Positions 1 through 40,139 of a DNA stretch of 40,139 bases are shown piece by piece. The number at the start of each line of letters is the position of its first letter. Within the stretch, counting starts at the first letter, position 1. The DNA is taken from positions 1 to 40,139 of the IMG/VR virus record IMGVR_UViG_3300048113_000098; one strand, given 5' to 3'. Made by a program: the position numbers and the translations under genes. A model generated the notes under the pieces. It had not been told where the DNA came from and did no database searches. It saw nothing but the letters and a program-made list of their open reading frames with translations. Source of the stretch: a virus.

Positions 1-232
1 GTCTGCCTTTTTCGTCTTTCATAGGACCCTTAACTCCACTCATACGAGCACAGAATGATTTTCTACGACCAGCATCTTTACTGCCGGGTTTGACTTTACC
101 AGTAACTGCGGTCTGGAGTTTACTTCCTGGGTTCTTACGTCTATATGCCGCAACACCCTTCTTAGTCATTCCAGCACCATCTTTGGTTGCTATTTTATGG
201 CCTTTGGCATCTTCGCCCCTTGCTTCAGCCAT
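1..232 (-). CDS. Partial small basic phage protein (DUF6321-like), N-terminal 77 residues
   Basis: The gene runs off the left edge of the window. The visible 77 residues are rich in Lys, Arg and Gly, with the segments MTKKGVAAYRRKNPGSK and KSFCARMSGVKGPMKDEKG. I recall this arrangement from small basic proteins of T4-like marine phages (DUF6321-like); this was not checked. The ATG lies 8 nt after the stop of the upstream nucleotidyltransferase gene, so it belongs to the same late operon. The ribosome binding site is weak. The function is unknown; a DNA-binding or virion-packaged protein fits its charge and its neighbours. Confidence 0.6.
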   Translation of the reverse strand, partial: MAEARGEDAKGHKIATKDGAGMTKKGVAAYRRKNPGSKLQTAVTGKVKPGSKDAGRRKSFCARMSGVKGPMKDEKGR

Positions 233-239
233 ATACTTT

Positions 240-1175
240 TTAAAACTTATCACTTGTTCCCCCATCTGGATATATTTTAACGTAACTTGCAAATGAATAT
301 TTTGCAAGGGTCTCAGATTTAGTTATTTCCTCTTTAACAGGTTCAACAACCGATTCTATCTTTTCTACCGATTTCAACCATTGACGTGTACGTCCTGTGG
401 CTGTCTCGACAATAACATAGTTGGCACCAAGTACTGAGATATTACCTACCTCATTGGTGTCTTTTATTATGACGGACTCTCCTACCGTGAATAGGTCTCC
501 GTTAACAAAGGCTTCACGTTCCTCAGAAACTGATTCGAGTTCTACGTGGTGCCTAAATGATGCTTGCTCTCTAATACCCATAGCGTTACGGATATCACTG
601 AACAGTTTCTTTGCATCAGAATTGCTTAATGGTTTAGGGAGACCTTGGGAGAAAGTTGTAAAGTCGTTTGCTTTTGCACTTGCTCTTTGCTTACTAGCAG
701 ATGCGCCTTCAGCACCGTCTGCATCTGGATCTCTTTCACCAGCCGATACGACTGTTATCTTCTTAAAGTTATAGAAACCGTGTCTAGACTTGGTTCCATT
801 ATACTTATTCAATAGTATATCAAATTCGTTTACACGATCAGATCCTACAACCATTACGATAGTTTTGAAACCATCGTTATATAATGTTGTTGCAATATCA
901 AATACCGTCTTAACTTTATTATTAATCATAATTTGACGAGCATGCTTTGGGAACATCTTACGAGCATACTTTACCTTGTCTTTGTATGACAAAGGATTCT
1001 TATTCTTATCTTGGCTTTGTGATAGATACACCCTATAAGGATTTCTACCCGCAGTTGATGCCAGTTTCTTCAATAATTTCTCATGACCAATAGTCGGAGG
1101 ATTCATTCTACCAAAGGTAAAATAAACAGCTTGTTCCTCTTCAACTAAGAACTGGCTAAATGATGCGATTGCCAT
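240..1175 (-). CDS. Cytidylyltransferase-fold nucleotidyltransferase, possibly virion-packaged
   Basis: A 311-residue protein. Residues about 18-33 read YFTFGRMNPPTIGHEK, the N-terminal nucleotide-binding signature of the HxGH nucleotidyltransferase superfamily (the HxGH is TIGH here). This superfamily includes NMN adenylyltransferase and cytidylyltransferases. The middle (MVVGSDRVNEF) keeps the G-x-D-R pattern typical of the fold. The C-terminal third is unlike the catalytic domain and looks like a separate accessory domain. Related proteins occur in T4-like cyanophages, where the substrate is not known to me. The N-terminus MAIASFSQFLVEEEQ resembles a T4-type capsid-targeting leader with a possible L-x-E cleavage site. 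It lies in a late operon with basic proteins, so it may be packaged and ejected with DNA; that is inference. Confidence 0.75.
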   Translation of the reverse strand: MAIASFSQFLVEEEQAVYFTFGRMNPPTIGHEKLLKKLASTAGRNPYRVYLSQSQDKNKNPLSYKDKVKYARKMFPKHARQIMINNKVKTVFDIATTLYNDGFKTIVMVVGSDRVNEFDILLNKYNGTKSRHGFYNFKKITVVSAGERDPDADGAEGASASKQRASAKANDFTTFSQGLPKPLSNSDAKKLFSDIRNAMGIREQASFRHHVELESVSEEREAFVNGDLFTVGESVIIKDTNEVGNISVLGANYVIVETATGRTRQWLKSVEKIESVVEPVKEEITKSETLAKYSFASYVKIYPDGGTSDKF

Positions 1176-1183
1176 AAGTAATA

Positions 1184-1627
1184 CTACTTTCCACGTTTTC
1201 TTGCTATCTCTGCCTTACGTACATCTTTCATCATACGTTTTGCAATATTATTTATACGTGGTTTCATCTTATTTAAACGCTTCTCAATCTCTGCTTTACG
1301 TGCAGGAGTCATGTCTTTTTTAGGACCGTCCTTGGCAATCTTAAGAGCCATTTGGTTACGAGCCTGTCTTTGTGCACGTTTCTTCAGTTTATCAGTAGAA
1401 GCTATCTTATTTGCCGCTCTTCTGCGACCCATCTTCATTTTAGTCTTATTCTTACGTGCCGCTATGCCACGATCCCTACGTTGTTTAATGGATAAAACTT
1501 CATCCACATCTTCAACTTCTTCGTTAGGTTGCATTATAGCTTTTGCACGTGCAGTAGCTTGGGGCGTACCTTCTTGGTGTTTATTAGGATCGTAACAATC
1601 TTCTTGGAATTTTAGGAATGATTTCAT
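1184..1627 (-). CDS. Small, very basic virion-associated-type protein
   Basis: A 147-residue protein. After an acidic stretch around residues 35-45 (NEEVEDVDEV), the rest is strongly basic and predicted helical, for example KTKMKMGRRRAANKIAS and IEKRLNKMKPRINNIAKR. The N-terminus MKSFLKFQED looks like the first residues of T4 internal proteins (MKTYQEFIAE). The start overlaps the stop of the preceding gene (ATG at 1625-1627 inside its last codons), which indicates translational coupling. The pattern recurs in T4-like marine phages from memory, with no assigned function. A nucleic-acid-binding protein packaged in the capsid is plausible but not shown. Confidence 0.65.
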   Translation of the reverse strand: MKSFLKFQEDCYDPNKHQEGTPQATARAKAIMQPNEEVEDVDEVLSIKQRRDRGIAARKNKTKMKMGRRRAANKIASTDKLKKRAQRQARNQMALKIAKDGPKKDMTPARKAEIEKRLNKMKPRINNIAKRMMKDVRKAEIARKRGK

Positions 1628-2223
1628 TTCTTTACCTTATTTAACCTACTACGAAGAGCTTTAAGATCTGTTTTAACACTTTTAGTCTGTTTGTCAAGAT
1701 CTTTTCTGTTAATACCCGATTTACGTAATGACTTGAGTGTCATTGCCAATTCATCAACATTATCCTCATCGAATTTGATGTTAGGATACTTCTTACGGAA
1801 GGCGGCATGATCTGCGGCGGCGGCTTTCTGACGAGCGGCGGCTTTCTGTTGGTCTGTTTTGTTTTGAGAATGAGTTTTATTCATCTTATTTGCAAAAGAT
1901 GTACCCTTTACACCTTTACGATGTAATAGACCTCTGCTACGAGGACCGTTAAACTCTTGTACAGACTCCTCAACAGGATTGTCACGAAGACGTGGCTCTC
2001 TACGATTGACTGACGGATCTTCAAGACGCAAGTTCTTAGGATCGTTGTTCAGTGGATCATTATCCTTATGTCCAACATCTTTACCCTTGACATTCATCTT
2101 TTTAGCCATTAGTCTACGTGCCTTGTTACGAGAAGAACGCTTCTCGATTTGCTCAGGCTTGCCTTGGTAGTTTTCGTACTCTTTGGCGTAGTTTCGTTCT
2201 AAGAACAACTTAAAGGTTTTCAT
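1624..2223 (-). CDS. Basic protein with HNH-like motif
   Basis: A 199-residue protein. Residues about 38-75 contain KKMNVKGKDVGHKDND followed by PLNNDPKNLRLEDPSVNR. This has the H...N...NL.. spacing of HNH endonuclease cores (typically H-x-D-x-x-x-x-N-N-x-x-x-N-L). The first His of the classic motif is replaced by Gly-His, so catalysis is uncertain. The remainder is Lys/Ala-rich and coiled. The N-terminus MKTFKLFLER again looks like a capsid-targeting leader. It overlaps the previous gene's stop by one base (TAATG). It may be an ejected DNA-binding or nicking protein; function is inferred only. Confidence 0.6.
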   Translation of the reverse strand: MKTFKLFLERNYAKEYENYQGKPEQIEKRSSRNKARRLMAKKMNVKGKDVGHKDNDPLNNDPKNLRLEDPSVNRREPRLRDNPVEESVQEFNGPRSRGLLHRKGVKGTSFANKMNKTHSQNKTDQQKAAARQKAAAADHAAFRKKYPNIKFDEDNVDELAMTLKSLRKSGINRKDLDKQTKSVKTDLKALRSRLNKVKK

Positions 2224-2675
2224 TATTTTTTACTCTTTTCAATGTCAAGAGTTTTAGGATAATTCTTATCACCGGGCTTAAGTTTTGGTTTACCAGCTTT
2301 CCTACGAGCATGCATATTATCCCACAGACCGGGCTTTTTAGCTTCGTTAGCTTTGCTCTTTTGAAATGCTTTGTATTCTTTACGTCTCGCATTATCAGCA
2401 TCTCTTGCTTTAGGAGTAAGTTTGCTGTTTGCTTTACCATGAGCCATAACCTTCTTACCCATAGGTGTAAGGTTACCCTTTTTGTCATACATTTGATTAA
2501 TAAGCTTCTTTTCAGCAGAAGTGAGTTCTTGCACTACTTCTTCTTTAGGAACACAATTAGGGACTTCTTTGCCCCCCTTCATTTTAGTTCCTACTTGTTT
2601 ATGAGTATCCCAACATGGATCCTCAGATAAGTCTCTGAATTCTAAGTTTTCTAGAATTTTATCTCTGAATGTCAT
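2223..2675 (-). CDS. Small basic phage protein with conserved CW...GxK...VPNCVP motif
   Basis: A 150-residue protein. The N-terminal third has PCWDTHKQVGTKMKGGKEVPNCVP, a motif I recall from several unrelated-looking small proteins of T4-like marine phages. The C-terminus has GLWDNMHARRKAGKPKLKPGDKNYPKT, another recurrent phage motif. The middle is Lys/Ala-rich and likely helical. Two Cys residues flank the Gly-rich strand and could pair or bind metal. It starts 3 nt after the stop of the preceding gene and lies in the same late operon. Function unknown. Confidence 0.65.
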   Translation of the reverse strand: MTFRDKILENLEFRDLSEDPCWDTHKQVGTKMKGGKEVPNCVPKEEVVQELTSAEKKLINQMYDKKGNLTPMGKKVMAHGKANSKLTPKARDADNARRKEYKAFQKSKANEAKKPGLWDNMHARRKAGKPKLKPGDKNYPKTLDIEKSKK

Positions 2676-2678
2676 TTG

Positions 2679-3908
2679 TCATCTTCCTGGTTTGTCCCAT
2701 CCTTTTAATGTATCGGGTGAAAAGTTGTTGTAGGAGAACTCCATACGATCAACGATTTTCACTGCATCACCGCCAAGTTTATCAATTGCTACATAACCCT
2801 CTTCACCAGTTACTTTGTAACCAGTTTTGGTCTTAACGAAGGTTTTAGTTTTACTTAGTTTATTAAGACTATTTATAAGTTTTAATTTGGCTAATACAAT
2901 AAGTTTTTGCATTTCAAACATACGAATTAAAGATTGTTTGTTAGCAGGTGAGAAGAACGACAATAACTCGTTTAAAGCATCTCTACGTCTGTTCTTACCC
3001 TTTTCGGTCTTTAGCTTGTCTATTTCCTTTTGGTATTTGCCTTTGATCCAACGGATGAGACCTGCGGTATGAGTGGTTGTGTTTTTGATGATCGTCCCAC
3101 TTCTGACAAACGTGTTGTTGTACTGTTCAATATGTTGTGCGAGGACTTTGTTCGATTCGAGACTCCGTAGAGTTGTTCCTGAGATGGTATTGAATAGTTT
3201 ACCACACTCGCTAAGGATCTTAGTAACATTCTCAGTTTCCTTTGCAGTCATTGTCATAGATGTCATATCTCTTAACATAGCATCTTGTGACCATACGTTT
3301 CGGGATTTCTTGAAGTTGGATACATCTACTCCATAGGAAGCTCTAAGGCTTTCAAAGTCGTTACCGCTATAGGATGTGTGCCAAACGATTCCAATTTGTG
3401 CGCTTTTGATTTCTCTTGCGGCAGTACTATTAGCAGGAACAGCATAGACAATAGTGTTAGGATGAAAAGTGATGAGATCTTCACCGTTTATCTTCTCCTT
3501 TTTTGTGTCTCCAGGGCCAAACAGAAAGTCGCCTTGGATTATACCTTTAATCCCCAAAGATGGTAGATACCTCAATGCCGCCTTAAGTTTATCAGCTAGA
3601 TCACCTTTAGTGTCAGCATCAACTTCGGCGGCAGTCTTATATACCTTGGGGTTCTTATTAAATATGCCTTTCTTGGCAACAAAGAATTCACCATCATTAG
3701 GGTCAGTCCCACAGAAGATCGCAGGAGCACCATCCCATTTGATAGAGACGTTACCTTTGTGAGCACCACCTAACATATCACGTAACTCACGCAATGCGTT
3801 GATAGCTTGTCGAGTACCATCAACACCACCATAGAGAACCTTATCCTCAATGTGTGTCATATGAGTATTCTTTTGCTCAGTAAGCATTGATTCATTAAAG
3901 GATAACAT
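2679..3908 (-). CDS. KxDG nucleotidyltransferase/ligase-like phage protein (DUF6267-like)
   Basis: A 409-residue protein. Residues about 55-62 read VSIKWDGAPAIF, which matches motif I (KxDG) of the ATP-dependent DNA/RNA ligase and capping-enzyme superfamily, where the Lys is adenylylated. Downstream segments FFVAKKGIFNKNP and GIKGIIQGDFLFG sit about where ligase motifs III and IIIa/IV would fall, and a WH.SY element follows. The C-terminal 150 residues are helical and Lys-rich. It is not T4 gp30 or RnlA in length or motifs; I recall it as a DUF in cyanophages. The N-terminus MLSFNESMLTEQ has an L-x-E resembling a prohead-protease site. It may be a virion-packaged ligase-fold enzyme. Confidence 0.6.
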   Translation of the reverse strand: MLSFNESMLTEQKNTHMTHIEDKVLYGGVDGTRQAINALRELRDMLGGAHKGNVSIKWDGAPAIFCGTDPNDGEFFVAKKGIFNKNPKVYKTAAEVDADTKGDLADKLKAALRYLPSLGIKGIIQGDFLFGPGDTKKEKINGEDLITFHPNTIVYAVPANSTAAREIKSAQIGIVWHTSYSGNDFESLRASYGVDVSNFKKSRNVWSQDAMLRDMTSMTMTAKETENVTKILSECGKLFNTISGTTLRSLESNKVLAQHIEQYNNTFVRSGTIIKNTTTHTAGLIRWIKGKYQKEIDKLKTEKGKNRRRDALNELLSFFSPANKQSLIRMFEMQKLIVLAKLKLINSLNKLSKTKTFVKTKTGYKVTGEEGYVAIDKLGGDAVKIVDRMEFSYNNFSPDTLKGWDKPGR

Positions 3909-4138
3909 TAGGCACGACTATCCCAGAATGTTTTGCTTAGTTCACCTCTAGTTCTAGTTGTGTCACCAACTTTACGAACTTCAGTGTACACCTGATGAGC
4001 ACCTGATCCAGAACCAAATGTTCTAACACCATTGGTTTGTTTTAACCATAGTGCACGATGAGGAGAACCCACCCCCGGATCCGAAGGTGAGTTGTTGTAT
4101 TCCCATTGAGGGTTATTTGGTACTGCTACCCATGCCAT
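3908..4138 (-). CDS. Small conserved phage structural-type protein, function unknown
   Basis: A 76-residue protein, Trp-, Gly- and Pro-rich (WVAVPNNPQWEYNN, GVGSPHRALWLKQTNGVRTFGSG), with the look of a small virion component rather than an enzyme. Its stop overlaps the ATG of the downstream ligase-like gene by one base, so the two are translationally coupled. It is the second gene after the late promoter near 4935. I have no functional assignment. Confidence 0.6.
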   Translation of the reverse strand: MAWVAVPNNPQWEYNNSPSDPGVGSPHRALWLKQTNGVRTFGSGSGAHQVYTEVRKVGDTTRTRGELSKTFWDSRA

Positions 4139-4147
4139 GTTCTGTCC

Positions 4148-4909
4148 TTACTTTAGTGGATTCTTTTTACGTGTTTTAGGCTTAAGGGAATACTTACTGT
4201 CTGGCATCTTCATGATTTTCAACTCAGCTTGCACTTCATAGTACTGAGATCTAGTCGATACACGCACTTTAAATGCACCTATTCCAGATAGTAGAGGTAT
4301 GTTTCCTTTTAATTTAAGAGGGTTGGTTCTACCAACCATATAGAAGTCATCACCCGCTTGCATATAGAATGCAGGTTCTGCTTTATTATTCAAGTAGTGA
4401 TCTGTGATAACCTCACCAAGATTTACATTAGGCAACGATGTAAGATACCTATTAATCCCCGGTTGAGAAAAGTATTCCTTCATTACATTTAAAGGAACTG
4501 CATCCTTATCCTTCAAACCTGTTTTGGTTGTAGGGATCTTGGGGTTCTTGATACCACTGAATTCAGAGATAGCTTTGATAAACTGCTTGGCAGAGTCCGA
4601 CTTGTTCATAATCTCAACTGCTTTATGAGCAGACTTCATACTATAAGTAGTTGCCCACTTTCTACCATCAAAGTAGATACGTGGATTTGCCAAGTTGTCG
4701 GTGTGATTCATCTTGACCTCAAGCCAAGACTGTTCTCCACCTTCTGATTTTATAAGAACATCAGAATACTTAGTACTGACCTTCGGACGTTCTGCCGACC
4801 AGTCTTTCATTGCATTGACATAGTCAGCAACTTCTTTTTCGTACCTATCGGATTGACGAGTTTCTAGTAATACGTCACCCTCATCCCTGATATCTAAAAT
4901 CGTTTTCAA
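4148..4909 (-). CDS. Putative PD-(D/E)XK-fold nuclease-like protein, late gene
   Basis: A 253-residue protein. The segment KYSDVLIKSEGGEQSWLEVKM (D50, E64, K66) has the spacing of a PD-(D/E)XK nuclease core: an Asp, then a strand carrying E-x-K. A following Tyr/Phe-rich region (NPRIYFDGRKW) would fit the next strand. The C-terminus is basic (KPKTRKKNPLK). It is the first gene after the late promoter TATAAATA at 4931-4938, about 22 nt upstream of the ATG. T4-like phages need head-associated nucleases, but no specific counterpart is claimed. The fold call rests on one motif. Confidence 0.5.
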   Translation of the reverse strand: MKTILDIRDEGDVLLETRQSDRYEKEVADYVNAMKDWSAERPKVSTKYSDVLIKSEGGEQSWLEVKMNHTDNLANPRIYFDGRKWATTYSMKSAHKAVEIMNKSDSAKQFIKAISEFSGIKNPKIPTTKTGLKDKDAVPLNVMKEYFSQPGINRYLTSLPNVNLGEVITDHYLNNKAEPAFYMQAGDDFYMVGRTNPLKLKGNIPLLSGIGAFKVRVSTRSQYYEVQAELKIMKMPDSKYSLKPKTRKKNPLK

Positions 4910-4930
4910 AGTAATTCTCCTTGTTGCTTC

Positions 4931-4938
4931 TATTTATA
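4931..4938 (-). promoter_or_regulatory. T4-type late promoter (TATAAATA)
   Basis: An exact TATAAATA reads on the minus strand in the 33-bp gap between two genes, 22 nt before the ATG of the PD-(D/E)XK-like gene. This is the consensus recognised by gp55-type late sigma factors, and a gp55 gene lies in this window. It should drive the virion-gene operon down to the left window edge. Confidence 0.75.
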
Positions 4939-4942
4939 ACAT

Positions 4943-5125
4943 TTATTTCCTACGAATGTAGGCTTTATCACCAACTCGTTCTACAAAGAATTGATATTGC
5001 TCAAAGTTGTCATCCATCAAATCTATATTCAATGTACGAATGGTAGCTTGCAGAGAAATAAACTCTGCTTCGCTAACATCTTCGGCATATAGGTCTGGAT
5101 CACGTTTGTCCATAACTAATTTCAT
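4943..5125 (-). CDS. Small hypothetical phage protein
   Basis: A 60-residue acidic protein (MKLVMDKRDPDLYAEDVSEAEF...). The start chosen is the ATG at 5123-5125, because AGGAG lies at a normal distance from it and directly abuts the alternative ATG six bases upstream. The AGGAG overlaps the stop of the DUF932 gene, so the two are coupled. No recognisable domain. Confidence 0.6.
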   Translation of the reverse strand: MKLVMDKRDPDLYAEDVSEAEFISLQATIRTLNIDLMDDNFEQYQFFVERVGDKAYIRRK

Positions 5126-5134
5126 ACTCATCTC

Positions 5135-6109
5135 CTATGAAGCCAGTGCGTATTGCACTGCCTTCTCTGCCGCTTTGATCTTGCGGTTTTGGTTTGCACC
5201 GAACCACTGACTGTGTAATCGGTTTTCTGCGTTACGACCTTGAAGGTGGTCTGTAACATATGTTACTGAATTGAATGCTTGCCACCAAGATCCTTCAGCA
5301 TAGTTAGCACCCGGTTGACTTTCCAACACATCGTAGCAGTTACGTGCCTGACGTGATAGATCATCAATTGAATTAACTGATGCAACCTTACGTTTGCTAT
5401 CTGTGTGTGGGTACACTTCGTTGTAGAAGTTGATGAGTTCTTCGGCACCATAACGGCGTGATCCAATGAACTGAGCCATCTCTTTATACTTCTCAAACTT
5501 CTGGTGTGCGATACCCAAGTGCTCTTTAGCCTGTTGTGGGTCAAAAGCTTTACGGTGTGACACTTTCTCAACACGCTTATCGTTAGCGTTAAGTGACATA
5601 GTCAATGTGTTATTACAAACCACACGTACAGGTGTGAAACGTACATCAATTGATTTGCCGTACATGTGTGGATTAGAGAACAGTAAGAATGATTCTACTG
5701 TATCATCACCAAACACATCGAAGCTTTCTTTAACCTTAGCCAAAGCCCATACCTGTTGACCACCCTTAAGTGATCCTGCGGTATGCATCTCCATATCCCC
5801 TGCGGCAATGTACTCTGCAAAGAATTCAAATGCAGTTTCGTTTTGCACAGGGTTCCAGTTCTCACCAACATTGGTCAAAACTGAGTTATCAGAGGTACGG
5901 ATAAGAGACTGTTGACCAGTCTTGATCTGTTTACCATTGACGTTTACATATGAATCATGCTTTTCAACTTCCCAATCCAGACCCGCTTTGCGCATCATCT
6001 GTACTGGTGTCAATTCGTTAGATACCTTTGTACCCAAACCATGCCAAGGTGTTTCACCCGCATAAGCCATTTGAGCAACACCGTCGATAATTTCTACTTC
6101 ATGTGACAT
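5135..6109 (-). CDS. DUF932 phage/plasmid-like protein
   Basis: A 324-residue protein with the DUF932 hallmarks: an N-terminal AYAGETPWHGLGTKV, a central FLLFSNPHMYGKSIDVRFTPVRVVCNNTL, and a C-terminal helical region. The family is widespread in phages and plasmids (TIGR03299-type) and its biochemical role is unknown. The start is placed at MSHEVEI because GGAG lies 6-7 nt before that ATG; an in-frame ATG four codons upstream has none. It follows a strong sigma-70-type promoter at 6139-6167, so it is probably an early gene. The short gene at 4943-5125 is coupled to it. Confidence 0.85.
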   Translation of the reverse strand: MSHEVEIIDGVAQMAYAGETPWHGLGTKVSNELTPVQMMRKAGLDWEVEKHDSYVNVNGKQIKTGQQSLIRTSDNSVLTNVGENWNPVQNETAFEFFAEYIAAGDMEMHTAGSLKGGQQVWALAKVKESFDVFGDDTVESFLLFSNPHMYGKSIDVRFTPVRVVCNNTLTMSLNANDKRVEKVSHRKAFDPQQAKEHLGIAHQKFEKYKEMAQFIGSRRYGAEELINFYNEVYPHTDSKRKVASVNSIDDLSRQARNCYDVLESQPGANYAEGSWWQAFNSVTYVTDHLQGRNAENRLHSQWFGANQNRKIKAAEKAVQYALAS

Positions 6110-6138
6110 TGTATTCTCCATTATTTGTTTTCATAACT

Positions 6139-6167
6139 AATATATCATATTGATTCGGTCTTGTCAA
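6139..6167 (-). promoter_or_regulatory. Sigma-70-type promoter before the DUF932 gene
   Basis: On the minus strand TTGACA (6162-6167) and TATATT (6139-6144) are separated by exactly 17 bp. The -10 ends 30 nt before the chosen ATG. It reads away from the neighbouring small gene and should give an early transcript. Confidence 0.8.
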
Positions 6168-6170
6168 CCC

Positions 6171-6392
6171 CTAATCTTTGAATAAGGGTTCCGTGCACTT
6201 ATGTGTACTTTGCCAGAAGTCTCCTTCAACCCAATCTAACTCATTAGTGATCCCCTTCTGGAACCACGCACCATCCCTAGACCCTGCGAATTTCCACAGA
6301 AGTTCTTTGGTGGCGGCTTGTATAGCACGTGTATAAGTTCCGTGCTCTTCACTCCAAGTTACGCCATATGCGTTGAATGTATAGACTTCCAT
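6171..6392 (-). CDS. Small hypothetical phage protein (Trp/aromatic-rich)
   Basis: A 73-residue protein (MEVYTFNAYGVTWSEEHGTYTRAIQ...), rich in Trp and acidic residues. The ATG at 6390-6392 is preceded by AGGAG at a normal distance; a longer in-frame start upstream lacks one. It lies 10 nt downstream of the 6403-6633 gene and so shares its promoter. Function unknown. Confidence 0.6.
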   Translation of the reverse strand: MEVYTFNAYGVTWSEEHGTYTRAIQAATKELLWKFAGSRDGAWFQKGITNELDWVEGDFWQSTHKCTEPLFKD

Positions 6393-6402
6393 AATATATC
6401 TC

Positions 6403-6633
6403 CTAAGCGAACATTGGTTGCATGTTTGAGAACACTGCATTGTATGCATTTACTTCGTATTCATAGTTCTCAAAGAATTCGTCATCTTCTTCACCTGATG
6501 CACAGTGCTCTTCCCAACAACGTTGCATAGCATTCATGCCTTCAAGAGTATCACCACATCCGTGGGCTTTCATAGCATTCCAACCCTCTTGGAAGGAAAC
6601 TTCGTCTTGGTAAAAATTAGGAATTCTAAACAT
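6403..6633 (-). CDS. Small acidic hypothetical phage protein
   Basis: A 76-residue acidic protein (FQEGWNAMKAHGCGDTLEGMNAMQRCWEEH, EEDDEFFENYEYEVNAYNAVF). Two Cys residues and the AMKAHG/GMNAMQRC stretches suggest a small helical bundle. A strong promoter lies at 6666-6694, and this is the first gene of that early two-gene transcript. I do not recognise a family. Confidence 0.6.
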   Translation of the reverse strand: MFRIPNFYQDEVSFQEGWNAMKAHGCGDTLEGMNAMQRCWEEHCASGEEDDEFFENYEYEVNAYNAVFSNMQPMFA

Positions 6634-6665
6634 GTGATTCTCGCTTTCTTTGTTTCTATACCTAC

Positions 6666-6694
6666 TTTATAGCGTATAGATTCGCAGTTGTCAA
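6666..6694 (-). promoter_or_regulatory. Sigma-70-type promoter for two small early genes
   Basis: TTGACA (6689-6694) and TATAAA (6666-6671) on the minus strand with a 17-bp spacer. It lies just after the stop of the cyclase gene, marking the boundary between the late curli operon and the next transcript. Confidence 0.8.
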
Positions 6695-6718
6695 GAACTA
6701 ATTTGTTTTAATAACGAT

Positions 6719-8755
6719 TTATTTTGATGTTGCTCTAAAGATCCCATCCCAATCCTTTGGGAGATCTTGTGTCTTCATATACTTACAACGTTCAATCCAG
6801 ATGTCATAATAGTCATCCATATGACCTTCAAACTTGCCTTTCAGATCTTTACAAATCTCAATAGCCGAATCAAAATGTTGTGTTCCATAGAAGTTATGCA
6901 TGGTGTTGTGATTGAGCATATCCGCACCATGTTTGTTACGGTCAATATCTAATACCGTATATATCTCTAAACCCACACTCTTACCTTTAACTGCAAGATC
7001 GTCTAGTTTGAGATAGAAGAAATCATCTTCTGTTAGGTTGTAGGTATGGGGTCCTACAATTAAAAGAACCCCATACCCTTTGCATGCGCTTTCTAGTCTT
7101 GCGGCTGTACTGACACTGTCTCCGAGGATATCATAGGAGTGTCTGGATGTAGAACCCATCTCTCCAATATAACCAAGGCCAGTATTAATGCCGGCACCCA
7201 TACCCACTTGCGGTTTACCTTGTTCCATAAGTTTTTCATTAAATTTCTCCACTGCTTTAAGCATGTTTAGTCCTGTCTGAACTGCCGTTTTCGGATGGCT
7301 AGGATCATTAACAGGAGCGTTGTGTATGTGCATAGTTGCGTCACCAATGTATTTGATGATCATTCCACTTGCATCTAACACAGGTTGTGTAATTGCATCC
7401 ATATAATTGTTCATCACTGTTGTCAAACCTTTAACATCATTTCCGAACGATTCACCCAATGGGGTGAAACCTCTAAGATCAGAGAATACAATACTTACTT
7501 CTTTCTTCTGACCTTCTTTAATTAGTTGTGGGTTCTTCTGTAGGATCTCCACAACTTCTGGTGAAGCATATCCACCAAATTGTTTCTTAATAGCTTGTTT
7601 CTCTAAGAATTCTCTAACAAACTTAATACCATATACTTGTAGTGCTATGATTACAAAGACAATGGTAGGGGCTGTTACATCTATTAACATCTTTTCTGTA
7701 GCATACATGTGCATTGAATATGGTATAACTGATCCAATAAGACCTACTGTTGCTATCAGCCCTACTATCATCCATTTGCTTAATGCGATTAATAGAAGTC
7801 CACCAACCACAAGACCAAGTAGTTCTGCCATAGAAGCCCAATCAGGACGTTGAATGTTAGTTCCGTTAAACATTGTTCCTAGAACTGCCGCTTGTACTTC
7901 ACCAGAATATACAGATCCTATGGCTGTAGGCGCTGGGTTGGTTATACCTGCGGCTGTCACGTCCACGATAACAACTGCACCACCAAAGTCTTTAGGAAGA
8001 TCTGTTAAGGATACTCTCTTACTCTTTTGACTCCAATCAATCCATACACGACCTTCACTGTCTGTAGGGATAATACCAAACTGTGGTATTCTCATCTTCT
8101 CTACACCATTGGGTTGCATTTTGATTTGAAAACTAATGTCGCCTGCTAATACACGCAACGTCTCTAGTGCCAAACTAGGATAAAGAGTACCATCCACCAT
8201 AGCAACAGTTGGCATACGTCTAACCACACCATCTATCTCTGGTTCTGTACTGACAATTCCAGCCCCAACAGAGTTATTCTCTAATACAGGGACGTTAGCG
8301 ATTATACCATTGTATGGTAAAATTGTATCCAAATACTCTGGATTGATAATAGCCGCACCTGGATTGATAGGTTCGTTCTTAGTCTTATCGCTAGGACGTG
8401 AGGATAAAACGACAGGATAGTCATATAGGATATTTCCCATATAGGCATCACCACCTAGTCGATCTTCTTCGGGCATCATGATTGTCCAGACCACAAGACC
8501 TGCACCCGAATCATATAAACCTTTTATTATATCACCATAAACGTTTCTTGGAAAGGGGTATTGTCCATACTTGTTCAGAGTTTCTTCATCGATCTCTGCA
8601 ATATAGATGTTATTCTCAACAGGATCTTGATTGACAATTAACTGGTCAAAGTAATTGAGTTTAATACTTTGAATAAAGTTAGATGGATATACGAATGTAT
8701 ATACCAAGACTGCTAGAGTTAAAATTGCCCACCAAGGACTCAATAGTTTCTTCAT
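6719..8755 (-). CDS. CHASE2-domain membrane-bound class III adenylate/guanylate cyclase
   Basis: A 678-residue membrane protein that would make cAMP or cGMP in the cytoplasm. Domains in order: TM1 (about 7-24); an extracytoplasmic CHASE2 sensor (about 30-300, with FDQLI, AEIDEETL, YPFPR and DGVVRRMP); three membrane segments (about 310-375); and a C-terminal class III cyclase catalytic domain (about 416-600). Both metal-binding Asp residues are present: D426 in VFSDLRGFT and D472 in IKYIGDATM. The region GINTG...YDILGDSVSTAARLE follows, with Arg (R553) kept but Ser at position 550, where most class III cyclases have the transition-state Asn. It is the last gene of the curli operon, coupled by TAATG. 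Cyclases are rare in phages. Substrate (ATP or GTP) is undetermined. Confidence 0.9.
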   Translation of the reverse strand: MKKLLSPWWAILTLAVLVYTFVYPSNFIQSIKLNYFDQLIVNQDPVENNIYIAEIDEETLNKYGQYPFPRNVYGDIIKGLYDSGAGLVVWTIMMPEEDRLGGDAYMGNILYDYPVVLSSRPSDKTKNEPINPGAAIINPEYLDTILPYNGIIANVPVLENNSVGAGIVSTEPEIDGVVRRMPTVAMVDGTLYPSLALETLRVLAGDISFQIKMQPNGVEKMRIPQFGIIPTDSEGRVWIDWSQKSKRVSLTDLPKDFGGAVVIVDVTAAGITNPAPTAIGSVYSGEVQAAVLGTMFNGTNIQRPDWASMAELLGLVVGGLLLIALSKWMIVGLIATVGLIGSVIPYSMHMYATEKMLIDVTAPTIVFVIIALQVYGIKFVREFLEKQAIKKQFGGYASPEVVEILQKNPQLIKEGQKKEVSIVFSDLRGFTPLGESFGNDVKGLTTVMNNYMDAITQPVLDASGMIIKYIGDATMHIHNAPVNDPSHPKTAVQTGLNMLKAVEKFNEKLMEQGKPQVGMGAGINTGLGYIGEMGSTSRHSYDILGDSVSTAARLESACKGYGVLLIVGPHTYNLTEDDFFYLKLDDLAVKGKSVGLEIYTVLDIDRNKHGADMLNHNTMHNFYGTQHFDSAIEICKDLKGKFEGHMDDYYDIWIERCKYMKTQDLPKDWDGIFRATSK

Positions 8756-9174
8756 TAGTTACCGTTTTGGTTTATGTTAAGTGTACAACCGTAATCAGCC
8801 CAACAACTTCCATTAACAGTATATGACATACTATTAGTTCCATACTGTGTTGAATTGATATCTGCCATACCCTGACTTCCTGTTGTGATATTTATAGTCA
8901 CCGAATGATTACCAGATCCTGTCTGAGATATGTCAAAGTCATGTGGGGTTCCATCCATATCAAGATATGCGTATTTATACGATCCTGTCTGTGTCAATGC
9001 CACATCATTACCATCACCATCAACGATGATTTCTGCCTCATGGTTCTCTCCATCTTGAGTTACACTTAAAATAAACTCATCACCTATCTGAGTAATATCT
9101 AAGTCATTGGCAAAACTAGCGTTGCTGATAAATGTCAATAGAGTTGTTAGTGCTATCGCCCAACCTGTAGTCAT
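8755..9174 (-). CDS. Curlin-like secreted amyloid subunit (CsgA/CsgB-type repeats)
   Basis: A 139-residue secreted protein. A signal peptide (residues 1-22, ending SNASFA) is followed by imperfect curlin-type repeats: LDITQIGDEFILSVTQDGENHEAEI, VALTQTGSYKYAYLDM, FDISQTGSGNHSVTINI, ADINSTQYGTNSMSYTV and TLNINQNGN. The Q-x-G-x-x-N spacing is that of the CsgA/CsgB amyloid core. Two Cys near the C-terminus (C126 and C132) may form a disulphide. The gene overlaps the FecR gene by 59 nt; a GGGAG before the ATG supports this start. It is short like a nucleator (CsgB is about 150 residues), but major and minor roles cannot be assigned. Export would be through the CsgG pore encoded upstream. Confidence 0.8.
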   Translation of the reverse strand: MTTGWAIALTTLLTFISNASFANDLDITQIGDEFILSVTQDGENHEAEIIVDGDGNDVALTQTGSYKYAYLDMDGTPHDFDISQTGSGNHSVTINITTGSQGMADINSTQYGTNSMSYTVNGSCWADYGCTLNINQNGN

Positions 9175-10252
9175 ATAACTCCCAATCGTTTTGTTGAAGA
9201 TCTATGGTATAACCATATGCCTGATTTAGTCTTAATTGTACGAAGTTCTCTCCGCTATCATTTCTTCTAGAGAACACCCAATTAGGTGTTTCGTTTATTA
9301 GTGATATTCCTGTTAATGGATCGTATCCATATATGTTTGATTCTTGTTTCAATAGTAGTGCATTCTGATCTGCAAGCTCATCACTAAACAATCTCTTTAA
9401 TGCTTCATTCAACTGATCTAGCATGTCATACAATAAGTCTTGAAGGTAATCTATATCCATATCAAGTTCAGTAAGCCAGATGCCTTCTATAGAATCAACC
9501 AAGGCATCATATTCTAATCCATCAAATTGTAAGAAGTCTAGTCCTAAAAAGTCTGCCCTCTCTCTTTGCTCATCCAATAACCTTGTCTGTTCTTCATAGT
9601 ATGGGTTCTTCTTTCTTAGAATTAGAAGTTGATTGATCATACTTTCATCAATGTCCAACAAAAGTGGTGGTGTTGGTTTACTCGTACTAGTAGAAGCTAT
9701 AGTAACTTGGAAAGCTTTATTAAGTATAACAAACCCAGCGTCAGTCTCTACTGTTATCTCTCCTGTATAACAAGATCCAGAAATGTCACAAGACGGAAGT
9801 AGTGTAATCATACTACCACCTGTTTCATCTATAACCATTGCAAAGTCTGTACCACGAACAGCAATCGTTGCTGATGGTGTGCGTATTCTAACACGTTGCC
9901 TACTGTTCTTAGCAATCTGTCCACTGGCATATCGTACAGTGCCAAGACTTGCTTTAAGACCAAGTGATCCTTTTCCAGTATTAGGATCATAGACAAAGTC
10001 ATCAATGATTAGTCGAGAATGTTCTGTTATATCAACTCGTGTATCATCTACAAAATCTATTCTCATTTTAGACTTGGCAGTTATTGCCGTGTCCATCAAT
10101 TCTATAAGAGTACCCTTACTTGTATCAATCGCATCATTACCACGCTCAATAGCCGCACTACCAGATTTTCCTGATAGCTGTACAATCTCTCCTATGTTTG
10201 CATAAGCAGAGGTTGTTATCAAAACAAATAACAAAGCAAGAGACTTAAGCAT
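9116..10252 (-). CDS. Exported FecR-domain protein within the curli operon
   Basis: A 378-residue protein with a signal peptide (residues 1-18, ending TSAYA) and then a FecR domain at about 20-150: NIGEIVQLSGKSG, ITAKSKMRIDFVDDTRVDI, SLGTVRYASGQ and VRIRTPSATIAVRGTDFAM. Classical FecR proteins are inner-membrane sigma regulators. This one has a cleavable-type signal and no later membrane span, so it should be periplasmic or exported. The C-terminal half is acidic and helical (LDEQRERADFLGLDFLQFDG, LYDMLDQLNEALKRLF). FecR domains occur beside surface polymer and adhesin genes in proteobacteria. It lies between the two curlin genes and is coupled to the upstream one by TAATG, so a role in fibre assembly or anchoring is likely. 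Confidence 0.8.
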   Translation of the reverse strand: MLKSLALLFVLITTSAYANIGEIVQLSGKSGSAAIERGNDAIDTSKGTLIELMDTAITAKSKMRIDFVDDTRVDITEHSRLIIDDFVYDPNTGKGSLGLKASLGTVRYASGQIAKNSRQRVRIRTPSATIAVRGTDFAMVIDETGGSMITLLPSCDISGSCYTGEITVETDAGFVILNKAFQVTIASTSTSKPTPPLLLDIDESMINQLLILRKKNPYYEEQTRLLDEQRERADFLGLDFLQFDGLEYDALVDSIEGIWLTELDMDIDYLQDLLYDMLDQLNEALKRLFSDELADQNALLLKQESNIYGYDPLTGISLINETPNWVFSRRNDSGENFVQLRLNQAYGYTIDLQQNDWELYDYRLGDSTNNSIDIYQQR

Positions 10253-10968
10253 TAGTCAGATTGCGTAATATTGATTTGGTGATCATCACCATTAGTATGA
10301 AGGTCTACAATGTTGTCGTATACTCCGCTTTGGTTTACCACAACTGCATGATCACGACCTTTCATGTCTAGTATTATTGTGTGTCCATTTATATCACCAT
10401 CGCCAGCTACATCAATATCTAACGTACTGTTAGTTGATGCTAAACTTGAGTTCTCGTCAATAGTTACAGTTACGATTGCGCTTTTGCCGTTAATGTCTGT
10501 TGTTATCACGTTTCCGCTATCATCAACTGTAAAGTTTACTGTTGCACCTTCAGCATCTGCCGATTGTCCTATGTTAATAGTATAGTCTTGGTTATCGCCA
10601 TCGGCATCAATGTTAAGTGTAACGGTATCACAATCTCCACCTGTGCTACTAGAGCATAGCAAGTCTATTTCGTTTCCACTACCAGTTATATCCCAAGTAC
10701 CTGTGTAAGTAGAACCTAAGATTTGTGCAGTGATTGCGTTTGTGTTACCTGTCTGAGTTATACTGAATGTCATGTCATCAGACGCACCAGAGGATGAACC
10801 AAGAACTACGTCTTGGCTACTAGTACCAATAGTGTTGTTTTGACCATCTTGTACGATGTCTAAGTCAAGTGTATCACCTACTTGTTTTATATAGATATCA
10901 TTAGCGTATAGTGTAAGGGGTGCAAGTAATATTGCACTCATCATAATGAGTTTTCTAAAATGTCTCAT
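10252..10968 (-). CDS. Curlin-like secreted amyloid subunit, larger paralogue
   Basis: A 238-residue protein with a signal peptide (residues 1-22, ending LTLYA) followed by curlin-type repeats: IYIKQVGDTLDLDIVQDGQN, MTFSITQTGNTNAITAQI, WDITGSGNEIDLL, YTINIGQSADAEG and, at the end, AVVVNQSGVYDNIVDLHTNG then HQINITQSD. Central repeats are diverged and Asp-rich (NIDADGDNQ, DIDVAGDGDING), perhaps giving calcium-sensitive or weaker packing. It ends directly on the last repeat, as CsgA does. It lies 10 nt after the CsgG gene and is probably the major subunit by length, although roles are inferred. Confidence 0.8.
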   Translation of the reverse strand: MRHFRKLIMMSAILLAPLTLYANDIYIKQVGDTLDLDIVQDGQNNTIGTSSQDVVLGSSSGASDDMTFSITQTGNTNAITAQILGSTYTGTWDITGSGNEIDLLCSSSTGGDCDTVTLNIDADGDNQDYTINIGQSADAEGATVNFTVDDSGNVITTDINGKSAIVTVTIDENSSLASTNSTLDIDVAGDGDINGHTIILDMKGRDHAVVVNQSGVYDNIVDLHTNGDDHQINITQSD

Positions 10969-10978
10969 TTTCTTTCCT

Positions 10979-11773
10979 TTATCCGCCTGTTTTTGGGTCT
11001 ACCAAAAACGACCAGAATTGCTTCTTTTCTCCTTCATTAATCAATTCAATCACACCAGCCTCTATTGCTGATCTTACTGCATAATTAACTGGCTCGTTCA
11101 CACTAGAGCCAGATTCTGCTTCTACAAGTTTCGTACCCATATCAAAGAATCTGAATACGTCTGCACCACTTTGGTGACTTGCTATGTTCTTTTCTGTAGC
11201 TACACTTAGTAATATTTTACCAGTGCTCACACTTACTAATCTCATAACAATTGTTACAGTATCAACTCTATACTGTTGCTGAACCCCAAGACCAAGATAC
11301 CTTGCTCCCAATCCACCTGTAGCTACACTTGAGTCATAACCAACTATACCACCCTCAAGTATTAATCCAGCGAACACCATAGGCTTGAGTGGTGTGGGTC
11401 CGTTTGCCAAATCCTTTTCATACACTTCACGTGTATTTCTAACTAACTGTCTTTCTCTGACCAAGTTGTCAAGACCAACTCTCTCAACTGTTTCAAACCA
11501 AGTTCCAGATCCAACATCTTGTAATGCCTTGATCACCCAAACTTCTGCACCTTGGGTAACAGCACTACTTAAACTCGAATTCCCAGGCTTCCTTTGTCCA
11601 GTTTTATCCGCAAAAGAATAAACAGCAATGGTCATTTTCTTTCCATCTAACTGTTCATAATCAGAAATCGAATTAGGAGAACTTTGCACCTTGGGAGTTT
11701 CACCAAGAGGATATTGGCTAGGGTCTACACACCCCATAAGAAGTGAAACAATCGTAATCAAAACAAAACGCAT
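10979..11773 (-). CDS. csgG: CsgG-type curli secretion lipoprotein (outer-membrane pore)
   Basis: A 264-residue lipoprotein (E. coli CsgG is 277). The signal peptide ends in the lipobox LLMGC with Cys15 as the lipidated residue. Conserved CsgG segments follow: MTIAVYSFADKTGQRK, SSAVTQGAEVWVIKALQDVG, FETVERVGLDNLVRERQLVRNTRE, ILEGGIVGYDSSVATGGLGARYLGLG, QYRVDTVTIVMRLVSVSTGKIL and FRFFD. CsgG forms a nonameric outer-membrane channel that exports curlins. It overlaps the CsgF gene by one base. No CsgE (gating cap) or CsgC is visible in the window. Confidence 0.9.
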   Translation of the reverse strand: MRFVLITIVSLLMGCVDPSQYPLGETPKVQSSPNSISDYEQLDGKKMTIAVYSFADKTGQRKPGNSSLSSAVTQGAEVWVIKALQDVGSGTWFETVERVGLDNLVRERQLVRNTREVYEKDLANGPTPLKPMVFAGLILEGGIVGYDSSVATGGLGARYLGLGVQQQYRVDTVTIVMRLVSVSTGKILLSVATEKNIASHQSGADVFRFFDMGTKLVEAESGSSVNEPVNYAVRSAIEAGVIELINEGEKKQFWSFLVDPKTGG

Positions 11774-12237
11774 CAGAAGTTAAACTCCCCTGATCCCGGA
11801 ATAGTAATCGTTGTAGTACCATCATCATTTGTTATGACTAGGGTAATAGATCCTGTAGTTGAATCTTTAGACCATTCAATCGTACTTCCCTCAATCTCCG
11901 TAGATCCGCTAGTGGCACAATCATCACTTGTACACTCTGCAAACATAGAATCTACCATCTGTTTACTCAGTGTTGCGTATATTCTACTCTCAAGGTTCTT
12001 AATAAATTTGTTTAATGTAGTATTCTCTAACTCACGCTCAATGCGTTTCGCTTCAGCTTCCATTTCATCTCTTCGATCTTTATTCCTATTGAACACTAAT
12101 TGTTCAGTGGATAATACATGAGAAGAGTATCCTTGCCCATTAAAGGCAGGGTTCTTAAATGTAAACTGTAATTCTGCGTTACTTTGTGTTGGGAGTAACA
12201 CCAAAGCTATTAGGCTTAGGGTCTTCTTTGATATCAT
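11773..12237 (-). CDS. csgF: CsgF-type curli assembly factor
   Basis: A 154-residue exported protein. The signal peptide (MISKKTLSLIALVLLPTQSNA) is followed at once by ELQFTFKNPAFNGQGYSSHVLSTEQLV, the CsgF N-terminus that plugs into the CsgG pore (E. coli form: GTMTFQFRNPNFGGNP). The rest is a helical neck and a beta-rich C-terminus ending in F. The start at MISKK is preferred because it begins the signal peptide; a longer frame upstream would put basic residues before it. It overlaps the membrane-protein gene by 59 nt. CsgF couples secretion to nucleation at the cell surface. Confidence 0.85.
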   Translation of the reverse strand: MISKKTLSLIALVLLPTQSNAELQFTFKNPAFNGQGYSSHVLSTEQLVFNRNKDRRDEMEAEAKRIERELENTTLNKFIKNLESRIYATLSKQMVDSMFAECTSDDCATSGSTEIEGSTIEWSKDSTTGSITLVITNDDGTTTITIPGSGEFNF

Positions 12238-12526
12238 CTTCTTCGCCACTCGTATTAAATTTCTCATTCTTGGTCTGGTTTTGTGCAACCTCTTTGTCCA
12301 TACCTCTATGTTCTAGGACAATAGAAAGCTTTGAGTTGAGTCTGATCATATCATTATCAAGCATACGTACTCTGTCTACCAACTTAATTAGCGTAACCAT
12401 AGTTTCACCAATAACTGGATCTATGGTCTCCGTAACCCACTTCCAAATAAAGTAGATAAAGTAGCCCATTCCAACTGCGGCAACAATAGGGAAGCCGTAG
12501 TCTTTTATGGCTTGGGCTATATCCAT
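12179..12526 (-). CDS. Small membrane protein with C-terminal coiled coil, paralogue of the 12893-13171 protein
   Basis: A 115-residue protein: MDIAQAIKDYGFPIVAAVGMGYFIYFIWKWV is one membrane segment, then ETMVTLIKLVDRVRMLDNDMIRLNSKLSIVLEH is a heptad-like coiled coil, then a charged, disordered tail. The arrangement, the MDI start and the LDNDMIRLNSKLS pattern match the 12893-13171 protein, so the two are likely duplicates. Small phage proteins of this shape are sometimes holins or spanin-like. Its place in front of csgF instead suggests a membrane partner of the secretion system. Function is not established. Confidence 0.7.
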   Translation of the reverse strand: MDIAQAIKDYGFPIVAAVGMGYFIYFIWKWVTETIDPVIGETMVTLIKLVDRVRMLDNDMIRLNSKLSIVLEHRGMDKEVAQNQTKNEKFNTSGEEDDIKEDPKPNSFGVTPNTK

Positions 12527-12727
12527 CTATCCTCTAATCGCTCCATCAACTGTTGACACTTTTACAAGCCATCCATTTTCGTCAGCACGGAATACGTCTC
12601 CAGGCTTATAAAGATGATTATCTTTAGTAGTACCATCTCTTTGCTTGCCCATCACTTCTCCGTCCCAATCTCCTTCAATTCTAAAGTCTGATGCTCTTTG
12701 ATGTATTCTAAAATCAAGCCACATCAT
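12527..12727 (-). CDS. Small hypothetical protein in the curli operon
   Basis: A 66-residue soluble protein (MMWLDFRIHQRASDFRIEGDWDGEVMGKQ...KPGDVFRADENGWLVKV). The start is set at the ATG at 12725-12727, which has GGAG six bases upstream. An ATG ten codons earlier (12757) also has a weak AGGA and cannot be excluded. KPGDVF...GWLVKV looks like a small beta-barrel (SH3-like) fold. Stop and next ATG are adjacent, so it is coupled to the membrane protein. Not recognised. Confidence 0.55.
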   Translation of the reverse strand: MMWLDFRIHQRASDFRIEGDWDGEVMGKQRDGTTKDNHLYKPGDVFRADENGWLVKVSTVDGAIRG

Positions 12728-12893
12728 CGACTTCTCCGATTCTTTCAAAATATCCATTATATCCTATCCTATATGTTTCACCAATTTTTAGTCTAACATC
12801 GTCAATCACAAAGAACTTATCTTCAGTATCTTTGTTATTGAGAATGCGAAAACCATTCTCGAACTTCATTAGAAGTAAATCTTTCCAAATCAT
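12714..12893 (-). CDS. Small hypothetical protein, TAATG-coupled
   Basis: A 59-residue frame (MIWKDLLLMKFENGFRILNN..., ending RIGEVDDVA). Its ATG overlaps the stop of the upstream membrane protein (TAATG) and its end overlaps the next gene. The GETYRIGYNGYFERIGEV stretch is beta-like. The tight overlap on both sides supports it as a real gene despite its size. Function unknown. Confidence 0.5.
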   Translation of the reverse strand: MIWKDLLLMKFENGFRILNNKDTEDKFFVIDDVRLKIGETYRIGYNGYFERIGEVDDVA

Positions 12894-13171
12894 TAGTCTC
12901 TCCTTGCATCATCTTTACCTTCGTTAGCCGCTATACGGTCTATGTTAGGTTTAACATTCAAAGCATAACTAAGTAAGGCATCGATCTTTACTAGATCATT
13001 GTTCATTGTTTGAACCCTATTATCTAAGGATCCTATTATACTCTTAAGCGTTGTTACTGATTCTGTAACACTCGCTAGGATAAATTTAAGTGATATAAAG
13101 ACAAAGATCCCAGCAGCGATTGCCCCTGCAATTGGAGTTCCCACATCACCTATCAAATTGAATATATCCAT
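12893..13171 (-). CDS. Small membrane protein with coiled coil, first gene of the late curli operon
   Basis: A 92-residue protein. The membrane segment GTPIAGAIAAGIFVFISLKFILASV is followed by heptads in TTLKSIIGSLDNRVQTMNNDLVKIDALLSYALN and a charged tail. It resembles the 12179-12526 protein in layout and in the DNRVQTMNNDLVKI pattern. A late promoter lies only five bases before the ATG, so the transcript would have almost no leader unless translation starts elsewhere. It could be a holin-like or secretion-associated protein; no direct evidence decides. Confidence 0.65.
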   Translation of the reverse strand: MDIFNLIGDVGTPIAGAIAAGIFVFISLKFILASVTESVTTLKSIIGSLDNRVQTMNNDLVKIDALLSYALNVKPNIDRIAANEGKDDARRD

Positions 13172-13176
13172 ACCCC

Positions 13177-13184
13177 TATTTATA
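13177..13184 (-). promoter_or_regulatory. T4-type late promoter of the curli operon (TATAAATA)
   Basis: An exact TATAAATA followed by GGGG on the minus strand, five bases before the ATG of the first gene of the operon. It lies just after a terminator for the upstream gene, so it is positioned as the only promoter for the ten genes down to 6719. The expected start site is at or within a few bases of the ATG. Confidence 0.7.
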
Positions 13185-13215
13185 CAAAAAGAAAGGGGAA
13201 CCCGAAGATTCCCCT
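13185..13215 (-). terminator. Rho-independent terminator after the outer-membrane protein gene
   Basis: On the minus strand GGGGAA - eight-base loop - TTCCCC (13209-13214 with 13195-13200, plus one more A-T pair) is followed by TTTCTTTTTG. It ends transcription from the tmRNA/outer-membrane region before the late curli promoter. Confidence 0.8.
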
Positions 13216-13270
13216 TAATATTACCTTACAATAAGTAATGTGGATGTATTAGGTCATCACACCAATCTCA

Positions 13271-14038
13271 TTAAAATGAGAAAGATAGGTTGACTGAAGG
13301 TGAAAGTACTTCACTGTTCAAGTCATAATTAAGTTTACTTTCGATAGATGCGGCATCATTAAGACCAAGTAGGTAAGATGCACCTGCATTCTGTGTCATG
13401 TCATTTTGGTCACCATTCAAGTAACCTGTAACACCTAGAAGTGTTGTTGAACCTTCGTATGCCCACACATCATTTGCATATGTCATTACTGTGTCAACAT
13501 GTTGGTCACGTACTTCAATTCCTAAGCCTGCACCAACTGCGATTTCTTTAGTATCGATGTTATAATCGGCAGAAGTTTGTGCTGTAACCCCACCTAATGT
13601 AAGTTCATATGCACCTTGTACACTTGCAACGTCTGTTACATCTGTGCCAATGTCTGTGAAAGAAAGACCTACACTTGCACCTGAGATAGCGATTTGTGCT
13701 GAAGTTCCCATTGATGGGTTAGCTAGTGGGCTGTTTGCCGCAGAAGCTTCACCTTCCACAAAAAGGTTTCCTTGCTTACCAAAAGATACGCTTGTTGCGC
13801 CAAGTGCTGTACCTACATGCCAGTCACCAATGCTTAGTGAGTTATCTGATCCAGCAACTACTTCAACTGAACCAAAGGCATCGCCTACGGCAGTTACATC
13901 TAGTGCTACTGATTTAGCGGCAGTGTATTTTCCCGCCGTGTTTTCTGTGATGTCAATATCAACATCTACTGCAAGATCTGCCGCATTTACGACACTTGCT
14001 GTAGCAACCATTGCTAGAGAAGAGATTAAAGTTTTCAT
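13271..14038 (-). CDS. Phage-encoded outer-membrane beta-barrel-like protein (porin-like)
   Basis: A 255-residue protein. A signal peptide (MKTLISSLAMVATASVVNAA) is followed by alternating strands with very few charged residues and the terminal sequence SPSVNLSFSF. The C-terminal Phe with alternating hydrophobics is the usual BAM recognition signal. About ten strands could be drawn (for example ASVGLSFTDIG, YELTLGGVTAQTSADYNI, IAVGAGLGIEV, TVMTYANDVWAYEGS, SIESKLNYDL). AAGGA precedes the ATG. No promoter is evident between it and the tmRNA, and it ends at its own terminator. It may mask or replace a receptor, or support curli export; I cannot tell which. Confidence 0.7.
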   Translation of the reverse strand: MKTLISSLAMVATASVVNAADLAVDVDIDITENTAGKYTAAKSVALDVTAVGDAFGSVEVVAGSDNSLSIGDWHVGTALGATSVSFGKQGNLFVEGEASAANSPLANPSMGTSAQIAISGASVGLSFTDIGTDVTDVASVQGAYELTLGGVTAQTSADYNIDTKEIAVGAGLGIEVRDQHVDTVMTYANDVWAYEGSTTLLGVTGYLNGDQNDMTQNAGASYLLGLNDAASIESKLNYDLNSEVLSPSVNLSFSF

Positions 14039-14065
14039 TCTTATTCGTCCTTGTTAATTGTTAAT

Positions 14066-14230
14066 ACGACTTTTCTGTTGCTAGGTAAGTCGCCAACCCC
14101 CTGTGATTATGCCGCTAGGCGTAATCCAGATGGTGCAAAGTTATTGTTTGCATTTAGTGATTTGACCAATCTCGCAGTCACCCGGTAAACTCCACTTCAC
14201 TACAACACCTGTCGATCCTAGTTCTGCCCC
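14066..14230 (-). ncRNA. ssrA: tmRNA coding piece (permuted two-piece tmRNA)
   Basis: The minus strand begins GGGGCAG (14230-14224), followed by AACTAGGATCGACAGG, which matches the tmRNA 5' end and D-loop (E. coli: GGGGCUG...GGAUUCGACGGG). The tag reading frame starts at GCA (14149-14151) and encodes ANNNFAPSGLRLAA, ending at TAA (14107-14109). The ANN start and LAA end are those of degradation tags. A CGACTT/AAGTCG hairpin (14087-14092 with 14067-14072) follows. GGGGCAG pairs with CTGCTCC of the acceptor piece located upstream, including a G3-U70 wobble, the alanine identity element. The 3' end is approximate. Confidence 0.88.
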
Positions 14231-14232
14231 AT

Positions 14233-14461
14233 CATAAATTATCGTTTTCTTTTTAAATAGTTTTGATATTCTTCGTAACTATCTTCACCCTTTTGCCACT
14301 GTTTATAATCACCTTTGGTCTGGGCATCTATTTGCATTTTTTGAACACTAACACCTTTGGTGCGCTTCATAGGTTTACCTTTTTTGATTTCACCACCGTT
14401 TTTTAAAAAGGTGTCAATCAAATCTTTATAATCACTCATAATATAACTCCGATAATTTATG
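14233..14461. repeat. 12-bp perfect inverted repeat framing the tmRNA loop ORF
   Basis: CATAAATTATCG (minus, 14461-14450) and CGATAATTTATG (minus, 14244-14233) are exact reverse complements. The first arm starts within the CCA of the acceptor piece. The second ends two bases before the GGGG of the coding piece. They extend the tmRNA acceptor stem and close a loop containing the ORF at 14239-14439, whose stop codon lies in the second arm. Confidence 0.85.
14239..14439 (-). CDS. Small basic protein encoded inside the tmRNA intervening loop
   Basis: A 66-residue basic, probably helical protein (MSDYKDLIDTFLKNGGEIKKGKPMKRTKG..., ending NYLKRKR). GGAG lies eight bases before the ATG at 14437-14439, so it has its own ribosome binding site. 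It occupies the whole loop between the acceptor piece (ends 14460) and the coding piece (starts 14230), and its TAA is inside the inverted repeat. Translation and tmRNA processing would therefore compete on one transcript. A longer open frame runs upstream through the acceptor RNA but has no ribosome binding site. No family recognised; the charge would suit RNA binding. Confidence 0.7.
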   Translation of the reverse strand: MSDYKDLIDTFLKNGGEIKKGKPMKRTKGVSVQKMQIDAQTKGDYKQWQKGEDSYEEYQNYLKRKR

Positions 14462-14521
14462 GTGGAGCAGTTGGGTACTGCCCCCAAGTCCAGTATGCGT
14501 TCACGTTGCTTCAACGTTTAC
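14460..14521 (-). ncRNA. ssrA: tmRNA acceptor piece (permuted two-piece tmRNA)
   Basis: On the minus strand a T-arm, TTGGG (14487-14483) - GGCAGTA - CCCAA (14475-14471), is followed by the 3' acceptor strand CTGCTCC (14470-14464), discriminator A and CCA (14462-14460). Stem of five and loop of seven are tRNA-like; the loop is not the usual TTC type. A CGTTG-AAG-CAACG hairpin lies at 14504-14516. The acceptor strand pairs 7/7 (with G-U at position 3-70) with GGGGCAG 230 nt downstream. The 3' half preceding the 5' half is the alphaproteobacterial permuted arrangement. The 5' end is set by the promoter and is approximate. Confidence 0.87.
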
Positions 14522-14528
14522 AGTTTAT

Positions 14529-14557
14529 ATAGTAACATAAGGAGCTAAAAGTGTAAA
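14529..14557 (-). promoter_or_regulatory. Sigma-70-type promoter of the tmRNA gene
   Basis: TTTACA (14552-14557), 17 bp, TACTAT (14529-14534) on the minus strand. The predicted start near 14521-14522 falls just before the acceptor piece, which supports an early tmRNA transcript. Confidence 0.75.
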
Positions 14558-14592
14558 CCCCTTATGAAGTTTTTGTATTAGTGTGGCAATTA

Positions 14593-15216
14593 TCACACAG
14601 GAGCGGCGTACTGCATCATGTCGATATCGAACCCACCCTCTTCAAAGTTAGGCTGTTGTGGTGTACTCATCTTCATCAAATGACTGACACCACCATGTAG
14701 CTGTTCCATCAAGTTACGTGTGTTGAACTCTAGCTCTTCAAGATCACCATTGTTATCAATAGTAAAGTCTGCCATCCATTGCTTTAGGCTCATACTGTTA
14801 TCAGCTTCTTCTGGTAGATGATCTGAGCGATCAACCCAGATACAGAAATCAAATACACCTGTATTCTGCATAGCAAAGAATTCACGTTTGTTACGTAGAC
14901 CACAGTAGATATCATACTCTTCAAACATTTGTCTACCTAGTCGAGCGGCATCTTTATTGTTATATTCACAAATCGCATCATACCATTCAGCACGATGGTT
15001 GTGTCTATCAGCATAGCACTCTTCCATATCTTTATAGTTATACTTTGTCTTCAGCATATCGTAAATGAATTGCTTACAACAGAAGTGGCTACTACTTTCA
15101 AAAGTGTAACCCATCCTATCTCTAAGAAGTTCACAAACGGTATCTTTACCATGACGACCATGTCCAATGATCAATAGTTTTAATTTAGGTAGTTCTGGTA
15201 CTTTTTCTGTTTCCAT
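14593..15216 (-). CDS. Deoxynucleoside monophosphate kinase (T4 gp1-like)
   Basis: A 207-residue P-loop kinase. Residues 18-26 read GHGRHGKDT, a Walker A variant seen in T4 gp1 relatives; FESSSHFCCKQFIYDML and ADRHNHRAEWYDAI are candidate substrate-binding segments. T4 gp1 (241 residues) phosphorylates dTMP, dGMP and hm-dCMP to diphosphates for phage DNA synthesis. It begins two bases from the stop of the hydrolase gene, in the operon ThyX - small gene - hydrolase - kinase. It works well beside ThyX, which supplies dTMP. The specificity here is not read from sequence. Confidence 0.8.
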   Translation of the reverse strand: METEKVPELPKLKLLIIGHGRHGKDTVCELLRDRMGYTFESSSHFCCKQFIYDMLKTKYNYKDMEECYADRHNHRAEWYDAICEYNNKDAARLGRQMFEEYDIYCGLRNKREFFAMQNTGVFDFCIWVDRSDHLPEEADNSMSLKQWMADFTIDNNGDLEELEFNTRNLMEQLHGGVSHLMKMSTPQQPNFEEGGFDIDMMQYAAPV

Positions 15217-15217
15217 G

Positions 15218-15694
15218 TTATTTCGCTTTGTAAAAGATGTGATTGCCGATAGTAGCTGTTTTAATCATGTACTCTGGTGTAGCCCAATATGGTTCTACAT
15301 AGTCAGCGTGGTAGTGATCTGCACCGTTGGTGTTATCTTCAATACGCTCTTTTAGTACATCGATTGCCACATTTGTAGCCATTTGATATGCACCTAAATC
15401 TCTAGGTGAAGGATCTGAAAGCGTCCATGTCCAACTGAATTGTTTTGGGGCATACACCACATCACATACAGTTTCTCCATAGATACCACTATCTAATCTA
15501 TTCATAGTCACAAAGGCAACAGCCCTCTGACCATCAACAGATTGATTACGTGCTTCGTGGTATATATTCATAGCTAAACAGTTCTTAGCTTCTGCATAGT
15601 CTTTAGTTACAATGCTTATACATGCACCAAGCATGATAATTAAAGATAACGTAAGAGTTCCAGATAGAAAGTTCTTCATAGTGATTCGCTTCAT
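15218..15694 (-). CDS. SleB/CwlJ-type cell wall hydrolase, membrane-anchored
   Basis: A 158-residue protein with a signal or anchor segment (LTLSLIIMLGACISIV, possible lipobox LGAC at 22-25) and a SleB-type domain: NCLAMNIYHEARNQSVDGQRAVAFVTMNR with the catalytic Glu (E47), VCDVVYAPKQFSWT and NGADHYHADYVEPYW. SleB-like enzymes are lytic transglycosylases or amidases acting on peptidoglycan. The likely role is lysis or wall remodelling. A consensus promoter lies immediately upstream, so it is made early, unusually for a lysis enzyme. The start is either MKRIT or MKNFL five codons later; neither has a clear ribosome binding site. Confidence 0.85.
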   Translation of the reverse strand: MKRITMKNFLSGTLTLSLIIMLGACISIVTKDYAEAKNCLAMNIYHEARNQSVDGQRAVAFVTMNRLDSGIYGETVCDVVYAPKQFSWTWTLSDPSPRDLGAYQMATNVAIDVLKERIEDNTNGADHYHADYVEPYWATPEYMIKTATIGNHIFYKAK

Positions 15695-15711
15695 GTCATT
15701 TATATTCTCTT

Positions 15712-15740
15712 AATATACATCATTCTGTGTGGGTTGTCAA
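15712..15740 (-). promoter_or_regulatory. Sigma-70-type promoter of the SleB-type hydrolase
   Basis: TTGACA (15735-15740), 17 bp, TATATT (15712-15717) on the minus strand. The start site is predicted near 15705, leaving a leader of only about 11 nt before the first ATG. The -35 lies in the last codons of the preceding small gene. Confidence 0.8.
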
Positions 15741-15955
15741 TGGTAATCTTTTTCTAATTTCTTAATACCTAATGACCAATTCTCTGCGGCATCTTCAACA
15801 TAACCTATAGAGTTATCAGGAAAGTCTTCCCTAAAAAACATCTTATTATTGTTATCGAAATATTTGATATATGCCCTTTCTTCTTTATAGTCGAAATGTA
15901 CTTCACATTTACCCTTGCCACTTTCGGCATGGTAGGTGTTAAGTTTTCTACCCAT
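15737..15955 (-). CDS. Small hypothetical phage protein
   Basis: A 72-residue protein, aromatic and charged (CEVHFDYKEERAYIKYFDNNNKMFFREDFPDNSIGYVEDAAENW). The pattern suggests a small beta-sheet followed by a helix. Its ATG overlaps the ThyX stop by eight bases, so it is translated after ThyX. Not recognised. Confidence 0.6.
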   Translation of the reverse strand: MGRKLNTYHAESGKGKCEVHFDYKEERAYIKYFDNNNKMFFREDFPDNSIGYVEDAAENWSLGIKKLEKDYH

Positions 15956-16610
15956 CAGCTACGAACTCCTTTGTCATTGGAAAGATTGATGCGATCTCTA
16001 CCGCAATGGCACGAGCTAGTTCCATATGTTCTAGCTGAGTTCCATTACCAGACCTCAATTCTATATAGTGTATCCATGACCGCAAAGTAGCGTTTGCAAA
16101 TAGACGAGATACAGTATTTCCTTCGGGTAGGACAGATCTCGCTTGTTCTTTGGCAATACCGTTAGAGACTGCCCAATTGTATGCCAATTTAGCTTCGTGA
16201 ATGATTTGATCCTGTTTCATTCTCCATGCTCTAGCAAGTTCTCTATCGGCATTTGGAATAGAGTTTTGTCTGTTCTTAGGATCTTGAAGACGTGCTTCAC
16301 GAAGAACAAATGCATTTTCCATATCTTGTGGATCAGCATATCGTTGACTAAACTCTTGAAATGACATTGATCGATGCCTTAGAAGTTGACGTGCAATGTC
16401 ACGAGTTGTTTCGATACCAAGTGTACATGAAACCATTTCCAAAGGTGACCAATGCTTATGCTTAACCAAATATCTAATTAGCTTATCGGCAGTCTTTGTA
16501 TTCATTTCATTTGCAGGGTTAGATACCCTAGCACAATAACTGATGATATCTTGTGCATCTTCTAATTCCATAATAGAAGATTGTGGTTTAACTACTGTCC
16601 ATACTTTCAT
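15948..16610 (-). CDS. thyX: Flavin-dependent thymidylate synthase
   Basis: A 220-residue enzyme that methylates dUMP to dTMP using methylene-tetrahydrofolate and FAD/NADPH. The ThyX signature RHRx7S is at 78-88 (RHRSMSFQEFSQRY), and HWSPLEMV at 53-60 is the conserved folate/FAD strand. SVLPEGNTVSRLFANATLRSWIHYIELR at the C-terminus holds the conserved Arg-containing helix. Length is typical. It is coupled to the small gene that follows and lies 3 nt downstream of the gp41 helicase gene. Phage ThyX replaces host thymidylate supply during replication. Confidence 0.95.
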   Translation of the reverse strand: MKVWTVVKPQSSIMELEDAQDIISYCARVSNPANEMNTKTADKLIRYLVKHKHWSPLEMVSCTLGIETTRDIARQLLRHRSMSFQEFSQRYADPQDMENAFVLREARLQDPKNRQNSIPNADRELARAWRMKQDQIIHEAKLAYNWAVSNGIAKEQARSVLPEGNTVSRLFANATLRSWIHYIELRSGNGTQLEHMELARAIAVEIASIFPMTKEFVADG

Positions 16611-16613
16611 GGC

Positions 16614-17984
16614 TTACTCCATTGTAAAGTTGCTATATTTCTCTTGCGCTTTTGATTGATCAAATACAGGAACATCTTCTTTCATAAGACCTGCTGTCGG
16701 ATCACCTTCAGCATCCATTAGACGCATTCTAGCTCTATCTATTCCGATAACAAATCTCTTATTTGAGTTAACATCATTGTATCTGTTCTTTAGTTGCTTT
16801 ACCATAACTTGACCTTGAGCCTCTAGCTCTTCAGTCGAGATCAGTGCAACCATTAAGTCTGCCGTAGCGGGTAATCCAAAAGACTCACTCGTGTCTTCAA
16901 GCCCAATGTCCGAGTTACTAAAACCAGAACGTGTCGTTTGCGTTGCAGTGAAGACCGGGATATGAAATTCCATCGCCAATCCACGTAGCTCTTCAGCAAT
17001 CGCTTTAATGTATGTGTAAGAATTGATAGATCCCCCCATTGCTTTCATACGTGAAGATGCACAGATATTGATATAGTCAACAAAGATAATATCTGGCTTA
17101 AACTTCTTCTTTAGTTTCAATTCGTTTAGTAATGCTCTAAAGTGACCTGAGTGTGCAGATCCTGTAGGGTATTCTTTTACGATTAACTTACCAGTTGTAT
17201 TCTTCTTAAGTCGAGCAATCTTCTCACTGAATGCATCTTTAGACATGGTTTCTAACTGTGCGATAGGAACGTCTAGGATATTAGAGTCTACACGTTCTGC
17301 GACACGTTCTTCTGCCATTTCCATTGATATGTATAAGACATTTTTACCTTGTTCTAGAAACGAACCTGCAAAGTGACACATGGCAAGAGATTTACCAACA
17401 CCAGTACCTGCAAGAATAACGTTCAAAGACTTGTTAGGAATACCACCTTTGGTTATTGTATTTAACATATCAATGTCAAAAGGCATCTTCTCTTCATCAG
17501 CTTGATAGAAGTCATAACGTTTAGAGAAGTCTTCGATATAGTCGTGACCAATGTTAGTATCAAAGCTAACACTTAGAGCATCTGATAAAAGATCAGGTAA
17601 AGCATTCTTAGTCAAAGACTGATGCTTACCATCAATGATACTAATACCTTCCATGATTGCGTTAAACACGGCACGATCTTGACACCACTTCTCAGTCTTA
17701 TCTACTAACCACTCTTGATCAATCTCTTCTGCCGTGAAGATCTCTGGAAGGATCTCAAGAGCCTGATTGTATATGTCATCAGGCATTGCAGTAGCTTCAT
17801 CCAATTCGATCTTGAATGATTCGAGTGTGGGAAGTCTGTTGTACTTACCAACAAACTTACACACTTCTTTAAACAGTCGGCTGTATACACCCTCAAAGTA
17901 TTCGGGCTTAACAAACGGCATAACCTTTCGCATAAAGCTATCATCAACTAGTAAATTGCGTAAGATTACCTGTTCAATATTCAT
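16614..17984 (-). CDS. 41: DnaB-family replicative helicase (T4 gp41-like)
   Basis: A 456-residue RecA-fold hexameric helicase. An N-terminal helical domain (1-150) is followed by the motor: Walker A GTGVGKS at 193-199, VLYISMEMAEERVAERV, Walker B IIFVDYINI about 299-307, and FTATQTTRSG with the sensor Gln. GIDRARMR near the C-terminus fits an arginine finger. T4 gp41 is 475 residues and unwinds DNA ahead of the lagging strand. It is coupled by ATGA to the preceding gene. Its expected partner gp61 primase is not in this window. Confidence 0.92.
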   Translation of the reverse strand: MNIEQVILRNLLVDDSFMRKVMPFVKPEYFEGVYSRLFKEVCKFVGKYNRLPTLESFKIELDEATAMPDDIYNQALEILPEIFTAEEIDQEWLVDKTEKWCQDRAVFNAIMEGISIIDGKHQSLTKNALPDLLSDALSVSFDTNIGHDYIEDFSKRYDFYQADEEKMPFDIDMLNTITKGGIPNKSLNVILAGTGVGKSLAMCHFAGSFLEQGKNVLYISMEMAEERVAERVDSNILDVPIAQLETMSKDAFSEKIARLKKNTTGKLIVKEYPTGSAHSGHFRALLNELKLKKKFKPDIIFVDYINICASSRMKAMGGSINSYTYIKAIAEELRGLAMEFHIPVFTATQTTRSGFSNSDIGLEDTSESFGLPATADLMVALISTEELEAQGQVMVKQLKNRYNDVNSNKRFVIGIDRARMRLMDAEGDPTAGLMKEDVPVFDQSKAQEKYSNFTME

Positions 17985-18301
17985 TTTGATTCCCTTGTCT
18001 CTACTGATTCGTCATTTATAGAATTGATTAATACCGCCGATAATACATCACCTACGTACAATTGTAAAGCAGTATTTTCGGGTTTAAGATCTGGATCTGG
18101 TGAAGAGATGATATCAAAATCAAATGACATCTTAGGATCTTCACCTTCCCCACTCACCTTAAGTTGACCAAAAGCAAACACTGTTTCAGTAAAGTGTCCA
18201 GTCTTGATACGGATAGCCCAAGATTCATCTTCTCCTGGTACCATCTCGTAATCAACGTTCTCTTCTGGAATTTCCTTCTTGAATTCGTCGTTGTATATCA
18301 T
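17981..18301 (-). CDS. Acidic hypothetical protein between uvsX and gp41
   Basis: A 106-residue acidic protein (EFKKEIPEENVDYEMVPGEDESWAIRIKTGHFTETVFAFGQLKVSGEGED...). Strands dominate the middle. It sits exactly between UvsX and gp41, coupled on both sides (TAATG upstream, ATGA downstream). In T4 the same slot holds gene 40, but I see no similarity to gp40. A UvsX- or helicase-accessory role is suggested only by position. Confidence 0.65.
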   Translation of the reverse strand: MIYNDEFKKEIPEENVDYEMVPGEDESWAIRIKTGHFTETVFAFGQLKVSGEGEDPKMSFDFDIISSPDPDLKPENTALQLYVGDVLSAVLINSINDESVETRESK

Positions 18302-19350
18302 TACACTTCCTCAACTAATTCATCGAAGTCGATTTCAGACTTATAGCCAATAGTGAATGTGCGCTTAATAAAGTCTTTGAAATCAGTCTCTGACATAATA
18401 CGTTCCCAGAACTCAGGCTTTAATGTATCTGCCACACGAGATTTGGATGTAAGTACTTCGCCAGTTTCTGGATTAACACCTTCATACCAACCATTACTTG
18501 GTTTCATAGCATAGCCACCTGCAAGAGCAACCTCTAACAATCCACTATACTTTTCGACTCCACCTTCCCACGATACTGAGATAGGGATCTTAGACTTCTC
18601 TTTAACAGAACGAGACTTCTCAATGTTAATAACAAAGTCATAACCTGTAATCTCTGTACCAGTCTTAACTTGTCTACGACCAAGGATCCAGATGTCATTA
18701 GCTGAATAGTAAATACCTGTACCGCCAGACACAACTGCTTTAGAGAACATCTCTTGAGTTTGATATGTGTGGTTAACAGCCAACAATGGGATGTCCTTCA
18801 TAGCCAAGTATGGTGTGCACATACGGAACAAACTCTTAAGTTGTTTGGCACGTGTCATATCACCCACTGACTTTTCAGACACTGCGTCCTCAAGTTCTTT
18901 CTTAGATGCAAGGTTACCAATAGAATCAATAACAATAATGACATTGTCCTTTTTAGTCAAACCTTCTAATTGAGCAATCAAATCAAACTTTAGTTCTTCG
19001 ATGTTAGTGATAGGTGTGTGTAGAACACGTGAGCTATCGACACCAAACTGTTCGAAATATGATTGTGGAGATCCAAATTCAGAGTCATAGAATAAGATGA
19101 CTGCATCTTTGTGTGCATCAAGATATGCCCCTGCCATAAGCAAAGCAAATGATGTCTTAAAGTGCTTAGAAGGTCCTGCTAGTACTGTAAGACCCGGTGA
19201 TAAGCCACCATCAACTGATCCAGATAGTGCCACGTTAACCATAGGAACTGATGTACTGACCATCTGTTTGTTTGTGAAGAAATCAGACTCAGACAAAACT
19301 TCAGTTGTCTTAAGTTTGGTATTCTTCTTGAGTTTATCCATTATACTCAT
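18301..19350 (-). CDS. uvsX: UvsX, RecA-type recombinase
   Basis: A 349-residue protein. Walker A is GPSKHFKTS (59-67), a phage-specific RecA variant; Walker B is NVIIVIDSIGNLAS. PLLAVNHTYQT and GGTGIYYSANDIWILGRRQ match the DNA-binding loops. It forms presynaptic filaments for recombination-dependent replication, loaded by UvsY and assisted by UvsW, both encoded near 36-38 kb. AAGGA lies seven bases before the ATG chosen; MDKLKKN three codons later is possible. T4 UvsX is slightly longer (about 390). Confidence 0.92.
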   Translation of the reverse strand: MSIMDKLKKNTKLKTTEVLSESDFFTNKQMVSTSVPMVNVALSGSVDGGLSPGLTVLAGPSKHFKTSFALLMAGAYLDAHKDAVILFYDSEFGSPQSYFEQFGVDSSRVLHTPITNIEELKFDLIAQLEGLTKKDNVIIVIDSIGNLASKKELEDAVSEKSVGDMTRAKQLKSLFRMCTPYLAMKDIPLLAVNHTYQTQEMFSKAVVSGGTGIYYSANDIWILGRRQVKTGTEITGYDFVINIEKSRSVKEKSKIPISVSWEGGVEKYSGLLEVALAGGYAMKPSNGWYEGVNPETGEVLTSKSRVADTLKPEFWERIMSETDFKDFIKRTFTIGYKSEIDFDELVEEV

Positions 19351-19775
19351 TTAGTTTTCCTTTCATTGCAAACACGTTCTCGTAGATCACTCGTAGAGAA
19401 TCTGTGTGTTCGACTATTATAATATGTTTCGATACCTAACTGACGAGCAAGCTCTTTACCAGTAAAGTCTCTATTCTTATATTCGTCACCAAGTATGCGA
19501 ACATTAATTGGATACATGTTAATTATATCAATTAAATCTGATTCTGTACAGTATATAATGACCTCATCAACGTATTTAATTGCCTCTAACTGAGCCTGTC
19601 TTTCAACAATGCTTTGGATAGGGCTATTCTTCTCAGCACGATCAACACTAGGATCGATCTGCAATGCACAGATTAACCAATCACATTGTGACTTGGCCTC
19701 ACGTAACATCATCACATGACCTGCATGTAGCAAGTCAAAAGTGGATGCCGTTAATCCTACACGTTTACCAACCAT
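19347..19775 (-). CDS. Cytidylyltransferase-like nucleotidyltransferase (TagD/RfaE-N type)
   Basis: A 142-residue protein of the small cytidylyltransferase type. It has GLTASTFDLLHAGHV with HAGH at 17-20, RILGDEYKNRDF, and the C-terminal R-x-S-T-S motif (HRFSTSDLRERV). Such enzymes activate glycerol-3-phosphate or heptose phosphates with CTP or ATP. It overlaps UvsX by four bases (ATGA), so it is made with the replication genes although its chemistry belongs with the sugar cluster upstream. The substrate is unknown. Confidence 0.85.
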   Translation of the reverse strand: MVGKRVGLTASTFDLLHAGHVMMLREAKSQCDWLICALQIDPSVDRAEKNSPIQSIVERQAQLEAIKYVDEVIIYCTESDLIDIINMYPINVRILGDEYKNRDFTGKELARQLGIETYYNSRTHRFSTSDLRERVCNERKTK

Positions 19776-19914
19776 CAGGAAATGCCGCTAGGTAATATTG
19801 GTGCATAAGGCTCTCGCCACCAACAGTGATTCGACGATGTAGTTCTTCCATACTGATGCCGTGGTATTCACAAGCACCTTTCATTAAACGATCTGTGGCT
19901 TTTTCAGTTGACAT
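19765..19914 (-). CDS. Small hypothetical protein
   Basis: A 49-residue protein (MSTEKATDRLMKGACEYHGISMEELHRR...). AAGGA lies seven bases before the ATG at 19912-19914; a longer frame upstream lacks one. It overlaps both neighbours by about 10 nt. HGISMEELHRRI resembles a small helical, perhaps DNA-binding, unit. Unknown. Confidence 0.55.
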   Translation of the reverse strand: MSTEKATDRLMKGACEYHGISMEELHRRITVGGESLMHQYYLAAFPDGW

Positions 19915-20875
19915 TATAATATCCTTTATACCATTCGATAAACTTCTTAACACCTTCCTTCATTGGTGTTGTTGGATTATACCCTAATCTACTCAACTTG
20001 TCAATAGATGACCATGTATCTTTTGCATCTGCTTTATGCATTGGGACAAGTTCACGTTTAGCTTCACGTCCTAGGTTCTCCTCAATAGCATCAACAAAGT
20101 CTGTAAGAGGCACACGTTTGCCATAGCCAATGTTGAATATCTCATTATAGTGCTCTTCATGATTAGGATGTAACCCCTGAGTGTATGTGTGATCCAATGT
20201 AATTCTGATACCTTGTACAATATCATCAATGTAGGTAAAGTCTCTTGACATATCGCCAAAGTTATACAACTCAATAGGATATCCCCTGACGATGTTCTTA
20301 GTAAAATTAAACAATGCCATGTCTGGTCTACCCCAAGGACCGTAAACCGTAAAGAACCTAAGACCTACAGTATTACGAATAGGACTAGACATAAACTGTG
20401 CTTCATTGGCGGCTTTAGTAAACGAATATGGATTTAAAGCACGTGGTAGCTTTTCATATTCATCTTGCGGCATAGGATTACCTGCCATAACTGATGAAGA
20501 TGATGCATAGACAATGTTCTCAACACCGTGCTTTTCACAGACCTCTATTAGGTTTTGAGATCCAGTTAAGTTATTATCGATGTACTGTTGTGGGTTTTTA
20601 AGAGAATGCCTTACGCCTGCATAAGCGGCTAAGTGCATGACAATGTCTGGTTTGTGCTTTCCCACAAAGTGATCAAGACCACGTTTGTCTTTAAGATCTA
20701 CATAAGATACTTCAAAGCTTCTTTCACGTAAGTTCTTAGATCTAGCATTCTTCAATGCAACATCATAATAGTGATTGAAGTTATCTAATCCACAAACTTC
20801 ATAACCATCGTCTAGTAGTGAGTTAGCAAGATGGTATCCAATAAACCCTGCACAACCTGTTATCATAACTTTCAT
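19904..20875 (-). CDS. NAD-dependent sugar-nucleotide epimerase (UDP-glucuronate 4-epimerase-like)
   Basis: A 323-residue extended SDR enzyme. The Rossmann motif GCAGFIG is at 7-13, AAYAGVRHS about 84-91, and the catalytic pair Y150 and K154 is in NPYSFTKAANE. GLRFFTVYGPWGRPDMALFNFTK and YNFGDMSRDFTYIDDIVQGI are typical of UDP-glucuronate 4-epimerases (CapI/WbpP type). The start at MKVMITG is chosen for AGGAG six bases upstream. It has its own consensus promoter. It acts after the UDP-sugar dehydrogenase upstream, so the product may be UDP-galacturonate or a related sugar. Confidence 0.88.
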   Translation of the reverse strand: MKVMITGCAGFIGYHLANSLLDDGYEVCGLDNFNHYYDVALKNARSKNLRERSFEVSYVDLKDKRGLDHFVGKHKPDIVMHLAAYAGVRHSLKNPQQYIDNNLTGSQNLIEVCEKHGVENIVYASSSSVMAGNPMPQDEYEKLPRALNPYSFTKAANEAQFMSSPIRNTVGLRFFTVYGPWGRPDMALFNFTKNIVRGYPIELYNFGDMSRDFTYIDDIVQGIRITLDHTYTQGLHPNHEEHYNEIFNIGYGKRVPLTDFVDAIEENLGREAKRELVPMHKADAKDTWSSIDKLSRLGYNPTTPMKEGVKKFIEWYKGYYNVN

Positions 20876-20893
20876 ATTCGTCTCCTTTGCCAC

Positions 20894-20922
20894 AGTATAG
20901 CATATCTATGAGACTTTGTAAA
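20894..20922 (-). promoter_or_regulatory. Sigma-70-type promoter of the epimerase gene
   Basis: TTTACA (20917-20922), 17 bp, TATACT (20894-20899) on the minus strand. It overlaps the 3' end of the dehydrogenase gene and should drive the epimerase, the nucleotidyltransferase and UvsX. Confidence 0.78.
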
Positions 20923-21733
20923 CAACTTTCTGAACTTTTTCACGTTCATCTAATTCGTATTGAGAACGAATCTTGTTGTTCTCTTCAATCACTAAATCAA
21001 GTATTGACATTGTTCCATTACCAAATGCACTGAAGGCATTAGTATCTTTAGGGAAGCAAGCACCACCAAAACCAAAACGACCATCTTCGCCAGGAACCAT
21101 AGTGTGACTAGAATGTACTCTCGCATCAGCACCAATAGCACTAATAATAGTATCATAATCAGACCCATTTCCATCAATCAACTCCTTAAATTGGTTGAAC
21201 CACATAACCTTTGTGGCAAGAAACGAATTGACACCATACTTAACAAACGATGCATCTTGTGCAGTCATCTTATGTACTGGACACGGTTTACATTTACTCG
21301 ATTCTTTATATAACTTGTGTAGAGCATCGGTTGACGAATCAGACCCACCAAAGATGTGCATAGGTGGATTGACAAAGTCGTGTAATGCGTTTCTTTCTGT
21401 AAGAAACTCAGGATTGTAAACCACCCTGTCACACTTATCAGATAACTCTTTAACTATACTTGGAATGACTGTAGACTTAATAATGATAAGTCCATTTGTT
21501 CTCAAAGCAAGTTTGGTAACTACACTTATAACTGTTGAAGCGTCAATAGATCCATCTTCACCAAATGGTGTGGGTACGCAAACAAATGATGCATCCGTAT
21601 CAGGATCTACATCATTAACGTCTGTACCTAAATTAGGATCTATTAATTGTAATTTGTTATCAAAGCAAGTAAAGCCATGTTCAACAGCTTTACCTACGAA
21701 ACCATATCCAACAATGGCAATGCTCTTAGGCAT
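20906..21733 (-). CDS. UDP-glucose/GDP-mannose dehydrogenase family protein, short form
   Basis: A 275-residue protein; usual family members have 390-450. Present: the NAD-binding GYGFVG at 9-14, PTPFGEDGSID, the central helix domain (KYGVNSFLATKVMWFNQ) and the catalytic Cys226 in FGGACFPKD. Absent: the C-terminal UDP-binding domain. So the oxidation site is intact but substrate binding must differ, or a partner supplies it. The start at MPKSIAIVG is chosen because it begins the Rossmann strand; it overlaps the cupin stop. Probably makes or modifies a sugar-nucleotide acid. Confidence 0.82.
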   Translation of the reverse strand: MPKSIAIVGYGFVGKAVEHGFTCFDNKLQLIDPNLGTDVNDVDPDTDASFVCVPTPFGEDGSIDASTVISVVTKLALRTNGLIIIKSTVIPSIVKELSDKCDRVVYNPEFLTERNALHDFVNPPMHIFGGSDSSTDALHKLYKESSKCKPCPVHKMTAQDASFVKYGVNSFLATKVMWFNQFKELIDGNGSDYDTIISAIGADARVHSSHTMVPGEDGRFGFGGACFPKDTNAFSAFGNGTMSILDLVIEENNKIRSQYELDEREKVQKVVYKVS

Positions 21734-22067
21734 GACCAACAGTTTCTCTTTTAATATCTTGATGATTAAACTCTGCCCAATACAACTCAAAGGCAACACC
21801 TTCTTCAAGGCATTCAAACTGATGATATACCCCAGGTTTTACCTTAGTGTACATCCCAGGATCTAGAATAGTCTCATCAACTAAATCATAATCTTTCTGC
21901 CATACTCGAATAAGCATTCGACCACTCTCGACATAAAAACCATTCCACTTAAACTCGTGGAGATGCTTAGAGCATACTCCACCTTTGTTCATTTCAATTC
22001 GGTGGAACTCTAGTGCACCATTGGCTTCTACTAGTTCTGTCCCACCCCATACTTTACCTGCAATCAT
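21726..22067 (-). CDS. Single-domain cupin (mannose-6-phosphate isomerase C-terminal-like)
   Basis: A 113-residue cupin. GGVCSKHLHEFKWNGFYVESGRMLIRV holds metal-ligand His residues and a Gly turn, and KVKPGVYHQFE holds the second motif. The arrangement is that of the type II mannose-6-phosphate isomerase C-terminal domain, though a sugar-binding role without catalysis is possible. It overlaps the start of the dehydrogenase. With the phosphomannomutase at 24549-25229 it could supply mannose phosphates. Confidence 0.8.
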   Translation of the reverse strand: MIAGKVWGGTELVEANGALEFHRIEMNKGGVCSKHLHEFKWNGFYVESGRMLIRVWQKDYDLVDETILDPGMYTKVKPGVYHQFECLEEGVAFELYWAEFNHQDIKRETVGHA

Positions 22068-22070
22068 AAT

Positions 22071-22256
22071 TTACCACCATCCTAGTTTATTTGTGTTATG
22101 TATAATAATAGCAAAGCAAGTAAGGATGTGGATAACCCACCAGAATGTTCTGATAGCCGCTACTGCATTTGCTTGTGCATCCGTTTCGCCTACCTTTTCA
22201 CCAAGGCTTTTAGCCCAGATTCGCCATGCTGTTTTTAGCATTCCATTAATATCCAT
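22071..22256 (-). CDS. Small single-span membrane protein
   Basis: A 61-residue protein: an amphipathic start (MLKTAWRIWAKSLGEKVGE) and one membrane segment (AAIRTFWWVIHILTCFAIIIHN). It overlaps the end of the PiT permease gene by 11 nt, so it is translated with it. I recall similar small proteins in marine T4-like phages. It may assist the permease; otherwise unknown. Confidence 0.65.
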   Translation of the reverse strand: MDINGMLKTAWRIWAKSLGEKVGETDAQANAVAAIRTFWWVIHILTCFAIIIHNTNKLGWW

Positions 22257-23205
22257 TCGGTACTAGGACGTAATGTATCGTAAGTACGATTCCCAACGAA
22301 GCACCAAGCCCAACCATCATCTTCAAGAAGTCTTTACCTATTAATGGAAACACTGTCTTGATTTTTCCCTTACCTGTATATGTAGCCATTGCTAACTCAC
22401 GTCCACATAAGAGACCCACGAACACCCATGTTGTTGACATAGGAATATCATTCAACTCTTTAAAGAAGAATAGGATTGCCCAATAGACTGCATCGATAAT
22501 AGTAGCAGAACGTACATAACGTGTGTTGTGCTTCTCAATAACAATCTGTTGGATCTTACCACCACCTTCACGTAGCATGAATGCCAAACCACCAACAAAG
22601 ACTACACTAACCATAATCATCAATGAAATGTCAAGTTGTCTTGGAAGGAACACTGCGATATTAGCTACATCATGAGATAACCAAGTAAACCATAAGAAAC
22701 CTGTTGTGATCCATTGACCAATTCTCCAATATGCTTTATGTTCTGGTTTAACATCTTTAGTTTCATCTAGAATACGACTTACAATCATCCAGATTGCATA
22801 AGCGGCAACTGCGGCAACAGCATAACCCATCATGGATTTCATTAGCATTTTCTCTAACACGAATGTAGATGCAAATGCCGATAGAACTAAGAACGATGTA
22901 GATACTGGAACACCTACTCTGGTCAATAGCAAAAGAACTGCTGGTGCTAGTGCATGATACCATTGTACTTCTTGAAATGGAATCTTATTAAGTCTTCCAT
23001 AACTAATATCACCACCATTCATATACCAACCATACCAAAGAGTATAGAGTAGAACACCAGAAGCGGCTAACCACATAGTCTTCCAACTAAATCTTTCATT
23101 ATTACTTGCTATCCAAGTACCCAAAGTTTGTACAGAATCATTTGCTATTACTGCGTAAGCGGCGAATATAAATCCTACCACCATCCATATCGTTAGTGCG
23201 TCCAT
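22246..23205 (-). CDS. PiT-family phosphate permease-like protein
   Basis: A 319-residue membrane protein with about nine hydrophobic spans. It has two copies of the PiT inverted repeat: AND (21-23) in VIANDSVQTLGTW and HDVAN (178-182), together with PVSTS (100-104) and PMSTT (255-259), the latter in the GLLCGRE context. These match the GANDVAN and PVSTTH signatures of inorganic phosphate transporters. Length is shorter than PitA (about 500). It sits among sugar-phosphate genes with no promoter in the immediate gap. The likely role is raising phosphate uptake during phage DNA synthesis; the exact ion is unproven. Confidence 0.85.
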   Translation of the reverse strand: MDALTIWMVVGFIFAAYAVIANDSVQTLGTWIASNNERFSWKTMWLAASGVLLYTLWYGWYMNGGDISYGRLNKIPFQEVQWYHALAPAVLLLLTRVGVPVSTSFLVLSAFASTFVLEKMLMKSMMGYAVAAVAAYAIWMIVSRILDETKDVKPEHKAYWRIGQWITTGFLWFTWLSHDVANIAVFLPRQLDISLMIMVSVVFVGGLAFMLREGGGKIQQIVIEKHNTRYVRSATIIDAVYWAILFFFKELNDIPMSTTWVFVGLLCGRELAMATYTGKGKIKTVFPLIGKDFLKMMVGLGASLGIVLTIHYVLVPNGY

Positions 23206-23207
23206 GT

Positions 23208-23342
23208 TTAAGCCTTTTTCCTAAATTTACGTAAACGAGCAAACAACCTCAATTGCTTCTCTGTTATAATTCGTTTTGTTTCACTACGGCGACTACGTGC
23301 CGCCTTTGACAATTGCATTCTAATTGCTCTATTCATAATCAT
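23208..23342 (-). CDS. Tiny basic protein, ATGA-coupled
   Basis: A 44-residue very basic frame (MIMNRAIRMQLSKAARSRRSETKR..., ending KFRKKA). Its ATG overlaps the stop of the primase-like gene (ATGA), and its stop precedes the permease ATG by two bases. Arg/Lys make up about two fifths. Coupling supports a real gene; a nucleic-acid-binding role is only a guess from charge. Confidence 0.5.
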   Translation of the reverse strand: MIMNRAIRMQLSKAARSRRSETKRIITEKQLRLFARLRKFRKKA

Positions 23343-24271
23343 ATAACTCCATTCTTGTAGATATATTCCAAAGCACGATCTGCTTCGACTTGAAGTGGTC
23401 TATTGTTATACCAATTACCATTCTCTGCGTCAAACTGAGAACACATCTCTGCTATCTGATCAGAGGTAATTGGGTATCCACGATAGCTTGCATTCCCTGC
23501 TGTCTTAACCATTATAGCATACATCTTAGAATACCAACCAGTTTCATTGATTGTTACATATTCTGCGGCTAGGTTCTTAGGCCAGAATGGGCAGTCATGA
23601 TAACTAGACCACGAGTATTCTGTATTAGTCAATCTACTCTTACGATGTTCTAATACTGCTTTCTGTAATTCGGGTGACAGTCTATCCATAAAGTTCTTAC
23701 TATCACGCCGACTGTCATATGGATGCGTTGCTAGAAGCTCTTCCACATCAAGAGGCCGACCACTGTTAACGTAAAAGAAGTTAAAAGCGTTAGCGTAGTC
23801 AGCTGGTATGTAATACATTCTAGACAAGTCTTTAGTCTGTGCATCTCCAATTGAATCTGACCACTTATTGAGGGCATACCAGAAGTGACGTATTCTAGGT
23901 TCGTCAACCTCTGTTTCAAGATTGAATACAATCCGAAACTTAGGATGTACGTCCGTACTACTAGCAGTGCTATACACAACATAATCAAGATCACCATACT
24001 TATCATTAAGTTCATTTTCTAAATCCCCTTCGAAGACATGATCGTCAACATCAATAGCACACCAACTTCCCCAAGCCAATACGTTCTTGTTGGCTCTAGT
24101 AGTATCTGGTTTATAAATTGCTGGTGAAATGAGTTCTGCATGCTTCTTTCCTTCTGATGGTGTTGTTGACAGTTTACGCAATAGTCCAACAAAATCATCC
24201 CAAGACTGGAAGTCAATCCGCTTGTCTGTTTTGTTATCATACTGATTTTTGAAAACTGTCAACGAGTACAT
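23339..24271 (-). CDS. Putative AEP-type primase / replication protein
   Basis: A 310-residue protein. WCAIDVDD (D74, D76), the STDVHPKFRIVF stretch (H109, K111) and KDLSRMYYIP (D148) follow the three-motif order of archaeo-eukaryotic primase catalytic cores (D-x-D, S-x-H, D). The remaining C-terminal helical region is unassigned. T4 uses gp61 primase with gp41; no gp61-like gene is seen in the window, so this is a candidate replacement. It is coupled to MazG by TAATG and to the tiny gene that follows. The family call is by motif only. Confidence 0.6.
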   Translation of the reverse strand: MYSLTVFKNQYDNKTDKRIDFQSWDDFVGLLRKLSTTPSEGKKHAELISPAIYKPDTTRANKNVLAWGSWCAIDVDDHVFEGDLENELNDKYGDLDYVVYSTASSTDVHPKFRIVFNLETEVDEPRIRHFWYALNKWSDSIGDAQTKDLSRMYYIPADYANAFNFFYVNSGRPLDVEELLATHPYDSRRDSKNFMDRLSPELQKAVLEHRKSRLTNTEYSWSSYHDCPFWPKNLAAEYVTINETGWYSKMYAIMVKTAGNASYRGYPITSDQIAEMCSQFDAENGNWYNNRPLQVEADRALEYIYKNGVI

Positions 24272-24582
24272 TATACTAGGTCACTTTCCTTCACAAAGAC
24301 ACCATCAATCATACGACCTTTGCGATCTTTAATATCATCGTAAGCCACCTGTAGACATTCTTGCATAGACAAGTTATTACGAGCCATGATGTTAATTAGA
24401 ACCACCATCATATCACCGATATCATCACGGATGTCTTTACCTTTACAGATGCTATCTGACAACTCACCTGCTTCTTGAATGAGTTTAAGGTACTGATCTT
24501 TATCAGTAGAACCCTCAATCAAATTGCGGTCATGATGCCATTGTTCAATTAATTCGACAAGATTTTCCAAGTGTGTCTCCAA
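24271..24582 (-). CDS. MazG-like nucleotide pyrophosphohydrolase
   Basis: A 103-residue protein of the all-alpha NTP pyrophosphatase class. IQEAGELSDSI carries the E-x-x-E motif and DDIGDMMVVLINIMARN carries the D-x-x-x-D-x-x helix, the usual metal-binding pair. Marine T4-like phages often carry MazG, thought to change (p)ppGpp or remove unwanted dNTPs. The start overlaps the phosphomannomutase gene by 34 nt. Confidence 0.85.
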   Translation of the reverse strand: METHLENLVELIEQWHHDRNLIEGSTDKDQYLKLIQEAGELSDSICKGKDIRDDIGDMMVVLINIMARNNLSMQECLQVAYDDIKDRKGRMIDGVFVKESDLV

Positions 24583-25229
24583 TCATCTACTTGATTTACG
24601 TTCTTAAAGTTAAGTGCGGTAGCGATATCATGATCGTTACCACCAACCATAGTCTTATCTCCAAAGAAGGTTATCTCTCCTTCAAAGTCTGGTAAGATCT
24701 GAGCTTTGCCACATCCAACAGGTGTTATATCCAATCCAGTCTCGCCTGCTACTGTAGCCATGACGTGACCTTTAAATCTATAATTGAACTCATCGGCAAT
24801 AGCCTTGCGTTCTTGGAACATCTCTTCATACCAAATGTAATCTTGACGTTGAAGAGGACCTGCATTCCTACCAACCACACTGAAGTTACACAACCCAGGC
24901 CGATGATCGAAATGATTACCAGTCCTCATAGTATATCTTGAACTGTGTAGTTTGTCAAGTAGAAAAAGGTTAGCTTCATGAGATAGTGACCAATCATTTG
25001 TTTTGATACCAACTCCTTTATTGTAAACATCGTTACCAGAACATTGATAGCATTTTAAAGTCTCCCACAGATCAAATCCAATCTGATCAATGGTCATCTC
25101 TTTCGGAGATCCAGTGACTAGTGTAACACTACGATCCTTTGCCCAATCGATAAAGAATTCACGAAACTCTGGATCCATCATATTTCTACTAGGTGTAAGG
25201 GTTCCATCAACATCAAATATGTAATTCAT
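24549..25229 (-). CDS. Phosphomannomutase (eukaryotic PMM2-type HAD)
   Basis: A 226-residue HAD-fold enzyme. FDVDGTLTPSR gives the nucleophile D6 and acid/base D8. LCNFSVVGRNA matches the cap-region LNVSPIGR of human PMM2. FFGDKTMVGGNDHDI matches PMM2 FFGDKTMPGGNDHEI and holds the Mg-binding Asp residues. It should interconvert mannose-6-phosphate and mannose-1-phosphate. Length is near the usual 245. The alpha-phosphohexomutases of bacteria are a different fold, so this is an unusual acquisition. It is ATGA-coupled to gp43. Confidence 0.88.
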   Translation of the reverse strand: MNYIFDVDGTLTPSRNMMDPEFREFFIDWAKDRSVTLVTGSPKEMTIDQIGFDLWETLKCYQCSGNDVYNKGVGIKTNDWSLSHEANLFLLDKLHSSRYTMRTGNHFDHRPGLCNFSVVGRNAGPLQRQDYIWYEEMFQERKAIADEFNYRFKGHVMATVAGETGLDITPVGCGKAQILPDFEGEITFFGDKTMVGGNDHDIATALNFKNVNQVDDWRHTWKILSN

Positions 25230-27739
25230 ACGAAAAACTCCTCTAGTGTCATTGTATCTTCATGCCGCCAACCGATAGCAGACAGAATAGGATCTAGAGG
25301 ATCTAGGAACGTCTTCTCAAACTGCTTCTCGTAGTCGATGTAGTTATGTAGCTTCATCTCTTGAGGAAGGTACTGCGGAAATCCAATAGCATTCTCTTTG
25401 ATAGGATTAGGAAGTCGCATATAAGCAAACTTGATCTTCTCACCATTTTGGATAATGCCATATCTTTTGTCTAGTCCCAAACGCTTTATCTCGTTATTGT
25501 AGTTGATAGCACCACGCACATGTATAGGACAAGACTTCTTATATGGCTTATTACCATTCCGACTTGTAGGTATATCAATCCACTTGTCAACATCACTTAC
25601 TCCACGTGGAAACGATACTTCTTCGGGAGAAAGTGTATTAAACTCTTTTCTGAATTCCGAGATATATTGCTGAGTGGTTTGTTCCGTTCCGCTAATGATA
25701 ACCTTAAAGATCTCTTTGAGTTTGGTACGGACAACCATAGGTGTAGAAGACTTGATAGCCTCAATGCCCATGATCTTAAGTTTAGGTTCAGCATATTGAA
25801 CACCTTCGTTGTTGTGTACGTTTAGAATGTATCTCTTCTTAGCAGTCCAGATACCACGGTTAGCGATAACCTCACGCTCCATAACCATACGTGGCATGTA
25901 AGCGTTCATATGAGTAAAGAGTTCTGAATAAGCAACTTCTAGCTTCTTAACGAAATGCTCTTCACATATCTTATCTAGACCTTTGACTGGATCCTTCAGA
26001 CCTAGCTTATTGACAATATCATTGAAGGAAACATATAGAGAGTCGGTGTCAATTGCAATCACATAGTCTTCATCTTCTGTTTTGAGAATAGAATTCATCT
26101 CTTTGTTAACAGCCTTCTCTGCCCACATAATGGACAACTGACCAGACAATGTGATACCTTCTGCCATACGCAAATCATAGTAACGGAAGTATCTATTACC
26201 TAATGCGCCATACAAAGAGTTGAGTAAGATCTTAATAGCCATCTGTTGGTTTTCGAGATTGTTGATAAGTTTCTCGTCTTCAATAGAGCCTGTCTTCTCG
26301 AAACGTTTCTTGGCTTCAATCATCTTACCCTTAACAGATTTACGTTCTGCGTAGTAATCCACAATGATCTTTGGTAGAATACCTTGCTTGTCTTTACGGT
26401 ACTGAGATCCGTTAGCCGCCACTGAGTATTCACTCGCTGCAGGGCTTCCGTTCAAGTAACGCTCAACCCCATGGTCTAACATACCGGGCATAAGTGTCTC
26501 AGGCGACATGTTATATTGTACAATTAAGTTAGGATACAGTGAAGCCAAGTCAAAAGATACTACCCAATCGTGAGAACCTACCATAGGATCTTTAACATAA
26601 CCACCTGGGTAAGATGTCTTAGGATGATCTTGCATAGGTGGTACGATGATATTGTCTAGTGACAACTTTCTATAGATGATCGAGTCCCATATAGCAGTTG
26701 TACCAAATGTATCGGATACGTTAACACCACCACGATATGTCATAGTAAGAACTAGGGCAATCAACCCCATCTTCTCGTCAATTCTCTCCACAACTTGAAC
26801 ATCACGGATGTTATAGTCAATGAACTTTTGGTGATCATTCTTATACAACTCATGAAGAGATCCATGCTCCTCATAGGATAACTTACGTTCACCTAGAACT
26901 GTGTGTGCAATATGATCTAGAGCATAGGACTCTTGAGTTCCATAGCTATAGCCAAACTTCTTAAACAACTCCATATAGTCGGCTTGTTGAATACCAATAA
27001 GATCGTAGAACTGATGCTCTCTACCCATTATGGTTTTGTTACGATCATTAACCATCTTCCAAGGGGATAGTCGTTTAACTGCCGCAGGGCTTCCGATACG
27101 ATACAGTCGATTTACTAGGTAAGGTATGTCAAAGAATTTGATGTTCCAACCTGTAATGATATCAGGTGTATTCTTCTCCCAATATGCAAGAAACTTTGTA
27201 AGCAACTCTTCTTCGCTTGCGCACTTTGTATATTGAATAAGGTCATCACCCATCTTAAGTTCTGACTTCTCGTGATCATAGTCATCAAGACCCCAAACAC
27301 GATAGACACGAGACTTACTAGATTTTAAGGCAATTGAGATAACAGGAAACAATGCATCTTCTGGCTTAGGGAAACCTTCTTCAGAAGCAACCTCAATATC
27401 GAAGTTGACAATGTTTACATACTCTTTCTTAAACTTGATATCTGTGGGGAAACGCTCAGTGATAAACTGTGAGACATAGTTGTGATTTCCATAGATCTTG
27501 AATGCCTCAAGTTCTTTGTACTTGTCACGAAAGTCATTGGCTTCACGCATAGAAGGAAACCGTTTGGGCTGTAGAGGCCATCCATCAAGTCCACGGCAAG
27601 GTGGATTGTCTTTGTCTTGGGACGTAATATACAAAGTAGGTTCATACTTGATTCGCTTTTCTATAGCGGCACCGTTATCGTTGTAACCCCGATATAATAG
27701 CGAATTACCATACTTGTTGATAGATGTGTAAAATGACAT
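25226..27739 (-). CDS. 43: Family B DNA polymerase (T4 gp43-like)
   Basis: An 837-residue replicative polymerase (T4 gp43 is 898). Exonuclease motifs: Exo I FDIEV (D114, E116), Exo II N199-FFD204 in GWNIKFFDIPY, Exo III YNIRD (309-313). Polymerase motifs: A DLASLYP (397-403), B KILLNSLYG (503-511), C IDTDS (563-567). The C-terminus (ETMTLEEFFV) resembles the clamp-binding tail. It has its own near-consensus promoter and leads an operon through phosphomannomutase, MazG and the primase-like gene. Confidence 0.97.
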   Translation of the reverse strand: MSFYTSINKYGNSLLYRGYNDNGAAIEKRIKYEPTLYITSQDKDNPPCRGLDGWPLQPKRFPSMREANDFRDKYKELEAFKIYGNHNYVSQFITERFPTDIKFKKEYVNIVNFDIEVASEEGFPKPEDALFPVISIALKSSKSRVYRVWGLDDYDHEKSELKMGDDLIQYTKCASEEELLTKFLAYWEKNTPDIITGWNIKFFDIPYLVNRLYRIGSPAAVKRLSPWKMVNDRNKTIMGREHQFYDLIGIQQADYMELFKKFGYSYGTQESYALDHIAHTVLGERKLSYEEHGSLHELYKNDHQKFIDYNIRDVQVVERIDEKMGLIALVLTMTYRGGVNVSDTFGTTAIWDSIIYRKLSLDNIIVPPMQDHPKTSYPGGYVKDPMVGSHDWVVSFDLASLYPNLIVQYNMSPETLMPGMLDHGVERYLNGSPAASEYSVAANGSQYRKDKQGILPKIIVDYYAERKSVKGKMIEAKKRFEKTGSIEDEKLINNLENQQMAIKILLNSLYGALGNRYFRYYDLRMAEGITLSGQLSIMWAEKAVNKEMNSILKTEDEDYVIAIDTDSLYVSFNDIVNKLGLKDPVKGLDKICEEHFVKKLEVAYSELFTHMNAYMPRMVMEREVIANRGIWTAKKRYILNVHNNEGVQYAEPKLKIMGIEAIKSSTPMVVRTKLKEIFKVIISGTEQTTQQYISEFRKEFNTLSPEEVSFPRGVSDVDKWIDIPTSRNGNKPYKKSCPIHVRGAINYNNEIKRLGLDKRYGIIQNGEKIKFAYMRLPNPIKENAIGFPQYLPQEMKLHNYIDYEKQFEKTFLDPLDPILSAIGWRHEDTMTLEEFFV

Positions 27740-27764
27740 TTAGAATCCTTCAGTTGTTAGTCAC

Positions 27765-27793
27765 ATTATATAATAGATTGACACAAATGTCAA
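27765..27793 (-). promoter_or_regulatory. Sigma-70-type promoter of gene 43
   Basis: TTGACA (27788-27793), 17 bp, TATAAT (27765-27770) on the minus strand, a perfect consensus with perfect spacing, 26 nt before the ATG of gene 43. Confidence 0.88.
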
Positions 27794-27795
27794 AT

Positions 27796-27818
27796 GAAAA
27801 AGGGGCTGTTAAGCCCCT
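27796..27818 (-). terminator. Rho-independent terminator
   Basis: On the minus strand AGGGGC - TTAACA - GCCCCT is followed by TTTTTC. It lies between the stop of the 56-residue gene (27827) and the gene 43 promoter, so it separates the Hsp20/DUF1127 transcript from gene 43. Confidence 0.9.
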
Positions 27819-27826
27819 CTTTATCT

Positions 27827-27997
27827 TTATAGATCTTTACTATCCGTTAGCATGAGATACTTAGCTTCTTCGTAATAGCCCATTCTATGCAATTCGGATG
27901 CGGCACGAGCCTTACCTACTGATAGAAAGAAGCCGTTAAAGCCACTAAATAACCCACTCAATGGGGCATTGACGAAGTTTAGAATTGCTGTAGACAT
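27827..27997 (-). CDS. Small hypothetical protein, coupled to DUF1127 gene
   Basis: A 56-residue frame (MSTAILNFVNAPLSGLFSGFNGFFLSVG..., ending TDSKDL). Its ATG overlaps the preceding stop (TAATG) and a strong terminator follows its stop. The first half is Phe/Gly-rich and amphipathic; ARAASELHRMGYYEEAKYLM is a helix of the type seen in DUF1127 and related small proteins. Function unknown. Confidence 0.6.
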   Translation of the reverse strand: MSTAILNFVNAPLSGLFSGFNGFFLSVGKARAASELHRMGYYEEAKYLMLTDSKDL

Positions 27998-28284
27998 TAT
28001 ACTGATCCTTTTAAGTTTGCGTTTACTTCAACTGCTTCGACAAATTCGTCACTGAAGTTGATACGGTTCTTTAAATGATCAATGTGTCCATGAGCCATAC
28101 CGTAAATATCACCTCTACACAAACCAATATCTTGTAGGTCTGCATTACTTAGTTTGTTCAACTCATTAATAGTTTTACGCACTAGAGATTTATGTTTATG
28201 ATGTGCTCTCAGAGATCTGAAAGTTTCTAAAATTGTTTCGATTGCCCGAATCGAAAAGCTATGGGCTGTTAGTATGTGTTGCAT
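27997..28284 (-). CDS. DUF1127 (YjiS-like) small protein
   Basis: A 95-residue protein. SLVRKTINELNKLSNADLQDIGLCRGDIYGMAHG is the DUF1127 pattern (R-x-x-L-x-x-L-x-D-x-x-L-x-D-I-G-L-x-R-x-D-I). DUF1127 proteins are common in Alphaproteobacteria and have been linked to RNA turnover and phosphate metabolism. The start at MQHILTAH is chosen over an upstream in-frame ATG for its AGAGG. It overlaps the Hsp20 gene end. A host-like gene on a phage; the role is unknown. Confidence 0.8.
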   Translation of the reverse strand: MQHILTAHSFSIRAIETILETFRSLRAHHKHKSLVRKTINELNKLSNADLQDIGLCRGDIYGMAHGHIDHLKNRINFSDEFVEAVEVNANLKGSV

Positions 28285-28714
28285 TAGGTTTATCCTCTGA
28301 ACCAATATTGATTTTACGAGGACGCTGATCTTCTGGGATGATAAACTTCAATTGAATTGCTAGAATACCGTCTTGAATATCGGCTCCGTGCACTTGCACG
28401 TGTTCTGATAGCCTAAAGGTGCGTTTGAACTTCTTAGTGGAAATACCACGGTGAACGTATTCACGACCTTTTGTTTTGTGTTCTCCAGTTACAGTTAATG
28501 TCCGTTCATGCAACTCAATGTCAATTCCCTCTTTACTGAAACCTGCGACTGCTAACTCAATAAGATAGTCACTCTCAGATGTCTTGAGGATATTGTGAGG
28601 TGGGTAATGATCATGGGCATGTTTGGTAACATGATCCAATTCTTTAAAAAGGTGATCAAAGCCTACGAATGCGGCGGATGGAAATAGCCCTGTGGCTGTA
28701 GTTTTGCTTATCAT
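28259..28714 (-). CDS. Hsp20/alpha-crystallin small heat shock protein
   Basis: A 151-residue chaperone. The alpha-crystallin domain spans about 45-140: DYLIELAVAGFSKEGIDIELHERTLTVTGEHK, REYVHRGISTKKFKRTFRL and DGILAIQLKF (G-x-L-x-I-x-L). The C-terminal tail is polar. It holds unfolded proteins for refolding. AGGAG six bases before the ATG at 28712-28714 sets the start; a longer in-frame start lacks this. Small heat shock proteins are frequent in marine T4-like phages. A CTAAATAA near 28772-28779 could be a degenerate late promoter. Confidence 0.92.
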   Translation of the reverse strand: MISKTTATGLFPSAAFVGFDHLFKELDHVTKHAHDHYPPHNILKTSESDYLIELAVAGFSKEGIDIELHERTLTVTGEHKTKGREYVHRGISTKKFKRTFRLSEHVQVHGADIQDGILAIQLKFIIPEDQRPRKINIGSEDKPNATHTNSP

Positions 28715-28794
28715 AATAGTTTCTCCTGTAAAGCAAGAAGGGGTTAGTAGCCAGATCATCTGCACTACGCCCTTATTTAGTCATTTGTTAATTT

Positions 28795-29211
28795 TTACTT
28801 ATTGCCTATGTTGTACTTGGGACATAGTTCCCACTTCACCTTCTCTTTGAAGGGAATGATTTTAATCTGTCTTAATGCCGCCAGTGGTTCTACATTCTGA
28901 CCAGATACAATTGTAACCAAACCCCAATCGGACATTAGAGTTGCAATTGTATTACGTCTAGCCAGATCGTTCTCTTCCAAGTTTGACTTCTTACCATCTA
29001 GTAAGAACAGTTCCTTGAAGTGTACGATAAAGTATCTACCCTGTTTGTGCAGAATATGACAAGATTGAAATAGTTTGTTATCTTTCCTACTAGCTACACC
29101 GATACGAGTCAACGTTTCCCTAATCTTAAGGAAGTCATCTGGTTCATTTAGAGTGATTTCAAGCATATGCTTGGGGTTCCACTCCACAATCTTAGTTTCT
29201 TCGTTTTCCAC
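28795..29211 (-). CDS. regA: RegA translational repressor
   Basis: A 138-residue protein; its last 122 residues align by eye with T4 RegA (MLEITLNEPDDFLKIRETLTRIG..., FQSCHILHKQGRYFIVHFKE, WGLVTIVSG, IPFKEKVKWELCPKYNIGN). RegA binds early mRNAs around the start codon and represses them, including clamp and clamp-loader genes in T4. The start is a GTG at 29209-29211 with AAGGTG upstream, which adds 15 residues; the ATG at residue 16 is the T4-like start and cannot be ruled out. It overlaps the gp62 gene. Confidence 0.93.
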   Translation of the reverse strand: MENEETKIVEWNPKHMLEITLNEPDDFLKIRETLTRIGVASRKDNKLFQSCHILHKQGRYFIVHFKELFLLDGKKSNLEENDLARRNTIATLMSDWGLVTIVSGQNVEPLAALRQIKIIPFKEKVKWELCPKYNIGNK

Positions 29212-29587
29212 CCTTATTCACCTTATTCTTTATTATAGTTAATTTCTCAGGTGACAATAGAGTCAAAGCTTGTCGGGCTAGTTCGTTATTATACCCATAA
29301 TATTCCTTGACAGCATCAATATCACTTTCAGTGGACGGTTTCGTCCATTTAGAGAAACGTTTCCGTTTCCTGATGATATTTATAAGAAAATCAAATTGTA
29401 GTTTGCTGTCTAGGTGGTGATAGAAGTTCATTTCATTAGCCGCACGAACTGTGTCTGGAAAGTAACTTAATGATCTATTGATCATAAAAGAAGAATATGA
29501 CTTCTCGGTCATATCATCAATCATAATGTTCTTTTTGCTATGATTTATAGCAGTTGTGAAATCAAAAGGACTTAAAGCTTTACTCAT
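29192..29587 (-). CDS. 62: Clamp loader small subunit (T4 gp62-like)
   Basis: A 131-residue protein, shorter than T4 gp62 (187). SYSSFMINRSLSYFPDTVRAANEMNF and FDFLINIIRKRKRFSKWTKP match T4 gp62 (DYSKFMVENALSQFP and YLMAAVPRGKRYGKWAK). One gp62 with four gp44 loads the sliding clamp. The gene overlaps both its neighbours and shares the gp44 operon. The N-terminal part is reduced relative to T4. Confidence 0.85.
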   Translation of the reverse strand: MSKALSPFDFTTAINHSKKNIMIDDMTEKSYSSFMINRSLSYFPDTVRAANEMNFYHHLDSKLQFDFLINIIRKRKRFSKWTKPSTESDIDAVKEYYGYNNELARQALTLLSPEKLTIIKNKVNKGGKRRN

Positions 29588-29834
29588 CTATACCACCGTC
29601 CATACCAGGCCATTCTATCCGTTCCATTCTATCAGTTAACTTAGATTCAGTCAAGTCTGTAGAATGTCCTTGTTGAACATCTTTACCTTTATAATATAAC
29701 TGTGGATAAGTCTTGTGACCATTAGGTAGTGGATGATTGTTTAAGATCTCATAATCCACACCCCAAGTGTCAAGTTTCTCTTGAAGCATATGACAATACA
29801 CGCAACGATCTTTGGTAAATAGTACAAGTTTCAT
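29580..29834 (-). CDS. Glutaredoxin
   Basis: An 84-residue thioredoxin-fold protein: KLVLFTKDRCVYCHMLQ with active site C11-V-Y-C14, then the cis-Pro region (HKTYPQLYYKGK). It donates electrons, for example to ribonucleotide reductase. TAATG couples it to gp44, an uncommon position inside a clamp-loader operon. Confidence 0.92.
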   Translation of the reverse strand: MKLVLFTKDRCVYCHMLQEKLDTWGVDYEILNNHPLPNGHKTYPQLYYKGKDVQQGHSTDLTESKLTDRMERIEWPGMDGGIDE

Positions 29835-30772
29835 TATGTAAACTCCACGTTAGCCATAATCTCAGTCATACATGCAACAACGTTTAGTTCATGATCTGCG
29901 ACAAAGGCATTCTTGTATTGATAATCAGCTAGGATCAATACTAATTGAGGGATTGATTGTGGTGCTACCTTCTCTGACATAGAGTCGTAAATACCACGAA
30001 AGATAGCTGAAGCATCAACATCAATATTGTTAACTACCCATGTACGCATCTTCTTAAAGTTCTTAGTCTTCAGATGATCTAAGAGATCGTTATACTGATT
30101 ACTAGTACCCACCATGCGAGTGCCAACAACCAAGTGCCCGCTTGTTCCAGATCTTTGGGCTTCGTTGAGTATACGCCGCCAATCGGGAGCGTGTTTAAGT
30201 ATAATCTCTGCCGCTTCTTTTGTTTCATATGTTACACCTTCGGTCTTCAATATGCTACAAAGACGCTTTAGGAAACCTTCTGCCAACCCTGCCATTTGTT
30301 TCTTAGTTGTATTAAATTCATACACACCACAACGTGAGTGTAGGGGTTCGATGATACGGTTCTTGAAGTTACACGTCAGAATGAACCGACAATTATTCGA
30401 GAACTCTTCTATAAAACCACGCAATGCTGGTTGCGTAGATTGTGGGTTTAAATAGTCAGCCTCATCTAGAATAACAACTTTGTAGCCACCTTGCAATGAT
30501 ACAGACGAAGCAAATTGCTTAATCTTACCACGCAAGGTTTCAATGTTACCTTCTTCAGATCCATTAACTAAAATGTAATCTAAGTCTAGTTCATTACATA
30601 GTGCTTTAGCTACAGTTGTCTTACCTAGACCTGCTGTACCAGTGAAGAGCATATTAGGAACTTCACCGCTTTCAACAATACCTTTGAAGGTATTCTTTAG
30701 GTCTTTTGGTAGGATAGTATCTTCTATAGTCTTTGGGCGATACTTCTCTACCCATAAAAAGTCTTTTGACAT
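29834..30772 (-). CDS. 44: Clamp loader large subunit (T4 gp44-like)
   Basis: A 312-residue AAA+ ATPase (T4 gp44 is 319). EKYRPKTIEDTILP is the conserved start. Walker A is GTAGLGKT (45-52), Walker B DEAD (103-106), and HSRCGVYEF carries the arginine finger (SRC). It loads gp45 onto DNA with gp62. The operon gp44-glutaredoxin-gp62-regA follows its own consensus promoter. Confidence 0.95.
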   Translation of the reverse strand: MSKDFLWVEKYRPKTIEDTILPKDLKNTFKGIVESGEVPNMLFTGTAGLGKTTVAKALCNELDLDYILVNGSEEGNIETLRGKIKQFASSVSLQGGYKVVILDEADYLNPQSTQPALRGFIEEFSNNCRFILTCNFKNRIIEPLHSRCGVYEFNTTKKQMAGLAEGFLKRLCSILKTEGVTYETKEAAEIILKHAPDWRRILNEAQRSGTSGHLVVGTRMVGTSNQYNDLLDHLKTKNFKKMRTWVVNNIDVDASAIFRGIYDSMSEKVAPQSIPQLVLILADYQYKNAFVADHELNVVACMTEIMANVEFT

Positions 30773-30797
30773 TCACAGTCTCCATGATCAAGATTTC

Positions 30798-30826
30798 ATT
30801 ATATAATAGTTTGGAGTGGTTGTAAA
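30798..30826 (-). promoter_or_regulatory. Sigma-70-type promoter of gene 44
   Basis: TTTACA (30821-30826), 17 bp, TATAAT (30798-30803) on the minus strand, 26 nt before the gp44 ATG. Confidence 0.85.
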
Positions 30827-30833
30827 CATCAGT

Positions 30834-31052
30834 TTACGAAGTGCCTTCCTTTGCTTCAAATGCTTCAGACATAGAAATAGCTTGAATAGATTGATCACGT
30901 AGTGTTCCAATCGTTGATAGCTCTTCTCCACGGAAACCGCCACGTTGAACAATAGCATCAATAACAGCAACGGTACTTCGACCAATTTGAGCCATCAATT
31001 GATAAGCTTGTGCATGTTCATTGGGTGTTGGGGTTGGGGTATTTTTACTCAT
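30834..31052 (-). CDS. Small hypothetical protein between gp45 and gp44
   Basis: A 72-residue protein (MSKNTPTPTPNEHAQAYQLMAQIGRSTVAVIDAIVQRGGFRGEEL...), mostly helical after a Thr/Pro start. The ATG at 31050-31052 has GGAG seven bases upstream; the ATG three bases earlier overlaps the gp45 stop (TAATG). A clamp-associated role is suggested only by position. Not recognised. Confidence 0.6.
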   Translation of the reverse strand: MSKNTPTPTPNEHAQAYQLMAQIGRSTVAVIDAIVQRGGFRGEELSTIGTLRDQSIQAISMSEAFEAKEGTS

Positions 31053-31054
31053 CA

Positions 31055-31732
31055 TTAAACTCCGTATGTTGATGTTTTTTCAAATGCAATCCAATAAGAG
31101 AGACCAAGCTCTTTATTATTGAAGTGCGATATGTTTCTTGTTGAAATGGATACTTCATAGTCTCCTGGGATTATCCGTAGGTTAGCAATAGTAACAATGA
31201 AGTTAAATGTAGCACTAGGGTCAAAATCACCAACTATGTCAATAGAATATGCATTGGAAGTAGCATTTTTACCATCTACTACAGACAGTGTAAGAACACC
31301 ATTAGAACCAGTGATTGATAGTTCAGTATGACCTAATGCAGATGCGGCACGTTTAATGCGACCTAATGTATCTGCATCTAATGTAAAGTTTACATCACCC
31401 CTTGGCATATTCACGTTCCTACGTGGTTTAGTCAACATCTCAGGATCTGAGTAGAAGTACTTGATCTTACTCCTACCAGACGAATCACTGACTGTAAGAT
31501 AGTCATCAGAGAAATCTAGGTTAGGTGTATCGACTAGAGATAGCACCCCAAGAAATGAGTTTAAGTCATAGATCCCAAATGTAGTGGGGAAGTCTTCAAC
31601 GATTTGTGCAGAAGACAAGATGTTAGTTGCTTCCGAAATTGTTCGGATTGTATTACCTTGCTCAATCACCATGTTGGAATTGATTCCTGCATAGTTCTTT
31701 AAGATAGATAAAGTAGTTTCAGATAGTTCCAT
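31055..31732 (-). CDS. 45: Sliding clamp (T4 gp45-like)
   Basis: A 225-residue processivity clamp (T4 gp45 is 228). Clear matches to T4 are LSETTLSILKNYAGINSNMVI, FGIYDLNSFLGVLSLVDTP and TFNFIVTIANLRIIPGDYEVSIS. It forms a trimeric ring and in T4 also activates late transcription with gp55 and gp33. It has its own strong promoter. Confidence 0.94.
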   Translation of the reverse strand: MELSETTLSILKNYAGINSNMVIEQGNTIRTISEATNILSSAQIVEDFPTTFGIYDLNSFLGVLSLVDTPNLDFSDDYLTVSDSSGRSKIKYFYSDPEMLTKPRRNVNMPRGDVNFTLDADTLGRIKRAASALGHTELSITGSNGVLTLSVVDGKNATSNAYSIDIVGDFDPSATFNFIVTIANLRIIPGDYEVSISTRNISHFNNKELGLSYWIAFEKTSTYGV

Positions 31733-31761
31733 AGTATGGACTCCATAGTTATAATGTAATA

Positions 31762-31790
31762 AGTATAGCCCAAGTAGAGCTATATGTCAA
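31762..31790 (-). promoter_or_regulatory. Sigma-70-type promoter of gene 45
   Basis: TTGACA (31785-31790), 17 bp, TATACT (31762-31767) on the minus strand, between the stop of gp46 and the ATG of gp45. Confidence 0.85.
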
Positions 31791-31794
31791 GTGT

Positions 31795-33510
31795 TTACTT
31801 CATCTTACTGAAGTTTTTGTCCTTAAAGAAGGTAACCTTCCGTTCGAACTTTCCGTCTAAGATCTCGCCTTTATGTGAGATAACGAATACATTTGTTTCG
31901 TCTCCAAGACTATATATGATCTTCATTAGATTGTCAACCCCCTCATGATCTAACGAACTATCAAATGTTTCGTCAAGAACCAATAGGTTAGTGGACACAG
32001 AATTCTTCATCTTAGCAATCATACGCCAAGTGAATAGTAGTGCTAGGTCAATACGTTGCTTCTCACCTTCAGAGAACGAATCGTATGAGAATGTATCACG
32101 ATGTCTTGATCGAATAGTCTCATGAAAGTTCTCATCCAAGTTAAAGTGTACAAAGAAGTCTAGTGTTTGTAGATATTGATTAACTAGGTTATTGATGATA
32201 GGTAAGTATTGTTTAATGATCTTAGTTTTAATACCAGTATCTTTAAGCATCTCACTCATAGCAATGTTGTATGCTAACGATTCATTATCCACCATACGTG
32301 TCTCAAATGCACTCTCACGATCATCATGTAGTGTTTGTAGTACATCACGTTCTTTAGAGATGTCTCCATCCTTACCACGAATAACTTCCATGTTAGCTAT
32401 AAGATCTCCGATATGCGACTGTAATCTAGAGATCTCACGATTGTTTGAATTACTCTCATTTGTTTTCAAAGCAATTGTCTGAACCTTTTCATTCAGATCT
32501 TTAAGCTTCTCTTCAATGATACGTGCCTCATCGTTAGCCTTATTCAAGCCCTCTTTAAGTTCAATTGCACGTGCTTTAGCTTTCTTAAGTTTATCACCTT
32601 TAAGATCCGCATCAATATCCTGTTCGCATGTAGGGCAGTTATCGTTATTATCAAAGAACTTTGCCTCATCACATACTGTCTTAATCTTCTGTGAAATAGT
32701 TGCTTGGAAATGTAACAGTTTTGTTTTGGTGTCGTTAGCAGTTCCTAGATTGTCATGTAGGCCATCAGATAAAGCTTCTATATCTTTACCAAGTTTTTCA
32801 TTCTCTTCCTGTAGCATCATAATACTCTCACGAGACATATCAATCTGTTCTTCATTCTGAGTAATCTGTTCACCACTAAGGTTTTCAACTTCTCGTATAT
32901 ACTTCTTCTGTAAATCAATCTTCTCTTGAAATAGATCAATCTCAAATGTAGTCTCACGGATGTTATCTTTGAGTAATGCATTCTTTTCTTTAATCAGACC
33001 ATTCATCTTAGAGAATACACCAATATCCAAAAGATCTTCAATTACTTCACGGCGATGTGGTGAAGACAATTGCATGAATGGTACAAAAGATGATGAACCA
33101 AGTACTACAATCTGATGGAACGATTTGTGATTAAGTTTAAGAATGTTCTGTTCAAGTATCTTTTGGTACTCACGTGAATGGGATGCTTGGTTGAGCATAT
33201 GCCCATCCTTGTAGATCTCAAACACATTAGGTTTAGCACCACGAATAACTTTCCACTCAACTTTACCAATAGAGAACTCTACCTCAACCATACAGTCTTT
33301 CTTGTTGATTGAGTTTACTAGTTGTCCTTTAGAGATATTACGATGTGGTTTACCAAACAAAGCAAAAGAGATACCGTCTAGCATTGTAGACTTACCTGCA
33401 CCATTGTGACCAAGAACTAGAGTAGATTTAGTCTTAACAAAGTCAACAGTAGTCCAGTTGTTACCAGAAGATAATAGGTTCTTATACTTAAGTGTTTTAA
33501 ATATGATCAT
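31795..33510 (-). CDS. 46: Recombination endonuclease subunit (T4 gp46-like, SbcC/Rad50)
   Basis: A 571-residue SMC-type ATPase (T4 gp46 is 560). Walker A is GHNGAGKS (34-41). A long coiled coil flanks a zinc-hook CPTC (C292, C295). The C-terminal ATPase half has SYDSFSEGEKQRIDLALLFTWRM (signature) and NLLVLDETFDSSLD (Walker B). With gp47 it resects DNA ends for recombination-dependent replication. It overlaps the small gene upstream by four bases. Confidence 0.95.
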   Translation of the reverse strand: MIIFKTLKYKNLLSSGNNWTTVDFVKTKSTLVLGHNGAGKSTMLDGISFALFGKPHRNISKGQLVNSINKKDCMVEVEFSIGKVEWKVIRGAKPNVFEIYKDGHMLNQASHSREYQKILEQNILKLNHKSFHQIVVLGSSSFVPFMQLSSPHRREVIEDLLDIGVFSKMNGLIKEKNALLKDNIRETTFEIDLFQEKIDLQKKYIREVENLSGEQITQNEEQIDMSRESIMMLQEENEKLGKDIEALSDGLHDNLGTANDTKTKLLHFQATISQKIKTVCDEAKFFDNNDNCPTCEQDIDADLKGDKLKKAKARAIELKEGLNKANDEARIIEEKLKDLNEKVQTIALKTNESNSNNREISRLQSHIGDLIANMEVIRGKDGDISKERDVLQTLHDDRESAFETRMVDNESLAYNIAMSEMLKDTGIKTKIIKQYLPIINNLVNQYLQTLDFFVHFNLDENFHETIRSRHRDTFSYDSFSEGEKQRIDLALLFTWRMIAKMKNSVSTNLLVLDETFDSSLDHEGVDNLMKIIYSLGDETNVFVISHKGEILDGKFERKVTFFKDKNFSKMK

Positions 33511-33734
33511 GCTACGCCTATCATCTCAACTTCTGCTTCGGTTTCAATCCATAGTTTAGCACCACAAGGTCTAGGTGCATCTGGACGATAAACCATCTTA
33601 GATGTACCTTTAATGTCAACTTCCATACAATATGTAATGTTACGACCCTGTTCTACTCTTACAACAGGTTTCTTCTCGTCACGTTTAGCGTTACGTTGAA
33701 TAATGTTTCTGTTAATGTGTATAATAGTTGTCAT
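33507..33734 (-). CDS. Small conserved protein between gp47 and gp46
   Basis: A 75-residue protein (MTTIIHINRNIIQRNAKRDEKKPVVRVEQGRNITYCMEVDIKG..., ending EMIGVA). It is beta-rich, with Cys in ITYCMEV and PRPCGAKLW. It overlaps both neighbours by four bases (ATGA). The same slot in T4-like marine phages often holds a similar small protein, from memory. A nuclease-complex accessory is possible. Confidence 0.65.
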   Translation of the reverse strand: MTTIIHINRNIIQRNAKRDEKKPVVRVEQGRNITYCMEVDIKGTSKMVYRPDAPRPCGAKLWIETEAEVEMIGVA

Positions 33735-34792
33735 ACAATTTCCAATGCTTGAGCCTCAGTAAATAGATCCCTCATGCCCATCTTTAGTCTATCTTTGTCA
33801 AGATCTGTCTCAACATTTTCGATATACGTCTCTAGCAACACAGAAGTCTCTTCCACTGATATGCCTTCGTCTGAAACTTCATCACCAAGAAACTCAACAA
33901 AGTTCTCAGCAATCTTCAGTTCATGAATCGGTCTATTTTGTATTCTATCAACAAATCGATCAAATGTAAAGAGGTCAAGTTTGTTTATTACAACAATCTT
34001 TACAAACTTATTGTCTACCTGTGATAGATCAAAGTCATCGAAGTTTTCCTTGGTATCGTCATAGTATATGCGATGAAACAGCGTATGGGGATTGCGTATC
34101 TCTGTAATCTCACGTGTCTCAGTGTCTAATGTATGGAAATACTTATTGTCATGAGCATCAGACCATGTGAATTCTAACTGTGATCCAAGGTAATGAATGT
34201 TCTCCTGATTCGATTTTGTGTGGAAGTGTCCAGACATAACCATCTCAAACCTTGAGAATAGAGCAGGATCCATACCTTTAGGGTTTACTACACCCTTCAT
34301 CATATCAAAACCTTGTAGCTCTAAGTGACCGCCAAGTATATCAGCTTTACAGTTTGCAATAAAGTCTAGACTTTCCGCTTCATTCTCATCACAAATCCAA
34401 GGCAACAGTGCCATCTTCATACCATCATAGTCCATCACTGTAGGTTTATGTACAATGTGGATCTCATTCATATAGTGACCAAGTAGCTCTTTCAAGCTAT
34501 TCAGTTCATTAGTATTCTTAAAGAATGTGTCATGGTTACCACAGATGATATCCATGGTAATGCCATACTCCCTTAGTTTAGCAAGAAAGTATTGACGATT
34601 ACGGTTAAGAGCACTGAAATTAATAAACTTCCTGTTATCGAAGTAATCACCAAGATGCACGATATGCTTAATACCATGTGCCAAAAGATGAGGAAAGAAT
34701 ACATCAGTAAAGAACTTCTCAGCATTATTGAGAAATATGTCATTACTATTGCGCACACCACAATGAGTGTCATTTAGAATCGCTATCTTCAT
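33731..34792 (-). CDS. 47: Recombination endonuclease subunit (T4 gp47-like, SbcD/Mre11)
   Basis: A 353-residue metallophosphoesterase (T4 gp47 is 339). Motifs: NDTHCG (D8, H10), HLGDYFDNR (about 46-54), CGNHDTF (84-90) and MVMSGHFHTKS. With gp46 it forms the end-resection nuclease. It follows gp55 by two bases. Confidence 0.95.
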   Translation of the reverse strand: MKIAILNDTHCGVRNSNDIFLNNAEKFFTDVFFPHLLAHGIKHIVHLGDYFDNRKFINFSALNRNRQYFLAKLREYGITMDIICGNHDTFFKNTNELNSLKELLGHYMNEIHIVHKPTVMDYDGMKMALLPWICDENEAESLDFIANCKADILGGHLELQGFDMMKGVVNPKGMDPALFSRFEMVMSGHFHTKSNQENIHYLGSQLEFTWSDAHDNKYFHTLDTETREITEIRNPHTLFHRIYYDDTKENFDDFDLSQVDNKFVKIVVINKLDLFTFDRFVDRIQNRPIHELKIAENFVEFLGDEVSDEGISVEETSVLLETYIENVETDLDKDRLKMGMRDLFTEAQALEIV

Positions 34793-34794
34793 TA

Positions 34795-35400
34795 TTAGTC
34801 CTTATCACTTAGGAACTCACTAAGATCGGAATCAACTTTGACTTCTCGTTTCTTACGCTTCTTCTCTGATTTGACAAGATCTTTAACTACCGCATCTGCT
34901 TCTTTAACCTTTTCAATACGATCTTTTAAAATGTCAACATAGTTGGTTCCAACCAATTTGCTAAACTCTTCGGACATATCGATGCTCATAAACGCTTCAA
35001 CACCAGAAGATGTCATATACTTATACTTAATATCTTGTTGTTTCTTTTCCTTTGCAATACGCCGAAGAAAGGCATACCAACTGATCTGCGTAAAGTATGC
35101 AAATGCATTAGGTTTACCTGTACGTGTAGCGGCTTCTATATTGTAGTTTTCAATTGCACGTAGACAATTCTCAACAGCATCCATAACCATCTCTTCACGA
35201 TAGGTATAGCGAATGAAGTTAGATTTGTGGGATAGACCCTCTGCAATCTTTAAAAAGCATTCAGCGATGTAGTCTGGTACGATAGGTAACACACTCTCAC
35301 TTGTCTTTGCTTCCATGACAGTTTTCACATAATCAACAACTGCGGATGAAAACTCTGCATTGTTTACATAATGAATACTGGCTCGTTTAGTTCGTGCCAT
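34795..35400 (-). CDS. 55: Late sigma factor (T4 gp55-like)
   Basis: A 201-residue sigma factor (T4 gp55 is 185). The helical region CLRAIENYNIEAATRTGKPNAFAYFTQISWYAFLRRIAKEKKQQ matches the region 2 of sigma-70-related factors (NAFAYFTQISWYAFLRRI is the core/-10 recognition helix). It directs host RNA polymerase to TATAAATA late promoters, three of which are seen in this window. It is transcribed from a perfect consensus promoter that diverges from another one. Confidence 0.9.
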   Translation of the reverse strand: MARTKRASIHYVNNAEFSSAVVDYVKTVMEAKTSESVLPIVPDYIAECFLKIAEGLSHKSNFIRYTYREEMVMDAVENCLRAIENYNIEAATRTGKPNAFAYFTQISWYAFLRRIAKEKKQQDIKYKYMTSSGVEAFMSIDMSEEFSKLVGTNYVDILKDRIEKVKEADAVVKDLVKSEKKRKKREVKVDSDLSEFLSDKD

Positions 35401-35424
35401 CTATTACTCCTTTTCAGTAGACCT

Positions 35425-35453
35425 ATTATACCAATTATTGGATAGGTTGTCAA
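35425..35453 (-). promoter_or_regulatory. Sigma-70-type promoter of gene 55
   Basis: TTGACA (35448-35453), 17 bp, TATAAT (35425-35430) on the minus strand; perfect in both boxes. It should drive gp55, gp47 and gp46. Confidence 0.9.
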
Positions 35454-35488
35454 TCATAAAATAGTTGAAGTTTTTGTAATTTGGGGGG

Positions 35489-35517
35489 TTGACAGATTTG
35501 TGTTTCGATGGTATAAT
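35489..35517 (+). promoter_or_regulatory. Plus-strand consensus promoter with no plus-strand gene downstream
   Basis: TTGACA (35489-35494), 17 bp, TATAAT (35512-35517) on the plus strand. The predicted start near 35524 reads antisense into the 3' end of the 35549-35968 gene. A 6-bp stem AAGGAC/GTCCTT brackets the first 50 nt. No convincing plus-strand gene follows. It may make a small or antisense RNA. Confidence 0.75.
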
Positions 35518-35548
35518 AAAGGACCATCTTCGGAAAGTAGGGATAGGG

Positions 35549-35968
35549 TTAGTGCAACTTGTCCTTGCGATTCTTTAAGAAAGATATGATATTGTCTTTC
35601 TCTTCTTCAGTAACTACATTCATGTTCTCAGCCGCTTCTTCTTCTACCAGATCTTTCCCATACTCATCCCATGCCTCTTGATCTATTTGTAGAAACTTAA
35701 CTGTTTCTGTGTAGTTATCTATAGTCTCTGATGCAGGGTGTGCATCAATTGTTACGTGTCCTGCATTCAGTACTGAAACCATATTGTGCTGTACTTGCAA
35801 TAGCATCCATGGGCGCATAGAACATAATCTATTGTCATCTTTTATCATATATTGAATGATTAAAGCATTACGAATTACAATCTCTTCACTATTATCATCA
35901 TTCCATTCTAAAACCTCACAGACAATTTCAGATCCATCTACTAACTTAAACTGTCTTATCTCACTCAT
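35549..35968 (-). CDS. Conserved phage protein, Sm/LSm-like N-terminus
   Basis: A 139-residue protein. The N-terminal RQFKLVDGSEIVCEVLEWNDDNSEEIVIRNALIIQYM looks like a small LSm-type beta-barrel; the rest is acidic with a helical tail. I recall similar proteins in marine T4-like phages without a function. It overlaps UvsW by four bases (ATGA). It may bind RNA; this is inference from the fold pattern. Confidence 0.6.
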   Translation of the reverse strand: MSEIRQFKLVDGSEIVCEVLEWNDDNSEEIVIRNALIIQYMIKDDNRLCSMRPWMLLQVQHNMVSVLNAGHVTIDAHPASETIDNYTETVKFLQIDQEAWDEYGKDLVEEEAAENMNVVTEEEKDNIISFLKNRKDKLH

Positions 35969-37479
35969 ATCTTTAGTTCCACTTCATATATTTTATAATT
36001 AAACGACTCTCTAGCATATATCTTAATACGTTCTGCCGAGTGTAGTAGTGTGTAGTTCTTTTTACTCTTCCAATGCAAATCATCTGCAATATCATATAAC
36101 ACTGTAGTCGCACCGTTATCAGAGTTCCTTAATCCACGTCCTATAGACTGTTGTACTTTAATCTGACTCTTAGATGGTGATGCAAAGATTATGTTATGTA
36201 AGTTTCTAATATTAATACCAGTAGAGAAGGTTCCTAAACTTGCAACAATAATGGCATTCTTTTGTGTTTCAACGATCTTACGTATCTGCTCTCTGTCGTT
36301 AGTATCTGTCTCACCTGATACAAAGAACACTTTACGCTTACTATGTGCTTTATTCTTAATTTGATCATAGAGCACTTTACCGTGCTTGTCAACAAATTGG
36401 AATAATACTAGTGTGTTACCATTTTGGTCTAAAGATAGGTTTGTAATCAATCTGTTACGTGCTTCGCATTTAACGATGTAATCTATCTCTTGATGGTATT
36501 CTTTCTTCCCCCAAGCTTTTCTAACTTCTTCTGGATACTTTAGCAATAGAACCTTAATGTCTAGTGGTGCCAGTGTGTTATCGTCTTGAAGCTTTTTGGT
36601 GGTTGTAACATTATATATACGCCCAAAAAGTCCCTCTAGTACAAGTTTGTGTGTCTTAGTTCCATCTAACGTACCAGTCGTACCAAATCTATATTCAGCC
36701 TCTCTACTCTTATTCATGATACCTGTTAATGATTTAGACTTAAAGTTATGAACCTCATCACCAAATACTGTACCAAACTGCTCAAACCAAACTCCTGGTA
36801 GTTTATAGATTGACTGCCATGTAGATATAAAGACACGTTGGCTCATGTTCATCTTAGGCTTCCCTTGGTAGATCCTATGACACATATTCTCCACATCCCA
36901 ACTCTCATCGTATGTAGAATAGTCTTCGAAGTCTGCATACATCTGTTGAACTAAAGATGTTGTTGGGACAATGATTAGCACCTTTTTAGTGCTATTAGCT
37001 AACATCCAACGCATCAGCATATAGATGATTAATGACTTACCAGAACCTGTCGGTGATAGTAGGATAGCTCTTTTGCGATGCACTGCTTCAACCATTGCCT
37101 CTAGTTGATACTCTCTTGGAGCAATCTGAGAACCTCTACTTGACAAAGTTAACTCTTTCACAAAGTCAATTAAGTCATCGAAGGCTATATCATTTGTACT
37201 GTCTGGTCTGCCATAGTATGCATCATGTTCTACCTCAATCACATATCCACGTGCTTTGGCAAACTCCTGTACGTATGAGAAAAGACCAATAGGCAATTCA
37301 CACGATTGTGCATTAAAGAGACGGATCTTACCATCCCACATCTTATTTCTATAAGAAGGTACGAACTTATATCCCGGAACATAGAATGAGAAAAAGTCAA
37401 CTAACTCATTTGCTATTCCTGGTATAGTATGTACAAGACATACAGATTGATTCTTCTGCGTTATTACTAGTTTATCCAC
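35965..37479 (-). CDS. uvsW: UvsW recombination helicase
   Basis: A 504-residue SF2 helicase (T4 UvsW is 503). P-loop GSGKS at 145-149, DEVH box at 241-244, TGT at 268-270, and SIGRGLRNSD as motif VI. The N-terminal 110 residues fit the UvsW substrate-binding domain (FVPSYRNKMWDGKIRLF). It unwinds R-loops and branched DNA and switches T4 from origin- to recombination-dependent replication. It overlaps UvsY by eight bases. Confidence 0.93.
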   Translation of the reverse strand: MDKLVITQKNQSVCLVHTIPGIANELVDFFSFYVPGYKFVPSYRNKMWDGKIRLFNAQSCELPIGLFSYVQEFAKARGYVIEVEHDAYYGRPDSTNDIAFDDLIDFVKELTLSSRGSQIAPREYQLEAMVEAVHRKRAILLSPTGSGKSLIIYMLMRWMLANSTKKVLIIVPTTSLVQQMYADFEDYSTYDESWDVENMCHRIYQGKPKMNMSQRVFISTWQSIYKLPGVWFEQFGTVFGDEVHNFKSKSLTGIMNKSREAEYRFGTTGTLDGTKTHKLVLEGLFGRIYNVTTTKKLQDDNTLAPLDIKVLLLKYPEEVRKAWGKKEYHQEIDYIVKCEARNRLITNLSLDQNGNTLVLFQFVDKHGKVLYDQIKNKAHSKRKVFFVSGETDTNDREQIRKIVETQKNAIIVASLGTFSTGINIRNLHNIIFASPSKSQIKVQQSIGRGLRNSDNGATTVLYDIADDLHWKSKKNYTLLHSAERIKIYARESFNYKIYEVELKI

Positions 37480-37915
37480 CGGCCTCGAATTGCCTCCACC
37501 TGATCATATTTCCGATTGTTTGGTGTCTCCAATTAAGATTAGTAACAATCTCTGTCAACGCCTCAACATTAGTCTTTCGTAGAGTGATTAGTTCTACAGT
37601 TTTTTGGATGTCTGTATCTGCATCATAATAGTAATCCATCTCACCCTTAAGGACTTTTAAGCCATTGAAAGGATCGAATTCCCAACCTAGATCTTCAATC
37701 TGATCTTGGGTTAGCTTACCATTATAGTATAGCCATTTCTTTTTAAGTAAGGATTTTTGTGAAAGTTCTGCCTTCTTCAACTGCAACTTTGCAATCGATA
37801 GAAGTTCTAGATACTTTGCGTGTAGTACTGGTGTATTTCTACTAGTCTCATCTAAGTTAAACTGTTCAATAGCACTATCGGTTTTCCACATTTCCAGAAC
37901 GGTTTCTAGGTTCAT
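37472..37915 (-). CDS. uvsY: UvsY recombination mediator
   Basis: A 147-residue protein (T4 UvsY is 137). A helical N-terminus, a basic KKKWLYYNGKL, and an end NMIRWRQFEAGG that resembles T4 DMRAFEAGK. It loads UvsX onto gp32-covered DNA. The ATG at 37913-37915 has GGAG seven bases upstream; an earlier TTG is less likely. Confidence 0.8.
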   Translation of the reverse strand: MNLETVLEMWKTDSAIEQFNLDETSRNTPVLHAKYLELLSIAKLQLKKAELSQKSLLKKKWLYYNGKLTQDQIEDLGWEFDPFNGLKVLKGEMDYYYDADTDIQKTVELITLRKTNVEALTEIVTNLNWRHQTIGNMIRWRQFEAGG

Positions 37916-37934
37916 TATCAAACTCCATAATCAT

Positions 37935-37962
37935 TTTATATACCTTATCTATACGATGTCAA
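37935..37962 (-). promoter_or_regulatory. Sigma-70-type promoter for uvsY-uvsW
   Basis: TTGACA (37957-37962), 16 bp, TATAAA (37935-37940) on the minus strand. It overlaps the last codons of the tail tube gene and gives recombination genes their own early transcript. Confidence 0.7.
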
Positions 37963-38440
37963 AGTAGGTAAAACTGAATGAGATAGGTACTGTTATGTAC
38001 TGCACATCACTCGCATTAGCTGTTAAGTTAACTGCACCAATCAAAGTAGGAATGCAGTCTCTATAGATAAACTTGTTAGTTGTGTTATTGTGACTAGACA
38101 ATATTGACAATGTAATATCCGCAGTTGTAGCTACTGTATTGCTGTCAGTTGCTTTCTGTTCAGATTGCAGAACCAAACGTTCTAACCAACTGTACATTTC
38201 TTTATATCCAGTCAAGTTTTCGTCTAATAGTAACTCTAAAGACAACTCATCGTATAGGATCTTATCCCCAGGTGTATGCACTGCAACACGAGAATATTGC
38301 ACCTCAGTCTGCGCTACAGATACTGATGGGTGTACAATTGCTTGCACAAAGAACTCAAGGTTAGGATAATTCTTCCTATTAATACTTACTTTGTATCCTG
38401 TGGGCTGCAGGAAGTTCTCGTTCTTAGTTAAAGTTGCCAT
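37949..38440 (-). CDS. Tail tube protein-like (T4 gp19/gp54 family)
   Basis: A 163-residue protein, the same length as T4 gp19. The order matches the family: a beta start (YKVSINRKNYPNLEFFVQAIVHPSVSV), VAVHTPGDKILYDELSLELLLDENLTGYKEMYSWLE as the insertion/helix region, and a final strand pair (YITVPISFSFTYFDIV). AAGGA lies before the ATG. It is expressed after the late promoter at 38830 with the Fe-S carrier gene. Whether it is the tube itself or a related baseplate protein cannot be decided by eye. Confidence 0.65.
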   Translation of the reverse strand: MATLTKNENFLQPTGYKVSINRKNYPNLEFFVQAIVHPSVSVAQTEVQYSRVAVHTPGDKILYDELSLELLLDENLTGYKEMYSWLERLVLQSEQKATDSNTVATTADITLSILSSHNNTTNKFIYRDCIPTLIGAVNLTANASDVQYITVPISFSFTYFDIV

Positions 38441-38449
38441 AGGGTTTCC

Positions 38450-38809
38450 TTAAAATTGTGGAATAGTCATAGCGTCTAAGTCAAAGTTTACACTGACTCC
38501 ACATCCACAACTACTCTTAGCATTTGGGTTATTGATCTCAAAGTTACTTCCAGTCAAACTGTGGACATAATCAACCTCAGTTCCGATTAGAAACATCACA
38601 CTATCTACACTGATAACAAATCTTCCTGTATCACATTCAATAACTTCGTCTTGAGGTCCGATCTGGTCTGCCATCATTGTACCCCAATCATATTCAAACC
38701 CAGCGCAACCACCACCTTTTAGGTTTAGGCTAATTGCATCACATTTGTTTTCAGAACAAAGTTTACTGATCTGTTCATTTGCTCTTGGTGTCACTGTACA
38801 TATAGTCAT
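38450..38809 (-). CDS. A-type iron-sulfur carrier (IscA/ErpA/HesB family)
   Basis: A 119-residue protein. The three conserved cysteines are C35 (GGGCAGFEY), C101 and C103 (SSCGCGVSV). Such proteins hold [2Fe-2S] or [4Fe-4S] clusters and pass them to apoproteins. The start at MTICTV is set by AGGAG and a late promoter upstream; a longer in-frame start lies beyond the promoter. It is the first gene of a late two-gene operon with the tail-tube-like gene. No IscS/IscU or Suf partner is present in the window. Confidence 0.92.
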   Translation of the reverse strand: MTICTVTPRANEQISKLCSENKCDAISLNLKGGGCAGFEYDWGTMMADQIGPQDEVIECDTGRFVISVDSVMFLIGTEVDYVHSLTGSNFEINNPNAKSSCGCGVSVNFDLDAMTIPQF

Positions 38810-38829
38810 ATAGATCTCCTCTTCACCTC

Positions 38830-38837
38830 TATTTATA
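38830..38837 (-). promoter_or_regulatory. T4-type late promoter of the Fe-S carrier/tail operon
   Basis: TATAAATA on the minus strand, 20 nt before the ATG at 38809, with AGGAG between. It lies back-to-back with the plus-strand promoter at 38851. Confidence 0.8.
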
Positions 38838-38850
38838 CACAAAATAACAC

Positions 38851-38879
38851 TTGACATCTAACGAATCGCATGCTATAAA
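38851..38879 (+). promoter_or_regulatory. Sigma-70-type promoter of the plus-strand operon
   Basis: TTGACA (38851-38856), 17 bp, TATAAA (38874-38879). The start near 38886 lies downstream of the first in-frame ATG at 38882, which places the true start of the first gene at 38909. Confidence 0.85.
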
Positions 38880-38908
38880 ATATGTATAACAACAAAGAAA
38901 GCGAATCA

Positions 38909-39151
38909 ATGCCTACTATAAACGAAAGCTACTTCGAACTACTTAAAGTGTTTAAACCAATATATGCTGAAATTATCGGTAGACTTGACAGAGACTATGT
39001 CGAAGACGATGGTTCTTACAATTGGGACTTTGTATCTGCCGATATGCATTTAGCTATGCAAGTAGAAGGTTTAGATCATAAGCACTCTAATGCACTTCAA
39101 CAAGAAATTGATTACTGTTTAGAAAAGGATTTTCCATTATGCAATATATAA
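38909..39151 (+). CDS. Small hypothetical phage protein
   Basis: An 80-residue acidic, mostly helical protein (MPTINESYFELLKVFKPIYAEIIGRLDRDYVEDDG...). The start follows the predicted transcript start. It overlaps the next gene by 13 nt. Not recognised. Confidence 0.6.
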   Translation: MPTINESYFELLKVFKPIYAEIIGRLDRDYVEDDGSYNWDFVSADMHLAMQVEGLDHKHSNALQQEIDYCLEKDFPLCNI

Positions 39152-39336
39152 CAAACGAAGAACTGTGTAGAGCACAGTCAAACGCCATTTCATTGGATAA
39201 TATGTTAAAGACCTTAGAGGCTATGGACTCTCCTGATGAGAATGCAAAGAAGCATTGTAAACTTCAGCTAGATAGATATGATGCGTTATTCGATAAAATA
39301 GATTTAGGAAAGATCCTTGTTCAAGACCCACTATGA
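39139..39336 (+). CDS. Small helical hypothetical protein
   Basis: A 65-residue helical protein (MQYITNEELCRAQSNAISLDNMLKTLEAMDSPDENAKKHCKLQLDRYDALFDKI...). It overlaps both neighbours, so the three genes are coupled. Unknown. Confidence 0.6.
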   Translation: MQYITNEELCRAQSNAISLDNMLKTLEAMDSPDENAKKHCKLQLDRYDALFDKIDLGKILVQDPL

Positions 39337-40066
39337 AATAGTTGTTCCATACCAACACCAATATGAATCAAGCAAACTTATTCGTAAGACTGCGGAAGAT
39401 GGTCATCGTTATGCTATGTTTGTCAAGGGTAATGACCATCTGATCAACGGTAGAACATATTGCTTTAAAGATGAAGACGGTAACTATGTTAGTACGTTTG
39501 TTAGCCAATATTCTGACATCATAGACAATAACCTAGAACCTGAGATTAAAGATGCTGTGCTTGGGTTACATGAGAAGGGTTACTTAACGTTTACATCCTG
39601 TCAAGGCCATGACGATTCTAAGCACAGATACATTGGTGTATTATTCAATACCAAAGAACAAAAGAAAGAATTCATATCAAATGTAGATAACCTTAAGTGT
39701 GATATCCATTGGTATGATAATGTTATTAATACTGTTGAAAGACCTTGTGGTGCAATTCCTTGGTGGTCTGATGGTGGTATTACGTTGCATATTGTATATG
39801 ACGATTCATTGTATGAAGAAGCCCCACAACAACTCAGAAGGCAAAAACCTTACACAGATTTAGATCTAACTAAGTTTTGGAACATCCAGACTTGTAGAAA
39901 CTATCGACATTATGAATGTATCGTACTTTCATTTGGATATCCTATGTTAGAGAAATCGATATGGAAAACACTTAAGAAGCATTTCTTCTATAACCACTAT
40001 AAGGTTACAAGTGCATATCATCAATTCGTAAACAAAGTAAATAAGCTACCTGAGTATTTGGCATAA
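39317..40066 (+). CDS. Hypothetical protein with TFTSCQGH motif
   Basis: A 249-residue protein. EKGYLTFTSCQGHDDSKHRYIGVLF is a strand-Cys-Gly-His motif that could bind metal. The flanks are Tyr- and Trp-rich. The start is a TTG at 39317 with AGGAAAG upstream; the next ATG is codon 34, within MFVKGND, so a shorter protein is possible. It is the last gene before two terminators. No confident family. Confidence 0.6.
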   Translation: MFKTHYEIVVPYQHQYESSKLIRKTAEDGHRYAMFVKGNDHLINGRTYCFKDEDGNYVSTFVSQYSDIIDNNLEPEIKDAVLGLHEKGYLTFTSCQGHDDSKHRYIGVLFNTKEQKKEFISNVDNLKCDIHWYDNVINTVERPCGAIPWWSDGGITLHIVYDDSLYEEAPQQLRRQKPYTDLDLTKFWNIQTCRNYRHYECIVLSFGYPMLEKSIWKTLKKHFFYNHYKVTSAYHQFVNKVNKLPEYLA

Positions 40067-40108
40067 AAAAAGGCTACCGCCTTAGTTGATACCTAGAAGC
40101 GATAGCCT
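40065..40108 (-). terminator. Terminator for transcripts entering from the right
   Basis: On the minus strand AGGCTATCGC pairs with GCGGTAGCCT (10 bp with one G-U) and is followed by seven T. It stops minus-strand transcription coming from beyond the window. Confidence 0.85.
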
Positions 40109-40113
40109 GTGTG

Positions 40114-40139
40114 GGTGGGGTTTAATCCCCACCTCATTT
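40114..40139 (+). terminator. Terminator of the plus-strand operon
   Basis: GGTGGGG - TTTAAT - CCCCACC (40114-40120 with 40127-40133) then TCATTT at the window edge. It lies 48 nt after the last plus-strand stop; the T-tract may continue outside. Confidence 0.7.

Follow-up and report, generated by a model that had tools for sequence, protein, structure and literature searches.

The cyclase that closes a phage cluster of curli and FecR genes is, with a probability that we put at roughly two in three, a working transmembrane sensor enzyme, most likely converting ATP to cAMP and serving as the output gene of this curli (T8SS) and FecR signalling cluster. The window, by which we mean the whole stretch of DNA analysed, is the IMG/VR virus contig IMGVR_UViG_3300048113_000098, of 40,139 nucleotides. 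It bears T4-like genes for DNA polymerase, clamp, clamp loader, UvsX, an SbcCD-type nuclease and a late sigma factor, which confirm that it is viral; we read it as a T4-like marine phage. The cyclase gene is a real open reading frame (ORF call and translation) with its ATG start at 8755; its main features are as follows.

6719..8755, minus strand: CHASE2 plus class III cyclase, 678 aa (PF05226, PF00211; phrog_35576; AlphaFold2)
7796..8710, minus strand: CHASE2 sensor domain, residues 16-320, following an N-terminal transmembrane helix at residues 7-22 (Pfam PF05226, E 6e-32)
6977..7513, minus strand: class III cyclase catalytic domain, residues 415-593 (Pfam Guanylate_cyc PF00211, E 3e-18)
7322..7333, minus strand: M475-H476-I477-H478 motif, mostly M-A-F-W in bacteria and Asn-type phages
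7130..7132, minus strand: Asp542 codon, second base-selecting residue, paired with Ser549 in every relative examined
7109..7111, minus strand: Ser549 codon, transition-state Asn position (CyaB/CyaC alignment; clade table)

The original prediction of a phage-encoded CHASE2 sensor cyclase is thus borne out by both Pfam domains and by the T4-like genes on the same contig. The protein matches phrog_35576, whose listed function is unknown, along its full length (E 5e-179). Hydrophobic helices at residues 4-22, 316-334 and 356-374 bracket the CHASE2 domain with transmembrane segments, in agreement with the helices of the AlphaFold2 model. This model (mean pLDDT 90.5, from a 76-sequence alignment) runs from a transmembrane helix through a periplasmic alpha/beta domain, further transmembrane helices, a long helix and the cyclase fold to a helical tail, and among PDB structures Foldseek matches it best to CyaB, a class III cyclase (TMt 0.89, E 1.8e-15). 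Alphaproteobacterial CHASE2 cyclases, such as CyaD1, CyaD2 and CyaK of S. meliloti (PMC13001267), share the same domain order and fold.

The cyclase is the last gene of a cluster ordered csgF-csgG-curlin-fecR-curlin-cyclase, which is collinear in the relatives with enough flanking sequence, phages Melnitz and HTVC008M included.

12893..13171, minus strand: small membrane-anchored protein, 92 aa, second of a pair (phrog_18771; recurrent tandem pair near the module)
12179..12526, minus strand: small membrane-anchored protein, 115 aa, paralogue of the preceding one (phrog_18771; same tandem pair)
11773..12288, minus strand: CsgF (PF10614, E 2e-13)
10979..11773, minus strand: CsgG outer-membrane secretion pore (PF03783, E 3e-50)
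10252..10968, minus strand: first curlin-repeat-like protein, its N-terminus like a signal peptide (assigned by position and by likeness to curlin-associated proteins of Melnitz and HTVC008M)
9116..10252, minus strand: FecR-domain protein, 378 aa (PF04773; phrog_37870; signal-peptide-like N-terminal segment)
8755..9174, minus strand: second curlin-repeat protein, signal-peptide-like N-terminus (PF07012; NCBIfam CsgB-like, under the curated cut-off)

CsgF probably starts at an internal ATG, the one that opens MISKKTLS..., and Pfam yields no confident match for the first curlin-like protein itself. PF04773 is the only Pfam match of the FecR protein, in which no anti-sigma domain was detected; with its signal-peptide-like start in place of the cytoplasmic N-terminal anti-sigma part, it does not read as an iron regulator of the E. 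coli FecR type and is probably secreted. The two small proteins upstream of csgF are linked to the module by association only. They carry MLDND/MNNDL motifs and are found close to the module in 59 loci, in some of which they lie on the other strand.

Such clusters are known from pelagiphages (PMC9599517, PMC7029224, PMC9004378), in which csgF and csgG were first reported in PMC7029224. The pelagiphage T8SS/curli cluster of PMC9599517 has the same gene set and order as the window, with an adenylate cyclase last, so that a full-length membrane cyclase is not the unusual phage cargo it had been taken for. That paper calls the gene just an adenylate cyclase and its main text does not bring up CHASE2, nor were the catalytic subtype and domain swaps described below seen in the passages considered here. 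In the podovirus clusters it describes, one or two histidine kinases come first, whereas the 115- and 92-aa proteins of the window showed no kinase domain (no Pfam match; PHROG function unknown). Cyclase cargo in the curli cluster was therefore already known; what we add is the clade-wide Ser549, the three catalytic types, the domain swaps and the conservation of the enzyme. The pelagiphage cluster had remained unexplained, and its enzyme now displays what is apparently a virus-only catalytic subtype.

Does the sensor recognise the fibre whose genes it adjoins? The CHASE2 domain might bind the phage's curlin subunits or FecR directly and report secretion status, a reading that concerns the ligand and is compatible with our preferred explanation. 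The genes are adjacent and collinear, and in bacteria, too, FecR genes adjoin CHASE2 proteins: cyclases in 7 of the 21 loci examined (a count made with a profile from phage FecR proteins, several loci having short flanks), and a kinase in Burkholderia (PMC5192318). These bacterial neighbourhoods suggest that the FecR-CHASE2 pairing is probably older than the phage cluster. However, distances among CsgF, CsgG, the first curlin and FecR correlate at 0.92-0.96, whereas those of CHASE2 correlate with the same four at only 0.59-0.76 (CsgG 0.76, FecR 0.70), so the sensor seems to move partly independently of the module genes. The moderate value for FecR led us to reject it as a specific co-evolving partner. 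Likewise, the relative L049 is 74% identical to the window in CHASE2, but only 27% in the first curlin and 36% in FecR. Since closely related sensors adjoin such different curlins and FecR proteins, the fibre-subunit sensing proposed in the original prediction is not supported by these comparisons, and we regard a direct fibre sensor as unlikely. Given these correlations, the coupling that we infer between the cyclase and the T8SS/FecR genes rests on gene order.

The catalytic residues of the phage enzyme are D426, K468, D472, D542, S549 and R553. Across an alignment of 76 phage and bacterial proteins, the metal Asp residues D426 and D472 never vary, nor do K468 and R553; both metal Asp and the Arg had been correctly read as conserved. 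In the stretch ...GDSVSTAARLE..., Ser stands opposite the transition-state Asn of CyaB and CyaC, which rules out a misaligned Asn position and upholds the substitution as first noticed, except for its number: counting from the ATG makes it residue 549 and not 550. The phage cyclase thus has the class III fold, two metal Asp and the transition-state Arg, and Ser549 at the site of an Asn that is usual in this class though not universal. Its absence does not exclude class III membership, as an enzyme with Ala at this site is active (PMC4215837). The base-selecting pair K468 and D542 is of the adenylyl type.

Is Ser549 a damaged residue? In our sample of 63 distinct viral sequences, which was gathered with patterns derived from the query and enlarged by Melnitz and HTVC008M, includes the window and some fragments, and does not measure population frequency, we found Asp542 with Ser549 (the type that has the MHIH motif) in 38, Thr542 with Asn549 in 22 and Ser542 with Asn549 in 3, and no other combination. 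Among the 60 nearest bacterial cyclases examined, a set to which the S. meliloti proteins named above do not belong, 48 have Ser542/Asn549 and 12 Thr542/Asn549, unlike the window; none is of the Asp/Ser type. Ser is therefore normal in the phage clade and not in these bacteria. It is also no lone loss in one record. Each of the 23 sequences that represent the Asp/Ser clade keeps D542, S549, H476 and H478, and the markers H476, H478, I467 and T550 are fixed or nearly so in this type and rare or absent elsewhere.

When the tree of the catalytic domain is computed with columns 542 and 549 removed, the Asp/Ser type still forms one clade (100/100), on a long branch beside the phage Thr/Asn type, while HTVC008M and L049 fall apart from it, among bacteria. 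The Asp/Ser type thus appears to be a phage-only clade with a single origin among phages. On the strength of the alignments and this tree, Ser549 is the norm of its clade and, as it is accompanied by other clade-specific catalytic changes, marks a distinct catalytic subtype rather than a damaged residue.

A bacterial source of the Asp/Ser type was sought and rejected: the nearest bacterial cyclases are all Asn-type, and the DNA pattern YDxLGDxVSxA, a strict one, matched 1 of the 398 Pseudomonadota genomes to which the scan was confined. The sole match is a Rhodobacteraceae MAG (G001) with two contigs, L082 and L084, that bear the phage cyclase; since L082 carries the full phage module, these contigs are probably phage DNA inside the bin.

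The three catalytic types occupy the same phage locus, and their distribution requires 3 changes on the catalytic tree against 8 on the CHASE2 tree. Two relatives display the conflict within single proteins. L049 resembles L012 as far as about residue 360 and HTVC008M past about 400, with the switch at about 361-400. Phage Melnitz (a Methylophilales phage, MZ577097.1, MelnitzEXVC044M_104) has the same gene order and the same Asp542/Ser549 and MHIH subtype as the window, with a catalytic domain 75% identical to it and L051-like, but its CHASE2 domain is HTVC008M-like (54% identity to that of HTVC008M, 34% to that of the window); its identity switch lies at about 300-380. In HTVC008M itself (a Pelagibacter phage, I899_gp019), a CHASE2 cyclase likewise ends the same cluster, but its Ser542/Asn549 catalytic domain groups with bacterial cyclases and it lacks the C-terminal tail. 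AU tests rejected the grouping of L001 with L002 on catalytic data (p 6e-59, log-likelihood drop 134) and of L049 with L002 on CHASE2 data (p 9e-11, drop 126); these groupings were picked after viewing the identity table, which makes the p-values optimistic, but the log-likelihood drops are large. Uniting all Asp/Ser sequences as one clade on CHASE2 data gave only p 0.043 (drop 346), and our case for domain swaps is built on the other two tests, which are stronger. The conflict between sensor and catalytic trees indicates that catalytic domains were swapped several times onto related CHASE2 sensors. Since phages would have exchanged the Asp/Ser domain with two Asn-bearing types in this way, the three types are probably interchangeable producers of cyclic nucleotides. 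L049 and Melnitz are natural chimeras for asking whether the Asn is needed, and whether phages make cAMP in streamlined marine bacteria.

These swaps, together with the invariant catalytic residues and a low catalytic-domain dN/dS (0.02-0.13 in most comparable pairs, with synonymous sites near saturation in several and one almost unchanged pair uninformative), favour an active, ATP-using cyclase over a scaffold. Catalytic activity, ATP as substrate and cAMP as product are what we infer from sequence. Loss of the Asn need not be fatal: the mycobacterial class III enzyme Ma1120 has Ala at this position and is active as an adenylyl cyclase, and A164N cuts its activity drastically (PMC4215837), and Rv1900c and others also lack the transition-state Asn (PMC4886424). 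Compared by description, Ma1120 and Rv1900c are likewise active without it, but have Ala or His at the site, not Ser.

Alternatively, the enzyme may be active with a changed chemistry, its remodelled pocket taking GTP, CTP or UTP or yielding another product. Such remodelling could account for coordinated clade-specific changes, among them two invariant His shortly past the metal ligand D472, and for D542 and S549 occurring only together. However, Lys468 and Asp542 form the standard adenine-selecting pair, which adenylyl cyclases conserve for substrate binding (PMC4215837), and Asp542 brings the phage enzyme nearer to textbook adenylyl cyclases than the Ser/Thr542 of its bacterial CHASE2 relatives, so that we hold this reading to be quite improbable. 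A pseudoenzyme that binds nucleotide without catalysis, its role being that of a scaffold for the sensor or the dimer, one of the two options originally envisaged, would fit a whole clade devoid of the Asn, with further active-site changes (MHIH for MAFW, I467 for Asp) on a long branch, but is quite improbable in view of the invariant metal Asp, Lys and Arg, the low dN/dS, the repeated interchange with Asn-type domains on related sensors and the activity of known Asn-less cyclases (PMC4215837, PMC4886424).

A bolder and tentative proposal, to which we lend limited credence, is that T4-like marine phages evolved a class III subclass of their own, with a Lys-Asp/Ser-Arg site and an MHIH metal-strand motif, which they would pass around as a cassette beneath CHASE2 sensors; this subclass would differ from bacterial cyclases in kinetics or product and sustain a second-messenger pathway apart from the host's.

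Under the preferred reading of an active sensor cyclase, the CHASE2 domain would face the periplasm, and the transmembrane bundle and long helix would couple it to the class III cyclase, which presumably forms a homodimer in the cytoplasm of the infected cell. The phage-only catalytic subtype keeps the ATP-selecting Lys468-Asp542 pair, Arg553 and MHIH, with Ser549 for the transition-state Asn. The nearest well-studied parallel comes from S. meliloti, whose CHASE2 cyclases raise cAMP in response to an external protein perceived via NsrA, a barrel of the outer membrane (PMC13001267). If the phage protein works in a similar way, its CHASE2 domain may signal the condition of the CsgG system in the outer membrane or that of periplasmic FecR. 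The cAMP may then act via a host receptor. A phage-encoded receptor was discarded, as a search for cNMP-binding proteins (PF00027) came up empty in 11 related phage records, the complete Melnitz and HTVC008M among them; none was found either in two small alphaproteobacterial genomes of about 29% GC, which stand for the sort of bacterium that these phages might have as a host.

Several minor observations concern the cyclase tail and the surroundings of the cluster. A free-standing 108-aa protein encoded at about 2513-2836 on the plus strand of L052 is similar to the helical tail at the C-terminus of the cyclase (residues ~601-678), and a search of BFVD returned a 104-aa viral protein, A0A6J5T5F8, matching some part of the cyclase model. 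No glutamine riboswitch reached the Rfam gathering score in the window, whereas one is reported for Melnitz (PMC9004378). Upstream of the small-protein pair, positions 13271-14038 of the minus strand encode a 255-aa protein with a signal peptide and a C-terminal Phe, which has no Pfam or PHROG match and looks by eye like an outer-membrane beta-barrel. Next to it, at 14016-14555 on the same strand, lies a permuted two-piece tmRNA gene of the alphaproteobacterial type (Rfam RF04321/RF01849).

Follow-up and report, generated by a model that had tools for sequence, protein, structure and literature searches.

The tmRNA locus of this marine virus of bacteria raises the question of what a protein gene is doing in the loop that separates the two halves of a permuted tmRNA gene, and how one transcript could serve both. 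The window, by which we mean the whole 40,139-nt stretch of DNA that was analyzed (IMG/VR virus record IMGVR_UViG_3300048113_000098, positions 1 to 40,139), carries such a locus on its minus strand. An earlier note made from its letters had described it as a phage-borne permuted tmRNA of the alphaproteobacterial type with a protein gene in its loop, a description that Rfam matches, related viral loci and the short loops of cellular counterparts support. We consider it probable that the intervening loop of this and related phage tmRNAs is a swappable gene slot, one transcript being both mRNA and tmRNA precursor. This reading draws on the anatomy and covariation of the RNA, the ORF and the selection acting on it, the independent exchange of gene and tmRNA, and the relatives of loop genes that lie outside loops, all read from sequence; from these we infer how transcription, translation, processing, the recombination route and a benefit may fit together.

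Anatomy of the permuted tmRNA gene

Covariance searches of the minus strand place a permuted tmRNA of the alphaproteobacterial type at 14554-14063. Both RF04321 (87 bits against a cut-off of 47, E 1.7e-15) and RF01849 (86.5 bits against one of 50, E 3e-22) match above threshold across the entire tmRNA gene, which is the check that the earlier note had put forward for its reading, and ARAGORN calls the same gene with the tag ANNNFAPSGLRLAA. The acceptor piece, which is the 5' half of the gene (14460-14525, minus strand, delimited by the two Rfam alignments and ARAGORN with an approximate 5' end), runs in the order GGAC, T-arm, CTGCTCC (14470-14464) and ACCA (14463-14460). Between its CCA and the GGGGCAG of the second piece lies an intervening sequence (IVS) of 229 nt (14231-14459, minus strand), which is an insertion in the RF04321 and RF01849 alignments alike and is expected to be absent from the mature tmRNA. 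The coding piece, the 3' half of the gene (14063-14230, minus strand; the RF01849 match reaches 14063), is made up of GGGGCAG (14230-14224), a tRNA-like D region, the tag frame and a conserved 3' end, ACCTAGCAACAGAA. The tag frame with its stop was located by ARAGORN at 14107-14151 (minus strand), and the tag has a hydrophobic -AA end followed by the stop. The acceptor piece precedes the coding piece, CCA is encoded, and the acceptor strands form 7/7 pairs with G3-U70 among them, all of which the earlier note had read correctly from the letters. A short non-coding IVS, typical of the type though not strictly defining, is not what the window has: its IVS of 229 nt holds an ORF, against a cellular median of 28 nt among the matches listed.

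A candidate promoter, TTTACA-17-TACTAT with TG ahead of the second hexamer, lies at 14529-14557 on the minus strand and was recognized by consensus match only; the region contains four promoter-like sites against a shuffle mean of 2.1. Elsewhere in the window, a second RF01849 match at 22727-22894 (minus strand) scores 16.3 bits, far under the cut-off of 50, and is probably due to chance.

The protein gene in the loop

The IVS holds an ORF of 66 codons, from ATG to TAA (14239-14439, minus strand), with SD, start and stop in frame. It was identified by ORF calling and by its pN/pS, and encodes a basic protein of 7.9 kDa (16 K+R against 10 D+E, pI 9.6). Its Shine-Dalgarno (SD) sequence GGAG (14447-14450, minus strand) abuts the helix described below, its first G being the last base of the 5' arm. 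With GGAG at 14450-14447 and ATG at 14439, the claim that the ORF has a ribosome binding site of its own is confirmed, and the ORF also stays in the loop, with both tmRNA pieces present, in four further viral contigs (L001-L004), a comparison that the earlier note had put forward as a check. The ORFs of L001 and L002 are identical to that of the window, and the proteins of L003 and L004 are 95% identical to it, with 9 or 10 synonymous and 3 non-synonymous changes over 65 codons. The resulting pN/pS of 0.07 (Fisher p = 1.1e-5 on approximate site counts), an estimate from two protein variants, that of the window, L001 and L002 and that of L003 and L004, indicates that the ORF is under purifying selection.

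Searches of viral contigs and of tmRNA neighbourhoods gave no copy of this family outside a tmRNA loop, and a wider search with a two-sequence alignment of the family returned the same four contigs and no others; the history of its cassette is therefore drawn from L221 and from other loop families. Compared with PHROGs, the window protein gave nothing below E 0.19, and its best Pfam match had an E of 0.049, far under the cut-off of that entry; both were treated as noise. Five loop proteins searched by tblastn against 50,697 phage records (E up to 10 or up to 1) had no match, in a search where the low-complexity filter of BLAST may have masked hydrophobic loop proteins. An AlphaFold2 model built on two sequences was unusable (pLDDT 59, pTM 0.24).

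Loop ORFs in viruses and cells

A scan by the acceptor piece alone, in which ORFs were ignored, yielded 107 unique viral and 102 unique cellular IVSs among the matches listed. Identical IVSs had been merged, which left 72 unique ones in a further set selected for an SD (GGAG and ATG near CCA), and loci with no recognizable coding piece within 900 nt had been dropped (6 of 120 viral loci, 12 of 118 cellular ones and 10 of 112 chosen for an SD, among the matches listed). Among the matches listed, the viral IVSs have a median of 77 nt and 38 of 107 reach at least 100 nt, against a cellular median of 28 nt and 1 of 102; an SD-led ORF of at least 25 codons is present in 15 of 107 viral and 0 of 102 cellular IVSs (viral against cellular: Mann-Whitney p = 6e-13, Fisher p = 4e-5). 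In Pelagibacteraceae, the IVS measures 7-12 nt in nine of ten loci picked among the matches listed, the tenth having no recognizable coding piece, in keeping with the premise of the earlier note that the loop is normally short. The majority of viral loops in the ORF-blind scan (92 of 107 among the matches listed) are without such an ORF. In the 45 unique viral IVSs that measure 90 nt or more, SD-led ORFs of at least 25 codons number 15 in sense and 1 in antisense among the matches listed, and shuffles of the same IVSs gave a mean of 2.2 and a maximum of 7 over 50 sets.

When the viral loci were pooled, an SD-led ORF of at least 18 codons was found in 95 of 197 unique loci among the matches listed, in 21 clusters. 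This pool is partly selected, as loci were chosen for SD/ATG sites or via loop proteins, and the ORF rates and start offsets of the SD-selected set are not frequencies. Three of the 21 clusters are doubtful: cluster 4 is a short frame that precedes the cluster-1 gene within one and the same loop, and clusters 18 and 20 are isolated and oddly positioned. Cluster 0 is over-merged via a tmRNA-encoded C-terminus, with a KYLSG motif common to several members. Where several pairs could be compared, median pN/pS in the other loop families is 0.19-0.52, with single pairs up to 0.80, pairs inside one family not being independent. The ORF starts 11-23 nt past CCA in 76 of 95 loci among the matches listed, partly through selection of the loci; in the ORF-blind scan, 13 of the 15 longest loop ORFs start in that interval and two at 41 and 77 nt (again among the matches listed). 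In 53 of 95 loci the stop lies in the final 17 nt of the IVS; in another 35 it lies inside the coding piece, most commonly as the TAG of GAANTAGGATCGAC at offset +13 (19 loci, among the matches listed).

A small hydrophobic protein with the motif W-S-I-C-A-D was observed in the loop of 17 unique loci (L176, L186, L189, L250 and similar) and outside the loop in L020 and L117; its loop often has, ahead of it, another short SD-led frame that contains D/E/S-rich stretches. The loops of the isolates DSS3_MAL1, DSS3P8, RcXuper and MD18 (98, 106, 109 and 98 nt) and the 410-nt loop of Phosso (L385) hold no SD-led ORF of 18 codons or more, and long loops thus exist for other reasons too. By eye, the loops of Phosso and of L386, L387 and L388 (106, 109 and 98 nt), all phage isolates of alphaproteobacteria, look GC-rich and structured, which is perhaps another use of the same loop. 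Phage DSS3_MAL1 also carries a GOLLD RNA (RF02032, 160.5 bits; L007 767-1230) on the upstream side of the permuted tmRNA, from which its end is ~60-110 nt away according to the model used.

The closing helix

Inverted-repeat analysis and RNA folding show that the ORF is enclosed by a helix prolonging the acceptor stem. Its 5' arm, CATAAATTATCG (14450-14461, minus strand), and its 3' arm, CGATAATTTATG (14233-14244, minus strand), which includes the stop TAA at 14241-14239, pair perfectly over 12 bp, so that the inverted repeat described in the earlier note is found at 14461-14450 / 14244-14233; it lies within a longer pairing of 21-nt arms with 90% Watson-Crick complementarity. Opposite the leader UGAU, the helix also takes in the discriminator A and the CCA, as A-U, a C.A mismatch, C-G and A-U. 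When the two pieces are folded together with the IVS the helix forms with z = -3.7, an equal fold being obtained in 1 of 100 shuffles.

Helix runs of at least 10 pairs occur in 61 of 83 viral and 4 of 43 cellular IVSs among the matches listed, and in 1.7% of viral shuffles, counting only IVSs of at least 30 nt. Because short loops limit helix length, loops of 30-75 nt were compared as a length-matched control, and here too such runs are found in 16 of 28 viral and 3 of 42 cellular loops among the matches listed. Within the viral loops of this kind, they are present in 12 of 15 with an ORF of at least 25 codons and in 49 of 68 without (among the matches listed). Since the helix is nearly as frequent in viral loops that lack such an ORF, it did not arise for the gene; it is a property of phage loops and not of the gene. 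The four bases of the leader read UGAU at 64 of the 107 viral loci and at 20 of the 102 cellular ones among the matches listed.

Separate exchange of gene and tmRNA

Nearly identical tmRNAs can enclose unrelated genes. L001 and L221 share 70/75 positions of the acceptor piece and 165/170 of the coding piece, and their loop genes, of 66 and 29 codons, are unrelated; among the differences between these tmRNAs are compensatory changes at one pair of the acceptor stem and at one of the T-stem. Similarly, L152 and L223 are identical at 74/75 and 166/170 positions and hold unrelated genes of 65 and 36 codons. In L005, the cultured Methylophilales phage Melnitz, and L150 (75/75 and 167/170), a loop ORF in an IVS of 142 nt stands against an IVS of 76 nt with no SD-led ORF. 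The converse is seen in L001 and L003, where the IVS is identical at 216/229 positions, the acceptor piece at 43/75 and the coding piece at 117/137. As judged from these alignments, gene and tmRNA are doubly dissociated and exchange independently of each other.

Five loop clusters have relatives outside loops, near tmRNAs (E < 1e-10), at distances that are approximate because the acceptor piece was taken as 75 nt. A homologue of cluster 19 (loop of L064) lies ~26-27 nt upstream of the tmRNA in Melnitz, where it is gene 85, and in its relatives, one of cluster 9 (L065) ~31 nt upstream in L082 and L092, and one of cluster 11 ~21 nt upstream in L017. Relatives of cluster 3 are located immediately upstream in L107 and, at 0.2-2.7 kb on the downstream side, in L055, L174, L102 and others, and those of cluster 1 0.2-0.4 kb upstream in L020 and L117. 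The IVSs of L020, L117, L055, L102, L107, L082, L092 and L017 contain no ORF; L174, L196 and L217, among others, duplicate other loci and are not to be read as ORF-less IVSs.

Genomic surroundings

The replication genes of the window are presumably T4-like, and the ORFs at 28259-28765 and 27997-28305 (minus strand) resemble those of a small heat-shock protein and a DUF1127-type protein. A curli-type set at 6719-12288 (minus strand) comprises CsgF and CsgG, both of which match Pfam, a curlin-repeat protein (8755-9174) and, by eye, a second curlin-like ORF (10252-10968). A FecR-domain protein and a CHASE2-adenylate/guanylate cyclase complete this row of neighbouring genes, the cyclase being surprising in a phage. 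Curli fibre genes are lacking in Melnitz, as far as the accessible text of its description goes (PMC9004378).

Alternative explanations

Had the insertion killed the tmRNA gene, the two pieces would be relics beside a live protein gene. Part of the pre-tag region is gone in L003 and L004, both of which ARAGORN misses, and L003 scores under the RF01849 cut-off, so tmRNA function there may be reduced; ARAGORN also gives no call for the Phosso tmRNA and misses about half of the ORF-bearing loci (46 of 95 called, among the matches listed), L221 being called in one run and missed in another. Such decay is nevertheless highly improbable, as all 197 unique viral loci with a measurable IVS among the matches listed show 7/7 acceptor-stem and 5/5 T-stem pairs, counted with the acceptor stem as the best of 7 registers and with search patterns that fixed part of each stem, the main one leaving three base pairs free in each. 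This pairing is kept through 10 acceptor-stem and 22 T-stem sequence types, the stem changes between L001 and L221 compensate each other, and an AA end is found in 45 of the 46 tags called in ORF-bearing loci among the matches listed (the exception is L068). An untranslated ORF, in a spacer RNA where a frame stays open by accident of length, is the least probable reading of all. Loops free of SD-led ORFs do reach similar length (L025, 223 nt; L024, 277 nt; Phosso, 410 nt), so length alone is tolerated, but codon selection, the SD, the excess of sense ORFs over antisense ORFs and shuffles, and the homologues that other loop families have outside loops all argue against it. The protein might instead act on trans-translation by binding tmRNA, SmpB or the ribosome, and be encoded in the loop for joint production with the RNA, which would suit its co-location with the tmRNA and the small, basic nature of the window protein. 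This we regard as quite improbable: from one phage to another the loop genes seem unrelated, and some have long hydrophobic stretches, unrelated genes sit inside near-identical tmRNAs, and neither the sole Pfam match, far under its cut-off, nor the unusable AlphaFold model points to such a role. Binding of the RNA by the protein, which the earlier note had allowed for, gained no support from the tests made.

A timed switch, in which the helix has the transcript act as mRNA before it becomes tmRNA, deserves more weight, although we hold it to be doubtful. Ribosomes on the nascent RNA would keep the 3' arm open, and after they had cleared it the helix would close, hide the ribosome-binding site and present the tRNA-like domain for processing. 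For 20 loci with the SD no more than 5 nt from CCA, accessibility of the SD is indeed predicted to drop from 0.50, with the 3' arm not yet made, to 0.06 in the full precursor. The stops, which sit in the final 17 nt of the IVS in 53 of 95 loci and in the coding piece in 35 (among the matches listed), would suit such a switch. Pairing between leader and RCCA is, moreover, reported in the accessible part of PMC9433436 to slow E. coli RNase P when at least two pairs form. Against this, no fall in accessibility is predicted in the class of 56 loci that includes the window (0.40 to 0.45; window 0.57 to 0.58), these averages excluding loci with the SD further in and loci near a contig end. Locking of the SD by the helix was rejected as a general mechanism, being predicted in the 20 loci and not in the class of 56; as the helix seals the SD in one class and not in that of the window, translational locking is not claimed for the window. 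The same portion of PMC9433436 gives A(-2)U(-1) as the optimal context for E. coli RNase P, and the leader retains these bases, so the helix need not block cutting; with leader pairing slowing the enzyme, the C.A mismatch at -2 is what would be expected of a long helix that can still be cleaved. A switch serving the gene also fits poorly with a helix that is nearly as common in viral loops without an ORF of at least 25 codons (49/68) as in those with one (12/15, among the matches listed).

A probable route from one transcript to protein and tmRNA

With the loop as a gene slot, the reading that we prefer, a single transcript, probably started from the promoter-like site at 14557-14529, would comprise the acceptor piece, the small gene and the tag-coding piece. 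Its loop would be closed by a long helix made up of the 7-bp acceptor stem, the ACCA:UGAU step with its one C.A mismatch and the paired stretch beyond. Ribosomes would enter the loop gene at its own SD, whether the precursor is still being made or is complete, or else on the excised loop, and host RNase P and 3' processing enzymes would then free the two tmRNA halves, which would remain paired and function in trans-translation. Because it is discarded from the mature RNA, the loop would tolerate unrelated genes of up to ~80 codons, and the conserved tmRNA halves flanking it may let recombination exchange the cassette.

The earlier note had suggested that the protein may be made only from unprocessed precursor. 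The window has SD, start and stop within the IVS, which could therefore still be translated once excised, and by this layout the protein could be made before or after processing. The suggestion is thus not favoured here, and is a better fit for the 35 of 95 loci, among the matches listed, whose ORFs stop in the coding piece. In those loci, the stop lies in the mature coding piece, and cutting by RNase P would leave a stop-less mRNA, the tmRNA's own substrate. This opens a self-limiting circuit as an unlikely elaboration of the gene slot, in which the RNase P cut makes the loop message stop-less and the matured tmRNA tags the loop protein and ends its production. A milder form would apply to the window: with its stop 8 nt ahead of the cut, a terminating ribosome would cover the RNase P site and delay maturation.

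Significance and comparison with known systems

Genomes usually keep their RNA genes separate from their protein genes. Marine phages seem instead to lodge small, exchangeable genes in a loop that is discarded from the RNA, so that a single transcript may yield both a protein and a ribosome-rescue RNA. This bears on the persistence of permuted tmRNAs in phages and, with Melnitz available in culture, makes the sharing of one RNA by translation and tRNA-type processing testable. It also points to overlooked small phage genes, of which the loop ORF of Melnitz, with no CDS annotated at its place in the record, is an example, and the nested layout is a warning for annotation, ARAGORN calling only 46 of the 95 ORF-bearing loci among the matches listed.

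Other elements have been described within tmRNA genes. The accessible part of PMC11915505 reports one permuted tmRNA whose IVS holds a tRNA-Ala gene and one with a repetitive element; these likewise place another element within the IVS, but they are single cases and not protein genes. In group I intron tmRNAs, a homing endonuclease gene is present in 36 of 883 unique sequences according to the same part of PMC11915505, and there, as is expected of the window, a protein gene nested in the tmRNA gene is absent from the mature RNA. Their removal is by self-splicing in the T-loop, and the window gene sits in the permutation loop; the T-arm of the window is uninterrupted, its Rfam search gave no intron family match, and the loop proteins searched in PHROGs and Pfam gave no endonuclease match. 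A predicted sORF of 23 aa in S. meliloti that ends in the tag, its start codon being immaterial (PMC10117765, accessible text), differs in kind from the loop gene. In the accessible portions of PMC9004378, PMC11915505, PMC10117765, PMC3037559 and PMC3978253, protein genes are nowhere reported from the IVS of a permuted tmRNA, and an earlier description of what looks here like a plug-in gene slot within an RNA gene was not found.

Also among the closest known systems are the alphaproteobacterial two-piece tmRNAs (RF01849/RF04321), with which the window shares the order of the pieces, the acceptor and T-stems, the tag frame and the 3' end of the coding piece. Their cellular members differ by a short IVS (median 28 nt of 102, among the matches listed) against 229 nt and a gene in the window. 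Melnitz was published with a permuted tmRNA, in an account whose accessible text describes riboswitch control and no loop gene (PMC9004378). The glutamine riboswitch motif RF01739 does lie just downstream of its coding piece (L005 6356-6404), as published, and the Rfam search of the window gave no RF01739 match over threshold. The ssrA of Melnitz nevertheless resembles that of the window in being a phage-borne permuted tmRNA of the alphaproteobacterial type, whose IVS holds an SD-led ORF and is closed by a helix, and it differs in carrying another loop gene, one that extends into the coding piece by 42 nt.
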